Below are positions 1-64,000 of a DNA stretch of 64,000 nucleotides, one piece after another. Numbering within the stretch: position 1 is the first letter of the stretch; the number at the start of each line of letters is the position of its first letter. The DNA comes from Haloplanus salinus. Its GTDB lineage: Archaea; Halobacteriota; Halobacteria; Halobacteriales; Haloferacaceae. The notes below the pieces were generated by a model. The model worked only from the letters and a program-made list of their open reading frames with translations. It did no database searches and was not told the DNA's origin. Location: contig NZ_QPHM01000001.1 in the NCBI RefSeq assembly GCF_003336245.1, positions 2,422,113 through 2,486,112 on the forward strand. The letters run 5' to 3'. The translations under genes were made by a program, and so were the position numbers.

Positions 1-42
1 GTCGACGACCACCTCGCCGGGGAGGCGACGACCGACCGATGA
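1..42 (+). CDS. C-terminal end of an unidentified upstream protein (partial)
   Basis: Frame 1 is open from the first base and ends at TGA (40-42), giving 13 residues ending in GEATTDR. Its stop overlaps the ATG of the following MATE gene (ATGA), the coupled arrangement seen at many junctions in this window, so a co-transcribed upstream gene is likely. Too little is visible to assign a function. Confidence 0.5.
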   Translation, partial: VDDHLAGEATTDR

Positions 43-1448
43 AGATCCCCGACGTTTTCAAATCCCGCGACGAGTTCGACCTGACCGCCGGCGGCGTGGG
101 AAAACCCCTGTTCTATCTCTCCCTTCCGATCGTCGTCACGAATCTGCTCCAGACTGCGTACAACCTCGCCGACACCTTCTGGATCGGCCAGTACAGCACG
201 AACGCCCTCGCCGCCATCAGCTTCGCCTTTCCGATGGTCTTTCTCATCATCTCGCTCGGGATGGGGCTGGCCGTGGCCGGGAGCATCCTCGTCGCCCAGC
301 ACACCGGCGCGGGTCAGGACGGTGAAGCCGAGTACGCCGCCTCCCAGACCGTCGGCTTCGCCGCCGTCGCCGCCGTCGTCCTCGGCGCCGTCGCCTACTT
401 TCTCGTCGGCGACGTCCTCGCACTCCTGGGCGCCTCCGAGGACGTCCTTCCCCTCGCCACCGCGTACATGGAGATCATCTCGCTCGGCATCCTCTTCATG
501 TTCGGCTTCTTCGTCTTCATCTCGCTCATGCGGGGGTACGGCGACACCATCACCCCGATGCTCGTCATGCTCGGCTCCGTCGCCCTCAACGTCGTCCTCG
601 ACCCCTTCCTCATCTTCGGGTGGTGGATCTTCCCTCAGTGGGGTATCGAGGGTGCCGCCATCGCCACCGTCTTCTCCCGCGGCCTCGCCCTCGCCGTCGG
701 CCTCTGGATCATGCTCTCCGGCCGGCGCGGCGTCCGCATCCGCCCCCGCGATATCGTCCCCGACCTGCACTACGGCCGGCGACTCGTCCGCATCGGCGTC
801 CCCGCGTCCGTCGAGGGCACCGGCCAGGCCGTCGCGATCAACCTGCTCATGTTCATCGTCGGCACGTTCTCGACCCCCGTCGTGGCGGCGTTCGGCATCG
901 GCGTCCGCGTGTTCTCCGTCATCTTCCTCCCCGCCATCGCCGTCGCCCGCGGGGTGGAGACGATGTCCGGGCAGAACATCGGCGCCGACAAGCCCGACCG
1001 GGCGGCGCTGACCGCTCGTGTCGCCGCCAGGACGACGTTCGTCGTCCTCGCCGTCGCGGGCGTGGTCACGTTCCTCTTCGCCGACCCCATCGTCGCCCTG
1101 TTCACGAACGACCGGGCAGTGATCGAGGTGGGGGCGACCTTCCTCCGCTACGTCGCGCCCTCCTTTGGCTTCATCGGCATCATGCGGTCGTACAACGGCG
1201 GATTCCGCGGCGCCGGCAAGACGCTCACCGCCGCCGCCATCGCCGTCTCGATGCTCGGCCTGATCCGTCTCCCCATCGCGTGGGTTGCCTCCGGATTCAT
1301 GGGACCGCCCGGCATCTGGCTCTCCTTCGTCGTCTCGAACGTCGCCGGCGCCGTCATCGCCTACGTCTGGTTCGGGCGCGGGGGCTGGCGGTCGGCGGAC
1401 GTGCGTGGATCGTCGGTCGACGTGGCCGACGAACCGGCGACCGACTGA
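39..1448 (+). CDS. MATE family efflux transporter
   Basis: The 469-residue protein is a polytopic membrane protein with about twelve hydrophobic segments in two similar halves, the usual size and layout of the MATE (multi-antimicrobial extrusion) family. The N-terminal stretch KPLFYLSLPIVVTNLLQTAYN is followed by LADTFWIGQ, which matches the family's first helix and loop, and the second half repeats this with GIGVRVFSV and MSGQNIGA. Family members exchange cations (Na+ or H+) for drugs or metabolites across the cytoplasmic membrane; the substrate cannot be read from the sequence. The start at 39 overlaps the stop of the preceding gene by four bases. Confidence 0.9.
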   Translation: MKIPDVFKSRDEFDLTAGGVGKPLFYLSLPIVVTNLLQTAYNLADTFWIGQYSTNALAAISFAFPMVFLIISLGMGLAVAGSILVAQHTGAGQDGEAEYAASQTVGFAAVAAVVLGAVAYFLVGDVLALLGASEDVLPLATAYMEIISLGILFMFGFFVFISLMRGYGDTITPMLVMLGSVALNVVLDPFLIFGWWIFPQWGIEGAAIATVFSRGLALAVGLWIMLSGRRGVRIRPRDIVPDLHYGRRLVRIGVPASVEGTGQAVAINLLMFIVGTFSTPVVAAFGIGVRVFSVIFLPAIAVARGVETMSGQNIGADKPDRAALTARVAARTTFVVLAVAGVVTFLFADPIVALFTNDRAVIEVGATFLRYVAPSFGFIGIMRSYNGGFRGAGKTLTAAAIAVSMLGLIRLPIAWVASGFMGPPGIWLSFVVSNVAGAVIAYVWFGRGGWRSADVRGSSVDVADEPATD

Positions 1449-1500
1449 CCGCCGACCCTCGGCGCGAAGGCCTAAGTGACCGTTCGCCGTAAGGGCGTTC

Positions 1501-2244
1501 ATGTCAACACACTCAAGAAACGATCCGACGTTCCACATCTCGAACGACGCCTCACCCTCGACTACCGTCGTCGCCGGCTTCTCGGCGTTCGGCCTCGCCG
1601 GTCTCACGGCCGCCGACTTCCTCGTCGACCACCTCGAACTGGAGCAGACCGGCCACCTCACCGCCGAATACCTCCCCTCGATCACGCCGTTCGAGGCGGG
1701 CCGCCCCCGACACCACTCGCGCTTTTTTTCACGGCCGGACCTCGACCTGACCGTTCTCGTGAACGAACTGTTCTTGCCGACGCCGGTGGCCGACCCCTTC
1801 GCCGACACCTTGCTCGCTTGGACGGACGAACACGACGTCTCGGAGATACTCGTCCTCTCGGGCATCCCGTACGCCCACGGTCCCGACGAACACGACGCGT
1901 TCTACGTCGCCTCGGACGACTACCGCGAGCGACGACTGGCCGCCGCCGACATCCGTCCCATGGGGCGAGGGTTTCTCGACGGGATCGACGGATCGCTGAT
2001 GTACCGCGGCATCGAGTCCGACCTCCGGACGGCGGTGTTCATCACCCCCGTCCACGCGCAGGCGCCGGACGTGCCGGCCGCCATCCGCCTCGTCGAGGCG
2101 TTCGACCGCGTCTACGACCTCGGCATCGACGCCGGTCCCCTCGAGGAGTTCGCCCGGACGGTCGAGCAGTATTACAAGGACCTCGCCGCGCGCCTCGAAA
2201 CGGTCGACGACCGGCAACGGCCGGAGGATCGGATGTACATGTGA
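1501..2244 (+). CDS. PAC2 family (proteasome assembly chaperone-like) protein
   Basis: This 247-residue protein has the PAC2 layout: a beta-strand entry TVVAGFSAFGLAGLTAADFL near residues 22-41, a central ILVLSGIPY segment, and a helical C-terminus ending EQYYKDLAARLE. PAC2 proteins are ATP-independent chaperones; archaeal relatives help assemble or regulate the 20S proteasome, though the role of this particular paralogue is not known. It is a single gene with 52 bases before it and 35 bases after, converging on corA. The assignment rests on overall pattern rather than catalytic residues. Confidence 0.75.
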   Translation: MSTHSRNDPTFHISNDASPSTTVVAGFSAFGLAGLTAADFLVDHLELEQTGHLTAEYLPSITPFEAGRPRHHSRFFSRPDLDLTVLVNELFLPTPVADPFADTLLAWTDEHDVSEILVLSGIPYAHGPDEHDAFYVASDDYRERRLAAADIRPMGRGFLDGIDGSLMYRGIESDLRTAVFITPVHAQAPDVPAAIRLVEAFDRVYDLGIDAGPLEEFARTVEQYYKDLAARLETVDDRQRPEDRMYM

Positions 2245-2279
2245 GAGAATGGACGTCCCGGACGGCACCGACGCCCCCT

Positions 2280-3275
2280 CTAGAGCCACCCCTCGCTCCG
2301 GAAATACTGGAGCATGATCGCCGCCGTGAGCGCCATCCCCACGAGGACGGCGGGGTAGCCGAACCGCCAGCCCAGTTCCGGCATGCTGTACGGACCGCCC
2401 CCGAAGTTCATGCCGTAGACGCCGACGACGAAGGTCAGCGGCAGAATGATGGTCGCGACGACGGTCAGCCGCTTCATCACCTCGTTGGTCGACTGTGAGA
2501 GCGTGTTGAGGTAGATGTCGCGTGCGCCACTCGCTAAATCGCGGTACGTTTCGACGAGTTCGACGTGCTGGACGAGGTGGTCGTACACGTCGCGGTAGTA
2601 CTTCTCCGTCGCCTCCGCGACGTGGTCGGCGTCCCCTCGGGCCAGGACGCTCACGGCGTCGCGGGTCGGCCAGACGATGCGCCGGATCGACAGGAGTTCG
2701 CGCCGGAGGCTGTTGAGTATCTCCAGCGTCTCCGTATCGGGGTCGTCGATGATCCGGTCCTCGACGGCCTCGATGTCGTGACCGATCTCGTCGAGGATGG
2801 CGAAGTACTCGCCGACGACGGCGTCGAGGATGCGGTAGGCGGTGAAGTCGGCGTCTCGCTGGAGCAGTCGTGGCTCCTCACGGCGCACCCGCTCCCACAC
2901 CGTCTCGACGGCCGGCGTCTCCTCGACGGCAATCGTGACGACCCAGTCGTGGCCGAAGAAGAGACCGACCGGCTGGTCGCGGATCTCCTCTTCGAACGTC
3001 GTCTCGCCCCCGCGGAGGCGGGCGGTCTTGACGAGGACGAACGTGTGGTCGGGGAACAGCTCCACCTTCGGTCCGACGTTGCTCCGCACGTCCTCGATTT
3101 CGAGGGTGTGGAGGCCGAACGCCGCACTCAGGCGGCCGAGTTCGTCCTCGGTCACGCCCGAGGCGCGCGTCCAGGTCGTCCCGGTCGCGGTACGCGCGGC
3201 CCGGAGCGACGCGGCGTCGGTGGACTCGTGCGACTCGACGTTGTCGTCGGCGTAGACGAGCGTGCGAACGGTCAC
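2280..3275 (-). CDS. corA: CorA-type magnesium/cobalt transporter
   Basis: The 331-residue protein has a long acidic cytoplasmic domain followed by two membrane helices at the C-terminus. The first helix ends in the diagnostic YGMNF motif (ion-selectivity loop), followed by MPELGW and a second helix ending in QYFRSEGWL. CorA forms a homopentameric channel for Mg2+ (also Co2+, Ni2+). The start is a GTG that overlaps the stop of the small upstream membrane gene by four bases (GTGA), so the two are probably one transcript. The gene converges on the PAC2 gene. Confidence 0.95.
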   Translation of the reverse strand: MTVRTLVYADDNVESHESTDAASLRAARTATGTTWTRASGVTEDELGRLSAAFGLHTLEIEDVRSNVGPKVELFPDHTFVLVKTARLRGGETTFEEEIRDQPVGLFFGHDWVVTIAVEETPAVETVWERVRREEPRLLQRDADFTAYRILDAVVGEYFAILDEIGHDIEAVEDRIIDDPDTETLEILNSLRRELLSIRRIVWPTRDAVSVLARGDADHVAEATEKYYRDVYDHLVQHVELVETYRDLASGARDIYLNTLSQSTNEVMKRLTVVATIILPLTFVVGVYGMNFGGGPYSMPELGWRFGYPAVLVGMALTAAIMLQYFRSEGWL

Positions 3276-3436
3276 GCGCTCGCCTCCCGACCGTCGCCGA
3301 TGGCTGCGAGCGTGATCCCGACCATGATCGCCGTGAGCGACAACGCCCGTCCGGGGTAGGCGACGAGAACGCCGCCGACGTAGCCACAGACGCCGACGGC
3401 GGTGAGACCGGTACCGACGGTGAACGTCCGATCCAT
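3272..3436 (-). CDS. Small two-helix membrane protein upstream of corA
   Basis: A 54-residue reading frame begins MDRTFTVGTGLTAVGVC and ends IGDGREASA. It consists almost entirely of two hydrophobic helices (about residues 6-26 and 29-46) joined by a short YPGRA turn. Its TGA overlaps the corA GTG start by four bases, the typical sign of translational coupling. I do not recognise a characterised family; the tight coupling suggests an accessory role with CorA, but this is inference. Confidence 0.7.
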   Translation of the reverse strand: MDRTFTVGTGLTAVGVCGYVGGVLVAYPGRALSLTAIMVGITLAAIGDGREASA

Positions 3437-3516
3437 GCGCTCCCTTCCCACGGCGACGACAAATAGCTCCTCATCGATGCGGTGTGTTTTTGCGTCCGGC
3501 CGACGGGGTGTCGCGC

Positions 3517-4494
3517 ATGAACGACGAGGACGAAAGCGAGGAACTCACCTACGCGACGACCGGCGTCGACATCGCGGAGAGCGAGGCGGCGACGGCCGCC
3601 CTCGTCGGCGCCGTCGGGGAGAGCGCGGGCGACTACGCGGGCCTCCTCGACATTGGCGACCGCTATCTCGGCCTAGCGACCGACGGCGTCGGGACGAAGC
3701 TCCTCGTCGCCGAGGCGCTGGCCGACTACTCGACCGTCGGCATCGACTGCATCGCGATGAACGCCAACGACCTCGTGGCGGCGGGGGTTCGACCGGTCGC
3801 CTTCGTCGACTATCTCGCGGTCGACGAACCCGACGAGCGCGTCGCCGAACAGATCGGCGACGGACTCGCCGAGGGGGCAGCGCGCGCGGGGGTCGAACTC
3901 GTCGGCGGCGAGACGGCCGTCATGCCCGAAGTAGTCAAGGGACTGGACCTCGCGGGCACCTGTGCCGGTCTCGCCGCCAAGGACGCGATCCTTCCCGGCC
4001 ACGCCGACGTGGGCGACGCGCTCGTCGGGGTGCCGTCCTCGGGCATTCACTCGAACGGGCTGACGCTGGCCCGGACGGCCGTGACGCGCGAGGGCGACTA
4101 CACCGACCCCTGTCCGTTCGGCGACTACGACACCCTCGGCGAGGCGTTGCTCGAACCGACGCGCATCTACACCGACCTCCTCGATCCGATGCGGGAACAC
4201 GGTGTCAACGCAGCGGCTCACGTCACGGGCGGCGGCTGGACGAACCTCGACCGACTCGGCGACCACCGGTACGCCGTCGACGATCCGTTCGACCCACAGC
4301 CGGTGTTCGACTACGTCCAAGAGACGGGCAACGTCTCCGACGAGGAAATGCATCGGACGTTCAACATGGGTACGGGCTTCGTCGCGGCGCTCCCCCCCTC
4401 GAACGCCGAGGAACTGGCGGCTGCGGTGGACGGTCGGGTCGTCGGCCGCGTCGAGGACGGCGAGGGCGTCGCGATCCGTGGGCTGGAACTGTAG
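3517..4494 (+). CDS. purM: Phosphoribosylformylglycinamidine cyclo-ligase (AIR synthase)
   Basis: PurM converts FGAM plus ATP to aminoimidazole ribonucleotide in purine synthesis. The protein shows the family's landmarks: TYATTGVDI near the start, LATDGVGTKLL (the ATP-binding DGVGTK motif), VDCIAMNANDLVAAGVRP (here with IDC), a GGETAVMPEV segment, VGVPSSGIHSNGLTL, and AAHVTGGGW toward the C-terminus. I chose the ATG at 3517 (MNDEDESEEL, 325 residues) over one 33 bases upstream because the family begins shortly before TYATTGVD. It is monocistronic and divergent from the corA pair. Confidence 0.93.
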   Translation: MNDEDESEELTYATTGVDIAESEAATAALVGAVGESAGDYAGLLDIGDRYLGLATDGVGTKLLVAEALADYSTVGIDCIAMNANDLVAAGVRPVAFVDYLAVDEPDERVAEQIGDGLAEGAARAGVELVGGETAVMPEVVKGLDLAGTCAGLAAKDAILPGHADVGDALVGVPSSGIHSNGLTLARTAVTREGDYTDPCPFGDYDTLGEALLEPTRIYTDLLDPMREHGVNAAAHVTGGGWTNLDRLGDHRYAVDDPFDPQPVFDYVQETGNVSDEEMHRTFNMGTGFVAALPPSNAEELAAAVDGRVVGRVEDGEGVAIRGLEL

Positions 4495-4605
4495 CGGGCA
4501 GGCGTCCGTCGAGTTCCCGGAACGGGCTGGACGCACGACAGCGAACCGGTCCCGGGCGGGGCGTCAGGCCACGTGGGGGCGTAGCCGCGCCCCGGCTTAT
4601 GAATC

Positions 4606-5145
4606 TCAGGAGAGCTCGGCCGCGATGTCCGCTTCGGTGATGATGCCGACGGCTTCGCCGCCCTCGGTGACGATGACGGCTTTGTAGTAGTCGAGCAGGT
4701 TGCTGATCTTGTCGACTGAATCCTCGCGCGAGACGGTGGGGAACTGCTCGCTCATGACCTCCGCGACGGCCTTCTGCCCGACGTTCTCGCCCGCGCGTCG
4801 GATGTCGCTGTAACTGATCGAACCGACGGGCAGCCCACTCTGCAGGACGGGGAGTTGTGAGAAGGCGGCGCCTTCCATCCGCCGTTCGGCGTCCGCGACG
4901 GCGTCGTCCGGCGCGACGCTGACCAGCGTCTCGTTCATCAGGTCTTCGGCCCGAACGACGCCACCCTCGGCCTCGTCGAGCGCGGAGACGATGCGCCGTA
5001 ACGTCGAGAGACGCGGGTCGACGTCCCCGCCCTCGATCCGGGCGATCAGCGGCTGGGAGACGCCCGCCATCTCGGCGAGCGCGCTCTGCGTGAGCTCCAA
5101 CGAGGTCCGCCGCTCCCGCAGGTCCTGTGGCGTGGGTAGCTCCAT
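4606..5145 (-). CDS. HTH (XRE-type) transcriptional regulator with two CBS domains
   Basis: The 179-residue protein begins with a helix-turn-helix of the XRE/Cro type (about residues 8-60; LELTQSALAEMAGVSQPLIA and RIEGG) followed by a pair of CBS domains (MNETLVSVAPDDAVADAERRM and VMSEQFPTVSREDSVDKI). CBS pairs usually bind adenine nucleotides or S-adenosylmethionine, so the likely role is a ligand-responsive repressor or activator. Seven bases before its start lies a perfect inverted repeat (5152-5170), consistent with self-regulation. The gene is divergent from the small zinc-finger gene, with 85 bases between. Confidence 0.9.
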   Translation of the reverse strand: MELPTPQDLRERRTSLELTQSALAEMAGVSQPLIARIEGGDVDPRLSTLRRIVSALDEAEGGVVRAEDLMNETLVSVAPDDAVADAERRMEGAAFSQLPVLQSGLPVGSISYSDIRRAGENVGQKAVAEVMSEQFPTVSREDSVDKISNLLDYYKAVIVTEGGEAVGIITEADIAAELS

Positions 5146-5151
5146 GCGATC

Positions 5152-5170
5152 TAATAACTATGGGTTATTA
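5152..5170. promoter_or_regulatory. Perfect 7-bp inverted repeat, probable autoregulatory operator
   Basis: TAATAAC and GTTATTA flank a five-base spacer. The site is an AT-only-rich island in GC-rich DNA, lying 7 bases before the start codon of the HTH-CBS regulator and about 60 bases before the divergent zinc-finger gene. Its dyad symmetry fits a dimeric XRE-type protein; position suggests it overlaps the promoter or start region and would block expression when bound. Confidence 0.55.
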
Positions 5171-5230
5171 AAATCACTTTCGGCCCGCGCCCAAAGACTT
5201 ATGTAAAATCTGACGTGATCTTTGCGGCGT

Positions 5231-5389
5231 ATGCCCGAGTGCCAGAACTGTGGCGCGTTCGTCACCCGCGATTACGCACGGGTGTTTACGCCGGACGGCG
5301 TGGACGAACCCCGCGTATGCCCTCGTTGTGAAGATATGGTCCGCGACGGCGCGGACGTCCGTACCGCCCGCTCTCCGCGGAACTCCTGA
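5231..5389 (+). CDS. Small zinc-finger protein (two CxxC pairs)
   Basis: A 52-residue protein starting MPECQNCGAFVTRDYARVF has two zinc-knuckle pairs, CQNC at residues 4-7 and CPRC at 30-33, spaced as in a zinc ribbon. Such single-domain mini-proteins are abundant in haloarchaea and mostly uncharacterised. It shares an 85-base divergent intergenic region with the HTH-CBS regulator, whose operator-like palindrome could influence both genes. No function is assigned. Confidence 0.8.
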   Translation: MPECQNCGAFVTRDYARVFTPDGVDEPRVCPRCEDMVRDGADVRTARSPRNS

Positions 5390-5572
5390 CCCCGGCCCGA
5401 ACTGGACGGGGCGGGATTCGGCCCACGCGAAGCCGTATGCCGACCGGCCCCGGTCGACTCCCCCGCTGGCTGCCGCTCCGCCGATCAGCGGTCGGCTCTA
5501 CCACCGAGCCACCCTCCCACACCGCTCGTACGCCGGTGAGTCACTGATGCGCGCTGGTGCTCTATCCACCGG

Positions 5573-7252
5573 TCAGTCACCCGGATGTAACGCGAGCGTG
5601 ACGACGCTTCCCCGGGGCTCCCGCTCTTCGAACGTGACGGTACCGCCCGCGGCGGTGACGGCCCAGTGGACCAACCAGAGGCCGAGGCCGCTCCCGTGTT
5701 TCAGCGGCGTCTCGCTGCCTTCCCGCAACGCCTCCAGTTCGGCCTCGGGGATGCCGGGCCCGCCGTCCGCGATACGGAGTCGGGTGTACTCGCCCGGCTC
5801 CGACGCCGGCTCGACGGTCAGCTTCACCCACGGCCGGTCGGCGTCGTTGTGTTCGAGGGCGTTGTCGAGGAGGTTCTCGACGCTGATCGTGAGCAACCGA
5901 GGATGCGGGACGAGAACCGTCGTCCCCGCAGGTAGTTCCGTCTCCACCGTCGCCTCGGGGTGGGCGTCCCGGACGCGGTCCACGAGGGGTTCGACGTGCG
6001 CGCCGGCGTCGACCGACTCGGTCGGTCGGCCGGCGTAGTCGGCCGTCTCGACTAGGAGCCGAACCTGCTCTCCCAGCTGGATCAGTTCGTCGCCCGTCGC
6101 CCCGATTTGCCTGCCCATCGCGCGTACGTCCTCCGCGTCGTGGCGGGCGAGTTCGTCCGCCCATCCGGTGACGACGTTCATCCGGTTCCGAAGGTCGTGA
6201 CGCAACACCCGGTTGGCGACTTTCAGTCGCTGTTGGTACGTGTGGCGGTCCGTGACGTCCCTGAACTGGAGGACGTAACCGACGGTCTGCCCGTGGTCGT
6301 CGGACAGGGTCGAGTGGGTCACGTCGTAGGCGCGTTGCTGCTCCCCGACGACGGTCGTCAGCGTCGTCCCCGACACCGTACCGAGGTCGAACTCGTCGGC
6401 GGGGAACTGCTCGGCGACCGGATTGCCTTCGATCGGGGCACCGAGGATTCGTTCCGCGGACGGGTTCGCGGTCACGGCGCGCAGGTCCTGGTCGAGGACG
6501 ACGAACCCGTCGTCGGCGTCGGCGACGATCTGCTTGCGGGCGACGGGGACGCGTTCGAGGAGGTCGAACTGGAACAGCGCCAGCCCGAAACATGGACCGG
6601 TGACGACGAACGCGAAGGGGGTGTAGTCGAGCGAGGGAACTACACCCGGTTCGATGCCGAGCGTGAACGTCGTGTTCGCGACGAGCGGTGGAATCGCTCC
6701 GACCAACAGCAGTCCGGCTTGCGTCCGGTAGAGCGTCGACCGCACCGTCGAGAACAGGAGGAGACCGAAGCCGATGGGCGTCACGACGTACGTGTACGCG
6801 AGATGGAGCAGGTACGCCGGGCCGAACGCGAACTCGACCGCGTGGAGCGAGCCGTAGGTCACGATCGTCGGGGCGGTCCAGATCAGGCCGTGTGTCGGGT
6901 TCGTGAGCGCCAACAGGCCGAACACGAGCGGGTCGAGGATCATGAGCGCCCGGACCGTCGGCGTGAGCCACGACCCCCGACCCGTGTACTGGACCGCGAA
7001 CAGAAACCAGAGGGAAGGGACGATGCCGCCGATGGCGAGGGCCGACCGCTGCCAGACGAGCTGGGCGTCGAGCGTCGTGAACCCGAGGCCGACGGCGTAG
7101 CAGAGCACCCACCCCCCCATCACGGTGATCATGGCGAGAAACGCCTTCGCGGCGGGCTGGGTCCGGTGCGTCCGGCCCACGGCGGCGATGAGGAAAAACA
7201 GACCGGCGGCTACGACGCCGACGACTGTGTACAGTGTCGGATCCCAGGCCAC
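5573..7252 (-). CDS. Membrane sensor histidine kinase (7TM-PAS-kinase)
   Basis: The 559-residue protein has seven hydrophobic segments in residues 1-225 (the 7TM histidine-kinase sensor type), a PAS domain at about 235-340, a dimerisation/phosphoacceptor region with RVLRHDLRN (His352), and a HATPase domain with N box ENLLDNALEHN (about 459-469), G1 box DGGPGIP and G2 box GSGLGLWLV. It should autophosphorylate in response to a membrane or cytosolic signal and pass phosphate to an unlinked response regulator; none lies nearby. The start is GTG at 7252, supported by a TATA-like TTTGTA about 25 bases before it (leaderless). Confidence 0.9.
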   Translation of the reverse strand: MAWDPTLYTVVGVVAAGLFFLIAAVGRTHRTQPAAKAFLAMITVMGGWVLCYAVGLGFTTLDAQLVWQRSALAIGGIVPSLWFLFAVQYTGRGSWLTPTVRALMILDPLVFGLLALTNPTHGLIWTAPTIVTYGSLHAVEFAFGPAYLLHLAYTYVVTPIGFGLLLFSTVRSTLYRTQAGLLLVGAIPPLVANTTFTLGIEPGVVPSLDYTPFAFVVTGPCFGLALFQFDLLERVPVARKQIVADADDGFVVLDQDLRAVTANPSAERILGAPIEGNPVAEQFPADEFDLGTVSGTTLTTVVGEQQRAYDVTHSTLSDDHGQTVGYVLQFRDVTDRHTYQQRLKVANRVLRHDLRNRMNVVTGWADELARHDAEDVRAMGRQIGATGDELIQLGEQVRLLVETADYAGRPTESVDAGAHVEPLVDRVRDAHPEATVETELPAGTTVLVPHPRLLTISVENLLDNALEHNDADRPWVKLTVEPASEPGEYTRLRIADGGPGIPEAELEALREGSETPLKHGSGLGLWLVHWAVTAAGGTVTFEEREPRGSVVTLALHPGD

Positions 7253-7300
7253 TGGTGTGAATGGGGCGAATCGTTACAAAAAGTCTCCGGAGAGTCGAAG

Positions 7301-9529
7301 CTACTGGAAGCCGATCCGACCGCCGCTCCCGCGGCCGGCGAAGCTCTCTCCGCCGCCGCCCTTGAACTGTTCCTCGATCTGCTCGTAGTAGTCCATGATG
7401 TCGTCCGTGATCGTCGGCCGGACGTTCTCCATGGCCTGTCGGAAGTGCCGCATCTCGACTTCCTCGGCGCCCTCGCTCTCACGGAGGGCGACCATCGCCG
7501 CCTCGCGGGCGATGCTCTCCAGGTCGGAGCCGACGTAGCCGTCGGTGATCTCGGCGATCTCCCGTAGGCTCACGTCGGGCGCGAGCGGCGAGTTCTGCGT
7601 GTGGATCTTCAGGATCTGCTCGCGCCCCTCCTGTTCGGGTTCGCCGATGAACACGAGGCGGTCGAACCGGCCCGACCGGAGCAACGCGGGGTCGATCATG
7701 TCCGGCCGGTTTGTCGCGCCGATGACCATGACGTTACCCATCTCCTCCAGCCCGTCGAGTTCGGTCAGCAGCTGGTTGACGACCCGTTCGGAGACGTTGT
7801 TCCCGACCTCGTTACCCCGCGACGGCGCGAGCGAGTCGAGTTCGTCGAAGAAGATGACCGTCGGCGCCACCTGCCGGGCCTTCCGGAACGTCTGCCGGAT
7901 CGCCTTCTCGCTTTCGCCGACCCACTTCGACAGCAACTGCGGGCCGCGCACGCTGATGAAGTTGGCGTTGGTCTCGTTGGCCACCGCCTTCGCCATCAGC
8001 GTCTTGCCGGTTCCCGGCGGCCCGTACAGGAGGACGCCTTTCGGGGGCTCGATCCCCATGCGGTCGAACTTCTCCGGCGAGGAGAGCGGCCATTCGACGG
8101 CCTCCTTGACGTTCTGTTTCGGCTCCTCCAGCCCGCCCACGTCGTCCCACGTGATCTTCGGGAGTTCGACCAGCACCTCCCGCATCGCGGAGGGTTCCAC
8201 CTCGCCGAGCGCGCCGCCGAAGTCGTCGCGCTTGACGATCATCCGGTCGATGAGGCTCGGCGGGATATCCTCCTCGTCGAGATCGATCTCGGGCAGGTAG
8301 CGCCGGAGGGCCTTCATCGCCGCCTCCTTCGTGAGGCTCTCGATATCGGCGCCGACGAAGCCGTGCGTCTCGTCCGCGAGGTGATCGAGGCTCACGTCGT
8401 CGGAAAGCGGCATCCCGCGGGTGTGAATCTGGAGAATCTCTTTCCGACCCTCCTCGTCGGGCACGCCGATCTCGATTTCGCGGTCGAACCGCCCCGGCCG
8501 ACGGAGCGCGGGGTCGACCGAGTCGACGCGGTTCGTGGCGGCGATGACGATGACCTGGCCCCGCGTTTCGAGGCCGTCCATCATCGTCAGGAGTTGGGCG
8601 ACGACCCGGCGCTCCACCTCGCCGGTCACGTCCTCACGCTTGGGTGCGATGGAGTCGAGCTCGTCGATGAAGATGATCGACGGCGACTCGTCTTTGGCGT
8701 CCTCGAAGATCTCGCGCAACTGCTGTTCGGACTCGCCGTAGTACTTCGAGATGATCTCCGGGCCCGCGATGGAGAAGAAGGACGCGGAGGTTTCGTTGGC
8801 GACGGCCTTCGCGAGGAGGGTCTTCCCGGTCCCCGGCGGGCCGTGGAGGAGGACACCCTGTGGGGGTTCGATCCCTAGCTTCTTGAATATCTGCGGGTGC
8901 TTCATCGGGAGTTCGACCATCTCCCGGACCCGCTGGATCTCGCTTTGCAGGCCGCCGATGTCCTCGTACGTGATGCCGCCGCCCGTCTTCTCGAAGCCCG
9001 AGATGGGCTCTTCGCGCAGTTCGACCTCGGTGTCCTCGGTCACGAGACAGACGCCCTCGGGCTCCGTCTCGACGGCGATCAGCGGGATGGCCTGCCCCGG
9101 CGACCGCATGAACGGGTGGTTCGTACTCGACATGACCGGGACGATGTCGCGTTCGACCACCGGTCGCTTGAGGATCTGGCGTTTCACCATGCCGGCGGCG
9201 TCGGAGCCGAACTGGACGCTCGCCTCCTCCGGCGGCGCGAGGACGAGTTTCTCGGCTTTCGTCGCCTCGGCCTTCCGAATCGTGACGCGTTCGCCGATGC
9301 CCACGTCCGCGTTCTGTCGGGTGAACCCGTCGATGCGGACCGTATCGGTGTTCCAGTCCTGTCGATCGGCACGCCACACCTTCGCCGCCGTCGTGTCGGC
9401 CCCCTCTATCTCGATGATATCACCTGGCGACAGCTTCAGGTGAAGGAGCGTATCGGGGTCCAGTCTGGCGATGCCACGTCCCGAGTCGTTCGGGTACGCT
9501 TTCGCCACTTCGAGTTGCACTTCGTTCAT
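7301..9529 (-). CDS. cdc48: CDC48/VAT-type AAA+ ATPase
   Basis: The protein has 742 residues: a CDC48 N-domain (1 to about 190, beginning [19 protein letters not shown]) and two AAA+ modules. Walker A motifs GPPGTGKT lie at 230-237 and 503-510; Walker B motifs IIFIDE and VIFFDE at about 286 and 558; both modules keep arginine-finger regions ([15 protein letters not shown]). Such hexameric unfoldases extract or unfold proteins, often feeding the proteasome. I chose the ATG at 9529 because upstream codons are not conserved-looking and the N-domain starts there. The C-terminus is glycine-rich. Confidence 0.95.
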
Positions 9530-9712
9530 GATATACCCGCGAGGATGGTCGTGTCTCGGTGGTGGGGCCGGATAAGTTTGTTGTCCCGTCCCGTGGCCGT
9601 CGATCGTGTCATGCCGTAGCATACGGCGAGGGCCTACAAACCCCTACCGATCCCGGCCGGATCGGCCGTCGACGGTCGCAAGCCGTTTGCCCGTCGAGAG
9701 CGAGCGACCCGT

Positions 9713-10954
9713 ATGAAGACGCTCGCGTTCGACGGTTGCATGGGAGCGAGCGGCGACATGGTGTGTGCGGCGCTCGTCGCCGCCGGCGCCGACCCCGCCG
9801 TCCTCTCCCCCGTCGAGGACGCCCTCGACGTGCGCTACGCCGTCGGCTCGACGATCAAAGTCGGCATCGCGGCGACGACCGTCGACGTGGTGCTGAACGA
9901 GGGGGACGAGGACCACTCGCACAGTCACGATCACGACCACACTCACGCCGAGGGCCACGGTCCCAACCGAACCTACGCCGAGGTCGTCGCCCTCGTCGAG
10001 GGTCTCGACCTCCCCGCCGAGGTCGAACGCGACGCCCTCGCCGTCTTCCGCCACCTCGGGGAGGCGGAGGCGGCGGTCCACGGCACCGACCTCGACGACA
10101 CGCACTTCCACGAGGTGGGCGCCGACGACGCCATCGCGGACGTGGTCGGGGCCTGCCTCCTCCTCGCGGATCTCGACGTGGAGCGCGTCGTGACGACGCC
10201 GGTGTCGGCCGGCGGCGGCACGGTCACGATGAGCCACGGCACCTACCCTGTCCCCGCGCCCGCAGTCGCCGAAATCGCGGCCGACGCCGACTGGTCGCTC
10301 CGTGGCGGCCCGGTCGACCGCGAACTCCTGACGCCGACGGGGGCGGCCCTCCTCGCCGAACTCGCCGACGGCGTCGAACGGCTCCCCGCCCTCGACGTCG
10401 ACGCCGTCGGCTACGGCGCCGGCGACGCCAACCTTCCCGACCGCCCGAACGCCCTTCATGCCCTCGTCGGCGACGGTGGCGGCGGCCTGCGACGCGAGGC
10501 CATCTCCGTCCTGGAGACGACCGTCGACGACGTGACCCCCGAGGTGCTGGGGAGCTTACAGGAGACGCTCGCGGCGGTGGGCGCCCGTGACGTGTCCATC
10601 GTGCCGACGACGATGAAGAAGTCGCGGCCGGGTCACCTCGTGAAGGTGGTCGTCGACCCCGCGGACGCGGGCGCCGTCGCCCGCCGCCTCGCCGAGGAGA
10701 CGGGGACGCTCGGCGTACGCGAGGGGAGTGCCCGCCACCGCTGGGTCGCGGACCGGGCGTTCGAGACGGCGACGCTGACGGTCGAGGGTGAGACGTACGA
10801 CGTGGCAGTCAAGGTTGGCAGCGACGCCGACGGCACCGTCTTCGACGTGAGCGCGGAGTACGACGACGCGCTGGCGGTCGCCAACGAGACCGACCTCCCG
10901 GTGCGCGAGGTGTTGCGGCGGGCGGAGGCGGCCGTTGCCGACGGCTCGGAGTGA
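9713..10954 (+). CDS. larC: LarC-type nickel insertion protein (nickel-pincer cofactor synthesis)
   Basis: The 413-residue protein begins MKTLAFDGCMGASGDMV, the signature of the LarC family, and continues with FHEVGADDAIADVVG and TPTGAALLAELAD. LarC is a CTP-dependent nickel cyclometallase that installs Ni in the pincer cofactor of LarA-type racemases/epimerases. A histidine-rich stretch (residues 68-82, DHSHSHDHDHTH) probably binds or stores nickel. No larA, larB or larE lies in the window, so partners must be elsewhere. It is divergent from cdc48 with 183 bases between them. Confidence 0.9.
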   Translation: MKTLAFDGCMGASGDMVCAALVAAGADPAVLSPVEDALDVRYAVGSTIKVGIAATTVDVVLNEGDEDHSHSHDHDHTHAEGHGPNRTYAEVVALVEGLDLPAEVERDALAVFRHLGEAEAAVHGTDLDDTHFHEVGADDAIADVVGACLLLADLDVERVVTTPVSAGGGTVTMSHGTYPVPAPAVAEIAADADWSLRGGPVDRELLTPTGAALLAELADGVERLPALDVDAVGYGAGDANLPDRPNALHALVGDGGGGLRREAISVLETTVDDVTPEVLGSLQETLAAVGARDVSIVPTTMKKSRPGHLVKVVVDPADAGAVARRLAEETGTLGVREGSARHRWVADRAFETATLTVEGETYDVAVKVGSDADGTVFDVSAEYDDALAVANETDLPVREVLRRAEAAVADGSE

Positions 10955-10985
10955 CGGGCTCGTACCCCGGCACCGAGGCGTGCCC

Positions 10986-11136
10986 ATGGATCGCGAGCGC
11001 TACGCCTCGGGTACCGAGTGGGAGTCGGCGGTCGGTTACTCTAGGGCCGTCCGGACCGGCGACGACGATGGTGCAGGTCGAGCGACTGATCGATCCCGAG
11101 ATGCTCGTCGAGGTGGAGGCCGTCGCGCGGGATTAG
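10986..11136 (+). pseudogene. RidA/YjgF family remnant with internal deletion
   Basis: From ATG 10986 the first 25 codons read MDRERYASGTEWESAVGYSR then AVRTG, the N-terminus of a RidA-family enamine/imine deaminase. After about base 11056 the C-terminal end of the same family, PATTMVQVERLIDPEMLVEV then EAVARD and stop (11134-11136), appears in another frame. The family is about 125 residues; only about 50 codons remain and the two parts are out of frame. Both edges read through the same string CCGGCGACGAC (11056-11066), suggesting deletion between short repeats. The stop overlaps that of the next gene on the opposite strand. Confidence 0.75.
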
Positions 11137-11855
11137 CTTCGGTGTTCGTCCAGCGCTTCCTCGACGGTGAGGTCGCCGGCGGCGACCCGGCGGGCCAGCC
11201 CCTCGTCGATGGTGCGGTCGTCGCTCGACAGCTGTCGGGAGCGGTCCTTGATCCGCTGGAGTTCACCCGCCGTGGGGTCGACCTCGCGGGAGTCGATCCG
11301 GTCCCCCTCTAGCCGGGCGATGTTGACCGCGGCGAGCACGTCGCCCATCCCCCGCGCGCCGGTGCCGAGGTAGGGTGTCGTCCCCGTCTCGTCGACGAGT
11401 TCGACCGTCACGTCGTCGAGGTCGTTCACCAGTCGAGCGCCTTGGAGGCGCGCACCGTCGCCGATCCGGACGATCGGATCGACGGCGTCGGCCACCTCCC
11501 GGCGAACCGTCTCCACGGCGTCGCCGAGCGGCACTTGGAACGCGGCGACGACCGTCTCGCCGGCGAGGACGGCGATGCCCGGTCGGACCCCGGGGTCGAC
11601 GCCGACGACCGTCCGCCCCCCGCCGCTGCGGAGATGAGCGAGCGCCTCGTCGACGGCGCGGCGGGCGTCGGCCGCGGTCGCAGTGACGCGCTCGGCGTCC
11701 CCGGCCACGTCGTCGTCCGGGGCAGCGATCACGACCGACGCCGCCTCGGGGAGGTCGTCGCCGGATTCGACGGTGGTGAAAGCCACGCCGCGGTCCCGGA
11801 GTAGCGCGACGACTTCGTGGTACAGTTCGAAATCGGCGGTGGCGACGACGATCAC
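11133..11855 (-). CDS. RNase H-fold (RuvX/YqgF-like) protein of unknown function
   Basis: From GTG 11855 the protein has 240 residues. An N-terminal domain (1 to about 75, MIVVATADFELYHEVVALL) is followed by an RNase H-like core: VVGVDPGVRPGIAVL (first acidic residue), VELVDETGTTP (resembling the VDERLTT strand of YqgF/RuvX) and GDVLAAVNIARLEG (final Asp helix). The C-terminus carries a helical segment ending EEALDEHRS. Three acidic positions in this order suggest a metal-dependent nuclease or resolvase fold. It is divergent from radB, separated by 117 bases. No named family is certain; function is inferred. Confidence 0.7.
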   Translation of the reverse strand: MIVVATADFELYHEVVALLRDRGVAFTTVESGDDLPEAASVVIAAPDDDVAGDAERVTATAADARRAVDEALAHLRSGGGRTVVGVDPGVRPGIAVLAGETVVAAFQVPLGDAVETVRREVADAVDPIVRIGDGARLQGARLVNDLDDVTVELVDETGTTPYLGTGARGMGDVLAAVNIARLEGDRIDSREVDPTAGELQRIKDRSRQLSSDDRTIDEGLARRVAAGDLTVEEALDEHRS

Positions 11856-11972
11856 GGCCCGCGTTGGCCCCCGGAGGGGTAAAACGTGTCGTGCGTGAGA
11901 CGTCGGGCGACGGCGGGCGGAACGCCGACCGCCGTGTCGAGGGTTTATGATCCACACCGACCGAGAGGGAGT

Positions 11973-12692
11973 GTGTCCGAGCCAGAGCCAGTGCCCACCG
12001 GCTGTCCCCCGCTCGACGACCTGCTCGGCGGCGGCTTCGAGCGCGGCACCGTCACGCAGGTGTACGGCCCGCCCGCCGCCGGGAAGACGAACCTCGCGCT
12101 CTCGGCGGCGGTACAGGTCGCCGCCGGCGGGGGGACGGCGGTGTACGTCGATACGGAAGGGCTCTCGGTCGACCGGTTCCGCCAACTCGCGGCGGCCGAG
12201 GAGCGGCGGCCGACGGCCGACGACGCGGACGACCTGGAGGCGATCACCTCCCGTATCGTCGTCAGCGAGGCTCACGACTTCGCCGAACAGGAGGAGGCGG
12301 TTCGCGACGCCGCCGACTTCGCACCGCGGGCGGAGCTGATCGTCCTCGACAGCGCGACGGGCTTCTACCGCCTCGAACGTCACGACGACGACGAGGGCGA
12401 GACGCTCCGTCGGGTCGGCCGACAGGTGACGCATCTCCTCTCGCTCGCCCGGAAACACGACCTCGCGGCGGTGGTGACGAATCAGGTGTTCACCGATCCC
12501 GACGGCGACCGGTCGCGGGCGCTCGGGGGCCACACCCTGGATCACTGGACCGGGACGGTCCTGCGGTTGGACCGGTTCCGTGGTGGCAATCGGCGGGCGA
12601 CGCTGGAGAAACATCGGTCGAAAGCAGCCGGCGAGACGGCGACGTTCAGTATCACCGGCGAGGGGCTGGCCGCGGGCGAGAAGACGCTATAG
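11973..12692 (+). CDS. radB: DNA repair and recombination protein RadB
   Basis: The 239-residue RecA-fold protein has Walker A GPPAAGKTNLAL, a Walker B-like LIVLDSA and the L2-region sequence typical of RadB, with PTGCPPLDDLLGGGFERGTV at the start. RadB is a RadA paralogue lacking the N-terminal HhH domain and acts as a recombination mediator in haloarchaea. I chose the GTG at 11973 because the upstream TATA-like TTTATGA (11943-11949) lies about 27 bases before it, a leaderless arrangement. Its stop overlaps that of the convergent CBS gene by six bases. Confidence 0.92.
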   Translation: MSEPEPVPTGCPPLDDLLGGGFERGTVTQVYGPPAAGKTNLALSAAVQVAAGGGTAVYVDTEGLSVDRFRQLAAAEERRPTADDADDLEAITSRIVVSEAHDFAEQEEAVRDAADFAPRAELIVLDSATGFYRLERHDDDEGETLRRVGRQVTHLLSLARKHDLAAVVTNQVFTDPDGDRSRALGGHTLDHWTGTVLRLDRFRGGNRRATLEKHRSKAAGETATFSITGEGLAAGEKTL

Positions 12693-13829
12693 CTCGCCGA
12701 GCTTCCGCAGGAGCTGGCCCCGGTACTGCTCGTCGGCGATGAGCCCCTTCAGTTCGAGAACGTTGCGTTCGAGCGTGTCGGCGGCGATGTTGAACGCGTG
12801 GTCGGCGCCGTAGCCCTCGCCGGAGCCGGCGACTTGGCCGCGGTTCGTCCGCAGGCGGATCTGACACTGGATCAGCGGGGTGCCACGGAGCTTCTCCTTG
12901 TGTTCGTGAAAGCGGACGTGGGCGTGGTGGACCTGCATCTCCTGGTACTTGTCGGCCACCTCGGTGATGCCTCGGACGATCTCCTCCCGGCTGATGGTGT
13001 CCAGCAGGGCGACGTTGGTGATCTGGACGTCCATCTGCCCCTCCTCGGTGAAGGTGAGGGCACGGAGCACGTCGGTCTTGGTGAGAACGCCCCCGACCCG
13101 GTCCTCGTCCCCCTCGTCCGTGACGACGAGCCCCGAGACATCGTTGTCGAGCATCTGCCGGACCGCCTCCTCGACGGTCGCGTCGTCGTCAGTCGTCAGC
13201 ACTGGACTGGTCATCAGATCGTAGACGGGGAGATCGAGCATCCGATCGATGTCGCCGCGGCGGTCGCCCCGACCCTGCCGGTCGGCGTCGCGGACGACGA
13301 ACTCGACGATGTCGTGGGTCGTGAGGACGCCGACGAGCGTGTCGTCCTCGTCGACGACGGGAAGTCGGGAGATGCCGTGTTCGCGCAGCCGGTTGATCGC
13401 CTGTCCGACGTGGGCCTTCTCGCGGATAGTTACCACGTCCGCCGTCTCGATCTGTTCGACGGTCAGCGCGTCGAGGCTGTCGAGGACGGCCTCCAAGATG
13501 GCGTCGGCCGTGATGATCCCCCAGAGTCGCTCACCCTCGTAGACGGGTGCGACCTTGGTGTTCCCCTCGACGAGGACGCGGGCCACCTCGCGAACGTCCT
13601 CCGTGCGGTCGACGCGCGGCGCGGACTTCATCAGCACGCCGGCTTTCGTGCCGTCTTCGATCCGCGAGCGAACCAGGTCGCGCTCACCGACAACGCCGGC
13701 GTACTCCCCGTCGCGCGTAACGATGAGGCCCTTGGGGTTCTCGCGGTCGAAAATAGAGCGGACCTTCCCCAGCCGCTCGTCCGCGTCGACTTCGATGTAC
13801 TCGGAGGTCGCAATCTCGGCGATATCCAT
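12687..13829 (-). CDS. Four-CBS-domain protein with hibernation-factor-like (S30AE) C-terminal tail
   Basis: The 380-residue protein (ATG 13829, MDIAEIATSEYIEV) contains four consecutive CBS repeats, for example VGQAINRLREHGISRLPVVD and LMTSPVLTTDDDATVEEAV. Residues from about 280 to the end form an extra domain with KYQEMQVHHAHVRFHEHKEK, QCQIRLRTNRGQV and DHAFNIAADTLERNVLELKG, resembling the HPF/S30AE fold of ribosome hibernation factors. CBS domains bind adenylates, so an energy-sensing ribosome-associated role is plausible. Four-CBS proteins have been reported on dormant archaeal ribosomes (from memory). The domain assignment of the tail is by pattern only. Confidence 0.8.
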   Translation of the reverse strand: MDIAEIATSEYIEVDADERLGKVRSIFDRENPKGLIVTRDGEYAGVVGERDLVRSRIEDGTKAGVLMKSAPRVDRTEDVREVARVLVEGNTKVAPVYEGERLWGIITADAILEAVLDSLDALTVEQIETADVVTIREKAHVGQAINRLREHGISRLPVVDEDDTLVGVLTTHDIVEFVVRDADRQGRGDRRGDIDRMLDLPVYDLMTSPVLTTDDDATVEEAVRQMLDNDVSGLVVTDEGDEDRVGGVLTKTDVLRALTFTEEGQMDVQITNVALLDTISREEIVRGITEVADKYQEMQVHHAHVRFHEHKEKLRGTPLIQCQIRLRTNRGQVAGSGEGYGADHAFNIAADTLERNVLELKGLIADEQYRGQLLRKLGEL

Positions 13830-14176
13830 AGCTACAGGGAGTTCACCCGATGGCTTCAAAGTTGTTTCTTCACCGCCGTCGTCGTGCGAAGGCGTGACAG
13901 CTGCCCGACGACGGTCGCACGGAGGGCGACGCGCTCGCGTCGGAACGGTCGGCGCCACGTGACGAACCGGCCGTCGCGCAACCGACCGCGTCACTCGGTC
14001 CAGCCCGTCACGTGGGGCGAACTCGCGATGAGTCCGTCGACGCCACGCCGCGAGAGAGCCCACGCGTTGACCGCGAGTCCCGGGCGACGACGCCGGTCAG
14101 CGGACACAGCCACGCGTGTGTCCGAACGCGCAGTCGAGCGCCGTCGCTCCGCTCGTCGTTGCGAGGGGTCCGAAAA
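13830..14176. other. Intergenic stretch, no gene seen
   Basis: These 347 bases hold the promoter of the CBS gene (an AT-rich patch, TTCAAAGTTGTTTCTTC, at 13856-13872) and then GC-rich DNA without a convincing reading frame, repeat or RNA structure. Frames that cross it also run antisense through tRNA-Val and look like chance frames of GC-rich DNA. Confidence 0.6.
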
Positions 14177-14251
14177 TGGGTTGGGGCAGATTTGAACTGC
14201 CGGCCTCCTCCATGTCAAGGAGGTGTCATAACCAGACTAGACCACCAACCC
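14177..14251 (-). tRNA. tRNA-Val (GAC)
   Basis: The reverse strand folds as a full cloverleaf: acceptor GGGTTGG with CCAACCC, anticodon stem CCTCC/GGAGG around loop TTGACAT (anticodon GAC, valine), and T arm GGCAGTTCAAATCTGCC. Discriminator base is A; CCA is not encoded. No intron is seen. Confidence 0.97.
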
Positions 14252-14376
14252 CGTCTGGTGCGCATTCGGATGCATACACACGTATCCCGGGCTGGTAATT
14301 GAACCTTTCGAAACGCCGACCCGCGGGGCGATTCCGGGGAAACTACGTGTCCGCCGCCCGACGACAGGTTTAAGAA

Positions 14377-14418
14377 GATGTATAGATTTGTTCATCGTAA
14401 CCCGAACTAATACACTGG
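14377..14418 (+). promoter_or_regulatory. Trp operon upstream region with imperfect dyad
   Basis: Before trpD there is a TATA-like TTTAAG (14370-14375) and an imperfect inverted repeat TGTATAG (14379-14385) / CTAATACA (14407-14414). The string TTGTTCATC-like also occurs twice (14389 and 14420 areas). A regulator binding here to sense tryptophan is plausible but not shown. Confidence 0.35.
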
Positions 14419-14427
14419 TGTTCATCC

Positions 14428-15423
14428 ATGCAGGATTATATCGAACGCGTCACCGACGGTGGGGATCTGACCGGCGAGGAGGCACGGGAGGCGGCCCGTG
14501 CCGTCTTCGAGGAGGCGACCGAAGCACAGATCGGGGCGCTACTGGCGGCGCTCCGGGCGAAGGGCGAAACGGAGACGGAGATCGCGGGCTTCGCACGGGG
14601 GATGCGCGACGCGGCGCGGACCATCGCCCCCGACCGAACGCCGTTGGTCGACACCTGTGGCACCGGCGGCGACGACTACGACACCATCAACGTCTCGACG
14701 ACGAGCGCCATCGTCGCCGCGGGCGCAGGCGTCGCCGTCGCCAAACACGGCAACTACTCCGTCTCCTCCTCCTCGGGGAGCGCGGACGTACTGGAGGTGG
14801 CGGGCGTGAACGTCGAGGCCGAACCGCCGGCGGTCGAGGACGCCATCGAGCGCGACGGCATCGGCTTCATGCTCGCCCCCGTCTTCCACCCGGCGATGAA
14901 GGCGGTCATCGGCCCGCGGAAGGAACTCGGAATGCGGACGGTCTTCAACGTGCTCGGGCCGCTGACCAACCCCGCCGGCGCCGACGCGCAGGTGGTCGGC
15001 GTCTACGATCCCGACCTCGTTCCCGTCCTCGCGCGCGCGCTCGCACAGATGGATATCGGACGGGCGATGGTCGTCCACGGCTCCGGCATGGACGAAATCG
15101 CGCTCCACGACGCGACGACCGTCGCGGAAGTCGACGACGACGCAGTGACGGAGTACACGCTGACGCCGGCGGACCTCGGTTTGGAGGAGGCGCCCATCGA
15201 GGCGGTCGCCGGTGGCGACCCCGAGGAGAACGCGGCCGACCTCCGTGGCGTCGTCGCGGGCGAGGTGACCGGCGCGAAACGCGACCTCATCCTCGCGAAC
15301 GCGGGCGCCGCCATCTACGTCGCGGGCGCGGCCGACGACCTCCAGTCGGGCGTCGCCGCCGCCCGCGAGGCCATCGACTCCGGCACCGCTGCCACCAAAC
15401 TCGACGACTTGCGGGGTGTCTGA
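14428..15423 (+). CDS. trpD: Anthranilate phosphoribosyltransferase
   Basis: TrpD joins anthranilate and PRPP to make phosphoribosylanthranilate, the second committed step of tryptophan synthesis. The 331-residue protein has the PRPP/metal motif DTCGTGGD at residues 75-82, INVSTTSA, KHGNYSVSS, and NVLGPLTNPA. It is first in a tightly packed trpDFEG operon; its TGA shares one base with the trpF ATG. Confidence 0.96.
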   Translation: MQDYIERVTDGGDLTGEEAREAARAVFEEATEAQIGALLAALRAKGETETEIAGFARGMRDAARTIAPDRTPLVDTCGTGGDDYDTINVSTTSAIVAAGAGVAVAKHGNYSVSSSSGSADVLEVAGVNVEAEPPAVEDAIERDGIGFMLAPVFHPAMKAVIGPRKELGMRTVFNVLGPLTNPAGADAQVVGVYDPDLVPVLARALAQMDIGRAMVVHGSGMDEIALHDATTVAEVDDDAVTEYTLTPADLGLEEAPIEAVAGGDPEENAADLRGVVAGEVTGAKRDLILANAGAAIYVAGAADDLQSGVAAAREAIDSGTAATKLDDLRGV

Positions 15424-16064
15424 TGGTCCGGTCGAAGATCTGTGGCGTGACGAGCGAGGCGGACCTCCGGGCGGTGGCCGAGTCGGGCGCCGACGCCGTC
15501 GGCATCATTACCGACGTGTCGGTCGACACGCCCCGGGAGGTCCCCCCCGAGCGTGCCGCGGAGCTCGTCGCCGCCGCGCCGCCATTTCTCTCCACGGTGC
15601 TGGTGTCGATGCCCGAGACACCGACGCGGGCGGTCGAACTCGCGGGCGCCGTCGCCCCGGACGCCATCCAGTTGCACGGCACGTTCGACGACGAGGACGT
15701 CCGGTACGTCCGCCGTGAGGCGCGCGCGAACGTGATCACCGCCGTCGACGCGGCCGACCCCGACCGGGTTCGCAGCTACGACGGCGTCGCCGACGCCATC
15801 CTGCTCGACTCGACGACCGAGGGCGGCGCGGGCGGCACGGGGGAGACCCACGACTGGGAGGCGGCGCGTGCCCTCGTCGACGACTGCACCACCCCGGTCG
15901 TCCTCGCCGGCGGGCTAACTCCCGAGAACGTCGCCGACGCGGTGCGGACGGTCGACCCCTACGCCGTCGACGTCTCCAGCGGCGTCGAGCGGGCCGGCGG
16001 TGAAAAGGACCACGACGCGGTCGCGTCGTTCGTTCGCAAGGCGTCGCTGGAGGTGTCGGCGTGA
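15423..16064 (+). CDS. trpF: Phosphoribosylanthranilate isomerase
   Basis: The 213-residue (beta/alpha)8 protein begins MVRSKICGVTSEADLRAVAE, with the catalytic cysteine in KICG. It ends with the phosphate-binding LAGGLTPENV and VDVSSGVE motifs; the acid catalyst is expected in the LLDS segment. It carries out the Amadori rearrangement of phosphoribosylanthranilate. Start ATG overlaps the trpD stop by one base, and its stop overlaps the trpE GTG by four. Confidence 0.95.
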   Translation: MVRSKICGVTSEADLRAVAESGADAVGIITDVSVDTPREVPPERAAELVAAAPPFLSTVLVSMPETPTRAVELAGAVAPDAIQLHGTFDDEDVRYVRREARANVITAVDAADPDRVRSYDGVADAILLDSTTEGGAGGTGETHDWEAARALVDDCTTPVVLAGGLTPENVADAVRTVDPYAVDVSSGVERAGGEKDHDAVASFVRKASLEVSA

Positions 16065-17680
16065 CCCCGGATCGCGACCGTCCCGCCTTCGCCGACCTGT
16101 TCGACGGTGACGGTCCCGTCGTTGCCCACCTCGCCATCACGCTCGACGCCGATTCGACGCCGCTCTCGGCGTACGCCGCCCTCGACGACCGCAGCGACTA
16201 CGGTTTCCTACTGGAGAGCGCGGAGAAGACGCCCTCCAGCGATCCCGAGGGCGCGTTCACCGCCGACGGCGGGGGTACGGACCGCCACGCCCGCTTCTCC
16301 TTCGTCGGCTACGACCCCGACGCCGTCGTCTCGGTGACGGGACGCGAGGTGACCGTCGAGTCCCTCGGCGGCTCCGCCGCGGAACTCGTGGCCGAGACGG
16401 CCGGCCTCGACGGCGACGGGGACGTCCTAGACGCCCTCCGCACGGCGCTCCCGGATCTCGAACGGGTGGGATTCCCCGACGTCGACCGACAGCACCTCGA
16501 CGGCGGCCTCGTCGGTTTCCTCGCTTACGACGCCGTCTACGACCTGTGGCTCGACGAGGTCGGGGTGGAACGTCCCGACCCCATCGTCCCCGACGCGGAG
16601 TTCGTCCTGACGACCCGGACGCTCGCCTTCGATCACGCCGAGAACGTCGTCAAGCTGGTCTGTACGCCCGTCGTCGCCGCCGACGACGACCCCGGCGCGA
16701 CGTACGACGCTCTCCTCGACGAGGCGCGGGACGTGGAGCGGACGCTCGCCGAGGCTGGCGACCCGGCGACGGGCGGGTTCGTCCGCGAGGGCGAGACGAC
16801 CGCCCCCCGCGAGGAGTACGAGGACGCGGTGCGGGCGGCGAAAGAACACGTCCTCGACGGCGACATCTACCAAGGCGTCGTCTCGCGGAAGCGCGAGTTG
16901 ACGGGCGATATCGATCCGCTCGGACTCTACGAGTCGTTACGCGCGGTCAACCCCTCGCCGTACATGTACCTCCTGCGCCACGGCGACCGCTCCATCGTCG
17001 GCGCGAGCCCCGAGACGCTGGTGTCAGTCGGGGGCGAGCGCGTCGTCTCGAACCCCATCGCCGGCACTTGCCCGCGCGGAACGAGTCCCGTCGAGGACCG
17101 CCGGCTCGCCGGCGAGATGCTCGCCGACGGGAAAGAACGCGCGGAACACACGATGCTCGTCGACCTGGCGCGCAACGACGTGCGGCGGGTGTCCGATCCC
17201 GGTTCCGTCCGCGTCGAGGAGTTCATGAACGTGTTGAAATACTCTCACGTCCAGCACATCGAGTCGACGGTGACGGGGCGGCTGGCGACGGACGCGACCC
17301 CCGGCGCGGGGGGCGACCGGTCGCCGCCGTTCGACGCCTTCGACGCCACGCGTGCGACTTTCCCGGCGGGGACGCTCACCGGCGCGCCGAAGGTACGGGC
17401 CATGGAGGTCATCGACCGACTGGAGCGGGATCCGCGGGGCGTCTACGGCGGTGGCGTCGGCTACTACTCGTGGTCGGGCGACGCCGAGTTCGCCATCGTC
17501 ATTCGGACGGCGACGGTGGAAGCCGGCGATCCCGACCGTATCACGGTACAGGCGGGTGCGGGCATCGTCGCCGACAGCGACCCCGCGAGCGAGTACGAGG
17601 AGACCGAACAGAAGATGGGTGGCGTCCTCGACGCCATCGAGCGCATCGAGACGACGCCCGAACCGGAGGCCCGCCGATGA
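16061..17680 (+). CDS. trpE: Anthranilate synthase component I
   Basis: The 539-residue chorismate-binding subunit makes anthranilate with ammonia delivered by TrpG. The C-terminal catalytic domain shows DGDIYQGVVSRK, NPSPYMYLL, SPETLVSVGG, IAGTCPRG, LVDLARNDV, FPAGTLTGAPKVRAME and GGGVGYYSW. The N-terminal region has the chorismate-synthase-I N-domain, which usually carries tryptophan feedback binding. GTG start at 16061 overlaps trpF by four bases; the stop overlaps the trpG ATG by four. Confidence 0.96.
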   Translation: MTPDRDRPAFADLFDGDGPVVAHLAITLDADSTPLSAYAALDDRSDYGFLLESAEKTPSSDPEGAFTADGGGTDRHARFSFVGYDPDAVVSVTGREVTVESLGGSAAELVAETAGLDGDGDVLDALRTALPDLERVGFPDVDRQHLDGGLVGFLAYDAVYDLWLDEVGVERPDPIVPDAEFVLTTRTLAFDHAENVVKLVCTPVVAADDDPGATYDALLDEARDVERTLAEAGDPATGGFVREGETTAPREEYEDAVRAAKEHVLDGDIYQGVVSRKRELTGDIDPLGLYESLRAVNPSPYMYLLRHGDRSIVGASPETLVSVGGERVVSNPIAGTCPRGTSPVEDRRLAGEMLADGKERAEHTMLVDLARNDVRRVSDPGSVRVEEFMNVLKYSHVQHIESTVTGRLATDATPGAGGDRSPPFDAFDATRATFPAGTLTGAPKVRAMEVIDRLERDPRGVYGGGVGYYSWSGDAEFAIVIRTATVEAGDPDRITVQAGAGIVADSDPASEYEETEQKMGGVLDAIERIETTPEPEARR

Positions 17681-18297
17681 AGGTCCTCGTCGTCGACAAC
17701 TTCGACTCGTTCACGTACAACCTCGTCGAGTACATCTCGGAGCATCCCGATCCGGTGACCGGCGACCCCATCGCCGTCGAGGTGCTGAAAAACACCGCGA
17801 CGCTGGACCAGGTGCGGGCCGTCGATCCCGACGCCATCGTCATCAGCCCCGGTCCGGGCCACCCCAAAAACGACCGCGACGTGGGCGTGACGAACGCGGT
17901 GTTGGGGGAGGTTAGCACGACGGTACCGACGCTCGGCGTCTGCCTCGGCCTCGAAGCGGCCGTCTACGCCTACGGCGGGACGGTCGGGCACGCACCGGAG
18001 CCGATCCACGGCAAGGCTTACCCCGTCGACCACGACGGCGAGGGCGTCTTCGCCGGGCTGGCACAGGGCTTTCGCGCCGGTCGCTACCACTCGCTCGTCG
18101 CCACCGAGGTTCCCGACTGCCTCGAGGTGTCGGCGACGACGGCCCACGACGACGCTGACCTCGTCATGGGGGTCCGCCACCGCGAGTACCCGATCGAGTG
18201 CGTCCAGTTCCACCCGGAGAGCGTGCTGACGGCCGTCGGTCACGACATCATCGACAACTTCCTGCGCGCGACGCGGACGCCGGACACGACGGCTTAA
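17677..18297 (+). CDS. trpG: Anthranilate synthase glutamine amidotransferase subunit
   Basis: The 206-residue class I glutaminase starts MKVLVVDNFDSFTYNLVEYI, has the oxyanion segment SPGPGHP, nucleophile Cys in GVCLGLEAA, and the His-Glu pair in QFHPESVL. It supplies ammonia to TrpE. The residues after the nucleophile read LGLEA rather than LGHQA as in many bacterial subunits; the catalytic triad is intact. Last gene of the trpDFEG operon; trpC, trpA and trpB are not in the window. Confidence 0.95.
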   Translation: MKVLVVDNFDSFTYNLVEYISEHPDPVTGDPIAVEVLKNTATLDQVRAVDPDAIVISPGPGHPKNDRDVGVTNAVLGEVSTTVPTLGVCLGLEAAVYAYGGTVGHAPEPIHGKAYPVDHDGEGVFAGLAQGFRAGRYHSLVATEVPDCLEVSATTAHDDADLVMGVRHREYPIECVQFHPESVLTAVGHDIIDNFLRATRTPDTTA

Positions 18298-18491
18298 GCG
18301 AGAAAGAGCGACGCGACGAGGAGGAGGCCAACGACGAGTGCCGCGACGGTTACCAGCCGCCACGCAATCTTCAGAACGATGCGGCCGACGACGACGACGA
18401 CGCCGATGGCGACGATGACGAGCAGTAGCTGTCCCAGGGGGCCACTGAGCGGTCCCCCCAACTGCAGGAGTATCTGCGGCGTGAACGACAT
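18294..18491 (-). CDS. Small hypothetical membrane protein
   Basis: A 65-residue protein starting MSFTPQILLQLGGPLSGPLG is made of two hydrophobic helices (about 18-37 and 45-64). It converges on trpG with a four-base overlap. A TATA-like CTTATT sits about 20-25 bases before the start on this strand. I do not recognise a family. Confidence 0.6.
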   Translation of the reverse strand: MSFTPQILLQLGGPLSGPLGQLLLVIVAIGVVVVVGRIVLKIAWRLVTVAALVVGLLLVASLFLA

Positions 18492-18560
18492 GTCCGTCCC
18501 GACTCCCAGCGGACCAATAAGTCTGTGGGCGTGAACCCGTCGCTGTGGCCGCTCTCCCTT

Positions 18561-18580
18561 CGTATCGAACTCTCGATACG
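18561..18580. promoter_or_regulatory. Perfect 8-bp inverted repeat
   Basis: CGTATCGA and TCGATACG flank four bases (ACTC). It lies 70-89 bases upstream of the small membrane gene's start (minus strand) and about 410 bases upstream of the reductase gene. It could be an operator or a hairpin; nothing identifies the protein that would bind. Confidence 0.4.
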
Positions 18581-18920
18581 TACCGGAGGACCGACCGCAC
18601 TGGCAGCGCCCGCGCTGCCCCCGCGACGACGAGCCGTCCCCACTGTCGGGAACGCGGGCCTCGCGCCCGACCCCCCTCTCGTTCGACTGGATTTCGCGCC
18701 GCGGTCGGTCGATTCTCCCCGTCGAATTTCACTTTCGCTCCGATTTACATACCGTTATATGCGTCGGGAGATGATGATTGTGACGTGTAGCGGCGTCACG
18801 CCGCCTGCGACCGACCGAAGTAGACAGGAATCGGATATATTGGCGACCGGAACCCAAGCCTTTACAGCGCCGATTCCACTTACAGGAACCGTCACGGACG
18901 AACCGACTCGAGCCAGCCAC

Positions 18921-18963
18921 CGGGCCGCGTATGCCCCCTTGGGGTGGGGCAAGGCGGGCCGCG
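18921..18963 (+). promoter_or_regulatory. GC hairpin flanked by 9-bp direct repeats in the reductase leader
   Basis: The direct repeat CGGGCCGCG occurs at 18921-18929 and 18955-18963. Between them GCCCC (18933-18937) can pair with GGGGC (18946-18950), with an alternative inner pairing CCCC-TT-GGGG. The end of the element is 24 bases before the ATG. A candidate promoter (TTTACA near 18866) would place it in the transcript leader, so control of translation is possible. Confidence 0.4.
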
Positions 18964-18987
18964 AACCGACAACCACGACGATACCAC

Positions 18988-21900
18988 ATGAGTACGCACG
19001 ACATCGAAGCCGACGAACTAGAACTGCCGATCAAGCGGACGGACGGGGAGACACTAGAAGACCGACTCACCGCCAACGCCTACCACAACATTCTCCCGGC
19101 GCGATACCTCCGGAAGGACGCGAACGGCGACCTGATCGAGGACCCGGAGGACCTCTTCCCGCGCGTCGCGAAGAACATCGCCCTCGCCGAGGCGGTGTTC
19201 GAGGCCCAAAAGCAGGACGTCGAGATCACCGTCACGCCCGATCAGTTGAAACCCGACCATCCGCGGCGGGACGAACTCGCCGCCGAGGTGTTCGGGGCGG
19301 GAACCACCGCCGACGCCGACGCCGAGACGACCCTCACCGAACACAACGTCAACAAGTTCGCCTACGAGACGGTCGTCCCGGGGCTCCCCGAGGGGGTTCG
19401 GACCGTCGTCGAGGAGACCCGCGAGGAGTTCGAGACGCTGATGAACGACCTCTCCTTTATGCCGAACTCGCCCACGCTGATGAACGCGGGCGACGAACTC
19501 CAGCAGCTGTCGGCCTGCTTCGTCGACTCCCCCGAGGACGACATCGACGACATCCACCAGACGGCCAAGGAGGCCGCACAGGTGTTCCAGTCCGGCGGCG
19601 GCATGGGCTATGCCTTCTGGCGGCTCCGCCCGTACGGCGACGCCGTGGGGTCGACCGGCGGCATCGCGTCGGGACCGATCACCTTCATGCGGACCTTCGA
19701 CCAGATGTGCGAAACCATCGCACAGGGCGGCGCCCGCCGGGGCGCCCAGATGGGCGTCATGCGCATCAGCCATCCCGACGTGATCCAGTTCATCCACGCG
19801 AAAAACAAGGACGTCTCGCTGGCCCACACGCTCCGGCTGAACGACCCCGACGACTTCACGCACAACTCCTTCGCGGCGGCCTTGGAGGAGGCCCGCGAAC
19901 TCATCGACGACGAGGGGAAAGTCCCGAAACACCTCCGCAACGCCGTCGAGGGCCACCTCTCGAATTTCAACATCTCCGTCGGCATCACCGACGACTTCAT
20001 GGAGGCGCTGCAGGCGGGCGAGGAGTTCACGTTCACCAACCCGCGGACGGGCGAGGCCCACGTCGCCACGCCGGAGACGAAGGAGCTCTACGAGATGTTC
20101 GGCCTCGGCGAGCACGTTCAGGTCGGCGAGGAACTCTCGATGCCCGCCGAGGTCATCTGGGAGGACATCGTCGAGGGCGCTCACGAGAACGGCGAACCCG
20201 GCGTCATCTACCTCGAACGCGTAAACAAGGAACACTCCTTCGACGTGGAGGAGCAGCCGGACCACCGCATCCTCGCGACCAATCCGTGTGTCACCGGTGA
20301 CACGCTGATCGGTACGGAGAACGGCCTCGTCACGGCGGAGGAGCTGTACGAGCAGGGGGTCGCTCGCGGCGTCGTCGTCGACGGGCGGTTGAGTGAGGGC
20401 CGCGTGAAAGAAGCGAGTAGCGTCTACAAGACCGGCGAGAAGGACGTGTACGAACTGACGACCGAGGAGGGGTACACCCTCCGACTGACCGCGGACCACC
20501 GCGTCATGACGGACGACGGCTGGGTCGAAGCGGGAGCCCTCGATACCGGCGACACCGTCCACATCCAGAACCGGAAAGGATCGTTCGGCCGGCACGGAAG
20601 CGCCGAAGAGGGTCGCGTGCTCGGCTGGCTCGTCGGCGATGGCCACCTGAAAGGCGGCGAGGAGCGCGCGGTTCTGAACTTCTACGACGAGGATGCCGAG
20701 GTGTCCGAGGCGTTTGCCGCCGACGTGAACGAAGTCGTCCGAGAGCCGACCGGGAACGCCGACTACGAGATCGGTGTCAACGAGATCAGCCGAAGCGACG
20801 ACTACCGCGGTGCGGGCGCGGTCGAACAGCGGATTCGCTCGACGCGCCTCTACGAGTACGCCGAGGAAGCCGGCCTCGTCGAGGACAAACTCAGCGTCCC
20901 TGACGCCGTGATGCGCGGGAGCGAGGAGATGGCCCGTGGCTTCCTGCGGGCGCTGTTTACGGCCGACGGATGCGTACAGGGGAACATCGAGAAGGGCGTC
21001 TCGGTTCGGCTGTGGAGTTCCGACGCCGACCTGCTCGGTGACGTACAGCGGCTTCTCCTGAATTTCGGCATCGCAAGCAAGGTGTACGAGAACCGCAAGG
21101 ACGCGGGGACGCGGGAACTCTCCGACGGCCGTGGCGGCACGAAGGAGTACGAGACGAAGGATCAGCACGAACTCGTCGTCGTCAAGGACAACCTCGAACG
21201 CTTCCGCGACGAGATCGGGTTCCTGCTCGACTACAAGACCGAGGCGCTCGACGAGCGCCTCGACGCATACGACCGCGGTCCCTACAGCGAACGATTCGAG
21301 GCCACTGTCGAGTCGGTCGCGCACGACGGCCACGAGGCGGTGTACGATCTGACGGAACCCGACACCAACTCCTTCGTCGCCAACGGACTCGTCGTCCACA
21401 ACTGCGGCGAACAGCCGCTGGAGGAGTACGAGGCCTGTAACCTCGGCCACATCAACCTCTCGACGCTCGCGTCCCTCGACGCGCCGGACTGGCGCGTGTG
21501 GGCCGACCGCCACGCCGACGAGTACGACTCCCAGGAGGCGGCAGTCGAGGCGTTCCTCGAGGACGCCATCGACTGGGAGGCGTTCGACCACCGGATCGAC
21601 TACGGGACGCGCTTCCTCGAGAACGTCGTTACGATGTCCGACTTCCCGGTCGACGAGATCGAGCGGAAGGTCCGCGAGATGCGGAAGATCGGCCTCGGCG
21701 TCATGGGGCTGGCCCAGCTGTACGTCCAGCTCGGCATCCGCTACGGCAGCGACACGGGCAACGAGGTGGCCCGCCAGTTGATGACCCACATCAATCACGA
21801 GTCGAAGTGGGCGTCGCACGAACTCGCCGAGAAACGGGGAGCCTTCGAGGACTGTGCGGAGTCGAAGTACGCCGACCCCACCCGCTACCGCGAGTGGTTC

Positions 21901-23208
21901 GAACACCACACGGGCGAGGACGCCGACGAGTGGGCGGACGGCTTCCCGATCCGCAACCACAACACGACCACCATCGCCCCGACGGGCACCACGTCGATGG
22001 TCGGCAACACCACCGGCGGCTGTGAGCCGATTTACAACGTCGCCTACTACAAGAACGTCTCCGACGACGTGCAGGGCGACGAGATGCTCGTCGAGTTCGA
22101 CGACTACTTCCTGCGGACGCTTGAGGCGAACGACGTCGACGTCGACGCGGTCAAGCGGGAGGCCCAAGAGCAGATGGCCGAGAACGCCTTCGACGGCGTC
22201 GAGGGGCTCGACACCGTCCCGGACGCCATCGGCGAACTGTTCGTCGTCACCGGCGACCTCTCCGGGAAACAGCACGCTGCGGTCCAGTGTGCGTGTCAGG
22301 AGGGCGTCGACTCCGCCATCTCGAAGACCTGCAACTTCCCCAACAGCGCCTCCGCCGAGGATATGGACGAGGTGTACCGCTACATCTACGAGCACGGAGG
22401 GAAAGGCGTCACCGTCTACCGCGACGGCACGCGCTCGAAGCAGGTGTTGACCACCCGCGCGCAGAACACGGAGTTCGCGGACGAGAGCGAGGCGGCCGAG
22501 ACCATCGTCGAAGGGATCGAGGAGGTCTTCGGCGGCATCGAGGGCTTCCTCGACAACGAGGACGTGCGCGCCGCCCTCGACTCCGAACTGGAGGACCTGC
22601 TCGCGGCCGCCGACGGCGAACGCGAACTCGGCACGAAACGCCCGCGGCCGGACGTGCTCCACGGCGTCACCCAGCGCATCGATACGGGGTACGGTAAGCT
22701 CTACGTCAACATCAACGAGGACGAGGCGGGGCGGCCGTTCGAACTCTTCGCCAACATCGGCAACTCCGGCGGCTTCACCGCGTCCTTCACCGAGGCGCTG
22801 GCGAAGACCATCTCCACGGCGCTGCGCTCGGGCGTCGACCCGCGCGAGATCGCCTCCGAACTGCAGGGCATCCGCTCGCCGAAGGTGGCGTGGGACAAGG
22901 GTGAACAGATCAACTCCATCCCGGACGCCGTCGGGACGGCCATGCGCCGCTACCTCGACGACGAAATCGACCGGCCCTACCCCAAACAACAGAACCTGAC
23001 GGAACTCGAGGAGGCCGAAGCGACGGCGATGAACGACGGTCCCGAGGCCGACGGCGGCGCGACGACCGCTGCGGCCGCGGTCACCGACGACACCACCGAC
23101 CTGCTCGCCGCGGGCGAGAGCCCCGAATGCCCCGACTGCGGATCGATGAACCTCTACTACTCCGAGGGCTGCAAGACCTGCGAGTCGTGTGGCTGGTCGG
23201 AGTGCTGA
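18988..23208 (+). CDS. nrdJ: Adenosylcobalamin-dependent (class II) ribonucleoside-diphosphate reductase, intein-containing
   Basis: The precursor has 1406 residues; removing the 372-residue intein (434-805) leaves 1034. After splicing, the finger loop reads NPCGEQPLEEYEACNLG, the catalytic-cysteine motif of class II reductases, so the intein sits exactly before the catalytic Cys. Other landmarks are LMNAGDELQQLSACF, GGGMGYAFW, APTGTTSMVGNTTGGCEP and the C-terminal cysteine-rich ECPDCGSMN and CKTCESCGWSEC, likely a metal-binding or redox-relay tail. It makes deoxyribonucleotides without oxygen requirement using B12. I chose ATG 18988 (MSTHDIEADELEL); the upstream leader is structured. Confidence 0.95.
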   Translation: MSTHDIEADELELPIKRTDGETLEDRLTANAYHNILPARYLRKDANGDLIEDPEDLFPRVAKNIALAEAVFEAQKQDVEITVTPDQLKPDHPRRDELAAEVFGAGTTADADAETTLTEHNVNKFAYETVVPGLPEGVRTVVEETREEFETLMNDLSFMPNSPTLMNAGDELQQLSACFVDSPEDDIDDIHQTAKEAAQVFQSGGGMGYAFWRLRPYGDAVGSTGGIASGPITFMRTFDQMCETIAQGGARRGAQMGVMRISHPDVIQFIHAKNKDVSLAHTLRLNDPDDFTHNSFAAALEEARELIDDEGKVPKHLRNAVEGHLSNFNISVGITDDFMEALQAGEEFTFTNPRTGEAHVATPETKELYEMFGLGEHVQVGEELSMPAEVIWEDIVEGAHENGEPGVIYLERVNKEHSFDVEEQPDHRILATNPCVTGDTLIGTENGLVTAEELYEQGVARGVVVDGRLSEGRVKEASSVYKTGEKDVYELTTEEGYTLRLTADHRVMTDDGWVEAGALDTGDTVHIQNRKGSFGRHGSAEEGRVLGWLVGDGHLKGGEERAVLNFYDEDAEVSEAFAADVNEVVREPTGNADYEIGVNEISRSDDYRGAGAVEQRIRSTRLYEYAEEAGLVEDKLSVPDAVMRGSEEMARGFLRALFTADGCVQGNIEKGVSVRLWSSDADLLGDVQRLLLNFGIASKVYENRKDAGTRELSDGRGGTKEYETKDQHELVVVKDNLERFRDEIGFLLDYKTEALDERLDAYDRGPYSERFEATVESVAHDGHEAVYDLTEPDTNSFVANGLVVHNCGEQPLEEYEACNLGHINLSTLASLDAPDWRVWADRHADEYDSQEAAVEAFLEDAIDWEAFDHRIDYGTRFLENVVTMSDFPVDEIERKVREMRKIGLGVMGLAQLYVQLGIRYGSDTGNEVARQLMTHINHESKWASHELAEKRGAFEDCAESKYADPTRYREWFEHHTGEDADEWADGFPIRNHNTTTIAPTGTTSMVGNTTGGCEPIYNVAYYKNVSDDVQGDEMLVEFDDYFLRTLEANDVDVDAVKREAQEQMAENAFDGVEGLDTVPDAIGELFVVTGDLSGKQHAAVQCACQEGVDSAISKTCNFPNSASAEDMDEVYRYIYEHGGKGVTVYRDGTRSKQVLTTRAQNTEFADESEAAETIVEGIEEVFGGIEGFLDNEDVRAALDSELEDLLAAADGERELGTKRPRPDVLHGVTQRIDTGYGKLYVNINEDEAGRPFELFANIGNSGGFTASFTEALAKTISTALRSGVDPREIASELQGIRSPKVAWDKGEQINSIPDAVGTAMRRYLDDEIDRPYPKQQNLTELEEAEATAMNDGPEADGGATTAAAAVTDDTTDLLAAGESPECPDCGSMNLYYSEGCKTCESCGWSEC
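20287..21402 (+). mobile_element. Intein with LAGLIDADG homing endonuclease in nrdJ
   Basis: The 372-residue insert starts with Cys (CVTGDTLIGTENGLV, block A), has block B LTADHRVMTDDGW, two dodecapeptide motifs LGWLVGDGHLK and RGFLRALFTADGCV of a LAGLIDADG endonuclease, and ends SFVANGLVVHN followed by Cys+1 of the host protein. All splicing residues (Cys1, TxxH, penultimate His, terminal Asn, Cys+1) and both endonuclease acidic residues are visible, so it should splice and may still home. Other known reductase insertion sites appear empty. Confidence 0.95.
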
Positions 23209-23344
23209 CCGACTGACCGGCCTCGATTCGCCGGGGCGCCGTCCGGTTCAAAAGTTTGCGACCACCCGATGGAAACGTTTCGATCCGGTCATCGCGTGAC
23301 CGAACGGCGGAACAATCATATCGATGTAGTATGTATATAAAGCC

Positions 23345-23452
23345 ATGTCTGCTCGGTGTCCCCGGTGCGAGACGGCGATGCACCGCCGTCACTGCAAGTA
23401 CGTCTGTCCGAACCACGGGGTCGTCTTCGACTGCAGCGATACGTTTTGGTGA
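23345..23452 (+). CDS. 35-residue zinc-finger mini-protein (HVO_2523-like)
   Basis: The frame reads MSARCPRCETAMHRRHCKYV then CPNHGVVFDCSDTFW. It has CxxC at residues 5-8, further Cys/His at 13-22 and DCSD near the end, a pattern I recognise from a conserved haloarchaeal zinc-finger mini-protein family. A strong TATA-like TATATAAA (23333-23340) lies just before the ATG; an earlier AT-rich ATCATATCG would fit better as its promoter. It sits between nrdJ and crtB. Function unknown. Confidence 0.75.
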   Translation: MSARCPRCETAMHRRHCKYVCPNHGVVFDCSDTFW

Positions 23453-23539
23453 CATGACGGTACACGATACAGTTACGACTATCACTGGCCGGTCGGCAGG
23501 GGAACGGTCCCGACACGCGGGAAGACGGGAGGGCCCACG

Positions 23540-24541
23540 ATGGTGAGCGACGACGGCGTCGCCCGCGGCAAGGAGATCCAGCGCCGCACCGGAAAGACGT
23601 TCCATCTCGCCACCCGGCTGTTGCCCGCCCGCGTCCGCGAGGCGACGTACGTTCTCTACGCCTTCTTCCGGGTGGCCGACGAAGTCGTCGACGACGCCGA
23701 GGGCGTGCCCCCCGCCGAACAGCGTGCGGAACTCGAACGGCTCCGCGCGGCGGCGCTCGGTGAGGAGCCGCCCGACGACCCCGTGCTCGCCGCGTTCTCG
23801 GATCTCCGGGAGACGTACGACATCCCCGACGCGGACGTGAACACGTTCGTCGACGCGATGTTGACCGACGTAACCAAGAGTCGCTACGAGACGTTCGCGG
23901 AGCTGCGGGCGTATATGGACGGCTCTGCGGCCGCGGTCGGTCGGATGATGACCGCAGTGATGGACCCCGACGAGCCGGAGCGTGCGCTCCCGCACGCGAC
24001 GGCGCTCGGCGAGGCGTTCCAACTCTCGAACTTCCTGCGGGACGTTCGCGAGGACATCGTCGAACGTGACCGCATCTACCTTCCGCAGGAGACCCTCGAC
24101 GAGCACGGCGTCACCGAGGCGTCGCTTCGGGAGTTCGAGACGACCGACGCGTTCCGCGAGGCGATGGAACGCGAACTCCGGCGGACGGAAGCGCTCTACC
24201 GCGACGGCGTCGCCGGCATCGAACATCTTCCGACCGACTGCCAGTTCCCGGTGCTCGTCGCCGCCGTACTCTACGCCGACCACCACCGGTTGATCCGTGA
24301 GCGCGGCTACGACGTGCTCTCGGAGACGCCGTCGATAGCGACGGCGCGAAAGCTCGCGCTCGTGGCGCGGACGCGTTGGCACTGGCTCTGGAACCGCGAC
24401 CCCGAAACCGTCTTCCTGCGGGTGAGCTGCGTCCCGGAGGTGCCCGGCGACGTGGACCCCGACCACGGCCACGAACAGAGCCGCGGGGTCGGTCGCCGGC
24501 TCCTGCACGGGGCGGTCGAGGGCCTCCGGCGGCTGACTTAG
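23540..24541 (+). CDS. crtB: Phytoene synthase
   Basis: The 333-residue protein has both aspartate-rich motifs of squalene/phytoene synthases: DEVVD (47-51) and NFLRDVREDI (about 164-173), with GRMMTAVM between. It condenses two geranylgeranyl diphosphates into phytoene, the first carotenoid step. It is convergent with cruF (stops overlap by three bases), completing a carotenoid locus. Squalene synthase is the main alternative but the neighbourhood favours phytoene. Confidence 0.92.
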   Translation: MVSDDGVARGKEIQRRTGKTFHLATRLLPARVREATYVLYAFFRVADEVVDDAEGVPPAEQRAELERLRAAALGEEPPDDPVLAAFSDLRETYDIPDADVNTFVDAMLTDVTKSRYETFAELRAYMDGSAAAVGRMMTAVMDPDEPERALPHATALGEAFQLSNFLRDVREDIVERDRIYLPQETLDEHGVTEASLREFETTDAFREAMERELRRTEALYRDGVAGIEHLPTDCQFPVLVAAVLYADHHRLIRERGYDVLSETPSIATARKLALVARTRWHWLWNRDPETVFLRVSCVPEVPGDVDPDHGHEQSRGVGRRLLHGAVEGLRRLT

Positions 24542-25431
24542 ACCCAGCGCGGCCGCGCCGGCACGTCGAAGCGGTTCGCCCGAACCAGCCCGAGACCGAA
24601 GAGGCCACCGACGGCCGCTGCCCCCCAGTTGCCGAAGTAGACGTTGACCGCGCTCCAGAGCAGGACGAAACTCACCAGATCGTCGAGCGCGAACTCGCAG
24701 GTTTCCAACCGATCGAGCAGCGCCACCCGGTCGAGGACGGCATCGAGGACGAGCACCGTCACCGTCGCCGAGAGCACCCACCCCCCGAAGTTCGAGAGCG
24801 GAACGCCGTAGACGGCGCCGCCGTCGGGGTAGGCCCAGAACCCCAGCGCGACGGCGCCCGGGTCGAGCACGAGGTCCATGGCGACGACGGTCCCGATCAC
24901 CGCCGGCAGACGGACCCACGCCGCCCGCGCCCGCGAGCCGAGGAGGAGCAGACAGAGGAGGTAGGCGTTACAGACGAGCGGCAGGAAGAAGACGGGGAGG
25001 CCGACGGGGACGCCAGCGACGGTCGGCCCGAGGTCGATGGCGTAGTGGAAGTCGCCGTAGGGCCACCCGGTTCGGAGGCCGACGAACTCGATGGCGTAGG
25101 CGTAACCGGCGAGCACGGCGACGCCGGCGGCCGCCGTCCGGTCGATTACCGGCGCGACGCCCACGAGCAGCGGCGAACGCATGACGAGCGTCCCGAGCAG
25201 GATCAGGAAGGGGTCGAACGCGAACGGCGGCGGGACGAGTCCCTCCGCGCTCGCGACGAGGAGGACGGCGCCGACGACGGGGAAGACGACGGCGACGGTA
25301 AAGCGGTTGTCACGGACGAGCGTGTCGAGGCGGGCCTGCACCGCCGCCCGGTCGCCGCGGCCGGTCGAGGGCGTGGCGGCGGCGTTCGCCCCCACGCCGC
25401 CGTCACCGCTGCCGTCGCCGGCGTCAGCCAT
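24538..25431 (-). CDS. cruF: Bisanhydrobacterioruberin hydratase (CruF-type carotenoid hydratase)
   Basis: The 297-residue polytopic protein, with about seven helices, contains EFVGLRTGWPYGDFHY, MDLVLDPGAVALGFWAY and VPLSNFGGW, matching the CruF family. In haloarchaea it adds water at the end groups to form bacterioruberin, the C50 red pigment. It is last in crtD-lyeJ-cruF; the ATG (25431) lies inside the end of lyeJ (8-base overlap). The N-terminal 45 residues are a polar, Gly/Ala-rich extension. Confidence 0.9.
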   Translation of the reverse strand: MADAGDGSGDGGVGANAAATPSTGRGDRAAVQARLDTLVRDNRFTVAVVFPVVGAVLLVASAEGLVPPPFAFDPFLILLGTLVMRSPLLVGVAPVIDRTAAAGVAVLAGYAYAIEFVGLRTGWPYGDFHYAIDLGPTVAGVPVGLPVFFLPLVCNAYLLCLLLLGSRARAAWVRLPAVIGTVVAMDLVLDPGAVALGFWAYPDGGAVYGVPLSNFGGWVLSATVTVLVLDAVLDRVALLDRLETCEFALDDLVSFVLLWSAVNVYFGNWGAAAVGGLFGLGLVRANRFDVPARPRWV

Positions 25432-26263
25432 GCACGACCCTCCAGAGCCCGGCGATAGTGATGAGCGCACCGGCGACGGTGTTGACCGCGGGGAACCACC
25501 AGTACGCCCGGTCGGCCGCCACCGACGACCGGGCGACGAGCGCGACGCCGAGGGGATACAGGCCGATCAGGGCGCCCAGCCGAACGTCGAGGAGGCCGAA
25601 GGCGACGGCGGCGAGCGCCCAGCAGGCGGCACAGTAGGCGTAGGTCGCCCCCTCCCCGAGTCTCGTCGCCGTCGTCTCGATGCCCGCCCGGCGGTCCGGT
25701 TCGATGTCGGGAATCGCGGAGAAGGTGTGCATCGCCATCGTCCACAGCCACCCGCCGACGACGGCCAACAGCGGTGGGTGGCGCCCGGCGACGGCGGCGT
25801 AGGCCGCGGCGCCGGGCAGGACGTACAGGCCGTTCGAGAGGGAATCGAGCGGCGGGCGCGTCTTCAGCCGGGCCGGGGGTGCGCTGTAGGCGACGCCGAG
25901 CGCGAGGAAGCCGGCGAGCCACGGCCACGCGAGCGGTGGCGTGAGCCCGACGGGGGCGAGGACGAGGCCGCCACAGACGGCGACGGCGACGGGGACGAGC
26001 CGGTCGCCGCCGTAGCGCACCTCGCGACCCTCCTTCTTCGGGTTCTCCGCGTCCACGTCGACGTCGAACACGTCGTTGACGCCGTAGAGCAGGACGTTCG
26101 CGGGCAGGAGGAAGTACGCGAACAGGGTGAGCGTCGTCGGGGTGAAGAGGTCGGCCGTCGAGGCGGCGGCGTAGACGACGCCGACCGCGACGGGGCCGGC
26201 GAGGTAGAGCCAGAACCGCGGACGCGACAGCTTCAGCAGGTACCGCGCCGCCGCCGCCGTCAT
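25424..26263 (-). CDS. lyeJ: Lycopene elongase/hydratase (UbiA-type prenyltransferase)
   Basis: The 279-residue UbiA-superfamily membrane enzyme has the two Asp motifs NDVFDVDVDAENPKK and AIPDIEPDRRAG, about eight helices, and starts MTAAAARYLLKLSRPRFWLY. LyeJ adds C5 units and water to lycopene to give the C50 skeleton of bacterioruberin. Start ATG overlaps the crtD stop by four bases. Position between crtD and cruF identifies it among the many haloarchaeal UbiA paralogues. Confidence 0.92.
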   Translation of the reverse strand: MTAAAARYLLKLSRPRFWLYLAGPVAVGVVYAAASTADLFTPTTLTLFAYFLLPANVLLYGVNDVFDVDVDAENPKKEGREVRYGGDRLVPVAVAVCGGLVLAPVGLTPPLAWPWLAGFLALGVAYSAPPARLKTRPPLDSLSNGLYVLPGAAAYAAVAGRHPPLLAVVGGWLWTMAMHTFSAIPDIEPDRRAGIETTATRLGEGATYAYCAACWALAAVAFGLLDVRLGALIGLYPLGVALVARSSVAADRAYWWFPAVNTVAGALITIAGLWRVVHG

Positions 26264-27765
26264 CGTCGTTCTTTTGCCATCCGCTCGGCCGTCAGGCGGC
26301 CGCTGATGAGACACATCGGGACGCCGATGCCGGGCGTGGTGTACGAGCCGGTGAAATAGAGACCGTCGACCTCGGTCGAGGCGTGTGGCGGCCGTAACAG
26401 CGACGTCTGCTGGAGGGTGTGCGCGAGGCCGAGCGCCGTTCCCTGCGTGCTGTTGTACCGGTCGGCGAACTCGGAGACGGCGAACATCTCCTCGTAGACG
26501 ATGCGGTCCCGGAGGTCGACGCCCGTGTGTTCGGCGATATCGTCGAGGAGCAGGTTACGGAACTCCTCGCGGCGCTCCGGACCGTCGTCTAGCCCGGGGG
26601 CGATGGGAACGAGGGCGAAGAGGTTGCTGTGGCCCTCGGGAGCGACGGTGTCGTCCGTTTCCGAGGGGACACAGAGGTAGTACGCGGGATCGTCGGGCCA
26701 CGACGGGTCGTCGCCGAAGATGGTGGCGAAGTGGTCGTCCCAGTCGGTGGGGAGGACGAGCGTGTGGTGAGCCAGCGGGTCGACGTCGCCCTCGACGCCG
26801 AGATACACGAGGAAGGCGGAGGGAGCGTAGGTACGCGACTCCCAGTAGTCGGCGTCGTACTGGCGGTCCTCGGGGACGAGGAGGTTCTGTTCGGTGTGGG
26901 CGTAGTCGGCGTCGGAGACCACCTCGTCCGGGAAGAACTCGCGGCCGTCCTCGGTACGGACGGCGAAGGCGCCTTCCTGGCCACGGATTTCGGCGACCGG
27001 GTGGTCCGTGTGGAACTCGACGCCCAGTTCCTCGGCCATCGCCACCACGCCGTCGACGACGCCGCCCATCCCCTCTTCGGGGTAGTAGACGCCCAAGTTG
27101 AAGTCGACGTGGCTCATCAGGTTGTAGAGCGCGGGCGTGTTGTTCGGCGCGCCGCCGAGGAAGACGAGGGAGTACTGGACGATCTGTTGGAGCTTCGGGT
27201 GGTCGAAGTAGTCCTCGACGTGGTCCTGCATCGTCCCGAGGAGGGAGAGGCCGTGGGCGTGTCGCACCACGTCGGGGTCGACGAAATCCCGCAGGCGGGC
27301 GCGGTCCTCGTAGACGAAATGCTCCATCCCCACGTCGTAGGTGTAGGCGGCCTGCTCCAGATACTCGTCGAGTGCCTCGCCCGCGCCGGGTTCGTAGGAC
27401 TCGAACGTCTCGCGGTTCTCGGCCAAGTCGGGCAGCAGGTCCACCTCGTCGCCGTCCTTGAAGAAGATGCGGTAGTGGGGGTCGAGGCGTTCGAGGCCGT
27501 AGTACTGATCGGGTCGGCGTCCGAAGTCGCCGAAGAAGTCCTCGAACACGTCGGGCATGAGATACCAAGACGGACCCATGTCGAATCGAAAGCCGTCGGC
27601 GTAGCGCCGGCTGGCGCGGCCGCCGAGCTGTTCGTTTTTCTCCACTACGGTCACGTCCGCACCGGCGTCGGCGAGATAACAGGCCGTCGAGAGGCCGCCG
27701 AATCCGCTGCCGACGACGACGACCGACCGTCCGTCGGCCGCTCCGGTCGGCGGGTTTCCGTTCAT
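26260..27765 (-). CDS. crtD: Carotenoid 3,4-desaturase (phytoene-desaturase family)
   Basis: The 501-residue flavoprotein has an N-terminal FAD-binding VVVGSGFGGLSTACYLA (GSGFGG at 19-24) with VVEKNEQLGGRA, and the C-terminal family signature GLYFTGSYTTPGIGVPM. It belongs to the CrtI desaturase family; heading the lyeJ-cruF operon it matches the 3,4-desaturase of bacterioruberin synthesis, though a phytoene desaturase role cannot be excluded from sequence alone. A TATA box (27788-27796) is 23-31 bases before the ATG, indicating a leaderless transcript. Confidence 0.9.
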   Translation of the reverse strand: MNGNPPTGAADGRSVVVVGSGFGGLSTACYLADAGADVTVVEKNEQLGGRASRRYADGFRFDMGPSWYLMPDVFEDFFGDFGRRPDQYYGLERLDPHYRIFFKDGDEVDLLPDLAENRETFESYEPGAGEALDEYLEQAAYTYDVGMEHFVYEDRARLRDFVDPDVVRHAHGLSLLGTMQDHVEDYFDHPKLQQIVQYSLVFLGGAPNNTPALYNLMSHVDFNLGVYYPEEGMGGVVDGVVAMAEELGVEFHTDHPVAEIRGQEGAFAVRTEDGREFFPDEVVSDADYAHTEQNLLVPEDRQYDADYWESRTYAPSAFLVYLGVEGDVDPLAHHTLVLPTDWDDHFATIFGDDPSWPDDPAYYLCVPSETDDTVAPEGHSNLFALVPIAPGLDDGPERREEFRNLLLDDIAEHTGVDLRDRIVYEEMFAVSEFADRYNSTQGTALGLAHTLQQTSLLRPPHASTEVDGLYFTGSYTTPGIGVPMCLISGRLTAERMAKERR

Positions 27766-27787
27766 ATCTCCCCGTAGGAACGTGATC

Positions 27788-27796
27788 CGTATATAC
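27788..27796 (-). promoter_or_regulatory. TATA box of the crtD-lyeJ-cruF operon
   Basis: On the minus strand the sequence AGTATATAC lies centred about 27 bases before the crtD ATG, placing transcription start at or next to the start codon. Confidence 0.55.
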
Positions 27797-27841
27797 TGCC
27801 CGCTGGCGGAGCGACACATTCGCCCGTCCACGACACGGCCG

Positions 27842-29257
27842 TCACTCGGACAGCCGTCCGTTCACGACCTTCGCCGCGACGAGGATGGGGTCCCAGACGG
27901 GGCTGAAAGGCGGCGCGTACGCCAGGTCGAGCCGTTCGAGTTCGGCGACCGTCAGGCCGCCCCCGATGGCCGTCGCGAGCGTGTCGATTCGAACCGCCGC
28001 GCGGTCCCGGCCGACGATGGCGCCGCCGAGGGTTCGCCCAGTCGTCCGATCCGCGACGAGCGTGACCGTCGTATCCTCGCTGCCGGGGTAGTACCCCGAC
28101 CGCGACCCCGCGGTGATCGTCTCGCTGACGGGGTCGAAGCCGGCCGCCGCGGCCGCTTCGGTGTCGACGAGGCCGACTCGCCCGCATTCGAGGTCGAAGG
28201 CTTTTACAACGGCCGTCCCGGCCACGCCGCCGACGGGCGTGGGGTCGCCGGCGACGGTCGAGCCGACGGCTCGCCCCGCGCGGTTCGCGGTCAAGCCGAG
28301 CGGCACCCACGTCTCCGCGCCCGTCACCGCGTGGCGTGCGGTCGCCACGTCGCCCGCGGCGTAGACGGCCGGCAGGTTCGTCCGGCCGTACTCGTCGGTC
28401 CTGATCGCGCCGCTCGGCCCCCGGTCGACGCCCGTCCCGTCGAGGAGGGCCGTGTTGGGCTCGACTCCGACGCCGACGAGCGCCATGTCGACCGGCCGTT
28501 CGTCGCCGTCGACGCGTACGGCTTCGACACGCCCGTCGCCGACGACTGCGTCGACTTCGGTGTCGGTGTGGACCGTGACGCCCCGGTCGCGAAGCTCCGA
28601 TTCGACCCCTTCGCCGACCGCCGTACCGAACGGCACGAGGAGGTGCGCGGAGCGCTGGTAGAGGTGGACGTCGACGCCGCGGGCGGTCAGTGCCTCCGCC
28701 ATCTCGACGCCGACGTAGCCGCCGCCGACGATGACGGCTCGATCCGGCGGTTCGAGCGCGGCGTTGTGGTCGACGCGGTCGCGGTCGACGGGGCCGTCGC
28801 CGAGGCGGTCGGGGTCGTACTCCTCGGGCGCGGCGAGATACGCGTCGATGGCTGCGGCGTCGTCGAGGCCGTGGAGGCTGAAGACGCCGTCGAGGCCGCG
28901 GTCGAACGGTCCGGTGACCGCGCTGGCGCCCGTCGCGACGAGCAACTCCGCGTACGGCTGTTCGAACCGCTCGTCGTCGGTGCGGACGGTGACGGTCCGG
29001 TCCTCGGCGTCGACCGAGACGACTTCGTGGCCGCGGCGCAGGTCGATGCCGCGCTCTTCGGCCGCGGCCGGCGAGAGCGAGAGGAGATCGGTCAGCCTGT
29101 CGACCGACCCCTTCACGAAGTAGGGGGTCCCGCAGTGGGCGTAGGAGATCCACTGCCCCCTCTCGAAGACGATCACCTCGCGGTCGCTCTCGCGTCGACA
29201 CTTGCTCGCGGCGCTCAGCCCGGCAGCGTCACCACCCACTACGACGAACGGGTCCAT
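27842..29257 (-). CDS. FAD/NAD(P)-dependent pyridine nucleotide-disulfide oxidoreductase (CoA-disulfide reductase/NADH oxidase type)
   Basis: The 471-residue protein begins MDPFVVVGGDAAGLSAASKC, has WISYAHCGTPYFV with a single active-site Cys42, a second nucleotide-binding VIVGGGYVGVEMAEAL, and LPAVYAAGDVA near the C-terminal FAD site. The single Cys is typical of CoA-disulfide reductase and NADH oxidases that use a Cys-SSCoA or Cys-SOH intermediate, so it probably acts in thiol/oxidative defence. A TATA-like TTTTATC lies about 25 bases upstream. It is monocistronic. Confidence 0.88.
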   Translation of the reverse strand: MDPFVVVGGDAAGLSAASKCRRESDREVIVFERGQWISYAHCGTPYFVKGSVDRLTDLLSLSPAAAEERGIDLRRGHEVVSVDAEDRTVTVRTDDERFEQPYAELLVATGASAVTGPFDRGLDGVFSLHGLDDAAAIDAYLAAPEEYDPDRLGDGPVDRDRVDHNAALEPPDRAVIVGGGYVGVEMAEALTARGVDVHLYQRSAHLLVPFGTAVGEGVESELRDRGVTVHTDTEVDAVVGDGRVEAVRVDGDERPVDMALVGVGVEPNTALLDGTGVDRGPSGAIRTDEYGRTNLPAVYAAGDVATARHAVTGAETWVPLGLTANRAGRAVGSTVAGDPTPVGGVAGTAVVKAFDLECGRVGLVDTEAAAAAGFDPVSETITAGSRSGYYPGSEDTTVTLVADRTTGRTLGGAIVGRDRAAVRIDTLATAIGGGLTVAELERLDLAYAPPFSPVWDPILVAAKVVNGRLSE

Positions 29258-29491
29258 ATCAGCCCTTCACCGACCACCGATAAAAGCGTACGTCGTGTTC
29301 GCGCCGGCGCCACAACCGCGCTCGCAGTATGCGCGGGTCCCCCGGCGAGCGCTTAACCGGATACGACCGGATGCGCCGCGACGGCGCGGAGGGATCGAGC
29401 GTGCGGGCGTCCGGCTCCGTCCTCGGGGACGGTCAGGTGCCGGCGCGTCGGGCAGCACCGCGGGGTCGCTGGAACGCGAGAACGATAGCCT

Positions 29492-29623
29492 CTAGAACCG
29501 ACCACGACGCCGGAACAGGCGTGTGAGGAGCCGCTCGACGGGGCCGGTGGTGGCGGAGATGGAGGTACCCGGGAGGTAGTACCGGTCGTTGGACTGTTCC
29601 TTGGATGGCGATGTCCCACTCAT
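29492..29623 (-). CDS. Small basic-tailed hypothetical protein (43 residues)
   Basis: The frame MSGTSPSKEQSNDRYYLPGT continues with SISATTGPVERLLTRLFRRRGRF. It has a polar N-terminus and an amphipathic, arginine-rich C-terminal helix. A very AT-rich promoter-like patch (29650-29690) lies just upstream, favouring a real gene. I recognise no family; a longer overlapping frame is possible but has a composition typical of chance frames. Confidence 0.5.
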   Translation of the reverse strand: MSGTSPSKEQSNDRYYLPGTSISATTGPVERLLTRLFRRRGRF

Positions 29624-29649
29624 ACAACCGACTTCGTCCCCGAGCGGAT

Positions 29650-29690
29650 TAAAAATTTTGAAATAAATTTTCTAAATAGCAAACTAACGT
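29650..29690. promoter_or_regulatory. AT-rich divergent promoter with inverted repeat
   Basis: In GC-rich DNA this stretch is nearly pure A+T. It contains AAAATTT (29652-29658) and AAATTTT (29665-29671) around six bases, a perfect 7-bp dyad. It lies between the 43-residue gene (minus) and the SDR gene (plus) and probably serves as promoter and operator for one or both. Confidence 0.5.
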
Positions 29691-29767
29691 CCGTCATTGA
29701 CTAAAGTTCACACGCTTCACCACCGACCCGTCCGTGGCTTCATGCGGCTTCCGCCCCAACGGCGGCT

Positions 29768-30442
29768 ATGGACGAAACGAACGTCGTCGTCACCGGAGCG
29801 AGTCGAGGAATCGGCGCGAGTGTCGTGCGGGAGTTCGCCGCCGCGGGGGCACACGTCACCTGCTGTGCCCGGACGATGGAGAAGTTGGAGTCGGTCGTCG
29901 AGTCGGCCGCGGGACCGGTGACGCCGGTCAGAGCCGACGTTCGCGACGAGTTCGACGTGGAGCGGTTGATGGAGACGGCCGCGGGCGAGGGGGCCATCGA
30001 CGTCGTGGTGGCGAACGCCGCCGTCAACCACGGTTCGGCCGGCGAGAGTCCGCTGGGGGAGGAGCCGTACACGCGCTTCGACGACACGATGCGGACGAAT
30101 CTCCGCGGCGTCTTCACGACGGTCAAGGAGTCGCTCCCACATCTCGCGGCGGACGCCCGTATCCTCGTTCCGTCCGGGAGCGTCGCACGTGAGTCGACGC
30201 CGGGGATGGGTGCCTACGCCGTCTCGAAGGCGGGCGCCGAGGCGCTGGTTCGGGGGTTCGCGGCCGACGTGGATCAGTCCGCCGCCGTCGTCGACCCCGG
30301 CTACGTCGCCACCGACCTCAGCGGCGGCAAGGGTCGCGACCCGGACGACGTGGCGCCGATGTTCGTGTGGGCGGCCAGCGACGCCGACGACGTGGACGGC
30401 GAGGTCCTCGACCTGCGCGCGTGGAAGTCGGCGACCCGGTAG
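29768..30442 (+). CDS. Short-chain dehydrogenase/reductase (SDR)
   Basis: The 224-residue protein has the classical SDR set: VVTGASRGIGASVV cofactor motif (TGASRGIG at 9-16), NAA at 83-85, Ser at 136-138, and YAVSK (Tyr150, Lys154). It should catalyse an NAD(P)H-dependent alcohol/ketone interconversion; substrate unknown. The helix following the active site is somewhat shorter than in typical 250-residue SDRs. It is followed after 43 bases by the ZIP-type transporter gene, which has its own AT-rich promoter. Confidence 0.92.
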   Translation: MDETNVVVTGASRGIGASVVREFAAAGAHVTCCARTMEKLESVVESAAGPVTPVRADVRDEFDVERLMETAAGEGAIDVVVANAAVNHGSAGESPLGEEPYTRFDDTMRTNLRGVFTTVKESLPHLAADARILVPSGSVARESTPGMGAYAVSKAGAEALVRGFAADVDQSAAVVDPGYVATDLSGGKGRDPDDVAPMFVWAASDADDVDGEVLDLRAWKSATR

Positions 30443-30485
30443 CCGAACCGAACGTATTATTAATTGTGGCCATTTCCTTGTTAAT

Positions 30486-31307
30486 ATGAGTCGTTTCTCC
30501 CTCGCTGGCGGAGCCGCGGCCGGCATCCTGACTCTCCTCTCCGGCCTCGCGGCGACCGTCGGCGCGTGGAAGCTTCTCGGCATCTCGTGGGTCGCCTTCG
30601 CGGCGATGGCGCTCGGGATTCCGCTCGGGCGCCACACCCTCGGCGACCGGTCGTGGGCGCTCGTGTGGGGGTACGGCCTCGCCGCCGGGGCGATGGTCAC
30701 CAGCGCCGCCGTCTTCCTCGTCCCGCAGGCCATCGCGCACGACGCCAACTTCGGCGGCTTCGGCGTCGCGCTCGGCCTGCTGGTGGGCTTCGCCGGCCAC
30801 ACCGTCGGCCACCGCCTCGCCCACTACGACCTCCCGCTCGACCGCACCGTCGCCGAGCTCTCGGCCCACGCCTTCTCCGCGGGGCTGATCATCGGCATCG
30901 TCTACGGAAACATGCCCGACCTCGGTCCGATCCTCGGCCTCGCTATCGTCTCTCACAAGGGGCCGGCGGGCTACGCGGCCGCCCGCCGCCTCGTCTCGAA
31001 CGGCCGCGATCCGACCGTCCTCCTCCTCCCCGCCGCGGGCGTCGGCATCGCGGCCATCGTCGCCAGCCTGATCCAGTTGCCGGCCGCCCCCGCGGTTCGG
31101 GGCGTCGTCTTCGGCTTCGCCGCGGGCATCTTCCTCCACGTCGCCATGGATTTCCTCCCGCGGTGTGAGATCGGAAGCGACGTACACGAACTCCTGACGG
31201 TCACCGGCGACGCCCACGACCTGTTGGATCAACTCCGCGTCCACGCCGTTCTCAGCACGGGACTCGGCGGTATCGCCGTCTTCATCGTGTGGGTCGTCGT
31301 CGCCTAG
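30486..31307 (+). CDS. ZIP-family metal transporter-like membrane protein
   Basis: The 273-residue protein has about eight hydrophobic helices. Histidine-bearing helices VAELSAHAFSAGLIIGIVYG and LAIVSHKGPAGYAAA resemble the metal-site helices IV and V of ZIP transporters, though the canonical HNxPEG signature is degenerate. Such proteins move Zn2+ or Fe2+ into the cytoplasm; substrate is not certain here. The AT-rich bases before it (ATTATTAATTG) supply a promoter. It converges on the next gene with a four-base overlap. Confidence 0.7.
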   Translation: MSRFSLAGGAAAGILTLLSGLAATVGAWKLLGISWVAFAAMALGIPLGRHTLGDRSWALVWGYGLAAGAMVTSAAVFLVPQAIAHDANFGGFGVALGLLVGFAGHTVGHRLAHYDLPLDRTVAELSAHAFSAGLIIGIVYGNMPDLGPILGLAIVSHKGPAGYAAARRLVSNGRDPTVLLLPAAGVGIAAIVASLIQLPAAPAVRGVVFGFAAGIFLHVAMDFLPRCEIGSDVHELLTVTGDAHDLLDQLRVHAVLSTGLGGIAVFIVWVVVA

Positions 31308-31588
31308 CCGTACAGCCGCCGAAGCTGGTACGAGATGCCGAGCCCCGCCGCGAACAGGACGACGAGGTTGAACCCCGCCTGGAACAGCGACCGGTACTCC
31401 GGCTCGATCCACGTCCGGATGGCGCTCGAGACGCTGAGATACAGCTGGATCACGGCGACGAAGGCGAGGACGCCGAGGACGAGCAGTACGGCGTAGTTGG
31501 CGTACCGGCGGACGCGGCCGCCTTCGGTGTCGGTCGTCGGTTCGGACGCTGCCTCGCTCTCGTCGGGGGTGCCGTCCGTCTCACTCAT
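31304..31588 (-). CDS. Hypothetical membrane protein
   Basis: The 94-residue protein has an acidic soluble N-terminus (MSETDGTPDESEAASEPTTD) and two helices (about 33-54 and 68-87) ending SYQLRRLYG. ATGA overlap with the upstream surface protein gene shows they are one operon. I recognise no characterised family; it may assist the exported protein, by inference only. Confidence 0.7.
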   Translation of the reverse strand: MSETDGTPDESEAASEPTTDTEGGRVRRYANYAVLLVLGVLAFVAVIQLYLSVSSAIRTWIEPEYRSLFQAGFNLVVLFAAGLGISYQLRRLYG

Positions 31589-32595
31589 TGGCTCGTCCTC
31601 CGTGCGAGCAGGGCCGCGGCGAGGAACGCGACGACGGCGACGCCGACGCCGAAGCCGGGCGCCGACCCGCCGGCGGCGGGGTCGCCCGTCGCCTCCGGCA
31701 CGGGCCGGTCGCGCTCCCCGTCGTCGCGGGTGAAGTCGCTCACGCGCAGTTCCACGTCGCGTCGCGTCTCGTTGACGCTAATCGTCTCCGTCGGGTCGAG
31801 ATTCGCCGCCCCGCGGGCGCTATCGACGACGACGTCGTCCTTCCAGAGCACCGCGTCGATGTAGTAGTTGTAGCCCGTCGGGACGGTCAGCCGCGCCCCC
31901 ACCGTCGCCGTCCGGCCGGGGCGGATCGACCCCACGGGCACCGACGTGCGGTTGGCGACGATGTTCGAGTCGGCCTGGCGGAGCGTCACCGTGACACGCA
32001 GGTTCTCCGGCCGGTCGTCGCCCGCGTTGGTCAGCGCCAGCTGCAAGGCGAGCGTCGTTCGGTTCCCACCCGCCTCCGCGATGGAAAAGGAGACGGGCTG
32101 GAGCGCGTCCGCCGCGGCGAAGCTCACGTCGCTCCGAGCGTACGGCGGCTGGAGGGCGTCGAGGCCGCGGAGTTCGCGCGCTCCCCCGTCGACCCGCTGG
32201 CCGTCGCGGTAGACGACTGCCCGGACCCGATACCCGCCCTCGCGCTCGACGGTCAGGGTCGTCGGCACCGCCACCTCACGCTCCCCGCTCAGGTCACCCA
32301 CCTGCGCGGTCCGGGTGGCTTCGACCAGCCCCGACTCCGCGTCGACCGCCTGTACCCGCACGCTCACGTTCCGGGCCGGCGGTCCCCGGTGTGACAGACG
32401 CGTCGTCACGTTCAGGCTGACCGTACTTCCGGTCACGTCGGCCGCCGCAATCTCCATGTCGGCGACGTCGACGGGGCCGGGACGCACCGGCCGGTCGGCG
32501 CGCGGATCGGCGAGCGCGCCGGGGACGACGGCGGCGACGACGGTGAGGAGGGCGACGCCGGCCGCTCCCCCGGCCAGCGCAGTTTCGCGGCGCAT
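31585..32595 (-). CDS. Exported beta-domain surface protein with PGF-CTERM-type anchor
   Basis: From ATG 32595 the 336-residue protein has an N-terminal signal helix (MRRETALAGGAAGVALLTVV) and two or three beta-rich domains with repeated patterns such as VSLNVTTRLSHRGPPARNV and TTLALQLALTNAGDD, typical of extracellular immunoglobulin-like modules. The C-terminus GFGVGVAVVAFLAAALLARR with PGF just before is the archaeosortase (PGF-CTERM) sorting signal, predicting lipid anchoring. Resembles haloarchaeal DUF7490-type proteins. Function unknown. Confidence 0.75.
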   Translation of the reverse strand: MRRETALAGGAAGVALLTVVAAVVPGALADPRADRPVRPGPVDVADMEIAAADVTGSTVSLNVTTRLSHRGPPARNVSVRVQAVDAESGLVEATRTAQVGDLSGEREVAVPTTLTVEREGGYRVRAVVYRDGQRVDGGARELRGLDALQPPYARSDVSFAAADALQPVSFSIAEAGGNRTTLALQLALTNAGDDRPENLRVTVTLRQADSNIVANRTSVPVGSIRPGRTATVGARLTVPTGYNYYIDAVLWKDDVVVDSARGAANLDPTETISVNETRRDVELRVSDFTRDDGERDRPVPEATGDPAAGGSAPGFGVGVAVVAFLAAALLARRTSQ

Positions 32596-32678
32596 AATGC
32601 AGTCTCCTCGTGGATCCGGCAAGTGTCTTGGGGAGACTGCAACCCCGATTTATGTGATCCCGGCCCGACGACTCGTCC

Positions 32679-33074
32679 ATGTCCGTCTACGTCGTCGGCA
32701 CCGACACCGTCGATACGAGCGCCGCGCTGTGTGACTACCTCGATGGCCGGATCGAGGCGGCCGATACGATCCACGCCGTCAACTCCCTGCGTGGCGGCGA
32801 TCGAACCGACGCGACCGACGCGCGCGACGGCGAGGACGCGATCACCGTCGTCCAGTCCCGACTCGGCGCCCGCGCGACGGTCGAGACCCACCAGTTCGTC
32901 CGCGGCAACGACCCCCACGAGGACCTCCTCGCTCACGCCGACGCGGTGGACGCCGACGAACTCGTTATCGGCGTCCGCAAGCGCAACCCGACGGCGAAGG
33001 TCGTCTTCGGAAGCACGGCTCAGGCGGTCCTCCTCCGTACGTCGCGACCCGTCGCCGTCGTGCCGCTGGCCTAA
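32679..33074 (+). CDS. Universal stress protein family (UspA-like)
   Basis: The 131-residue protein ends with the family's nucleotide-binding pattern VVFGSTAQAVLLRTSRPVAVVPLA. The first glycine pair of the usual G-x2-G-x9-G(S/T) motif is replaced (IGVRKRNPTAKVVFGST), so ATP binding is uncertain. A TATA-like TTTATG at 32650-32655 lies about 27 bases before the ATG. It is divergent from the PGF-CTERM gene. Confidence 0.82.
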   Translation: MSVYVVGTDTVDTSAALCDYLDGRIEAADTIHAVNSLRGGDRTDATDARDGEDAITVVQSRLGARATVETHQFVRGNDPHEDLLAHADAVDADELVIGVRKRNPTAKVVFGSTAQAVLLRTSRPVAVVPLA

Positions 33075-33110
33075 CACCGTCGGCACGAGCGACGCATCGC
33101 GGCCGCGGAC

Positions 33111-34022
33111 CTACCGATCCGCGAACACGCCGTCGAGGAAGGTGCGTTGATGGGCGGCCGCCGTCTCGAACGCCGGGCCGAGCGGGTCGACGTGGCCACC
33201 GGGGAGCCGGAGGAACGTCGATCCCTCGATCCGGTCGGCGGCGTCGGCGACGACGCCGGGTGCGGCCACGTCGTCGTCGCTCACGGCGAGGAGGAAGGTC
33301 GGTGCGGTCACCCGCGCTGCGTCTTCGATGGGTCGGTAGCGAAACAGGGAGAGGAGTCCGCGCGCGGGCGTTTCGTTGCGCCAGTCGCTCTCCGGCGGGA
33401 CGGCGTCGAGATACGCGTCGCCGGTCGGGCGGGGCAGGGCGCCGAACTCGTCGTGCCCGCCGACGACGGGGACGGCGTGGGTGCGCCCGAGCGGGGCGCC
33501 CAGCCGGTCTCGGAGCCCCGCTCCGACCGCCCGAGCGAGGTAGCGCGGCGGGCGGGCGCGGGCGAACGCCCGCCCGTCGAGCAGCGGCGCGACGGCGACG
33601 ACGGCCGCCACGGGACGGTTCGCGGCCACCCGTACCGCGTGGCCGCCGCCGAGGCCGAACCCCCAGGGGACGACCCGCCGTCGTTCGCCGCCGAGGGTGC
33701 GGACGCGGTCGACCGCCGCGTTCCAGTCCGCGACCTGTCCGGCGGGGTCGACAAGGTTGCGTGGCTCCCCGTCGCTCTCGCCGACCGCGCGGTAGTCGAA
33801 GACGAAGGCGGCGTAGCCGGCGCGCGCGAACCGCTCGGCGTAGCGCCGGTAGCCGAACGATCCCTCCGCCGCGAAATCCGCTCCCAAGACGAGCACGGGC
33901 GGGGTCGCGGGGCGGTCCGGTCGGTAGAGCCGGCCACGACACGTCCGGCCCCCGCTCTCGAAGGCGAGCGTCGTCGTCGCAACGTCGAAGCGACGTCGGG
34001 GGCGTGTCGCGGTCACCGGCAT
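33111..34022 (-). CDS. Alpha/beta-hydrolase fold protein lacking the nucleophile serine
   Basis: The 303-residue protein has the alpha/beta hydrolase order: PVLVLGADFAAEG oxyanion loop, GYAAFVFDYRAVGES, a nucleophile elbow, acid segment LLAVSDDDV and terminal His in LPGGHVDPLG. The elbow reads WGFGLGGG where G-x-S-x-G is expected; residue 123 is Gly (codon GGC, complement of 33654-33656) instead of Ser. It should therefore be inactive as a classical serine hydrolase or use another mechanism. The start ATG shares one base with the stop of the upstream gene. Confidence 0.8.
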   Translation of the reverse strand: MPVTATRPRRRFDVATTTLAFESGGRTCRGRLYRPDRPATPPVLVLGADFAAEGSFGYRRYAERFARAGYAAFVFDYRAVGESDGEPRNLVDPAGQVADWNAAVDRVRTLGGERRRVVPWGFGLGGGHAVRVAANRPVAAVVAVAPLLDGRAFARARPPRYLARAVGAGLRDRLGAPLGRTHAVPVVGGHDEFGALPRPTGDAYLDAVPPESDWRNETPARGLLSLFRYRPIEDAARVTAPTFLLAVSDDDVAAPGVVADAADRIEGSTFLRLPGGHVDPLGPAFETAAAHQRTFLDGVFADR

Positions 34023-34360
34023 TACAGGTCTTCCTCGAGCGTCCCGAGGACGCGCGTCGAGAACTCGGTCTCGGAGATGCGGTAGTCGCGCAGCCCCTCG
34101 AACCACTCCGCCTTCGCGTACCAGGTGTTCATCACTTCGTCCTCGAACCGAAGGACGGTCGCTTCGACCCGGCTCGGTTCCCACTCGCTCTCCGTCTCCA
34201 AATCGATGAAGGCGTTCAGTACCTTCCCCATCTCCATGTGGTTGACCTCCTCGCCCGGATACGCGGTGATGTAGGACAGTTCGACGGGGTCGACGGCCCC
34301 GATGTCGTGGACGTCGACGCCGAAGTTTCGCAGTTCCTCCTCGAGTTCGGATTCGTCCAT
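34022..34360 (-). CDS. Conserved-looking haloarchaeal hypothetical protein
   Basis: The 112-residue acidic protein starts MDESELEEELRNFGVDVHDI and is a compact alpha/beta sequence without membrane segments or metal motifs. Its TAA shares a base with the ATG of the hydrolase-like gene (TAATG), so they form an operon. I do not recognise a named family. Confidence 0.7.
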   Translation of the reverse strand: MDESELEEELRNFGVDVHDIGAVDPVELSYITAYPGEEVNHMEMGKVLNAFIDLETESEWEPSRVEATVLRFEDEVMNTWYAKAEWFEGLRDYRISETEFSTRVLGTLEEDL

Positions 34361-34456
34361 CGTACTCGACGTTGCACCCCGGCGATCAAAACCCTTGCCG
34401 GACCGGCGATGGACGCCCCGTCGTTCGGCGTAACGGGGCAACAAAAAGGACGGTCG

Positions 34457-34660
34457 TCAGTTCGTGCTCGGCTTCGGTCCGAGGCCGCCGCGGTCGATCA
34501 TCGGGATCATCGTCTCCGGCTCCGGCGTCGGTTCCGGCGCCGGTCGGTCCCGCCGGCCGTCGGTCGTCGGGCCACTTCCCGACCGGGGCTGCAGGGGGAT
34601 GACGGGGTCGATGGTGATTGTGGAACGGTTCTCGGGGGTCGTGCGTCGGGACGTGCTCAT
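34457..34660 (-). CDS. Proline-rich hypothetical small protein
   Basis: From ATG 34660 a 67-residue frame reads MSTSRRTTPENRSTITIDPV and ends GGLGPKPSTN, with repeated Pro-Glu dipeptides (APEPTPEPE). Low complexity, probably disordered. It has 96 bases to the next gene upstream of it in transcription order. It could be chance, but a start with upstream AT-rich bases supports it. Confidence 0.45.
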   Translation of the reverse strand: MSTSRRTTPENRSTITIDPVIPLQPRSGSGPTTDGRRDRPAPEPTPEPETMIPMIDRGGLGPKPSTN

Positions 34661-34814
34661 TGGATTAGGTCGTATGCTGGATCGGTTGTGGAACTGCACT
34701 GCGTCATCGGACCACGATCAGCATACGAGTGCGACGCGTTGCATCGTAACTGGCCCAAAGCGCCCATCGGTAATAAACCTTCATGATCGTTACTGCCAGA
34801 TACCGTGGTACCGA

Positions 34815-36838
34815 ATGCCACGCCTCGGGGCGGCTCGTCGGTATCTTGAATGCCCTCGGTCGCTTCCGTCCGCCGAAGACGTGCCTCCTCTGGGACCCTC
34901 GCCGTTCGGCGCGACGGTGACGACGCCGGTGCCGGCCGTGGCCGGGTCGGTTCCGGTGACGACCGACGCTCTCGTCGTCTTCGGCGTCGTCGCCCTCGCC
35001 TTCGTGTTGTTCGTGACGGAACTGCTCCCCATCGACGTGACGGCCATCCTCATCATGGTCGTGCTGATGCTCTTCGGTCCCGACGGGGTGGCGAATTTCA
35101 CCCGCATCTCCGCTACGGAAGGTGTTTCGGGCTTTTCCAACCCCGCGACGATCACCGTCCTCGCGATGCTCATCCTGAGTTCGGGCATCAGCCGCACGGG
35201 CCTCGTCCAGATTCTCGGCCGGAAGATGGCCGCCTTCGCCGGTGACGACCGCAACCGCCAGCTACTCGCCACCATCGGCGTCGCCGGTCCCGTCTCCGGG
35301 TTCATCAACAACACGCCCGTCGTCGCCATCCTCGTCCCCGTCATCACCGACCTCGCACACGCGGGCAAGACGTCGCCGTCCAAACTCCTCCTTCCGCTCT
35401 CGTACGCCTCCATGTTCGGTGGGATGCTCACCTTGATCGGCACCTCGACGAACATCCTCGCGAGCGACGTGTCGGCCCGGCTGCTCGGCCACCCCTTCTC
35501 CATGTTCGAGTTCACGTCGCTCGGCGTCGTCGTCCTCGTCGCCGGTAGCCTCTATCTCGTGACGGTCGGCCATCGCCTCCTCCCCGAACGCGTCCCGTAG
35601 AGGACGACTACGTCCAGGAGTACGCCATCGAGGAGTACCTGACCGAAGTCGTCGTCGAACCCGACTCGCCGCTCGTCGGCAAGACTGTCGGCACCGCCAT
35701 CCACCACGTCGACTTCGACGCCGACATCCTCCAGGTCGTCCGCGACGGCGACGAGTTCATCGAACCGCTCGGCCAGTTGACGATCCGTTCGGGCGACGTG
35801 CTCCGGCTCCGGGCCGACCGCGACACGCTCGGGCGACTCGTCGAGCGGGATACGCTCACGCTCACCGGCCGCCCGCCACAAACGGGCGCGGAACTCGAAC
35901 CCGAGTCCGAGACGGCCCAGACCCTCGTCGAAGTCGTCATTCCCCGGGGCTCTTTCCTCACGGGCAAGTCGCTCGCGAGTTCGACGTTCCGCCAGCGTTA
36001 CGACGCGAACGTCCTCGCCTTCCGGAGCCGCGGCGAAACCGTCCGCGACCACATGGACCGCCGTCGCATCCGCGCTGGCGACACCCTCCTCATCCAGGCG
36101 GCGCCGGACAGTATCGACCGCCTCTCCGACAACGAAGACTTCATCGTCGCTCACGAACCCGACGAACCCCACTACCGGACGGAGAAGATTCCCCACGCCG
36201 TCGGCATCATGCTCGGCGTCGTCGGCGTCGCCGCCGTCCCGTGGTCGTCGGTCGGGGCTGCGCTCGCCGGTGCCACCGGCGTCGGCGCCTTCACCGCGCT
36301 CGGCGCGCTCTCCCTGCCCATCCTCGTCACCGCGCTCGCGGGCGTCGTTGCCATGGTCGCGACGGGCGTCCTCGCCCCGACCGAGCTCTACGACGCCGTC
36401 GAGTGGGACGTGATCTTCCTCCTGGCCGGCGTCATCCCGCTCGGCATCGCGCTCGAACAGACCGGCGGCGCCGACGTCCTCGGTGCCCTCGTCGCCGCCA
36501 CCGGCACCGTTCTCCCCGCCGTCGGCGTCCTCTGGGTGTTCTACCTCGCCACCGGCCTCATCACCGCCGTCATCTCGAACAACGCGAGCGTCGTGTTGAT
36601 GCTCCCCGTCGCCGTCGAGGCGGCGACCCGCATCGGCGCCGACCCGTTCGCGTTCGTCCTCGCGGTCACCTTCGCCGCGTCCACCGCCTTCATGACCCCC
36701 GTCGGCTACCAGACCAACCTCTTCGTCTACGGCCCCGGCGGCTACAAGTTCGTCGACTACGTCCGGGTCGGTGCGCCGCTCCAACTGTTTCTCTCCGTCG
36801 TCACCGTCGCCGGCATCGCCGTGTTGTGGGGGGTGTAG
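34815..36838 (+). pseudogene. SLC13/NhaD-type anion or sodium transporter with TrkA-C domains, frameshifted
   Basis: Two reading frames make one protein. The first (from about 34815 to the stop at 35598-35600) carries the N-terminal transporter half, with TRISATEGVSGFSNPATITV and PVSGFINNTPVVAILVPV. The second begins right after, in frame with VEDDYVQEYAIEEYLTEVVV (from 35597), has two TrkA-C/RCK_C domains and the second transporter half ending PVGYQTNLFVYGPGGYKFVD. A one-base deletion, most simply one C of the CCC run at 35594-35596, would restore the frame. Intact relatives have about 600-670 residues. Either a real inactivation or a sequencing error. Confidence 0.8.
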
Positions 36839-36927
36839 CCCGCCGGACGCTTTCGGCCGCGCCGCTCGTGCGCCCGCCCCGTCCGCGAGGAACCACGAGC
36901 CGACGAGTACGCGGTCGTACCCTCCCG

Positions 36928-37749
36928 TCACCGCACCCCGTCCGCGGCCGCGACCAGCCGTTCGACGCGTTCGACCGATACCGGGTTGGACGCGTCGCCC
37001 GCCATCTTGAGCGCGCTGCCGACGACGACGCCGTCGGCGACGGCGAGCGTCTCCCCGACCGTCTCCGCCGTCACGCCACTTCCCACGAACACGGGCGTGT
37101 CGAGGCCCGCGTCGTCGCGGACCGCCGCTGCCTGCCGGACGGTCCCGAGGTCCGCCGCCTGCCCCGTCCCCGCTCCGGTCACGATCACGCCGTCCGCGAG
37201 CCCGCGCTCGGTCGCCTCGCCGAGGCGGTCGACCGCCGATCCCCCGCTCCCGAGCGGTGTCGAGTGTTTCACGTCCACGTCCGCGAGCACGCACACGTCG
37301 GCGTCGAGGCGGTCCCGCAGGCGCATCGTCTCGTGGGCCCGTCCCTCCACCAGTCCTTGATCGGCGACCCGCGCACCGACGTGGACGTTGACGCGGACGA
37401 AGGCGGCGCCCGTCGCGGCCGCCACGGCCACCGCGCCCGGGCCGTCGTTGCGGAGGACGTTCACGCCGACCGGCCGATCGGTCGCCGCTCGGACCGTCCC
37501 CACGAGCGCCGTCAACTCCGCGACGACGTGTCGCGGGACCGAGTCGGGGTAGAACGGTGCGTCGCCGAAGTTCTCGATCATCAGGGCGTCGACGCCGCCC
37601 GCGTCCAGACGCCGGGTGTCCCGGCGCGCGGCCGCGTGGACCGCTTCACGCCCCCCCGCGTCGTCGTAGCCCGGGGCGCCGGGGAGTGCCGGCAGATGCA
37701 CCATCCCGACGACCGGTCGCTCGGCGCCGAAGACGGCTTCGGTGTCCAC
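36928..37749 (-). CDS. BtpA/SgcQ family TIM-barrel protein
   Basis: The 273-residue protein shows VGMVHLPALPGAPGYDD near the start, ALMIENFGDAPFYP, VGVNVLRNDG, and VIVTGAGTGQ plus VFVGSGVTAETV, the pattern of the BtpA family. BtpA was named for a role in photosystem I stability in cyanobacteria; members elsewhere are phosphate-binding barrel enzymes of unknown substrate. It is directly downstream of the MBL hydrolase gene with one base between, so they share a transcript. Confidence 0.88.
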   Translation of the reverse strand: MDTEAVFGAERPVVGMVHLPALPGAPGYDDAGGREAVHAAARRDTRRLDAGGVDALMIENFGDAPFYPDSVPRHVVAELTALVGTVRAATDRPVGVNVLRNDGPGAVAVAAATGAAFVRVNVHVGARVADQGLVEGRAHETMRLRDRLDADVCVLADVDVKHSTPLGSGGSAVDRLGEATERGLADGVIVTGAGTGQAADLGTVRQAAAVRDDAGLDTPVFVGSGVTAETVGETLAVADGVVVGSALKMAGDASNPVSVERVERLVAAADGVR

Positions 37750-37750
37750 G

Positions 37751-38494
37751 CTACACCAACCCCGCCGGCTCCGCGTCCAGAACGTCCCACTCGTGGCCCG
37801 GCAGGAGGCGGTCCGCGCGGTCGAGCACCTCGGCCGCGCTCTCCCACCACGCGAGGTCGTCCATCGGCAACCCCGGTACCGGGGTGCCGTCGTCGGGCAC
37901 GTTCTCGAACGTCTGGACCGCGTCGACGGCGACGACCGTCGTCCCGTCGCTCTCCTCGACCGCCACCGACTGGTGGCCGACCGTGTGTCCGGGCGTCGGG
38001 AACGCGGTGACGCCCGGGCAGAGCTCCGTCTCCCCTCGCAGCGGCGTCAGGTCGACCGGCAGCCACGGCGGCTCCCGCCCCAGCGATTTGGCCTCGTAGC
38101 GGTCCGCGTGCATCGGATACGGCGCGACGGCGTACGCGAGTTCCTCCCGCTGGACGTACACGTCGACGCCGGCGGCGTCGAAGGGGCCGAGGGCGTAACA
38201 GTGATCCCAGTCTAAGTGACTGAGGACGACGGCGTCGACATCGCCGGGCGCGTACCCCTCCTCGCAGAGGATCGCGTCGACGTCCTGTCCCGGCTCGCGG
38301 TGACACTCGTAGCTCGGATGCAACTCGGCCATCCGGTCGACGGGACCGAACCCCGTGTCGACGAGGATGGTGTCGTCGCCCTCGATCAGGGAGACGATCG
38401 AGGGCGCCTCCACGACGCCCTCGGCGCCGGCGACGAGGAGGCCCGCGTCGACGACGAAGGAGCCACAGCAGTGCGGAGTGACGGTGGGTGACAC
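37751..38494 (-). CDS. Metallo-beta-lactamase fold hydrolase
   Basis: The 247-residue protein has the MBL zinc ligands SHLDWDHC (HxxxDH form), TPGHTVGHQS, VDAVQ and LLPGHEWD. Members hydrolyse esters, lactones or thioesters; this form resembles N-acyl-lactone-hydrolase-like enzymes but substrate is unknown. I chose GTG 38494 because a TATA-like ATTTATC (38519-38527 region) lies 25-33 bases upstream, giving a leaderless transcript; ATG frames further upstream enter the next gene. Confidence 0.85.
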   Translation of the reverse strand: MSPTVTPHCCGSFVVDAGLLVAGAEGVVEAPSIVSLIEGDDTILVDTGFGPVDRMAELHPSYECHREPGQDVDAILCEEGYAPGDVDAVVLSHLDWDHCYALGPFDAAGVDVYVQREELAYAVAPYPMHADRYEAKSLGREPPWLPVDLTPLRGETELCPGVTAFPTPGHTVGHQSVAVEESDGTTVVAVDAVQTFENVPDDGTPVPGLPMDDLAWWESAAEVLDRADRLLPGHEWDVLDAEPAGLV

Positions 38495-38537
38495 GTACGT
38501 CGCTGACGCGGGCGGGGTGATAAATCCCGAGGCCGCC

Positions 38538-39599
38538 TCACGCCTCGGGGAGGCGCACGTCGACCGCGTTGCCACCCCACTCGCTCGTCGAGAACAACAG
38601 TTCGCCGCCGAACGCGTCCGCCGTCAACCTGACCAGCCACAGACCGAGCCCGCTCGCGTGCTGGATCGGCGTGATTTCCGCGTCCCCGGTCACGACCGCT
38701 CGCTCCGCCTCGGGAATGATCGGTCCATCGTCCTTGACCCGGAGGCGAACCCACCCGTCGGCGTCGTCGGCAGCGACCACCACCCCTACCCGTGGCGTCT
38801 CCGCCGGATTGTGCTCGATGGCGTTGTCGACCAGACTGTCGAGCGCGAGTTCGAGCCGTTCGTTCGCGCTGACCCACATCGCGTCCGGCCCTTCCAGTTC
38901 GATGTCGGCCGTCGGCGACGACTGCGCGTGGGATCGGACGACGGACCGCGCGAGACGCACGCAGTCGACGCTTTCGTCGCTCGCCGCCGGATTCGCCCTC
39001 GACAACACCCGGACGATGTCGCCCGCCTCCCGCGTCAACCGCTCGAGTCGGCTCGCGGCCTCCCGAATCGCTGCGGCGCTCTCCCCCGCCTCGTCGTCGG
39101 CGTCGTCCAACTGGCCGGCTAATCTGGCCGCGTTTCCGATCACCACGTTCGCCTCGTTCCGGAGGTTGTGCCGAAGGACGCGGTTCAACACCCGCAGTCG
39201 CCGCTGGTGCTGGGTTATGTCGGTCAGGTCCGTGTAGACGGCGAAGCCGTCGGTGCGCACCGTGCCGTCCTCGTACGGGACGCCCCGGTAGAGGAACTCG
39301 CGGAGACCGCTGGCCGTCTCGCGTGTCACGCGGCGGTAGTTGACTTCCCCGGTCGCGGTTCGCTCGTCGAGTTCCCTCGCCTCGTCCCGCTTCCACTCGG
39401 GGACGATCAACCGGTTGAGCGGTTCGTCCCGCAGCGCCGCCCGCTCGTAGCCGAAGTCGTCGACGAACGCCTCGTTGACTTCTCTCACGATCGGTTCCCC
39501 GTCGACCAGTTCGAACTCGACGACCGCGTCCCGAATGTGCCTGACGAGGTGGCGGTACCGCGTCGCTTCGCCGCCCTCCGGGGTGTCGTGTTCGTCCAT
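38538..39599 (-). CDS. PAS-domain histidine kinase, soluble
   Basis: The 353-residue protein has one PAS domain (about 12-130), a phosphoacceptor region RVLRHNLRNEANVV (His144), N box SLVDNAIEHN (about 255-264) and G2 box ASGLGLWLVR (315-324). The G1 box, normally DxGPGIP, reads DDGPIIPEAE with Ile294 in the position of a conserved Gly; ATP binding may be impaired or altered. No membrane helices, no adjacent response regulator. Confidence 0.88.
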   Translation of the reverse strand: MDEHDTPEGGEATRYRHLVRHIRDAVVEFELVDGEPIVREVNEAFVDDFGYERAALRDEPLNRLIVPEWKRDEARELDERTATGEVNYRRVTRETASGLREFLYRGVPYEDGTVRTDGFAVYTDLTDITQHQRRLRVLNRVLRHNLRNEANVVIGNAARLAGQLDDADDEAGESAAAIREAASRLERLTREAGDIVRVLSRANPAASDESVDCVRLARSVVRSHAQSSPTADIELEGPDAMWVSANERLELALDSLVDNAIEHNPAETPRVGVVVAADDADGWVRLRVKDDGPIIPEAERAVVTGDAEITPIQHASGLGLWLVRLTADAFGGELLFSTSEWGGNAVDVRLPEA

Positions 39600-39730
39600 C
39601 TCCGTCGTCAGCCAGTGAGCCGTACGCGGAGGGTATGGGTATAGGTTTGGGTGGACGTACGAGCAACTATGTCCGATACGTATGAGCGTACGTGTACCGC
39701 GGCCGAAAGAAACATCCGGTACGGTTCGAC

Positions 39731-39745
39731 GGAAACGAAAAGCCC
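39731..39745 (-). terminator. Pyrimidine-rich tract after secY (candidate terminator)
   Basis: Transcribed on the minus strand this reads GGGCTTTTCGTTTCC, about 20-35 bases past the secY stop. Archaeal termination often uses T-rich tracts; this is a modest candidate. Confidence 0.3.
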
Positions 39746-39765
39746 GACCGAATGCGGATCGTATG

Positions 39766-41235
39766 CTACTCGCCGCCGAACATCTGGCGCATCACCGGAT
39801 GCATCTCCATCAACTGCTCTTCGGCGATCTCCTCGTACAGTTTGTACGTGATGGAGACGGTGAGCAGGAGGCCGGTTCCGGAGACCTGTCCGATGGTACC
39901 GAGCATGTTGGCGCCGACGGCGAGCAAGCCGACGAGCGCGCCGCCGATGACGGTCACCTGCGGGATGTAGCGTTCCATGACCTTCTCGATGACCTGGGGG
40001 TTACGCCGGAAGCCGGGGATCTGCATCCCGGAGTTCTGGATCTGCTGAGCGGTCGCCTCCGGGCCCATCCCGGTGGTCTCCACCCAGAAGATGGCGAAGA
40101 TGGCACCCCCGATGACCATGATGAACAGGTCTAAGCCCACCCGAATCACGATCTGCCACGGCTCGGCGGCGGTGCCGGCGAGCCACCACATCCAGTCGTT
40201 GCGGGTCTGGATGGGCGCCAAGTAGTAGAACAGCCCGGCGGTGGGCTGGCCGTTGCTGTACTGCCCGAGCCACGCGGGCATCGCACTCCACGTGCTGTTG
40301 AGGATGCGCCCGGCGAACTGGATGTTCGCCTGCAGGGCGCGCACGAGGATCATTGGCAGGACGCTGGCGTAGATGAGCTTCACCGGGAACCGACCGCGGG
40401 CGCCCTTGACGCGGGCGTGCGAGAGGGGGATCTCGACGCGAACGCTCTCGGCGTAAACGACGATTGCGAAGATGAGCACCGTCGTCACGAGCGCGAGCAA
40501 CTGCCCCTGACCCAGCAGAAGCGCCTGCAGCCCCTGTGCGGTCAGCGGCGACGCGATCTCCTGGGCACCGGTCAGGATGGCGAACCACGTCGGGAAGAAG
40601 CCGGGCGTGCCGCCCAGCCCCTCCCACGCGAACAGCCCACCGACGAGTTGTTGACTCACGCCGGCGATGATGAACAGCCCGACGCCGGAGCCGACGCCCC
40701 ACTTGCTGACGATTTCGTCCATGAACAGGATGAGGATACCGCCGACGGCGATCTGGACGAACAGCAGGGTCTGGACGCCGCCGAGGCCGATCCCCAGGGA
40801 CTGTCCGACCGCGGGGTCGGCCGGAAGGAAGTTACCCGCAAAGACCATCGGCAGCCCCGTCAGACAGATCATCACGACCACCAGCAGCTTCTGGAGGCCC
40901 TGATACAGCACCTGATCGCGGGGGTCGTCGGTGTCGAGACCGAGCAGGTCGGCCCCGCCGAGCAGCTGCAGGACGATGCTCGCCGTGACGATTGGCCCGA
41001 TCCCCAACTGGAGGATCGAGCCCTGCGACCCGGCCAGGATCGACCGGAAGCGACCGAACAGGTCGCTCTGTGTGCCCGCGTCCAGCCCGAACAGCTGGAC
41101 GTTCGTCAGGAAAAAATACAACACGAGGACGCCCGCGGTCCAGCCGAGCTTCCGCCGGAAGGGGACGTGCCCCTCCGGCCGCGTGACTGAGGGCATCCGC
41201 GTCAGCACCGGTTCGGCGGTCTCCTTCCATCCCAT
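39766..41235 (-). CDS. secY: Preprotein translocase subunit SecY
   Basis: The 489-residue channel subunit has ten expected membrane helices; it starts MGWKETAEPVLTRMPSVTRP and shows GIGPIVTASIVLQLLGG, DEIVSKWGVGSGVGLFI and GFRRNPQVIEK. It forms the Sec61-type protein-conducting channel with SecE and SecG/Sec61beta. It is last in the ribosomal operon, four bases after the rpl15 stop, the usual archaeal order. Confidence 0.97.
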   Translation of the reverse strand: MGWKETAEPVLTRMPSVTRPEGHVPFRRKLGWTAGVLVLYFFLTNVQLFGLDAGTQSDLFGRFRSILAGSQGSILQLGIGPIVTASIVLQLLGGADLLGLDTDDPRDQVLYQGLQKLLVVVMICLTGLPMVFAGNFLPADPAVGQSLGIGLGGVQTLLFVQIAVGGILILFMDEIVSKWGVGSGVGLFIIAGVSQQLVGGLFAWEGLGGTPGFFPTWFAILTGAQEIASPLTAQGLQALLLGQGQLLALVTTVLIFAIVVYAESVRVEIPLSHARVKGARGRFPVKLIYASVLPMILVRALQANIQFAGRILNSTWSAMPAWLGQYSNGQPTAGLFYYLAPIQTRNDWMWWLAGTAAEPWQIVIRVGLDLFIMVIGGAIFAIFWVETTGMGPEATAQQIQNSGMQIPGFRRNPQVIEKVMERYIPQVTVIGGALVGLLAVGANMLGTIGQVSGTGLLLTVSITYKLYEEIAEEQLMEMHPVMRQMFGGE

Positions 41236-41239
41236 GGGT

Positions 41240-41740
41240 TTACTCCTCGTCCGACTCCTCGGCGTCGTCGGCTTCCGCGGCCTCCTCGGCCGCCGCCTCA
41301 CCGCGCTCGGAGAGGTCGGCGCTGCCGCCGGCCGATTCGATCTTTTCGACCGCGCTCGCGGTGAACGCGTCGGCGACGACCGACAGTTCGTTTCGAACCT
41401 GACCGTCTCCGAGCACCTTCACCACGTCGGCGTCGTAGCCGTCGTCGGCCACGTCGCGGGCGTCGATCAGGTAGCCGTCGTCGGCCTCCTCCGCCAGACC
41501 CTCGGCGACGTAGAGAACGGCGTTCTCGTCGAGTTCCTGTACGGTGACCTCGACGACGTCGTCCTGCGCGCTCTCGGGGCGGGTGAAGCCGTGTTTGCCG
41601 ATCGGTTCGTAGTTGTGGAACTCGTGTTTGGACCGGCCCGCGCGGCCACGGCCGCCTCGGTGACCGGCACCGCGCCTGTTCTTGTGCGTACCGCCACCGT
41701 GCGTCCGGGAGCCGCGCTGGCGCTTTTTCTTGTTCGTCAT
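41240..41740 (-). CDS. rpl15: Ribosomal protein uL15
   Basis: 166 residues, 50S subunit. N-terminus MTNKKKRQRGSRTHGGGTHK is the rRNA-binding glycine/arginine-rich arm; acidic C-terminus (AEADDAEESDEE) is a salt-adaptation feature. Overlaps the end of rpl30 by four bases. Confidence 0.97.
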   Translation of the reverse strand: MTNKKKRQRGSRTHGGGTHKNRRGAGHRGGRGRAGRSKHEFHNYEPIGKHGFTRPESAQDDVVEVTVQELDENAVLYVAEGLAEEADDGYLIDARDVADDGYDADVVKVLGDGQVRNELSVVADAFTASAVEKIESAGGSADLSERGEAAAEEAAEADDAEESDEE

Positions 41741-42201
41741 CGCATGGCCTCCAACAGTCGGTCGATCTCCGCGGTCGAGTGCTTGCCGAGCTGCCCGCCC
41801 TCGACCGTCGGGTGTTTGACGCCGTCGTGGCCGCCACGCGGCGGGTGGAGCCGGATCGACGGGGAGAGTCCCTCTTCGCGGAGCGTCGTCTCCTCGTCGA
41901 CCAGCGCCGCCGCCAGTTCGTCCACGTCGGCGTAGTCGGTGTGTTCGGCGACCCACTCGTCGCCGACGTCGGCCGACCCTTCGAGGGGTTCGGCACGCCG
42001 GCGGACGAGCGCCGCGACCACGTCCGCCGACGGTTCGCCGTGGGCGACGTAGTCGTTCACCTTCGTGATCATGCCGCGGTAGGTGTCCGTCTCGGGCACC
42101 AGCGTACACTGGTTGACGGCGTGCAGGTTGAGCATGGAGAGCGTATCCTGCACGTCGCCGGAGATGTTCACCTCGCCGCGGATCTGGACGAGCGCCTTCA
42201 T
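41737..42201 (-). CDS. rpl30: Ribosomal protein uL30
   Basis: 154 residues, archaeal long form beginning [20 protein letters not shown], with HAVNQCTLVPET and C-terminal LHPPRGGHDGVKHP, as in archaeal/eukaryal L30(L7). Start ATG shares its last coordinate with the rps5 stop. Confidence 0.97.
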   Translation of the reverse strand: MKALVQIRGEVNISGDVQDTLSMLNLHAVNQCTLVPETDTYRGMITKVNDYVAHGEPSADVVAALVRRRAEPLEGSADVGDEWVAEHTDYADVDELAAALVDEETTLREEGLSPSIRLHPPRGGHDGVKHPTVEGGQLGKHSTAEIDRLLEAMR

Positions 42202-42857
42202 CACTCGTTCACCTCGGTTTCGGCCTGTTTGCGGCGCGCCCGGCGCGGCGTCCGCGACTGCGACGCGCTCTGGAGCGCGTTGTACGTCGCCTTCGCGAGG
42301 TTGACGGTCGTCCGGGTGTTGCCCGTCGACTTCGTCCAAGCGTCCTGGACGCCCGCGAGTTCGAGGATGTTCCGCACGGTCGGTGCGGCCGCCAGCCCCA
42401 ACCCCTGTGGAGCGGGGATGATCTCGACCGTCACCGAGCCGGCCTTCCCCGTCGCCTTCCGGGTCAGGGAGTTGACGCCGCCGGCGCGGTCCTCCCAGGA
42501 CCCCGACCCGCGGTCGACCTCGATGATGTTCAGTTTCGCCACGTCGATGGCCTTCTGGATGGCGGAGCCGACCTGATCGTCGCGGGCCTCGGCGTAGCCG
42601 AGGTAGCCGTCGCGGTTCCCCACCGCGACGACACACCGGAACTTCACCCGGCGCCCGGAGTCGGTCATCCGCTGGACCATGTTGATGTCCAGCACCTCGT
42701 CGTCCAGCCCCGGGAGGAGCTGGTCGACGATTTCGGCCTCTTTCAGCGGGAGGCCGGATTCGAGGGCCGCCTTCATCGACGAGATGTCGCCGTCCTGTAC
42801 CTTGCGGCCGAGCCGCGTGCGCGGTTCCCAGCCGTCGCCGTAATCGTTACTGCTCAT
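42201..42857 (-). CDS. rps5: Ribosomal protein uS5
   Basis: 218 residues. Double-stranded-RNA-binding-like core with [20 protein letters not shown] and GYAEARDD, then the C-terminal [20 protein letters not shown]. Helps decoding fidelity in the 30S subunit. Overlaps rpl18 by 11 bases. Confidence 0.97.
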
Positions 42858-43407
42858 TGTCCTCCATCAGTCGTTCGCGCACTTCGTCGAAGTGCTCGGG
42901 GAGCTCCGTCGCGTCGAAGTCGCCGCCGTACAGCGGTTCGTCCAGCTGCTCGGCGTAGTCGGCGATGTGCTCGCCGCGATTGCGCGACCAGTCCGCGAGG
43001 ACGCTCTCGCTGTGCGGGATTTCGAGTCCCGCGTCGATTGCGCCTTCCTGTACTGCGAACACCTTGTTTCCGGGCGTCGCCGTGTTGAGACCGATGTCGA
43101 GGACGGCCTCCGTGAGGCCGGCGTCGAGCGCGCGGATCCCCGCGAGATACCCCGTGAGGTACGCGCTGGGGAGGTTGCCCGTCGGGGCGTCCCAGCCGTA
43201 CTCCGCGAGGTCCTCGGAGGAGGCGGCCGCGTGCGTCTCGTCACCGCTCGGACCGGGGGTGATCAGCTGCGCCCTGACGTGCCGGTTGCTCACGCGAGCG
43301 ACCAGGCGGGGCTTGCCGGATTTCAGCAGGCGCAACCTCTGGTGGTAGTCGGTTCGGTCCTCGCGGCGGCGCCGCATCGGGACCTTGTATCGTGGGCCTG
43401 TTGCCAT
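42847..43407 (-). CDS. rpl18: Ribosomal protein uL18
   Basis: 186 residues, starting [20 protein letters not shown], archaeal L18 that binds 5S rRNA with L5. [20 protein letters not shown] and [18 protein letters not shown] are family segments. One-base overlap with rpl19e. Confidence 0.97.
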
Positions 43408-43871
43408 CAGTCGTTCACCTCCACGTCTACGTCGTAGTTGTTCTGGATGTACGCTTCGAGTCGTGCCACGCTGTCGAACTCGCCGCCGCCAGCCTTGTTG
43501 TAGAGCTCGCGGTACTGCGTTCGGTCGAGCGGGCCGTCGTCGCGCAACTCGCGCAGCCGACGCCGCTGGGCGCGGATGCGACTCGTCCAGTTCTCCTTCT
43601 CGTTCTCGCGTGCCCCGGCGGTCCCGCGGCGGGAGCCGGCACCGGTGCGGTGGCCGTAGGCCTGCTTGTCCGCCCGTTCGCGGGCGCGACCGCGCGAGTT
43701 GTTCGAGGACCCTTTCTGCTGGATCGTGCCCTCGTCGACGAGGTCACGGATGTCCTCGCGGGTGATCGCGTCCGCGATTTCGCTCTGGGCCTCGGGGTCG
43801 AACCACACGCGGTCTTTGCCCACGTCGAGCACGTCGGCCGCGAGCCGTTTCTGTGCGCTCAGATCCGTCAT
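43407..43871 (-). CDS. rpl19e: Ribosomal protein eL19
   Basis: 154 residues, starting [20 protein letters not shown], archaeal/eukaryal-specific. Long basic central helix ([20 protein letters not shown]) that contacts rRNA. Overlaps rpl32e by four bases. Confidence 0.97.
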
Positions 43872-44581
43872 GCTTCTTCCTCCACTTCGACTTCGACGTA
43901 CGTCGGGTTGAGGACGCGAATCTCGCGGTCCTCACAGGCGTCCTCGATGCGCTCGCGCTTGCGCGCGCCCACGCCGCTCGCGATGCGGACGGCCTCCGTG
44001 TCGGGGTCGACCCCCTCAACGTCGTCCGTGTTGTGGACGCGGACCTCCTCGAAGCCGCTGGGGTGCAGGCCGCGCGCGGCCGTCGGCGAGCGGTAACCCG
44101 CCTCGACGGTCGCGCCCTTGCCCTTGATCCCGCGGCGCTGTTTCGAGAGGTTCCCCCGCGGCTGTCGCCACGAAGTCGGGGTGCGCTTTTTCTTGTGGTA
44201 GTCCTGCCGGTTGAACTGCGGTTTGCCCTCCCGGCGCTTCTGGACGAGCGCGCGAGCCGCCTCGTCGTCGAGGTCCGGGGTCTTGTCGGCGTGGCCGCGG
44301 GGACGGAGCTCCGTCTCCACTTCCTCCGTCTCCTCGACTTCCGCCGGCTCCTCCTCTTCGACTTCGGCTTCGGTCTCCTCGCTGACTTCGAGGCCACCGA
44401 CGTCGGCTTTGATACGCGCGGCGAGCGCGTTGCCGATGCCCTCGATGTCGGCCAGTTCGGACTGGCTCGCGGCCTTGAGGTCCTCGACGGACTCGTAGCC
44501 GACCTCGCGGAGCGCCTCCGCCTTCGACGGCCCGACGCCGCCGATGTCTTCGATCTCTTGGATATCGTCGTCTGCGCTCAT
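43868..44581 (-). CDS. rpl32e: Ribosomal protein eL32 with N-terminal helix-hairpin-helix extension
   Basis: 237 residues. The usual eL32 core starts near residue 100 ([20 protein letters not shown]). Residues 1-65 ([38 protein letters not shown]) form a helix-hairpin-helix pair joined by an acidic linker, an extension found in haloarchaea and absent from other archaea as far as I know. Confidence 0.95.
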
Positions 44582-45115
44582 CTACGCCCCACCTCGCGGT
44601 TTCTGGGTGATGTAGACGCCGTCCTGGAAGACGCGGGTGTCCTTGTCGTTGACGCGGGTCAACTGTTCGATGTCGGCGGCGGTCTGGCCGACCGCCTCCT
44701 TGTCGGGGCCGGAGAGGGTGATCTCCTCGCCGTCGACCTGTACCTCCGTGTCGCCGCGGACCGGAACCGTCCGCGGCGCGCGTTCGCCGAGGAAGTTCTC
44801 GATGACGACTTCGTCGCCCTCGACGGTGACCTGCATCGGGAAGTGAGCGTAGAAGATCTCCATCTCGTACACCCAGCCCTCGGTCACGCCGTAGAACATG
44901 TTCTCGACGTGGCTCTCGAAGGTGCCGAGCGTCGCGCGCGTGTTAGCGTCGTCGGCTTCGCTCTCGATCACCACGTGGTCGTCCACCACCGTGACCGACA
45001 CGTCGGGGTACCAGAGGCGTCGCGTGACGCTTCCGTTCGGCCCCTCGACGGTCAGATCGAGGTGGTCTTTCTCGGCGGACACGTCGTCCGGAATCTCGAG
45101 TTCTGTTCGGTTCAT
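44582..45115 (-). CDS. rpl6: Ribosomal protein uL6
   Basis: 177 residues, MNRTELEIPDDVSAEKDHLD start, with FESHVENMFYGVTEGWVYEM and DKEAVGQTAADIEQLTRVND, typical archaeal L6 near the elongation factor site. Ends directly next to rpl32e. Confidence 0.97.
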   Translation of the reverse strand: MNRTELEIPDDVSAEKDHLDLTVEGPNGSVTRRLWYPDVSVTVVDDHVVIESEADDANTRATLGTFESHVENMFYGVTEGWVYEMEIFYAHFPMQVTVEGDEVVIENFLGERAPRTVPVRGDTEVQVDGEEITLSGPDKEAVGQTAADIEQLTRVNDKDTRVFQDGVYITQKPRGGA

Positions 45116-45117
45116 TG

Positions 45118-45510
45118 TTAGTAGACGTACGCGATCACCTGGCCACCGATGCCCTGTTCGCGGGCCTCGTAGTGGCTCATGACGCCGTGACTGGTCGTGA
45201 CGACGAGTGCCCCGTAGTCGCGGGCGGGGAGATACCGCTTCTCCCACTTTTCGAACTCGTCGGCGCCCGCGGAGTAGCGGGGCTTGACGACGCCACACTG
45301 GTTGATCGCACCTTTCAGTTCGATCTCGAAGCGACCGGACTTGCCGTCGTCGACGAACTCGAATCCGTCGATGTACCCGCGGTCGTAGAAGACCTCGAGT
45401 ACCGAGCCGATCACGTTCGAGGCGGGCTGTACCGTGTGGGACAGATGTCCCACGCTCTCGGCGTTGTCGAGCCCCGAGAGCGCGTTCGAGAGGGGGTCGT
45501 TCCCTGCCAT
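45118..45510 (-). CDS. rps8: Ribosomal protein uS8
   Basis: 130 residues, [20 protein letters not shown] start and the C-terminal [20 protein letters not shown] signature. Binds central-domain 16S rRNA. Two bases separate it from both neighbours. Confidence 0.97.
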
Positions 45511-45512
45511 TG

Positions 45513-45701
45513 TTATCGGTACTTCTTGAACCCCATGTCGCGCGCGACCTCTCGGAAGCACTGTCGACACAGGAAGATGTCGTACTTGCCGACGAGCCCC
45601 TGCTTGCGGCCACACCGACGACACTGGTGGCGGTCGTCGGTCCGCGGCGAGGCGTGCTCACCGGTCACGTCGCGTTCGTCCTGTGATTCACTTTCGCTCA
45701 T
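45513..45701 (-). CDS. rps14: Ribosomal protein uS14 (zinc-binding form)
   Basis: 62 residues with [20 protein letters not shown] and [16 protein letters not shown]: the two CxxC pairs bind zinc. Start overlaps rpl5 stop by four bases. N-terminus is more acidic than in non-halophiles. Confidence 0.97.
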
Positions 45702-46225
45702 TGCGTGACCTCCACGTCGAAGTTGGCCTCGATGAACGCGACCGCGTCGTCGGCGTTCAGTCGGTGGGCCGACGGAATCGACCGGGACACCTTGTCGCGC
45801 TTGGCGACGCGGTAGCCCGGCCGAACCAGATTGACCGTCACGTCGAGCCCGTAGATGCCGATGTTCGGATCGTACTCCTGGCTCGGGAACGCGGTGTGTT
45901 CCTCGACGCCGAAGCTGAAGTTGCCGGTCTCGTCGAACTGCGACGCCGCGAGGTCGACCAGCGGGAGCGCGGTGTCGAGGAAGTCCGCGGCGTCCGCACC
46001 GCGGAGGGTCACCTTCGCACCGATGGGGTCGCCCTCGCGGATGTTGAACTCCTGGACCGTCCGTTTCGCGCTCGTTCGAACGCTCTGCTGGCCGGTGACG
46101 TCCTCGAGGATATCCTCGGCGTCCGCGAGTTCGCGGCCGCCTTCGCCGACGCCCATGTGGACGACGACCTTCTCGATCCGCGGTTCGCGCATCTCGTGGA
46201 ACTCGGCGGTGTCGCTCTCGCTCAT
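45698..46225 (-). CDS. rpl5: Ribosomal protein uL5
   Basis: 175 residues: [40 protein letters not shown] and [20 protein letters not shown]. Binds 5S rRNA and the P-site tRNA region. Overlaps rps4e by four bases. Confidence 0.97.
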
Positions 46226-46929
46226 TCGTCGTCACCTCCCTCGGTGAAGTTCTCGTCGATCACGACGACGTAGTCTTCGACCGTCTCGAAGCCACCGTCG
46301 TCCTGGGTGACGGTGACGACGTTGTCGCCGCTCCCCGGCGTGACCGTGATCTCCTCGACGGTGCCGACCTCGCCGGCGTGGCTGCCAGCGACGGCGGTCA
46401 CGAGCGCGCCCTCTTCGTAGACGAAGTGGGCGACGATCTCCTTGTCCTCGTTGTCGATCACGAGCGAGTCGCCGGTGGCGTACTCCGTCCCCGCGTCGAC
46501 GCGAACGTTCGCGCCGTCGTGGAGCGTCAGTTGGACGTCGCCGCCGGTGACCTGCGTCTTGCGGACGATCTTACCGAGGCGGCTGCCGGCCGCGTCGGCG
46601 TCGATGGGGGTCAGCGCGAGTCGACCGCCCTCGTCCGGGAACACGCGGTAGAACTCCTCGCGGTCGCCAAACGAGAGGATGTCGAACATCCCGATGGGAC
46701 GTTCGACGCTCGACGGCACGTCGCCGTTGACGAGCACGCCGCCCTGGTTCAAGGCGTAGTTGGCTTCCTTCCGCGAGTCGACGTAGCCGAGCACGTCCCG
46801 CAGGATGATGAGTAGGGGGACCCCTGCCTCGCCGTGCGGGCCGGCACCGGCCTTGACCGTCCACGTCGCGGTCTTCCGTTCGACCGGCCAGGACTTCGGG
46901 ACCGAGAGTCGTTTCTGATGTCGCGTCAT
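46222..46929 (-). CDS. rps4e: Ribosomal protein eS4
   Basis: 235 residues, [20 protein letters not shown] start, S4-like and KOW domains ([14 protein letters not shown]), archaeal/eukaryal-specific. Overlaps rpl24 by four bases. Confidence 0.97.
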
Positions 46930-47282
46930 TCGCTATCCTCCTCCAGTCGCGCCCGCCGGCGGTCGTCCTCCAGGTTGAGGTCGGTCACGCGAAGGTTGCT
47001 CGCGTCGGTCGGCCGCGGCACCTCTTCGCCGTCGGCCTTCTCGACGGTCACACCCTCGACGTGGACGACTCCGTCCGCGAGGTCGACGGCGATCACGTCG
47101 GCTTCTTCGCCGGCGTGGTCGCCACGGAGCACCTCGACGGTGTCGTCTACGTTGACGCGAACCGATCGCTGGCCGTACTGCTCGCGGAGGTCGTCCGCGA
47201 GCGTGGCCCGGACCTGGTCGTGTCGCTCGTGCAGGGGCGCCGTTCGTGTCTGTGTGCGCTGTTTGCGTGGCTGTCGAGTCAT
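46926..47282 (-). CDS. rpl24: Ribosomal protein uL24
   Basis: 118 residues, [20 protein letters not shown] start and KOW motif [19 protein letters not shown]. Initiates 50S assembly. Overlaps rpl14 by four bases (ATGA). Confidence 0.97.
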
Positions 47283-47677
47283 ACGATCATCGTTGCCGTC
47301 GATGCGATGCTCCCGAAGCGTTCGGCGACTTCGCGTGCGACGGGACCCTTGATCTCGGTCCCGCGAGGCTCTTCCATGTCGTCGATGACGACGGCGGCGT
47401 TGTCCTCGAACTTCACGCGCGTGCCGCTGGGGCGACGGATGGACTTGCGCTGGCGGACGACGACGGCCTCGAGGACCTGTCGTCGCATCTCCGGCGTGCC
47501 CTTGGTGACCGAGACGGTCACCTTGTCGCCGATACCCGCTTTGGGGTGTCGATTCTTGGTTCCGGAGTAGCCCGCGACGCTGATGACCTTCAGCTGGCGT
47601 GCGCCCGTGTTGTCGGCGCAGTTGATCAGCGACCCCTTGGCGAGCCCACGGGTGACGTCGGCTTTCAGCGCCTCCAT
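47279..47677 (-). CDS. rpl14: Ribosomal protein uL14
   Basis: 132 residues from ATG 47677 ([20 protein letters not shown]); a GTG three bases upstream is possible but the family starts at this Met. [15 protein letters not shown] and [20 protein letters not shown] are diagnostic. The start shares one base with the rps17 stop. Confidence 0.97.
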
Positions 47678-48003
47678 CACTCGTCACCTCCGAGTTTCTC
47701 GACGACCACGTGTGACTTGGTCTTCGAGAGGGGTCGGGTCTCCGCGATGCGGACCGTGTCGCCTTCCTCGAGGCCCAGGCACGGGGGTGCGTGGGCCGGA
47801 ATGCGACTCCGGCGTTTCATGTATCGGTCGTACTTCGGAACGCGAACGTCGTACTCGCGTTCGACGACGACCGTCTTTTCCATTGCTGTGGAGGCGACCG
47901 TGCCCTCCAGCGTCTGCCCGCGCACGGACAACGAGCCGTGGAACGGACAGTGCTGGTCGGAACAGGCCTCCTCCGGTTCTGTTACGTTCAGTCCTATCGC
48001 CAT
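47677..48003 (-). CDS. rps17: Ribosomal protein uS17
   Basis: 108 residues, [20 protein letters not shown] start with HCPFHG and [19 protein letters not shown]. Overlaps the rnp1 stop region by 10 bases. Confidence 0.96.
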
Positions 48004-48377
48004 GTGGATACACCTGCCTTCTCTGTTCGCAAGGCGGGTCGTGAGAGCAGTCGTGCGCCATCCACCGTAACGTAGGCCACGCCCTCGCAACCGGCAGACT
48101 GACCAGTTCGGCTGGCAGTTTCCGACGGGAGTTCGGACGCGGTCCCCGACGCCTTCGCGGCGTCGGCGGCTTCATCTGTGCGCGGAAGGGCAAATTCGAA
48201 TGTCGTCCCCTGCTTGGGGAGCTGCCACACCCGATCCCCCTCTACCGAGAGCGTCCCCATCGTCTCGCTGACGACGCGGCCGCCGATCCCGACGGCGTCG
48301 GGATTCGTCGACTCGACGACCCGCACGTGCAGGCCGACGAGTTCGTGTCGGGTCAGGGTCTCGGGCGTGAGCGCCAT
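47994..48377 (-). CDS. rnp1: Ribonuclease P protein component 1 (Rpp29/POP4)
   Basis: 127 residues starting [20 protein letters not shown], with [20 protein letters not shown] and TTFEFALP of the Rpp29 fold. Protein subunit of the tRNA 5'-processing enzyme; its place between L29 and S17 is conserved in archaea. An Ala/Ser/Thr-rich linker (about residues 70-95) precedes the last strand and looks haloarchaea-specific. Confidence 0.95.
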
Positions 48378-48580
48378 CAGATGTCGCCCTCTTCGCGCTG
48401 GATCGTCTTGATCCGCGCGATGGTCTTTTTCAGTTCGCCGACCCGCGAGGGGTTCTCGGGCATCCCGCCGGCGGCCTGGACGGCCTTGGCGTTCAGCAGT
48501 TCCGTCTCGAGGTCCTCGAGCTCCGCCTCACGTTCGGCGGGCGTCATGTCGCGGATCTCTTCGGTGTGCAGGATCGCCAT
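48377..48580 (-). CDS. rpl29: Ribosomal protein uL29
   Basis: 67 residues, two-helix protein MAILHTEEIRDMTPAEREAE with GGMPENPSRVGELKKTIARI. Near the tunnel exit. Adjoins rps3. Confidence 0.97.
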   Translation of the reverse strand: MAILHTEEIRDMTPAEREAELEDLETELLNAKAVQAAGGMPENPSRVGELKKTIARIKTIQREEGDI

Positions 48581-49513
48581 TTACGCGTCCTCCTCCTCGT
48601 CGGCGGCTTCCATCTCCTCGACGAGATCGGCCGCCTCGTCCATCGTCTCCTCGTCGACGTCCTCGTCGAGGTCGTCGGCGTCGTCCGCGGCCTCGTCGGC
48701 CTCGGCTTCGTCCTCGCTTTCCTCGTCCGGGAGCTCCTCCTCGACGACTTCCTCGACGATCTCCTCGTCGAGGCTCTCCTCGATGTCGTCGGGCGCCTCG
48801 GTCGGGATGTCGACCTCCTCGCCCTCGCCGACGTCGGGGATCTCCTCCGGCTCCTCTTCGAGGAGTTCCTCGACGCCGCCGCCGGTCTCCGCGGCCTGCT
48901 CGACGGGTTCGACGTCGGCGTCCTCTGCGATCTCGAAGTCGTCCGGGAGTTCGGCGCCCGGCGGGATGATCTTCACCGTCACGCCGATGGTGCCGAGTTT
49001 CATCACGGCGACGCCCTGCCCCTCGTCCACGATGGATTCGGCGGGTTCGCCGTTGTGCTTGATGTAGCCCCGGTTGAACTTCTCGACGCGCGAGCGGGCG
49101 CCGGTGACCTTCCCGGACAGGACGATCTCGGCGCCCAGCGCGCCGGCTTCCATGATCCGGTCGATGGTCGTGTGGCCCGCCTTGCGGAAGTACCAGCCAC
49201 GCTCCAAGGCGTTGGCCAGCCGGTCCGCGACGATGCGGGCGTTGAGGTCCGGCTCGTCGACCTCCTGAACGTCGATCTGGGGGTCGTCGAGGTCGAACCG
49301 CTCCTCGAGTTCGGTGGTCACTTTACGGATGTTCTTCCCACCCTTGCCGATGACCATGCCGGGTTTCTCGGCCTTGAGGACGATCTGTGTCCCCATCGGG
49401 GTCTTGGCGACGTCCATGCCGCCGTAGCCCGCACGGCCGAGTTCGTCCGCGAAGAACTCGTCGATCTGTGAGCGCTGGAGTCCGTTCTCGATGAACTGGT
49501 GTTCGTCAGCCAT
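48581..49513 (-). CDS. rps3: Ribosomal protein uS3 with long acidic tail
   Basis: 310 residues. KH domain with VIGKGGKNIRKVTTELEERF and the C-terminal domain GALGAEIVLSGKVTGARSRV. From about residue 205 the protein is a low-complexity acidic tail rich in Glu and Asp (EELPDEESEDEAEADEAADD), far longer than in non-halophiles. Overlaps rpl22 by one base. Confidence 0.97.
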   Translation of the reverse strand: MADEHQFIENGLQRSQIDEFFADELGRAGYGGMDVAKTPMGTQIVLKAEKPGMVIGKGGKNIRKVTTELEERFDLDDPQIDVQEVDEPDLNARIVADRLANALERGWYFRKAGHTTIDRIMEAGALGAEIVLSGKVTGARSRVEKFNRGYIKHNGEPAESIVDEGQGVAVMKLGTIGVTVKIIPPGAELPDDFEIAEDADVEPVEQAAETGGGVEELLEEEPEEIPDVGEGEEVDIPTEAPDDIEESLDEEIVEEVVEEELPDEESEDEAEADEAADDADDLDEDVDEETMDEAADLVEEMEAADEEEDA

Positions 49514-49974
49514 TATTCTTCGTCCTCCTCGATGATCAGTTCCACGTCACAGAGCGTCGTGTTCCACGGATCGGCACGTCCGAACGCGCGGGGCTTCCGG
49601 CCCTGCCGTTCGCCGACCTTGTGGGCGGCGACGTGTTTGATCGTCATGGCCTCGCCCTCGAAACCCTGTTCGTCCGCGTTGTTGCGGGCGTTCTCGATGA
49701 GCTTCAGGAAGTCCTCGCTGGCCTTCTCGGGGTAGCGACCCGCGTCCCAGCCGTCGATGTCGCTCCGGTGACCGACCCCGGAGTTGTGCTGCTTGAACGG
49801 CACCGACTGCTTCTCGTCGATCACGTCGTGCAGGTACTCTTCGGCGTCGGCGACGGTCAGGCCCTTGATCTGCCGGGCGATGGCCTTGCTGTGCTTGATG
49901 CTGATGGGCCGCTCTCGGAGCATCGCCTTGGCGGTCGTCTCCGGGTCGGCCTCGACGCTGTAGTTGATTCCCAT
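49513..49974 (-). CDS. rpl22: Ribosomal protein uL22
   Basis: 153 residues, MGINYSVEADPETTAKAMLR start, SIKHSKAIARQIKGLTVADA and AFGRADPWNTTLCDVELIIE, archaeal L22 lining the exit tunnel. Confidence 0.97.
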   Translation of the reverse strand: MGINYSVEADPETTAKAMLRERPISIKHSKAIARQIKGLTVADAEEYLHDVIDEKQSVPFKQHNSGVGHRSDIDGWDAGRYPEKASEDFLKLIENARNNADEQGFEGEAMTIKHVAAHKVGERQGRKPRAFGRADPWNTTLCDVELIIEEDEE

Positions 49975-49977
49975 GTG

Positions 49978-50400
49978 TTACTTGAGTGGCACGAACTTCG
50001 AAGACCGGGTCGCGCCGATGCCGGCCTGGCCGTGCTCGACGGAGGTTCGGGTAAGCTGGAACTCGCCGAGGTAGTGGCCGATCATCTCGGGCTCGACCTC
50101 GACGCGCTGGAACTCCTGGCCGGTGTAGACCGAGAAGGTCAGCCCCACGAACTCGGGCACGATGGGCATGTCCCGGAGGTGCGTCCGGATCGGATCGTTC
50201 GCCGTCTCCTCCTCGCCGGCACTGCGGGCCTTCTCGAGTAGCTTCTCGTGTTCGATCGAGAGCCCTCGGGTGATCGTTCGCCGCATTCGTGCGGGGAGCA
50301 GTTCCGCGACCTCGTCGAGCGACAGGGACTGCAGCTCGTCGAGCGTGTGACCGCGGTAGGTGAACTCACCCTCGCGGCCGGTTCGGTATTCGGAGCTCAT
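49978..50400 (-). CDS. rps19: Ribosomal protein uS19
   Basis: 140 residues, [20 protein letters not shown] start, [20 protein letters not shown] near the C-terminus. 30S head protein. ATG shares one base with the rpl2 stop (TAATG). Confidence 0.97.
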
Positions 50401-51122
50401 TAGTTGTTCCCTCCGCGTCCGGTTCGTTTCGAGGCGATGTCGCCAACCTTCCGTCCCGGCGGGGCGTTCCGCGAGACGGACTTGGGCTTCCCGGGGTGCT
50501 GGCGGCCGCCGCCACCGAACGGGTGGTCGACGGCGTTCATCGCGACCCCACGGACCCGCGGCCACTTCGTACCGCGTGCCTTCATCTTGTGGTGCTTGTT
50601 GCCGGCCTTGACGAACGGCTTTTCCGTTCGGCCGCCACCCGCGACCACGCCGATGGTGGCGCGACACTGCGGGTTGAGGCGTTTGACCTGGCCGCTCGGC
50701 AGCTTCACGACCGCCACGCGCTTGTCGTGGGTCATGAGCTGTGCGCTCGTCCCCGAGGCGCGGGCGAACTTGCCGCCGTCACCGGGGCTGCTCTCGACGT
50801 TACAGACCGGGACCCCTTCCGGAATCTCGGCCAGCGGGAGCGTGTTCCCCGGCTTGATCTCGGCGGAGACGCCGACCTGGATCGTCTCGCCGACCGTCAC
50901 GCCCTCGGGGGCGAGGACCAGCCGCCGGTCCCCGTCCTCGAACTCCACCGCGGCGACGGGCGCCGAGCGGGCGGGGTCGTGTTCGATGTCGACGATTTCG
51001 CCGCTGATCGTATCGCGCTCTTCGTCCTTCTTGTGACTGAGTTCGGCCTTGTAGCGGTGGCTGGGGGCACGGAAGGTTGGCCCACCGCGACCACGCCGCT
51101 GGCCTTGAATGCGTCGTCCCAT
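50400..51122 (-). CDS. rpl2: Ribosomal protein uL2
   Basis: 240 residues, [20 protein letters not shown] start and [20 protein letters not shown] (peptidyl-transferase-proximal loop with the conserved His). Essential for subunit association. Confidence 0.98.
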
Positions 51123-51123
51123 C

Positions 51124-51378
51124 CTAGAACACCCCGATTCGCGAGGCGATTTCCTGTGCGTCGTCGTCCTCCGACAGGGCGACGACCGCCTTCTTCTCGC
51201 CGCGGGCGGTGATCTGTGTGTTCACCTTCGTGATCGACACGTCGTAGCGGGATTCGATGGCCTCCGTGATCTCCGATTTGGTAGCGTCGATGTCGACGAT
51301 GAACTGAAGCTTGTTGTCGAAGTCCATCTCGTCCATCGCCTTCTCGGTCACCAGCGGATGCTCGATGATCGAACTCAT
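51124..51378 (-). CDS. rpl23: Ribosomal protein uL23
   Basis: 84 residues, MSSIIEHPLVTEKAMDEMDF start, with TARGEKKAVVALSEDDDAQE. Signal-recognition particle docking site at the tunnel exit. Overlaps rpl4 by four bases. Confidence 0.97.
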   Translation of the reverse strand: MSSIIEHPLVTEKAMDEMDFDNKLQFIVDIDATKSEITEAIESRYDVSITKVNTQITARGEKKAVVALSEDDDAQEIASRIGVF

Positions 51379-52121
51379 CGGTCGGCCACCTCCGCGACGG
51401 CGCTCTCGGTCCAGACGGTCAGGCGGCCGGCGTGTGTGCCGGGCGCCAGCTCCTCGGCGTTGACCTCCGCGGCCGTCGTCACGTCCGCGCCGGCGAGGTT
51501 GCGCGCCGCCTTCGACGGCTCCCCGCTCGTCACGAACAGGATCGACTTCGGCTCACGGTACTTCCGCCCGCGGGCCTTGCCCTGCCCGGCCTTCACTTTC
51601 CGGCCGTCGTCGGCGCGTTCGACGTCCGCGTGGACGCCGAGCGCCTCGAGGCAGTCGACGACGTCGCGGGTCTTGAGTAGCTCCTCGAAGTCGTCGCTGA
51701 CGACGAGCGGCAAGTCGAGATCCGAATCGAACGCGTGCCCGCGCTCGGCCACGCGCTCGGCGTCGGTCGTCGCCGCGATGGCCGACCGAATCGCGAGCTT
51801 GCGCTCCTTGTCGTTGATTTCTTTCCCCTGGTCCTTCTCGGCTTTCGGCGGGTGCGCCTTGCGCCCGCCGACCGTCTGGGGCACGCGGGCGCCCTGCCCG
51901 TTCTCTCGGGGCACGTGGGCCATCCCGCGGCCGCTACCGAAGGACTCCGCCGGAGTTCGTAACCCGGCGTAGGGGTCGGCACCGTACGCCTGCTTTCGGT
52001 TCGCCTGCGCGGCCAGGACGGCACGCTTGATGAGGTCCGGCCGGTAGGCCGTCCCGAAGACCTCGGGGAGGTCTACCGTGCCCGCATCCTCGCCGTTCAG
52101 ATCGCGTACTGTTGCTTGCAT
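51375..52121 (-). CDS. rpl4: Ribosomal protein uL4
   Basis: 248 residues. MQATVRDLNGEDAGTVDLPE start, GRGMAHVPRENGQGARVPQT tunnel-loop segment, and a C-terminal domain ending SAVAEVADR, archaeal/eukaryal form. Confidence 0.97.
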   Translation of the reverse strand: MQATVRDLNGEDAGTVDLPEVFGTAYRPDLIKRAVLAAQANRKQAYGADPYAGLRTPAESFGSGRGMAHVPRENGQGARVPQTVGGRKAHPPKAEKDQGKEINDKERKLAIRSAIAATTDAERVAERGHAFDSDLDLPLVVSDDFEELLKTRDVVDCLEALGVHADVERADDGRKVKAGQGKARGRKYREPKSILFVTSGEPSKAARNLAGADVTTAAEVNAEELAPGTHAGRLTVWTESAVAEVADR

Positions 52122-52124
52122 TGG

Positions 52125-53141
52125 TTATCCCTGGTTGGATGCGGTGGAAACGTAGCGCACCTCGGGGTCGAGGCGCGGCTGGTCGTTCGGTCGGACGGCC
52201 GGTCGGAAGCGCAGGAGGCGCTGGTCCGGCCCGGGCAGCGAGCCCTTGACGAGCGCGTACGGCCCGTCGACCTCGCCGTAGTTGACGAAGCCGCCGTCGA
52301 CGGACGGGTCGTCGCCGTCGCCGATGTCGACGAGGCGCTTGTTGAGCTCCGTCCGCTGGTGGTAGCCCGTCTGCCCCTGCTGGGGGACGGTCGAGCGCAC
52401 GCGGGACGGGTTCCACGGCCCGAGGTTCCCGATGCGTCGCCGCCAGCCCTGCCGGGCGTGCTTGCCCTTCCGCTTCTGGACGCCCCAGCGCTTGACGGGG
52501 CCCTGAGTGCCTTTACCTTTCGTGATGCCGCTCGCGTCCATATACTCGCCCGCGCGAAACACGTCGGACATGGCGTGTTCGCCCCCCTCGGAGAGGAGGT
52601 CGAGCGCGAAGTCGAGGCGCTCGTCGAGCGAGCCACCGCCGACGCGCGTCTCCATCACGTCGGGCTTTTTCTTCGGGACGTTCGCCAACTCGCTCGGCAC
52701 CGTGTGGGTGATCATCCGCAGGTCGTCGACCGCGCCGCTCTCGACGGCCTCGCGGAGCGCATCGGCGTCCGCCTCGAAGCTGTTGTCCGCCGGCAGGTCG
52801 AGCGTACGCGAGAGTTCCGGGTGGAACTCGTCGGCCCACGCTTCGGTTGCCGGCTTCAGTCCGTACGACGTGTCTTCGTAGGCTCGCAGGGCAACGGCGC
52901 GCATCGGCGGCGTCTCGACGACGGTCACCGGGACCGACTCCTCCATCCCTTCGCGGGGGGAGTTGGCCTCGTCGTTGACCATGACGACGTGGGTCATGCC
53001 GGCCTTGTAGCCGGCGAAGCCCTGCAGCGCGGGTGCGCCGTCGTCGTCGGGCCACGAGCGAATACGCGGGACTTCGCTAGCCGCGCGCTGGCGCGGGCCG
53101 AAGCCCATCGAGCCTTTTCGTGGTCTGCTTGGTTGTGGCAT
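52125..53141 (-). CDS. rpl3: Ribosomal protein uL3
   Basis: 338 residues. MPQPSRPRKGSMGFGPRQRA start, FAGYKAGMTHVVMVND, KGKGTQGPVKRWGVQKRKGK and QGQTGYHQRTELNK: complete archaeal L3. First ribosomal protein of the operon, four bases after the methyltransferase stop. Confidence 0.97.
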   Translation of the reverse strand: MPQPSRPRKGSMGFGPRQRAASEVPRIRSWPDDDGAPALQGFAGYKAGMTHVVMVNDEANSPREGMEESVPVTVVETPPMRAVALRAYEDTSYGLKPATEAWADEFHPELSRTLDLPADNSFEADADALREAVESGAVDDLRMITHTVPSELANVPKKKPDVMETRVGGGSLDERLDFALDLLSEGGEHAMSDVFRAGEYMDASGITKGKGTQGPVKRWGVQKRKGKHARQGWRRRIGNLGPWNPSRVRSTVPQQGQTGYHQRTELNKRLVDIGDGDDPSVDGGFVNYGEVDGPYALVKGSLPGPDQRLLRFRPAVRPNDQPRLDPEVRYVSTASNQG

Positions 53142-53145
53142 GGAG

Positions 53146-53997
53146 TTACTCCGTGAGTGTCAGGGGTGCGAGCGACGCGAACATCGCTTCCTCGGTTCGC
53201 ACCGTCTCGCTTCCCTGTCGCGGAATCGTATTCAGCCAGAGGTCGAACCCCGGATCGGGTTCGACGCCCTCACCGCCGCCGGCGGCTACGTCCTCGACGG
53301 CCAGGTCGAGGATGGCCGGAAGACCGCGCCCGGGCGCCCCGAAGGCGACCGTCAGACCGCCCGCGTCGTCGATCCGCCCGACCAGTTCGGTCAGGCGACC
53401 GACCGACAGTTCCGTTCCGTGAACGGACGTGGCGATCCGAACCCCGGCGTCGGGCCGGGCCAGCACTTCCGGCAGGTCCGCGCGCTGGATCTCGAACCCC
53501 GGCAGGGGTTCGTCGACGATCCGTGCGCGGACCGGCTCTCTCGAAGAGATCCTGATGGCGACGCGCTCTCCGTCGGACACCTCCATCCCGTCGGGGAGGA
53601 GGAGGGAGATCGGGTGTTGCAGTCCGCAATTGACCCGGGCGCGGCCGTCAGATCCGACCTCGGTCACGATTCCCTCTTGTAACGACCCCGGACGCTCCGG
53701 TCCGGAGCCGGTCCGTGACGAGACGCGAAGGGGCGGCAACACGCCGGCGTACTCCAGTTCGTCCCGCGTCCCCCACACCTCGGTTTTGAGGTACGGCGGC
53801 GTCGCGGCGTACCGCAGGACCGTCTCGACGAACCCGCCTCCCCATCGGCGCTCGCCTTCCGAATCGGGGAAGACGACCAGCCGATCCGCCCGAAACACCG
53901 TCGCCGCGCGGGCGACGTATCCGAGTTTACGAGTTGCCTCGCGTTTGTCCTCGGCTTCCCGGACGAGGGAAGACGGCACGAGCACGCTGCACGTCAT
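53146..53997 (-). CDS. SPOUT-type putative RNA methyltransferase
   Basis: 283 residues. N-terminal MTCSVLVPSSLVREAEDKRE, RADRLVVFPDSEG, a central OB-like insert (GIVTEVGSDGRARVNCGLQH) and the C-terminal ATSVHGTELSVGRL pattern fit the archaeal SPOUT family related to uridine-N3 methyltransferases. It heads the ribosomal operon; an rRNA substrate is a reasonable inference. TATA-like CTTTTACC lies about 55-60 bases before the ATG, so the transcript has a leader. Confidence 0.8.
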   Translation of the reverse strand: MTCSVLVPSSLVREAEDKREATRKLGYVARAATVFRADRLVVFPDSEGERRWGGGFVETVLRYAATPPYLKTEVWGTRDELEYAGVLPPLRVSSRTGSGPERPGSLQEGIVTEVGSDGRARVNCGLQHPISLLLPDGMEVSDGERVAIRISSREPVRARIVDEPLPGFEIQRADLPEVLARPDAGVRIATSVHGTELSVGRLTELVGRIDDAGGLTVAFGAPGRGLPAILDLAVEDVAAGGGEGVEPDPGFDLWLNTIPRQGSETVRTEEAMFASLAPLTLTE

Positions 53998-54218
53998 GCC
54001 GGGCCGTTTCGCGTCACGTCACTAGACTGTGATAGCCGTACCGTATCCTCCGGTAAAAGGGTAGCGAAACCACGCGGGCGACTGTGAGGGCCTGACACGC
54101 CACAAAACGCCGTTTCGTGAGGTACCGTCTCACGGCAGTCGCCCCCATGCCGCCGGCCGTTCCGGCCCGGATTCCGGAACCCTTAATAATCACTCCCGGC
54201 TTTGTCCGAGTGCGAAGG

Positions 54219-54289
54219 GCGCTGGTAGTGTAGTGGTATCACGTGACCTTGCCATGGTCACAACCTGGGTTCAAATCCCAGCCAGCGCA
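54219..54289 (+). tRNA. tRNA-Gly (GCC)
   Basis: Full cloverleaf: acceptor GCGCTGG/CCAGCGC, anticodon stem TGACC/GGTCA around TTGCCAT (anticodon GCC), T arm CTGGGTTCAAATCCCAG, discriminator A, no CCA. A TATA-like TTAATAAT (54183-54190) lies about 30 bases upstream. Confidence 0.98.
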
Positions 54290-54315
54290 GTTCTGCCGAC
54301 GCAAACCGACGAGCG
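54269..54315 (+). repeat. Direct repeat copy 1: tRNA-Gly 3' end plus flank
   Basis: Begins in the tRNA-Gly T arm (GGTTCAAATCCCAGCC) and continues past the tRNA end to GACGAGCG. It matches 54399-54445 at 46 of 47 positions. Confidence 0.85.
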
Positions 54316-54398
54316 GAGCGAGTCGCGTTTCGAGGCGAAATCGCTCCTGTGGATTTGAATCAGGGAGTGACGCGAGCGAAGCGAGCGAAACGACTGTG

Positions 54399-54445
54399 GT
54401 TCAAATCCCAGCCAGCGCAGTTCTGCCGACGCAACCCGACGAGCG
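54399..54445 (+). repeat. Direct repeat copy 2: truncated tRNA-Gly 3' end plus flank
   Basis: A copy of the last 21 bases of tRNA-Gly and the 26 bases after it, 130 bases downstream of the gene. A further shared string AGGCGAAATCGCTCCTG follows both copies (54333 and 54451), so the second copy has lost about 12 bases. The rest of the tRNA is absent. Compatible with an integration-site scar or a tandem duplication. Confidence 0.8.
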
Positions 54446-54554
54446 TCGTGAGGCGAAATCGCTCCTGCCGAGCGACCGAGTCGGACCCACCGGTGAACTT
54501 TTTAGCGTTGGTAGCGCATCTGACGCAGAATGCACTGCTCGTCGGTGACCCAAG

Positions 54555-56159
54555 ATGGCTGAGAAACGAGAGGGTCACGCGTCCGACGCGACCCCCGAGC
54601 GCGTTCTCGACCGGTTAACCGACGGTATCTTCGGACTCGACACCGACTGGCGATTCACGTACGTGAACGAGACGGCATGCGCCATCATCCGTGACGCGGC
54701 CGGCGAGCCGTTCACGACCGACGAACTCCGCGGGCGGAACATCTGGGAGGTCGTCCCCGAAGCGGTCGGCACGACGTTCGAGACGCAGTACCGCGAGGCG
54801 ATGCGGACGGGGGAACAAGTCTCGTTCGACGCACGGTACGAGCCACTCGACGCCTGGCTGGAGGTCCGAGCCTACCCCTCCGAGACGGGGCTGTCCGTCT
54901 GTTTCCGCGACATCACCGAACGCCGCCGCCAGCACGACCGGATCGTGGCCCGTGAGACGATCCTCCGCGAGATATACGAGGCCATCGCCGACCGGGAGTC
55001 GTCGTTCGAGGAGCGGGTCGACGACCTCCTGCGGATCGGTCAGCGCGCCCTCGATACGTCCCACGGGACGCTCTCGCGCGTCCAGGGCGACGAGTACGTC
55101 TTCGAGGTGGTTCGATCCCCCGGCGACCTGGAGGCGGGTGACACCGTCGATCTGTCGGTGACGAACTGCGAGCGGGTCGTCCTCACCGAGGAGACGCTCG
55201 TTCTCGGGAACGTCGCCGAGGACGCCCCGGACCTCGCCGAACGGGCCGGGAACCGGGAGTTGGGGATCAACTGCTATCTCGGCACGCCGGTCGTCGTCGA
55301 CGACGAGGTGTACGGGACGTTCTGCTTCTACGACACGGACGTACGGACCGAACCGTTCTCGGACTGGGAAGTTACGCTCGTCGACCTGATGGGTCGATGG
55401 GTGAGCGTCGCACTCGAACAGGAACTGACGGAGGACCGACTCCGTCACCAAAACGACCGCCTCGAGAAGTTCGCGACGCTCGTCTCCCACGACCTGCGGA
55501 ACCCGCTCAACGTCGCCGAAGGGTGGCTCGAGATAGTGGCCGAGGAGTGTGACAGCGAAGCGATCACACGCGTCGAGAACTCCCACGAACGGATGCGGGC
55601 CATCGTCGACGACCTCCTGTTGCTTGCGCGTGCGGGCCGAGCCGTCGACGACCCCGTCCCCCTCGACGTCGCCACCGTCGCCGACGACGCCTGGTCGCAG
55701 GTCGAGACGGGGGACGCCACGCTGACGGTCGACATCGACGCCGAGATCAGCGGCGATCGAACCCGGATTCAGCGGCTGTTCGAGAATCTGTTTCGGAACA
55801 GCGTGGAGCACGGCTCCACGCGCAACCGGACGGAATCCGGTGACAGCGTGGAACACGGCTCCACGCGCAACCGGACGGAATCCGGTGACAGCGTGGAACA
55901 CGGCTCCACCGACGACGAGTCCCCACTCTCTGTCACCGTCGGCGCCCTCCCCGACGGGTTCTACGTCGCGGACGACGGTATCGGCATCCCCGAGTCCGAG
56001 CGCGAGCACATCCTCGAGTTCGGATACACCACGGCCGAGGACGGCACCGGAATCGGACTCGGCATCGTCGAGGACGTCGCGACGGCTCACGGCTGGCGGG
56101 TGACCGTCACCGGGAGCGAGGCGGGCGGTGCTCGCCTCGAGTTCACCGACGTCTTCTGA
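54555..56159 (+). CDS. PAS-GAF sensor histidine kinase with tandem repeat in the ATPase domain
   Basis: 534 residues: PAS domain (about 10-130, FGLDTDWRFTYVNETAC), GAF domain (about 140-285), phosphoacceptor LVSHDLRNPLNVAEGW (His312) and a HATPase domain with N box NLFRNSVEHG, G1 DDGIGIPESE and G2 GTGIGLGIV. Right after the N box a 15-residue unit SVEHGSTRNRTESGD is repeated 2.5 times (residues 416 to about 452). No membrane helices. Orphan kinase typical of haloarchaea, no adjacent regulator. Start ATG 54555. Confidence 0.9.
   Translation: MAEKREGHASDATPERVLDRLTDGIFGLDTDWRFTYVNETACAIIRDAAGEPFTTDELRGRNIWEVVPEAVGTTFETQYREAMRTGEQVSFDARYEPLDAWLEVRAYPSETGLSVCFRDITERRRQHDRIVARETILREIYEAIADRESSFEERVDDLLRIGQRALDTSHGTLSRVQGDEYVFEVVRSPGDLEAGDTVDLSVTNCERVVLTEETLVLGNVAEDAPDLAERAGNRELGINCYLGTPVVVDDEVYGTFCFYDTDVRTEPFSDWEVTLVDLMGRWVSVALEQELTEDRLRHQNDRLEKFATLVSHDLRNPLNVAEGWLEIVAEECDSEAITRVENSHERMRAIVDDLLLLARAGRAVDDPVPLDVATVADDAWSQVETGDATLTVDIDAEISGDRTRIQRLFENLFRNSVEHGSTRNRTESGDSVEHGSTRNRTESGDSVEHGSTDDESPLSVTVGALPDGFYVADDGIGIPESEREHILEFGYTTAEDGTGIGLGIVEDVATAHGWRVTVTGSEAGGARLEFTDVF
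55800..55909 (+). repeat. 45-bp tandem repeat (2.4 copies) inside the kinase gene
   Basis: Units at 55800-55844 and 55845-55889 differ at one base (GAG/GAA codon); a third partial unit runs to 55909. The unit is a multiple of three, so the frame is kept and the protein gains 15 residues per copy directly after its ATP-binding N box. Confidence 0.95.
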
Positions 56160-56229
56160 TCGCGCCGGGGCGACGCCGCGACGAAAAAGACGGATTTATC
56201 AATGGGCCACCCTTCGTCGAAACTGCAGC

Positions 56230-56304
56230 GCTCGGTTGGTGTAGTCCGGCCAATCATGTTGGCCTTTCGAGCCGACGACCAGGGTTCGAATCCCTGACCG
56301 AGCA
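56230..56304 (+). tRNA. tRNA-Glu (TTC)
   Basis: Cloverleaf with acceptor GCTCGGT/ACCGAGC, anticodon stem TTGGC/GCCGA around CTTTCGA (anticodon TTC), T arm CAGGGTTCGAATCCCTG, discriminator A, no CCA. Confidence 0.97.
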
Positions 56305-56536
56305 TCGCAGCGAACGAAACGCGCCGGGAAAGGGCTCGAACCGGGGAACGCGGCTTCGCCCGGTCTGGCACGTTCGTACCGTTCTTCTGACTTGTACGAC
56401 GCAATCCATGAGTTTATGATGGGAACGCACCGATGGGCGTGTGAACGGGGCCGGCGTCTCGCCCTCGGTGCCGACCGTTACGAGGGGACGGTCCGGGCGG
56501 GTGAGTCCCGCCCGTCGCACTGGTTTACGCCAACAC

Positions 56537-57115
56537 ATGCTATCTAACCACTCATCGTCTCCCGACTCGTCCCGGGGACGACTGTCGAAAGACACGATTT
56601 TCTCGATGCTGAGCAATCGGCGCCGGCGGTACGTCCTCTACTACTTCAACCGGAACCCGGGACCGGCGTCCCTGCGTGACCTCGCCGAGCGGATCGCGGC
56701 GTGGGAGAACGACGTCGAGGTGGCGAACCTGGACTACAAACAGCGCAAGCGGGTCTACACCTCGCTTCACCAGACCCACCTGCCGAAACTCGACGAGGCG
56801 GGCGTCGTCGACTACGATCGGTCGGCGGGGACGATCACGCTCGCGGACCGGGCGACCGACCTCGACGTCTACCTGAAACTCGTCGACGAACACGACATCC
56901 CGTGGTCCGACTTCTACCTCGGGCTATCGACCGTCGCGTCGCTGTTCGTCGCCGCCGCGTGGCTCGGCGTGTACCCGTTCAGCACCCTCCCCGATCTGGC
57001 GCTCGCGGGCGGGGTCCTCGGGCTGTTCACGCTCTTTGCGGGCATTCACTCCCGTCGCGCCCGCCGGACCCGCGTCGACGGCGACGGTGCGCCGACCGAG
57101 GGCCTCGACGACTAG
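56537..57115 (+). CDS. DUF7344-like winged-helix membrane protein
   Basis: From ATG 56537 192 residues: an N-terminal winged-helix-like domain (LSKDTIFSMLSNRRRRYVLY, RDLAERIAAWEN, YTSLHQTHLPKLDEAGVVDY) and two C-terminal helices (about 130-150 and 155-175). This arrangement is a common haloarchaeal family, possibly membrane-tethered regulators. An alternative GTG start at 56441 is 27 bases after a TATA-like GTTTATGAT (56410-56418), so the true protein could be 32 residues longer. Converges on spoVR with a three-base overlap. Confidence 0.75.
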   Translation: MLSNHSSSPDSSRGRLSKDTIFSMLSNRRRRYVLYYFNRNPGPASLRDLAERIAAWENDVEVANLDYKQRKRVYTSLHQTHLPKLDEAGVVDYDRSAGTITLADRATDLDVYLKLVDEHDIPWSDFYLGLSTVASLFVAAAWLGVYPFSTLPDLALAGGVLGLFTLFAGIHSRRARRTRVDGDGAPTEGLDD

Positions 57116-59118
57116 GTCAGCCAGTCGTCGGGTTTCGTGTCGTAGTCGATGTCGTTGGCGGCGATCCGCTCTTCGAGGTCGGACTCGAGGTCGTGGGTCT
57201 CGAACTGCTCCCCGTCGTACCGGATGCGTCTGCCGACCTCCGTCGGCGTCGGCTCGCGATTCCGCCGTCGGGCGATCTCCAACTCGTGTTCGTCGTACTC
57301 CTTGCCGATGGTCATGAGGTTGACCGGCCGCCCCCAGAGGTCGTAGGTGCGTTCGAGCACCCGCTTTGCCTGCTCGACGTCGAGACCGATGCCGTTGTAC
57401 TGGTGACCCAGCAAGAGCTCGTTGCGGTTGTCGAAGTTGCCGTCGTAGACGGCGACGGTCGGCTTCCCGAAGTTGGTGAACTGGAGCAGGAGCTTCTTTT
57501 TGACGTCCGCGGCGGCGTCCGAGGCAGCCCGGAAGTCGCCCGTCGCCTGCGAGAACTCGTAGGTGAAGTAGTTGTTCTCGGTCACGAACTCCTCGGAGAG
57601 GAAGGCGTCGATGAAGGTCACGTCGTTGTGACTCTCCCGGAGTTCGCGCATCCGCCGCCAGCCCGCGCCGTAGTCCACGTCGGCGACGGCGTCGGCGACC
57701 GAGTCGTACTTGGCGTCGTCGAACATGTACCGCGCCAGCCGTTCGAGCTCCGACCGTCGGATACGACGGAGGAAGCCGCGGTTCTGGGGCTTGCAGAGCG
57801 AGAAGTGCCGCTCCGCCAACCCCTCCGTGGTGAGTACCTTCCACGGGTAGCGGTCCACGTCTATCTCGCCGTCGCGCGCCGCCGTGAGCGCCTCGGCGTC
57901 GACCCGCGGATCGTCCGGATCGAGGTCGGCGAGCGTCTCGGCGGTGGCCGACGCGATGGCGGGGTCGGGCGTGAGCAGGTCGGCCACCGCATCGAAATCG
58001 ACCACGTCGTGGAAGTTCCGCCAGGTGATCCCCTCCACTCGCAGGAGCTTGTCGACCACCTCGCGGCGGTTGGTGATATTCTCGACGTACTGCCATAGCT
58101 CCATTCCCAACTTGTAGGGGTTGAGACCGGGCGAGCCGAGAACGCGGGCCATGTGGTCGGCGTAGGTGACGAACTCGTCGTCGGCGGCGAAGTTCTCGTC
58201 GCTCATCATCAGCGACTCCCAGTAGCTGGCCCACCCCTCGTTCATCACCTTCGTCATCTTCTGTCCCGCGAAGTAGTACGCCTCCGTCCGCAGGATTTCG
58301 AGTACGTCCCGCTGCCACGGCTCGAACTCCACTGCTTTCTCGGACTCCTCGTCGTACTGCCGGCCGTGTTCCATGAGGAAGGCGAGCACGTCGGCGTGGG
58401 GGTCTTCGAGTCGAGCCTCCGCGCGTTCGGCCTCGGCGAGTTCGTCCAGCCACTCCTCGTCGAAGGCGTGGCGACGCACGTCCTCCGAGACGTCGAGTTC
58501 GTCCAGTTGCTCGCGGAGGTCCGCGGGGGCGTCGCGTTCGCGGCGCTCGCCCGCGCGGGCGAACGCGCGGTGCTGGTCGATGGTATCCTCTAGACAGAGG
58601 ACGGCGTCGATGAACCGTTCCACGTCCTCGCGGTCGATGTCGGGGTCCTCGACGTACCCCTTGATCGTCTCGGCGTGGCGTTCGAGCATGGCCGCGGCGT
58701 CCAGATCGGCGCTGTCGTCGCCCTGCCCGTCGCCGAAGAGACCGAACCACTCGTTGTTGGCGAAGAAGTCCGCGTGCGCCTCGACGTGGGTGATGACGGC
58801 CTTCTGGTCGGCCAGCGAGTTGGATTCCTGCAGGAACGCGTGGGACGGGTTGTCGTTGTTGACGATTTCGAACGCCTTGCCCATGCCGAACTGGTCCTGC
58901 TTCTGCTGGCGGTCGTAGGCCATTCCCCACCGCCAGTGTGGGTAGCGTCGCTGGAACCCGCCGTAGGCGATGAGCTCGTTCATCTCGTCGTGGTCGACGA
59001 TCCAGTAGTTGACCGGGTAGGGGTCGAGCCCTAGTTTCCTCGCCAGCGCCGCCGCCTCCTCGACCGGTTCGGTGAGGCGCGTCGCTTCCTTCCGTGCGTC
59101 GATTCGATCGTCTCTCAT
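57112..59118 (-). CDS. spoVR: SpoVR family protein
   Basis: 668 residues. Landmarks: [75 protein letters not shown] and [14 protein letters not shown]. SpoVR (YcgB in E. coli) is a stress-induced protein of unknown biochemistry, conserved next to PrkA and DUF444. Start overlaps the DUF444 gene by four bases. Last gene of the cluster. Confidence 0.95.
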
Positions 59119-60440
59119 GATTCGTCCTCCGTACTCAGGATGTCGTAGATGGCGTCGGTCACGTCCGCGGGGTCGGAGACGTAGGCGACGACCACGCCGT
59201 CCCCCTCGTCGAACGCGCGTTCCACTTCCTCGGCGTGGGTGGCGTTGATCGCCGTCCCACCCGGCTGTGTCTCCACGTAGGCGTGGAGGTTCGCCGGAAT
59301 CTCCTGCATCAGCGGCACCACGTTCTCCCGGGTGTCGTTGCTGGAGTTCTCCGAGTCGCCCGCGGCGAAGACGTAGCGGTTCCACTCGTTCCACGGGTAC
59401 CGCTCCTCTAAGATCTCCGCGGCGAGTTCGTACGCCGAGGAGATGCGAGTCCCACCGCCCGACCGGATACCGAAGAAGTCCCCGCGTTCCACCTCCCACG
59501 CCTCGGCGTCGTGGGCGATGTAGACGAACTCCGCGCGGTCGTACTTGCCGGTGAGATACCAGTCCAGCGGAGTGAACGTCCGCTCGACGAGTTCGCGCTT
59601 CTGCTCCCGCATACTGCCGGAGACGTCGCGGATGTTCACGACGACGACGTTTTTCTCCGTCTCCTCGATCACTTCCGGATGGCGGTAGCGCTCGTCCTCC
59701 CGACGGAAGGGCACCTCGCGGAGGCCCTCGCGCCGGATGCGTTCGAGCGTCGTCGTCCGCTCGACGTTCTCTGCCATCTCCTCGAAGCTCGCCCACCGGC
59801 CGCGCTCGTCCTCCGGGATGGTGTCCCACTGGTCCTCGACCCACGCCCGCGAGACGAGGACGTTCTCCCCGCGACACCAGCGGAACACGTCGCCCGGCGT
59901 CGCGCCGGCAACGCGCATCGCCTCGCGGACGAACTCCTCGTCGAAGTCCATCGCCAGCTTGCGCTTGAGACCCTGCTTGAACAGGCGCTCGAAGTCGAGC
60001 GTGCTGTTCGGGCCGGCGCGGGTGAGTTCGGTGAAGTCACCCTCCACCTCCTCGACGACTTCCTTCCCCTTCGGCTCCAGATCCAGCCCGAGTTCCTCGT
60101 CGAGTTCCTCCGCGAACTCCTCGGGATCCATTTCGTAGTACTCGTGTTCGCCGGCCTCGTCGCCGGGGTCGCCGTCCTCACCCTCCTCGTCGCCGTCGTC
60201 CCCGGGCTGGGGCTGGCCGACCGGCTGTCCGACGTCGGGCGTGCCGCCCTGCCCCTGCCCGACGCCGCCGCGGTCGCGCGGGTCGTAGGCGAACTCCGGC
60301 AGATCGACCACCTTGATCGGCACCTTGATGCTGTCCGGATCGCTCCCGCCCAGGTCGCCGTAGCGGATGAACTCCTGCAGGTCCTCGCGGCGTCGTTCAC
60401 CAACCTCACGGAAGCGATCGAGATCCTCCCTCAGTCCCAT
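59115..60440 (-). CDS. DUF444 (YeaH/YhbH) von Willebrand factor A-type protein
   Basis: 441 residues: N-terminal helical [20 protein letters not shown], an acidic Gly/Pro-rich linker (60-105), and a VWA-like domain with MIDAS motif DVSGSM (272-277) and [10 protein letters not shown]. In bacteria this protein (YeaH) works with PrkA-type kinases in stress response; mechanism unknown. Overlaps the second PrkA-like gene by 10 bases and spoVR by four. Confidence 0.93.
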
Positions 60441-62683
60441 CGGTAGCTCACCTCCCGCATCACCTTGCGGCTGGTCAGCTCGGCCGAAGCTGGGGTGTAG
60501 CCCTGCGTCTGCAGGTGCTCGATCGTTCGCTCCTTACACCGCTCGGTCTCCGTATCGGCGGGCGGATCCGTCCACTGCGTCGGATCGAACTCCTCGAACA
60601 GCCGTTGCACGTCGTTCCAGTCGTGGGCGTCGAGGACGGCACGAATCACGGGAATCTCGCTCACGTCGACGTTCTCGATGGCGAAATCCTCGTCGCGGTT
60701 CTCCCACGCGTAGCGGTTGATGGCCGTGATAACCTTCTCGTGGCGGAACTCCTCGACTCGGTCGACCGGCGCCGCCCCGTCGTAGGCGCCCTCGCCGAAC
60801 CGACCGAGATGCGCCGTCTCGAACACCTTCATCAGCAGGGGGTCGGGGTCGACGGGACCGCGGTCGGTGTCGACCTGCTCGTCGTTCGCCCACGCGAAGA
60901 CGTGCTCGACGTACTCCGAGACCGTCGCCTCGTCGACGCCCTTTTGTGCCAACAGCGCGTCGAGCACGTCCGCCTCCTGCCGGTCGTAGACGTGGCTCTT
61001 GACGACCGCGAGGCGGTTTTCGTACTCCGCGGCCTCGGCCCGCGAGAAGACCGGGGCGTCCGACAGTCCCTCCGCCATCGCGTCGAGCACGTCGTCGGGC
61101 ATGACGACCCGTTCGACGGGCAGGTCGGGATGCTGGCGGTCGGCGTCGGACTGGAGCAGATCGGCGATCACGTCCCGCGTGTAGGTGACTGGAACCCCGT
61201 GGCTCCCGTCGTCGCCGTCGAACTCGAACTCGTCGGCCTCGATCCGTTCGTCGCCCTCCTGCAGGTAGCCCTGATCGAACAGCAGCGCCTTGTCGACGAG
61301 CCCACGGCTGCCGGGCGTGTCTTCCCCGTCGAGACGGGTGACGACGCTGTAGAGCGCCGCCGCCTCGACGGTGTGGGGCGCGAGTTCGCGCTCGACGACG
61401 CCACCGCGACCGTCGCGCATCGATAGCGCCAGCCCCTCGCGCACCCGCGCTTCGAGGTCGGCGTACCCCTCGGCCTCCCAGACGGCCGTCTCGGTCGTCA
61501 GTTCGCGGCGGATCAGCTCCGACTCCAGCGAGAGGTTGGTCAGGTAGCCGAACTCGTGTTTGTCGAGGCGCCGTTTGAGCGCCTTCAGTGGGTCCCGCCC
61601 GTTGCGGTCCGCGTACTGGTCGAGTTCCACGTCGAGGTCGGGGTTCGAGATGATCAGAAGCTGTGTATCGATGTCCATCCCGATTCCCTTGTCCAGCTTG
61701 ACGCGCCCTTCGTCGGGCACGTTCAGGAGTTTGCGAAGCAGGTCGGCGTGCTGGGAGGCGTCCTCGACGATGGTCAACAGGCCGTTGCCCTGCGAGAGCA
61801 CGCCGTCGTAGGAGAACGCCTGCGGGTTCTTTCGCCCCCGCGAGTCGAGTTCCCGGAGCATCCCCGGCATCCACGACCCGACCAGTCGCTCCTTGGGCGA
61901 GCCGTCGTCCTCCGAGTGGAGGACGCCGATCCCCCGGCCCACGTCGACGACGTAGTTTTTCACCCGGAGGTGGCGCGGATCGGTGATCGAGGAGAACAGG
62001 TTGGTCCCCCCGTTTCGGCGGTAGCGTTCCTCGAGCACGTCGTACGCCTCGCGGCAGAAGGGATCGAGGTCGGCGTCGACGCGAATCGGGACGTGGCCGT
62101 CCTCGTTGAGGTCCGCGAGGATCGTCGACCGGACGCCCTCGGGGAACACGGAGAGCGGGTGGGACTGGACGGGGCTCTCGTACCAGTCGTCCTCGCGGTC
62201 GATCTCGTCGCCGTAGCTCAACCCCCGGTCCTCCGTCGCGCTGGCGACGTTCCACTCCACCGTGTAGCGTCGCCCCGGGTCGGTCTTCGAATACTCCCGG
62301 AGTCCGTTGATCAGACACCGTTTGAGCTCCGACTTGCCGGTCGCCGTCGGGCCGTCGAACCAGATGATCTTCTCGCGTTTCCCCCGGTCCGCGGCGATGG
62401 TCCGTAGGTCGTCGACGAAGCCGTTCAACACCGCCGTGTTACCGAGGATGGCGTGTTCGCCGTCGTTGGCGGGGTCGTCGAAGAAGCGGTAGCGCTCGCG
62501 CTCTTCCCCCTCCTCGATCACCGTCCGCGTCCCCATCGACTCGATGGCTTCGAGCAGGTACTTCGGGGCGTGGGAGGCGACGGAGGGCCGGGAGAGCGCC
62601 CGCTCGACGTACGCTTCGAGGCTCATCGGCTCCTCGTACGCGCCGGAGAGCTCCTCGTCGCCGGCGCGGATGTAGTCCGTCAT
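60431..62683 (-). CDS. PrkA-like AAA/serine protein kinase, second copy
   Basis: 750 residues from ATG 62683. An AAA-type ATPase core with Walker [13 protein letters not shown] (111-118) and [11 protein letters not shown], then a C-terminal PrkA-type region ([20 protein letters not shown]). PrkA is an ATP-dependent serine kinase or AAA protease-like stress protein. It overlaps the upstream PrkA gene by four bases, showing two paralogues in tandem. It is more divergent from bacterial PrkA than its neighbour. Confidence 0.9.
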
Positions 62684-64000
62684 CCTTCCAGCTCGCTCTT
62701 GGCGACCTCCGCGCCGGCGAACTCGAGCACTTCCTGGGCGCCCTCGCGGGAGTACCCCTGTTCGATCAGCGCGTCGACCCACGCGCTCCGCTCGTCGTCG
62801 TCGAGTTCGTTCGCCGACACCAGCGCGGAGAAGTTGATGTTGTGTTTCTTGTCCTCCCAGAGTTTCCGCTCCAGTGCCCGGCGCAGGCGGTCGTTGTCCT
62901 GCGGATCGAACCCCTCGCCCTCGCGGGCGCGCCGGCTGACCCAGTTCGACACCTCCTGTCGGAAGTCGTCCTTCCGGTCGCTCGGAATCTCCAACTTCTC
63001 CTCGACGGAGCGCAGGAACGTCTCGTCCGGTTCCTGCTCCCGGCCGGTGAGTTCGTCCGTCACCGTCGCGTCGTCGATGTACGCCATCACGTGGTCCATG
63101 TACTTCTCGCCCTGTCGCTGGATCTCGTCCACGTCGTAAGCCAACGCGTGGCGCACGTCCTCGATGGCGCGCTCCTTGTACTCCTCGCGCACGAGTTCGA
63201 GGTAACGGTGGTAGCGGTCGACGTTCTCCTCGGGGATCGACCCGTGGTTCTCGAGGTTGCGCTCGAAGTGGGTGAACACCGAGAGCGGGGAGAGATACCC
63301 CCGGTCGCGGTGGGTGGCGTCCATGATCGCCTCGGCGATTTCGTCGCCGATGAACCGGGCGGAGACGCCATCCATCCCTTCCGCGATGTCGGCGGTTCGC
63401 TCGCCCTCCTCGCGCAACTTCTTCACGTCCACGTCGTCGGTCTCGTCGATCTCGCCGTTGTAGGCCTTGGCCTTCTGGACGAGCGTGACGTTCTCCCCGT
63501 TCGGCTCCGTGATGCGGGTCAGCACGCCGAACAGCCCCGCCATCTCCATCGCGTGGGGTTCGATGTGCATGTCCGGCACGTCGGCGTTACGGAGCATCTT
63601 CCGGTAGATTTCGGCCTCCTCCGAGTATTCGAGGACGTACGGGAAGTCGATCCGCTTGGTGCGGTCGTTGAACGCCTCCATCTTCTCGTCGCCCTTCTTG
63701 TCCCGGTACTCGGGCATGTTGGTGCGGCCGACGATCACCTGATCGATGTCGATCCGGGGGTTGTTCTTCGGCTTGATCGTCTGTTCCTGCGAGGCGTGCA
63801 GGAAGTCGTAGAGGAACTCCCGCTGAAGTTTCAGGAGTTCCTCCCCGCTGAATAGCCCGCGGTTGGCGTTACAGAAGGCACCGGAGTAGTCGAACGCGCG
63901 CGGGTCCGACTCGCCGTAGATGGCGATTTTCGAGTAGTTGACGTCGCCCGTCAACTCCGTCTCGTCCTGATTTTTCTTGTCTTTCGGCTCGAAGGTCTCG
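62680..64000 (-). CDS. prkA: PrkA serine protein kinase, first copy (5' end outside window)
   Basis: About 440 residues of the C-terminal part are visible; the frame is open to base 64000 (ETFEPKDKKNQDE at the edge), so the start and Walker A lie beyond the window. Visible segments: YGESDPRAFDYSGAFCNANR, IDQVIVGRTNMPEYRDKKGD, IEPHAMEMAGLFGVLTRI and YLSPLSVFTHFERNL, characteristic of PrkA. First gene seen of the prkA-prkA2-DUF444-spoVR operon. The C-terminal end (SALVSANELDDDERSAWVDA) includes the kinase-like region. Confidence 0.93.
   Translation of the reverse strand, partial: ETFEPKDKKNQDETELTGDVNYSKIAIYGESDPRAFDYSGAFCNANRGLFSGEELLKLQREFLYDFLHASQEQTIKPKNNPRIDIDQVIVGRTNMPEYRDKKGDEKMEAFNDRTKRIDFPYVLEYSEEAEIYRKMLRNADVPDMHIEPHAMEMAGLFGVLTRITEPNGENVTLVQKAKAYNGEIDETDDVDVKKLREEGERTADIAEGMDGVSARFIGDEIAEAIMDATHRDRGYLSPLSVFTHFERNLENHGSIPEENVDRYHRYLELVREEYKERAIEDVRHALAYDVDEIQRQGEKYMDHVMAYIDDATVTDELTGREQEPDETFLRSVEEKLEIPSDRKDDFRQEVSNWVSRRAREGEGFDPQDNDRLRRALERKLWEDKKHNINFSALVSANELDDDERSAWVDALIEQGYSREGAQEVLEFAGAEVAKSELEG

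Follow-up and report, generated by a model that had tools for sequence, protein, structure and literature searches.

The window, by which we mean the whole stretch of 64,000 nucleotides analysed, comes from the genome of Haloplanus salinus (G000 below). On its plus strand, at 54555..56159, lies an open reading frame of 534 amino acids with a PAS-GAF-HisKA-HATPase_c layout. Pfam places PAS_4, GAF, HisKA and HATPase_c all over their cut-offs, and with both HisKA and HATPase_c among them the product is a histidine kinase. The HisKA domain (residues 303-361 in Pfam; 55461..55637, plus strand) carries the SHDLRNP phospho-acceptor box. Further along the same strand are the N box NLFRNSVEHG at 55785..55814, recognised from the sequence and from homologous N boxes, and the G1 box DDGIGIP at 55971..55991, placed by sequence and by a structure model.

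The kinase gene sits between two tRNA genes. Upstream is a tRNA-Gly at 54219-54289, and its 3' end plus the DNA downstream of it is repeated 130 bp on (54268-54325 versus 54398-54455, 91% identical), an arrangement like that of a duplicated attachment site or of a tRNA copy in decay. A tRNA-Glu follows directly 3' of the kinase gene, at 56230-56304.

Between the N box and the G1 box the gene contains a tandem repeat. Tandem Repeats Finder (TRF), run on the window, reports a period of 45, 2.5 copies and a 98% match at 55798-55909. There are two full units and part of a third, all on the plus strand. They were scored with R1, a covariance model built on the 45-bp unit. Copy 1 (55803..55847, 45 bp, VEHGSTRNRTESGDS) reaches 63.7 bits with an E-value of 6.6e-16 in the window search, and copy 2 (55848..55892, 45 bp, VEHGSTRNRTESGDS) 60.6 bits with 4.7e-15. 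The partial third copy, 17 bases at 55893..55909, encodes VEHGS plus AC and reaches 24.4 bits. A weak R1 match of 24.9 bits on the minus strand at 9665-9708 is possibly a decayed copy.

Units 1 and 2 differ by a single base, GAG in one and GAA in the other. The sequence ENLFRNSVEHG immediately precedes the array, which translates as FRN-SVEHGSTRNRTESGD-SVEHGSTRNRTESGD-SVEHGSTDDE, so that SVEHG recurs in every unit. The original prediction had described a near-identical repeat that adjoins the N box, re-copies SVEHG and was recently duplicated, and all of this stands.

Each unit consists of two palindromes, GTGGARC-ACG-GCTCCAC and ACCGGA-(5 nt)-TCCGGT. In copy 1, hairpin 1 (GTGGAGC-ACG-GCTCCAC) spans 55803..55819, its left part doubling as the last four codons of the N box, and hairpin 2 (ACCGGA-CGGAA-TCCGGT) spans 55825..55841; both are seen in the sequence and in covariation. 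The hairpins of copy 2, read from the sequence, are at 55848..55864, with one A.C mismatch, and at 55870..55886. The partial copy has hairpin 1 only. Folded as DNA, the array region has a z-score of -3.9, and 0 of 200 shuffles were equally stable.

The protein context was modelled with AlphaFold2 on the HisKA-HATPase part of the kinase, using 74 alignment rows. Compared with solved structures, the model matches histidine kinases best, with Z 19.4 and an rmsd of 2.0 over 138 residues. Mean pLDDT is 79.5, and falls below 50 at insert residues 139-162 and 164-169. In model numbering the insert follows the helix of the N box (118-136) and comes before the next strand, at 175-181. The ATP lid is located between the G1 and G2 boxes. 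The insert, which had been placed near that lid, is thus a predicted disordered loop ahead of the G1 box, and not part of the lid.

Pairing within the repeat unit

Distinct units were drawn from tandem arrays: 152 of 45 bp and 81 of 48 bp, of which 150 and 81 were aligned (one 45-bp unit with an N and the final list entry were omitted). Because units were extracted only at periods divisible by 3, these sets are no evidence for a multiple-of-3 rule. The tandem pattern scan described below allowed every period from 35 to 49, and the rows inspected by eye were 45 or 48.

Standard pairs make up 97.1% of the 2100 stem cells in the 45-bp set, against 85.6% after shuffling and 24-46% when the columns are slid by 1-3. 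Two-sided stem changes number 281 versus 93 in shuffled data. For the 48-bp set, 95.4% of stem cells are paired, with 190 two-sided changes versus 66. The units are related sequences, which means that stem cells are not independent events.

Within the stems, the third positions of the Val and Ser codons covary. Similarly, Glu GAA pairs with Gly GGT, and GAG with GGC. All of these changes are synonymous on both sides. Protein selection cannot cause covariation of this kind. In hairpin 2 the paired base changes alter amino acids in pairs, as in SPRSQAPED, SPDSQARQD and SPASNTRQD. The stems are kept by paired Watson-Crick changes, and the amino-acid sequence is not what is conserved there.

Departures from standard pairs are G.T in 20 cases and A.C in 57. 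The rarity of G.T compared to A.C indicates that the palindrome is kept at the DNA level, and not as sense RNA. The excess of A.C may reflect codon usage, with GGC favoured over GGT.

Arrays in other kinases

A search that allowed up to 2 mismatches found the 17-base palindrome GTGGARCACGGCTCCAC 19 times in this genome of 3.55 Mb, and the reversed pattern once. Nearly all of the loci read in this genome are in histidine kinase N boxes. Arrays are found at C1:88415, C1:107439 and C1:249295, with single copies elsewhere, and one weak match (C3:75536) is unrelated. The original prediction had suggested looking for similar arrays in other kinases; they are present, in the N boxes of many histidine kinases.

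Across genomes, 355 distinct core matches at 284 loci were classed by loose regular expressions as directly in an N box (179), in later units (163) or other (13). To the last group belong copies in genes for a CBS protein and for a MenD-like protein, and this led to a wider search for the element.

Haloplanus orthologues of the window kinase carry different numbers of extra units: 0 in G009 and G011, 1 in G002, 1 degenerate unit in G010, 2 in this genome and 2 degenerate units in G003. The predicted in-frame change of length is therefore borne out. In a wider, biased sample of kinases (n=237), one reaches 8 complete extra units, the highest number there.

The window array is a near-identical copy of an array in a paralogous kinase. 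The tract at 55801..55898 aligns on the plus strand with the N-box array of the kinase at G000:C1:107016-107804, and 97 of 98 positions are identical. Identity of the flanks is much lower: 90% in the 30 bases just before the array, 49-53% further upstream and 59-79% downstream. From this contrast it follows that the array was copied between the two kinase genes. Near-identity had been read as a sign of recent local expansion; the recent duplication is confirmed, but with flanks at 49-90% the history is not local alone.

Native N boxes already encode N(A/S)VEHG, which agrees with the left end of the element. In the aligned N-box units, a set chosen by a pattern requiring VEHG or VEHS, hairpin 1 encodes VEHG or VEHS. 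A hairpin 1 that encodes VEHG(S/T) leaves the N box intact, where other versions would change it, and such a subfamily would fit kinase N boxes. In 147 of 183 arrays, a figure confounded by lineage, unit 1 ends in the residue (A/S) that also stands just ahead of the array. Aimed at copy number among strains, a plasmid search with a Haloferax kinase as query gave one partial match, of 13%.

Copies in unrelated genes

The repeat is not confined to kinases, since the element also occurs in many unrelated genes such as those for MsrB and iPGM. A Pfam domain was found in 26 of the 27 element-frame ORFs submitted; the remaining one, L363, has no match. The hosts are an alpha/beta hydrolase, iPGM, an Mre11-like metallophosphatase, MsrB (2), AOR, a MenD-like TPP enzyme (2), a 2-oxoacid acyltransferase, pyridine-nucleotide oxidoreductases (2), a CBS protein, DUF7097 (2), an FAD oxidase/CCG protein, an FAD-binding oxidoreductase, HerA, a CxxCxxCC protein, 5-FTHF cyclo-ligase, a NUDIX protein, an MFS protein, ThiD-ThiN, LonB-type AAA proteins (2), a helicase and a Rieske protein. 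The names Mre11 and MenD come from reading the sequences; the Pfam families are Metallophos and TPP_enzyme.

In all 26 hosts with a Pfam match, the element has the strand and frame of the domain, in a tally that excludes L372 and L379. L350 may be an exception to this sense-frame rule: its sole Pfam match (HIT) is on the opposite strand, and the element-frame ORF measures 93 aa. At most unrelated genes the R1 E-values are 1e-5 or better.

Two hosts in this genome have features of their own. At the end of a ThiD-ThiN gene (L335, G000:C1:1753881-1753970) there are two tandem copies, and a TAG inside the element now terminates the protein. The FAD-oxidase/CCG iron-sulfur gene is present twice (L336 and L340, at G000:C1:1763488 and 2059750), with the element at an equal position in both.

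Empty sites can be seen in orthologues. In 12 Haloplanus genomes, the MsrB site is empty in 10, reading FYDAVDGAVEL-like. Of the two filled ones, G003 has one clean 45-bp insert and G006 three tandem units of different sequence at the equal position. The iPGM site is empty in 9 of 12 genomes; G003 is filled, and G001 and G011 have degenerate inserts at the equal position. Both genes thus show an in-frame insertion that is missing from orthologues. In the Mre11-like gene the loop is variable throughout the 12 genomes: G009 has an element there and G006 a degenerate one. In G002 this gene (L437) has two tandem units of another repeat, SEGSKTPRADGAAV, in the loop where other species carry the element.

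Some copies lie next to what we take to be an IS1341-type TnpB transposon, going by a reading of its protein. Among 14 aligned transposon right ends, 6 have the element some 50 bp downstream of tnpB on the opposite strand, and empty and filled ends differ by exactly 45 bp. The order at this site is AAC, then 45 bp ending in GAC, then GACGGC, which allows a target duplication no longer than 2-3 bp. This non-coding insertion is probably one ancestral event present in several copies. Copies beside tnpB (L326, L327, L366-368) had suggested the transposon right end as the source of the element. This was refuted by close relatives that lack the 45 bp (L449, L451, L455 and L458), which make the transposon a vehicle.

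The ends were compared in 36 copies outside N boxes, 3 of them transposon-type copies and 33 in or near genes. All but one of these, 35 of 36, end in GAC on the right. The left flank is GAC in 21, AAC in 3 and GAT in 3, together 27 of 36, and the hairpin-1 loops are of 16 kinds. Flanking direct repeats range from 0 to 25 bp, with 57 bp at a tandem copy. A MITE would have a target-site duplication, and terminal inverted repeats in common with an autonomous transposon; for the element, the duplication is at most 3 bp at the transposon right end, and the flanking repeats are longer at some gene sites.

Distribution

A scan for the tandem pattern in the genomes of some 85,000 species gave at least 117 stretches, and all 80 among the matches listed are from haloarchaea. 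The same pattern had 0 matches in viral contigs, and a viral origin was dropped on that account.

R1 finds dispersed copies beyond such arrays. This genome has at least 39 matches at E-values up to 0.01, with 150 of 7656 candidates scored. Matches occur in at least 20 of the 24 genomes of the near sample, in at least 133 of 194 haloarchaeal genomes and in at least 42 of 65 genera. In each genome no more than 150 or 32 candidates were scored, which makes these counts lower bounds; R1 was trained on kinase units, so those for non-kinase copies are biased as well. The palindromic unit is thus present in many dispersed copies, as is typical of protein-coding palindromic elements.

A second palindrome, GAGGGATCG-N-AGATCCCTC, which encodes the peptide EGSEIPR, has exact matches in related genomes, at 6 of 473 loci (L045, L137, L146, L306, L362 and L369). 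It is close to the 45-bp element in several cases, and is possibly another coding palindromic family.

Interpretation and alternatives

Single genomes contain many copies of a two-hairpin unit of 45 bp, or 48 bp in a variant, in kinase genes and in unrelated ones, on the same strand and in the same frame as its hosts, and orthologous sites without it exist. The repeat in the window is therefore very probably a tandem pair of copies of a mobile DNA element of haloarchaea that is palindromic, protein-coding and dispersed, and one subfamily of which is suited to kinase N boxes.

The element would insert 3' of an (A/G)AC triplet and itself end in GAC, with no longer target duplication. A length that is a multiple of three, together with a polar and usually stop-free VEH frame, would let it survive as an extra loop wherever the fold permits. 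The subfamily whose hairpin 1 encodes VEHG(S/T) could land in an N box without destroying it. Spread between kinases may then proceed via recombination on the common GTGGARCAYGG sequence, and tandem copies may arise afterwards by recombination or slippage between units.

More tentatively, it is conceivable that the element travels in single-stranded form, with (A/G)AC sites as its targets, and that this mechanism is what keeps the palindrome. This would apply class-wide, to an element pared down to two hairpins and codon-sized by nature (45 or 48 bp), with an N-box-adapted sublineage travelling between histidine kinases.

One refinement of the main reading, rather than an opponent of it, is that a Y1 transposase of the IS200/IS605 type mobilises the minimal two-hairpin element in trans, in the form of single-stranded DNA, and the element would then be a very short relative in kind of PATE. 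The two hairpins, the recurrent left flank and right end, the lack of a consistent target duplication beyond GAC and the clean 45-bp insertion at the transposon end all suit such a process, and Y1 genes are present in 26 of 40 relatives. Yet no Y1 transposase is found in three near-complete genomes that do carry the element, G004 (19 copies), G011 (9) and G027 (7), while G031 and G032 have Y1 and no copies were found there. We consider this version rather unlikely as it stands.

Along the lines of the original prediction, the repeat could be a coding minisatellite of kinases that expands by slippage, with its copy number tuning activity near the ATP lid. The single difference between units 1 and 2 agrees with this, as do the orthologues with 0 to 2 units and the array of 8 complete extra units in the biased sample (n=237). 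It accounts poorly for the copies in the genes for MsrB, iPGM, Mre11, MenD, AOR and others, for an array copied between paralogues, and for a position in a predicted disordered loop before G1 instead of at the lid. Moreover, adjacent units of other arrays differ by compensated changes, unlike pure slippage. Taken together this makes the minisatellite a poor candidate, with little chance of being right. Given the many unrelated genes that carry the element, a tuning role specific to kinases is not needed as an explanation. Most likely the inserted peptide is tolerated as a disordered loop and not selected as a regulatory part, although an effect on kinase tuning is conceivable.

The hairpins could also be conserved mRNA structures, which for example slow translation or stabilise the message. 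The fold is stable, albeit with a z-score computed for DNA, and covariation is strong, but G.U pairs on the sense strand are rarer than A.C mismatches, and on those counts RNA structure was rejected as the thing that is conserved. The element is in addition found antisense to tnpB, past its stop codon, and we regard the mRNA explanation as very improbable.

That the inserts are merely convergent acidic, low-complexity haloarchaeal loops with no common DNA ancestor can practically be dismissed: they are rich in D, E, S, T and G, but they have spacer, stems and the GAC end in common, their R1 E-values in unrelated genes are mostly as low as given above, and their synonymous wobble positions covary, a pairing at the DNA level that already contradicts convergence.

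Relation to known repeats

The haloarchaeal element is not the first of its kind. In-frame palindromic elements in protein genes are known from Rickettsia, Wolbachia and Methanocaldococcus jannaschii, according to the available text of three papers (PMC2996958, PMC10969869, PMC3733652). As those texts present them, the Rickettsia (RPE) and Wolbachia elements are, like the one described here, palindromic DNA that sits in frame in unrelated genes as extra peptide loops. The RPE proper is put at ~150 bp in the accessible part of PMC10969869, a size that the haloarchaeal element at 45-48 bp does not reach, and the latter is set apart by its two separate hairpins. It further differs from the RPE, so far as these excerpts describe it, in residing in Halobacteria, in forming tandem arrays and in having a hot spot in kinase N boxes. 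With the known archaeal protein-coding palindromic repeats it shares being archaeal and being protein-coding.

The GTAG and CGTC families of REPs are likewise small palindromic repeats, some intragenic and some clustered, going by the sections of PMC3733652 at hand. That same text places them mainly between genes and gives them a GTAG or CGTC tag, whereas the haloarchaeal copies that were placed are mostly intragenic and in one frame. For the GTAG (REP/RAYT) type in particular, the unit alignments show no conserved GTAG tag, and a Pfam domain is present in the 26 of 27 ORFs noted earlier.

Closer to home, Haloquadratum walsbyi has PATE and SMR repeats, which are also short, transposase-free and mobile in a haloarchaeon (PMC3119063, here and below in its available portion). 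PATE resembles the 45-bp element in its palindromes, and makes no target duplication. The SMRs are unlike it, being 80-110 bp long with inverted terminal repeats and having other mobile elements as targets. In-frame coding insertion is a feature of the 45-bp element that this portion of the text does not describe for PATE or SMR.

No description of the element was found in the open-access literature, a coverage that leaves subscription papers outside.

Rickettsia is the best-known source of protein-coding palindromic elements. Some haloarchaea are genetically tractable, and a very short two-hairpin version spread among haloarchaea would make insertion, tolerance and loss testable in the laboratory. 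For those who study these proteins, the element accounts for loops that vary among the enzymes and sensor kinases of haloarchaea, and it can mislead alignments of kinases around the N box.

It is also a clean case in which DNA structure, and not protein selection, shapes a peptide sequence. If the element does move as single-stranded DNA, protein evolution would here be partly set by base pairing, and the only reason for joint changes of two amino acids in the insert would be the pairing of their codons in the DNA. Rather than a repeat peculiar to one kinase, the element is a small piece of inserting DNA that provides proteins with extra loops.
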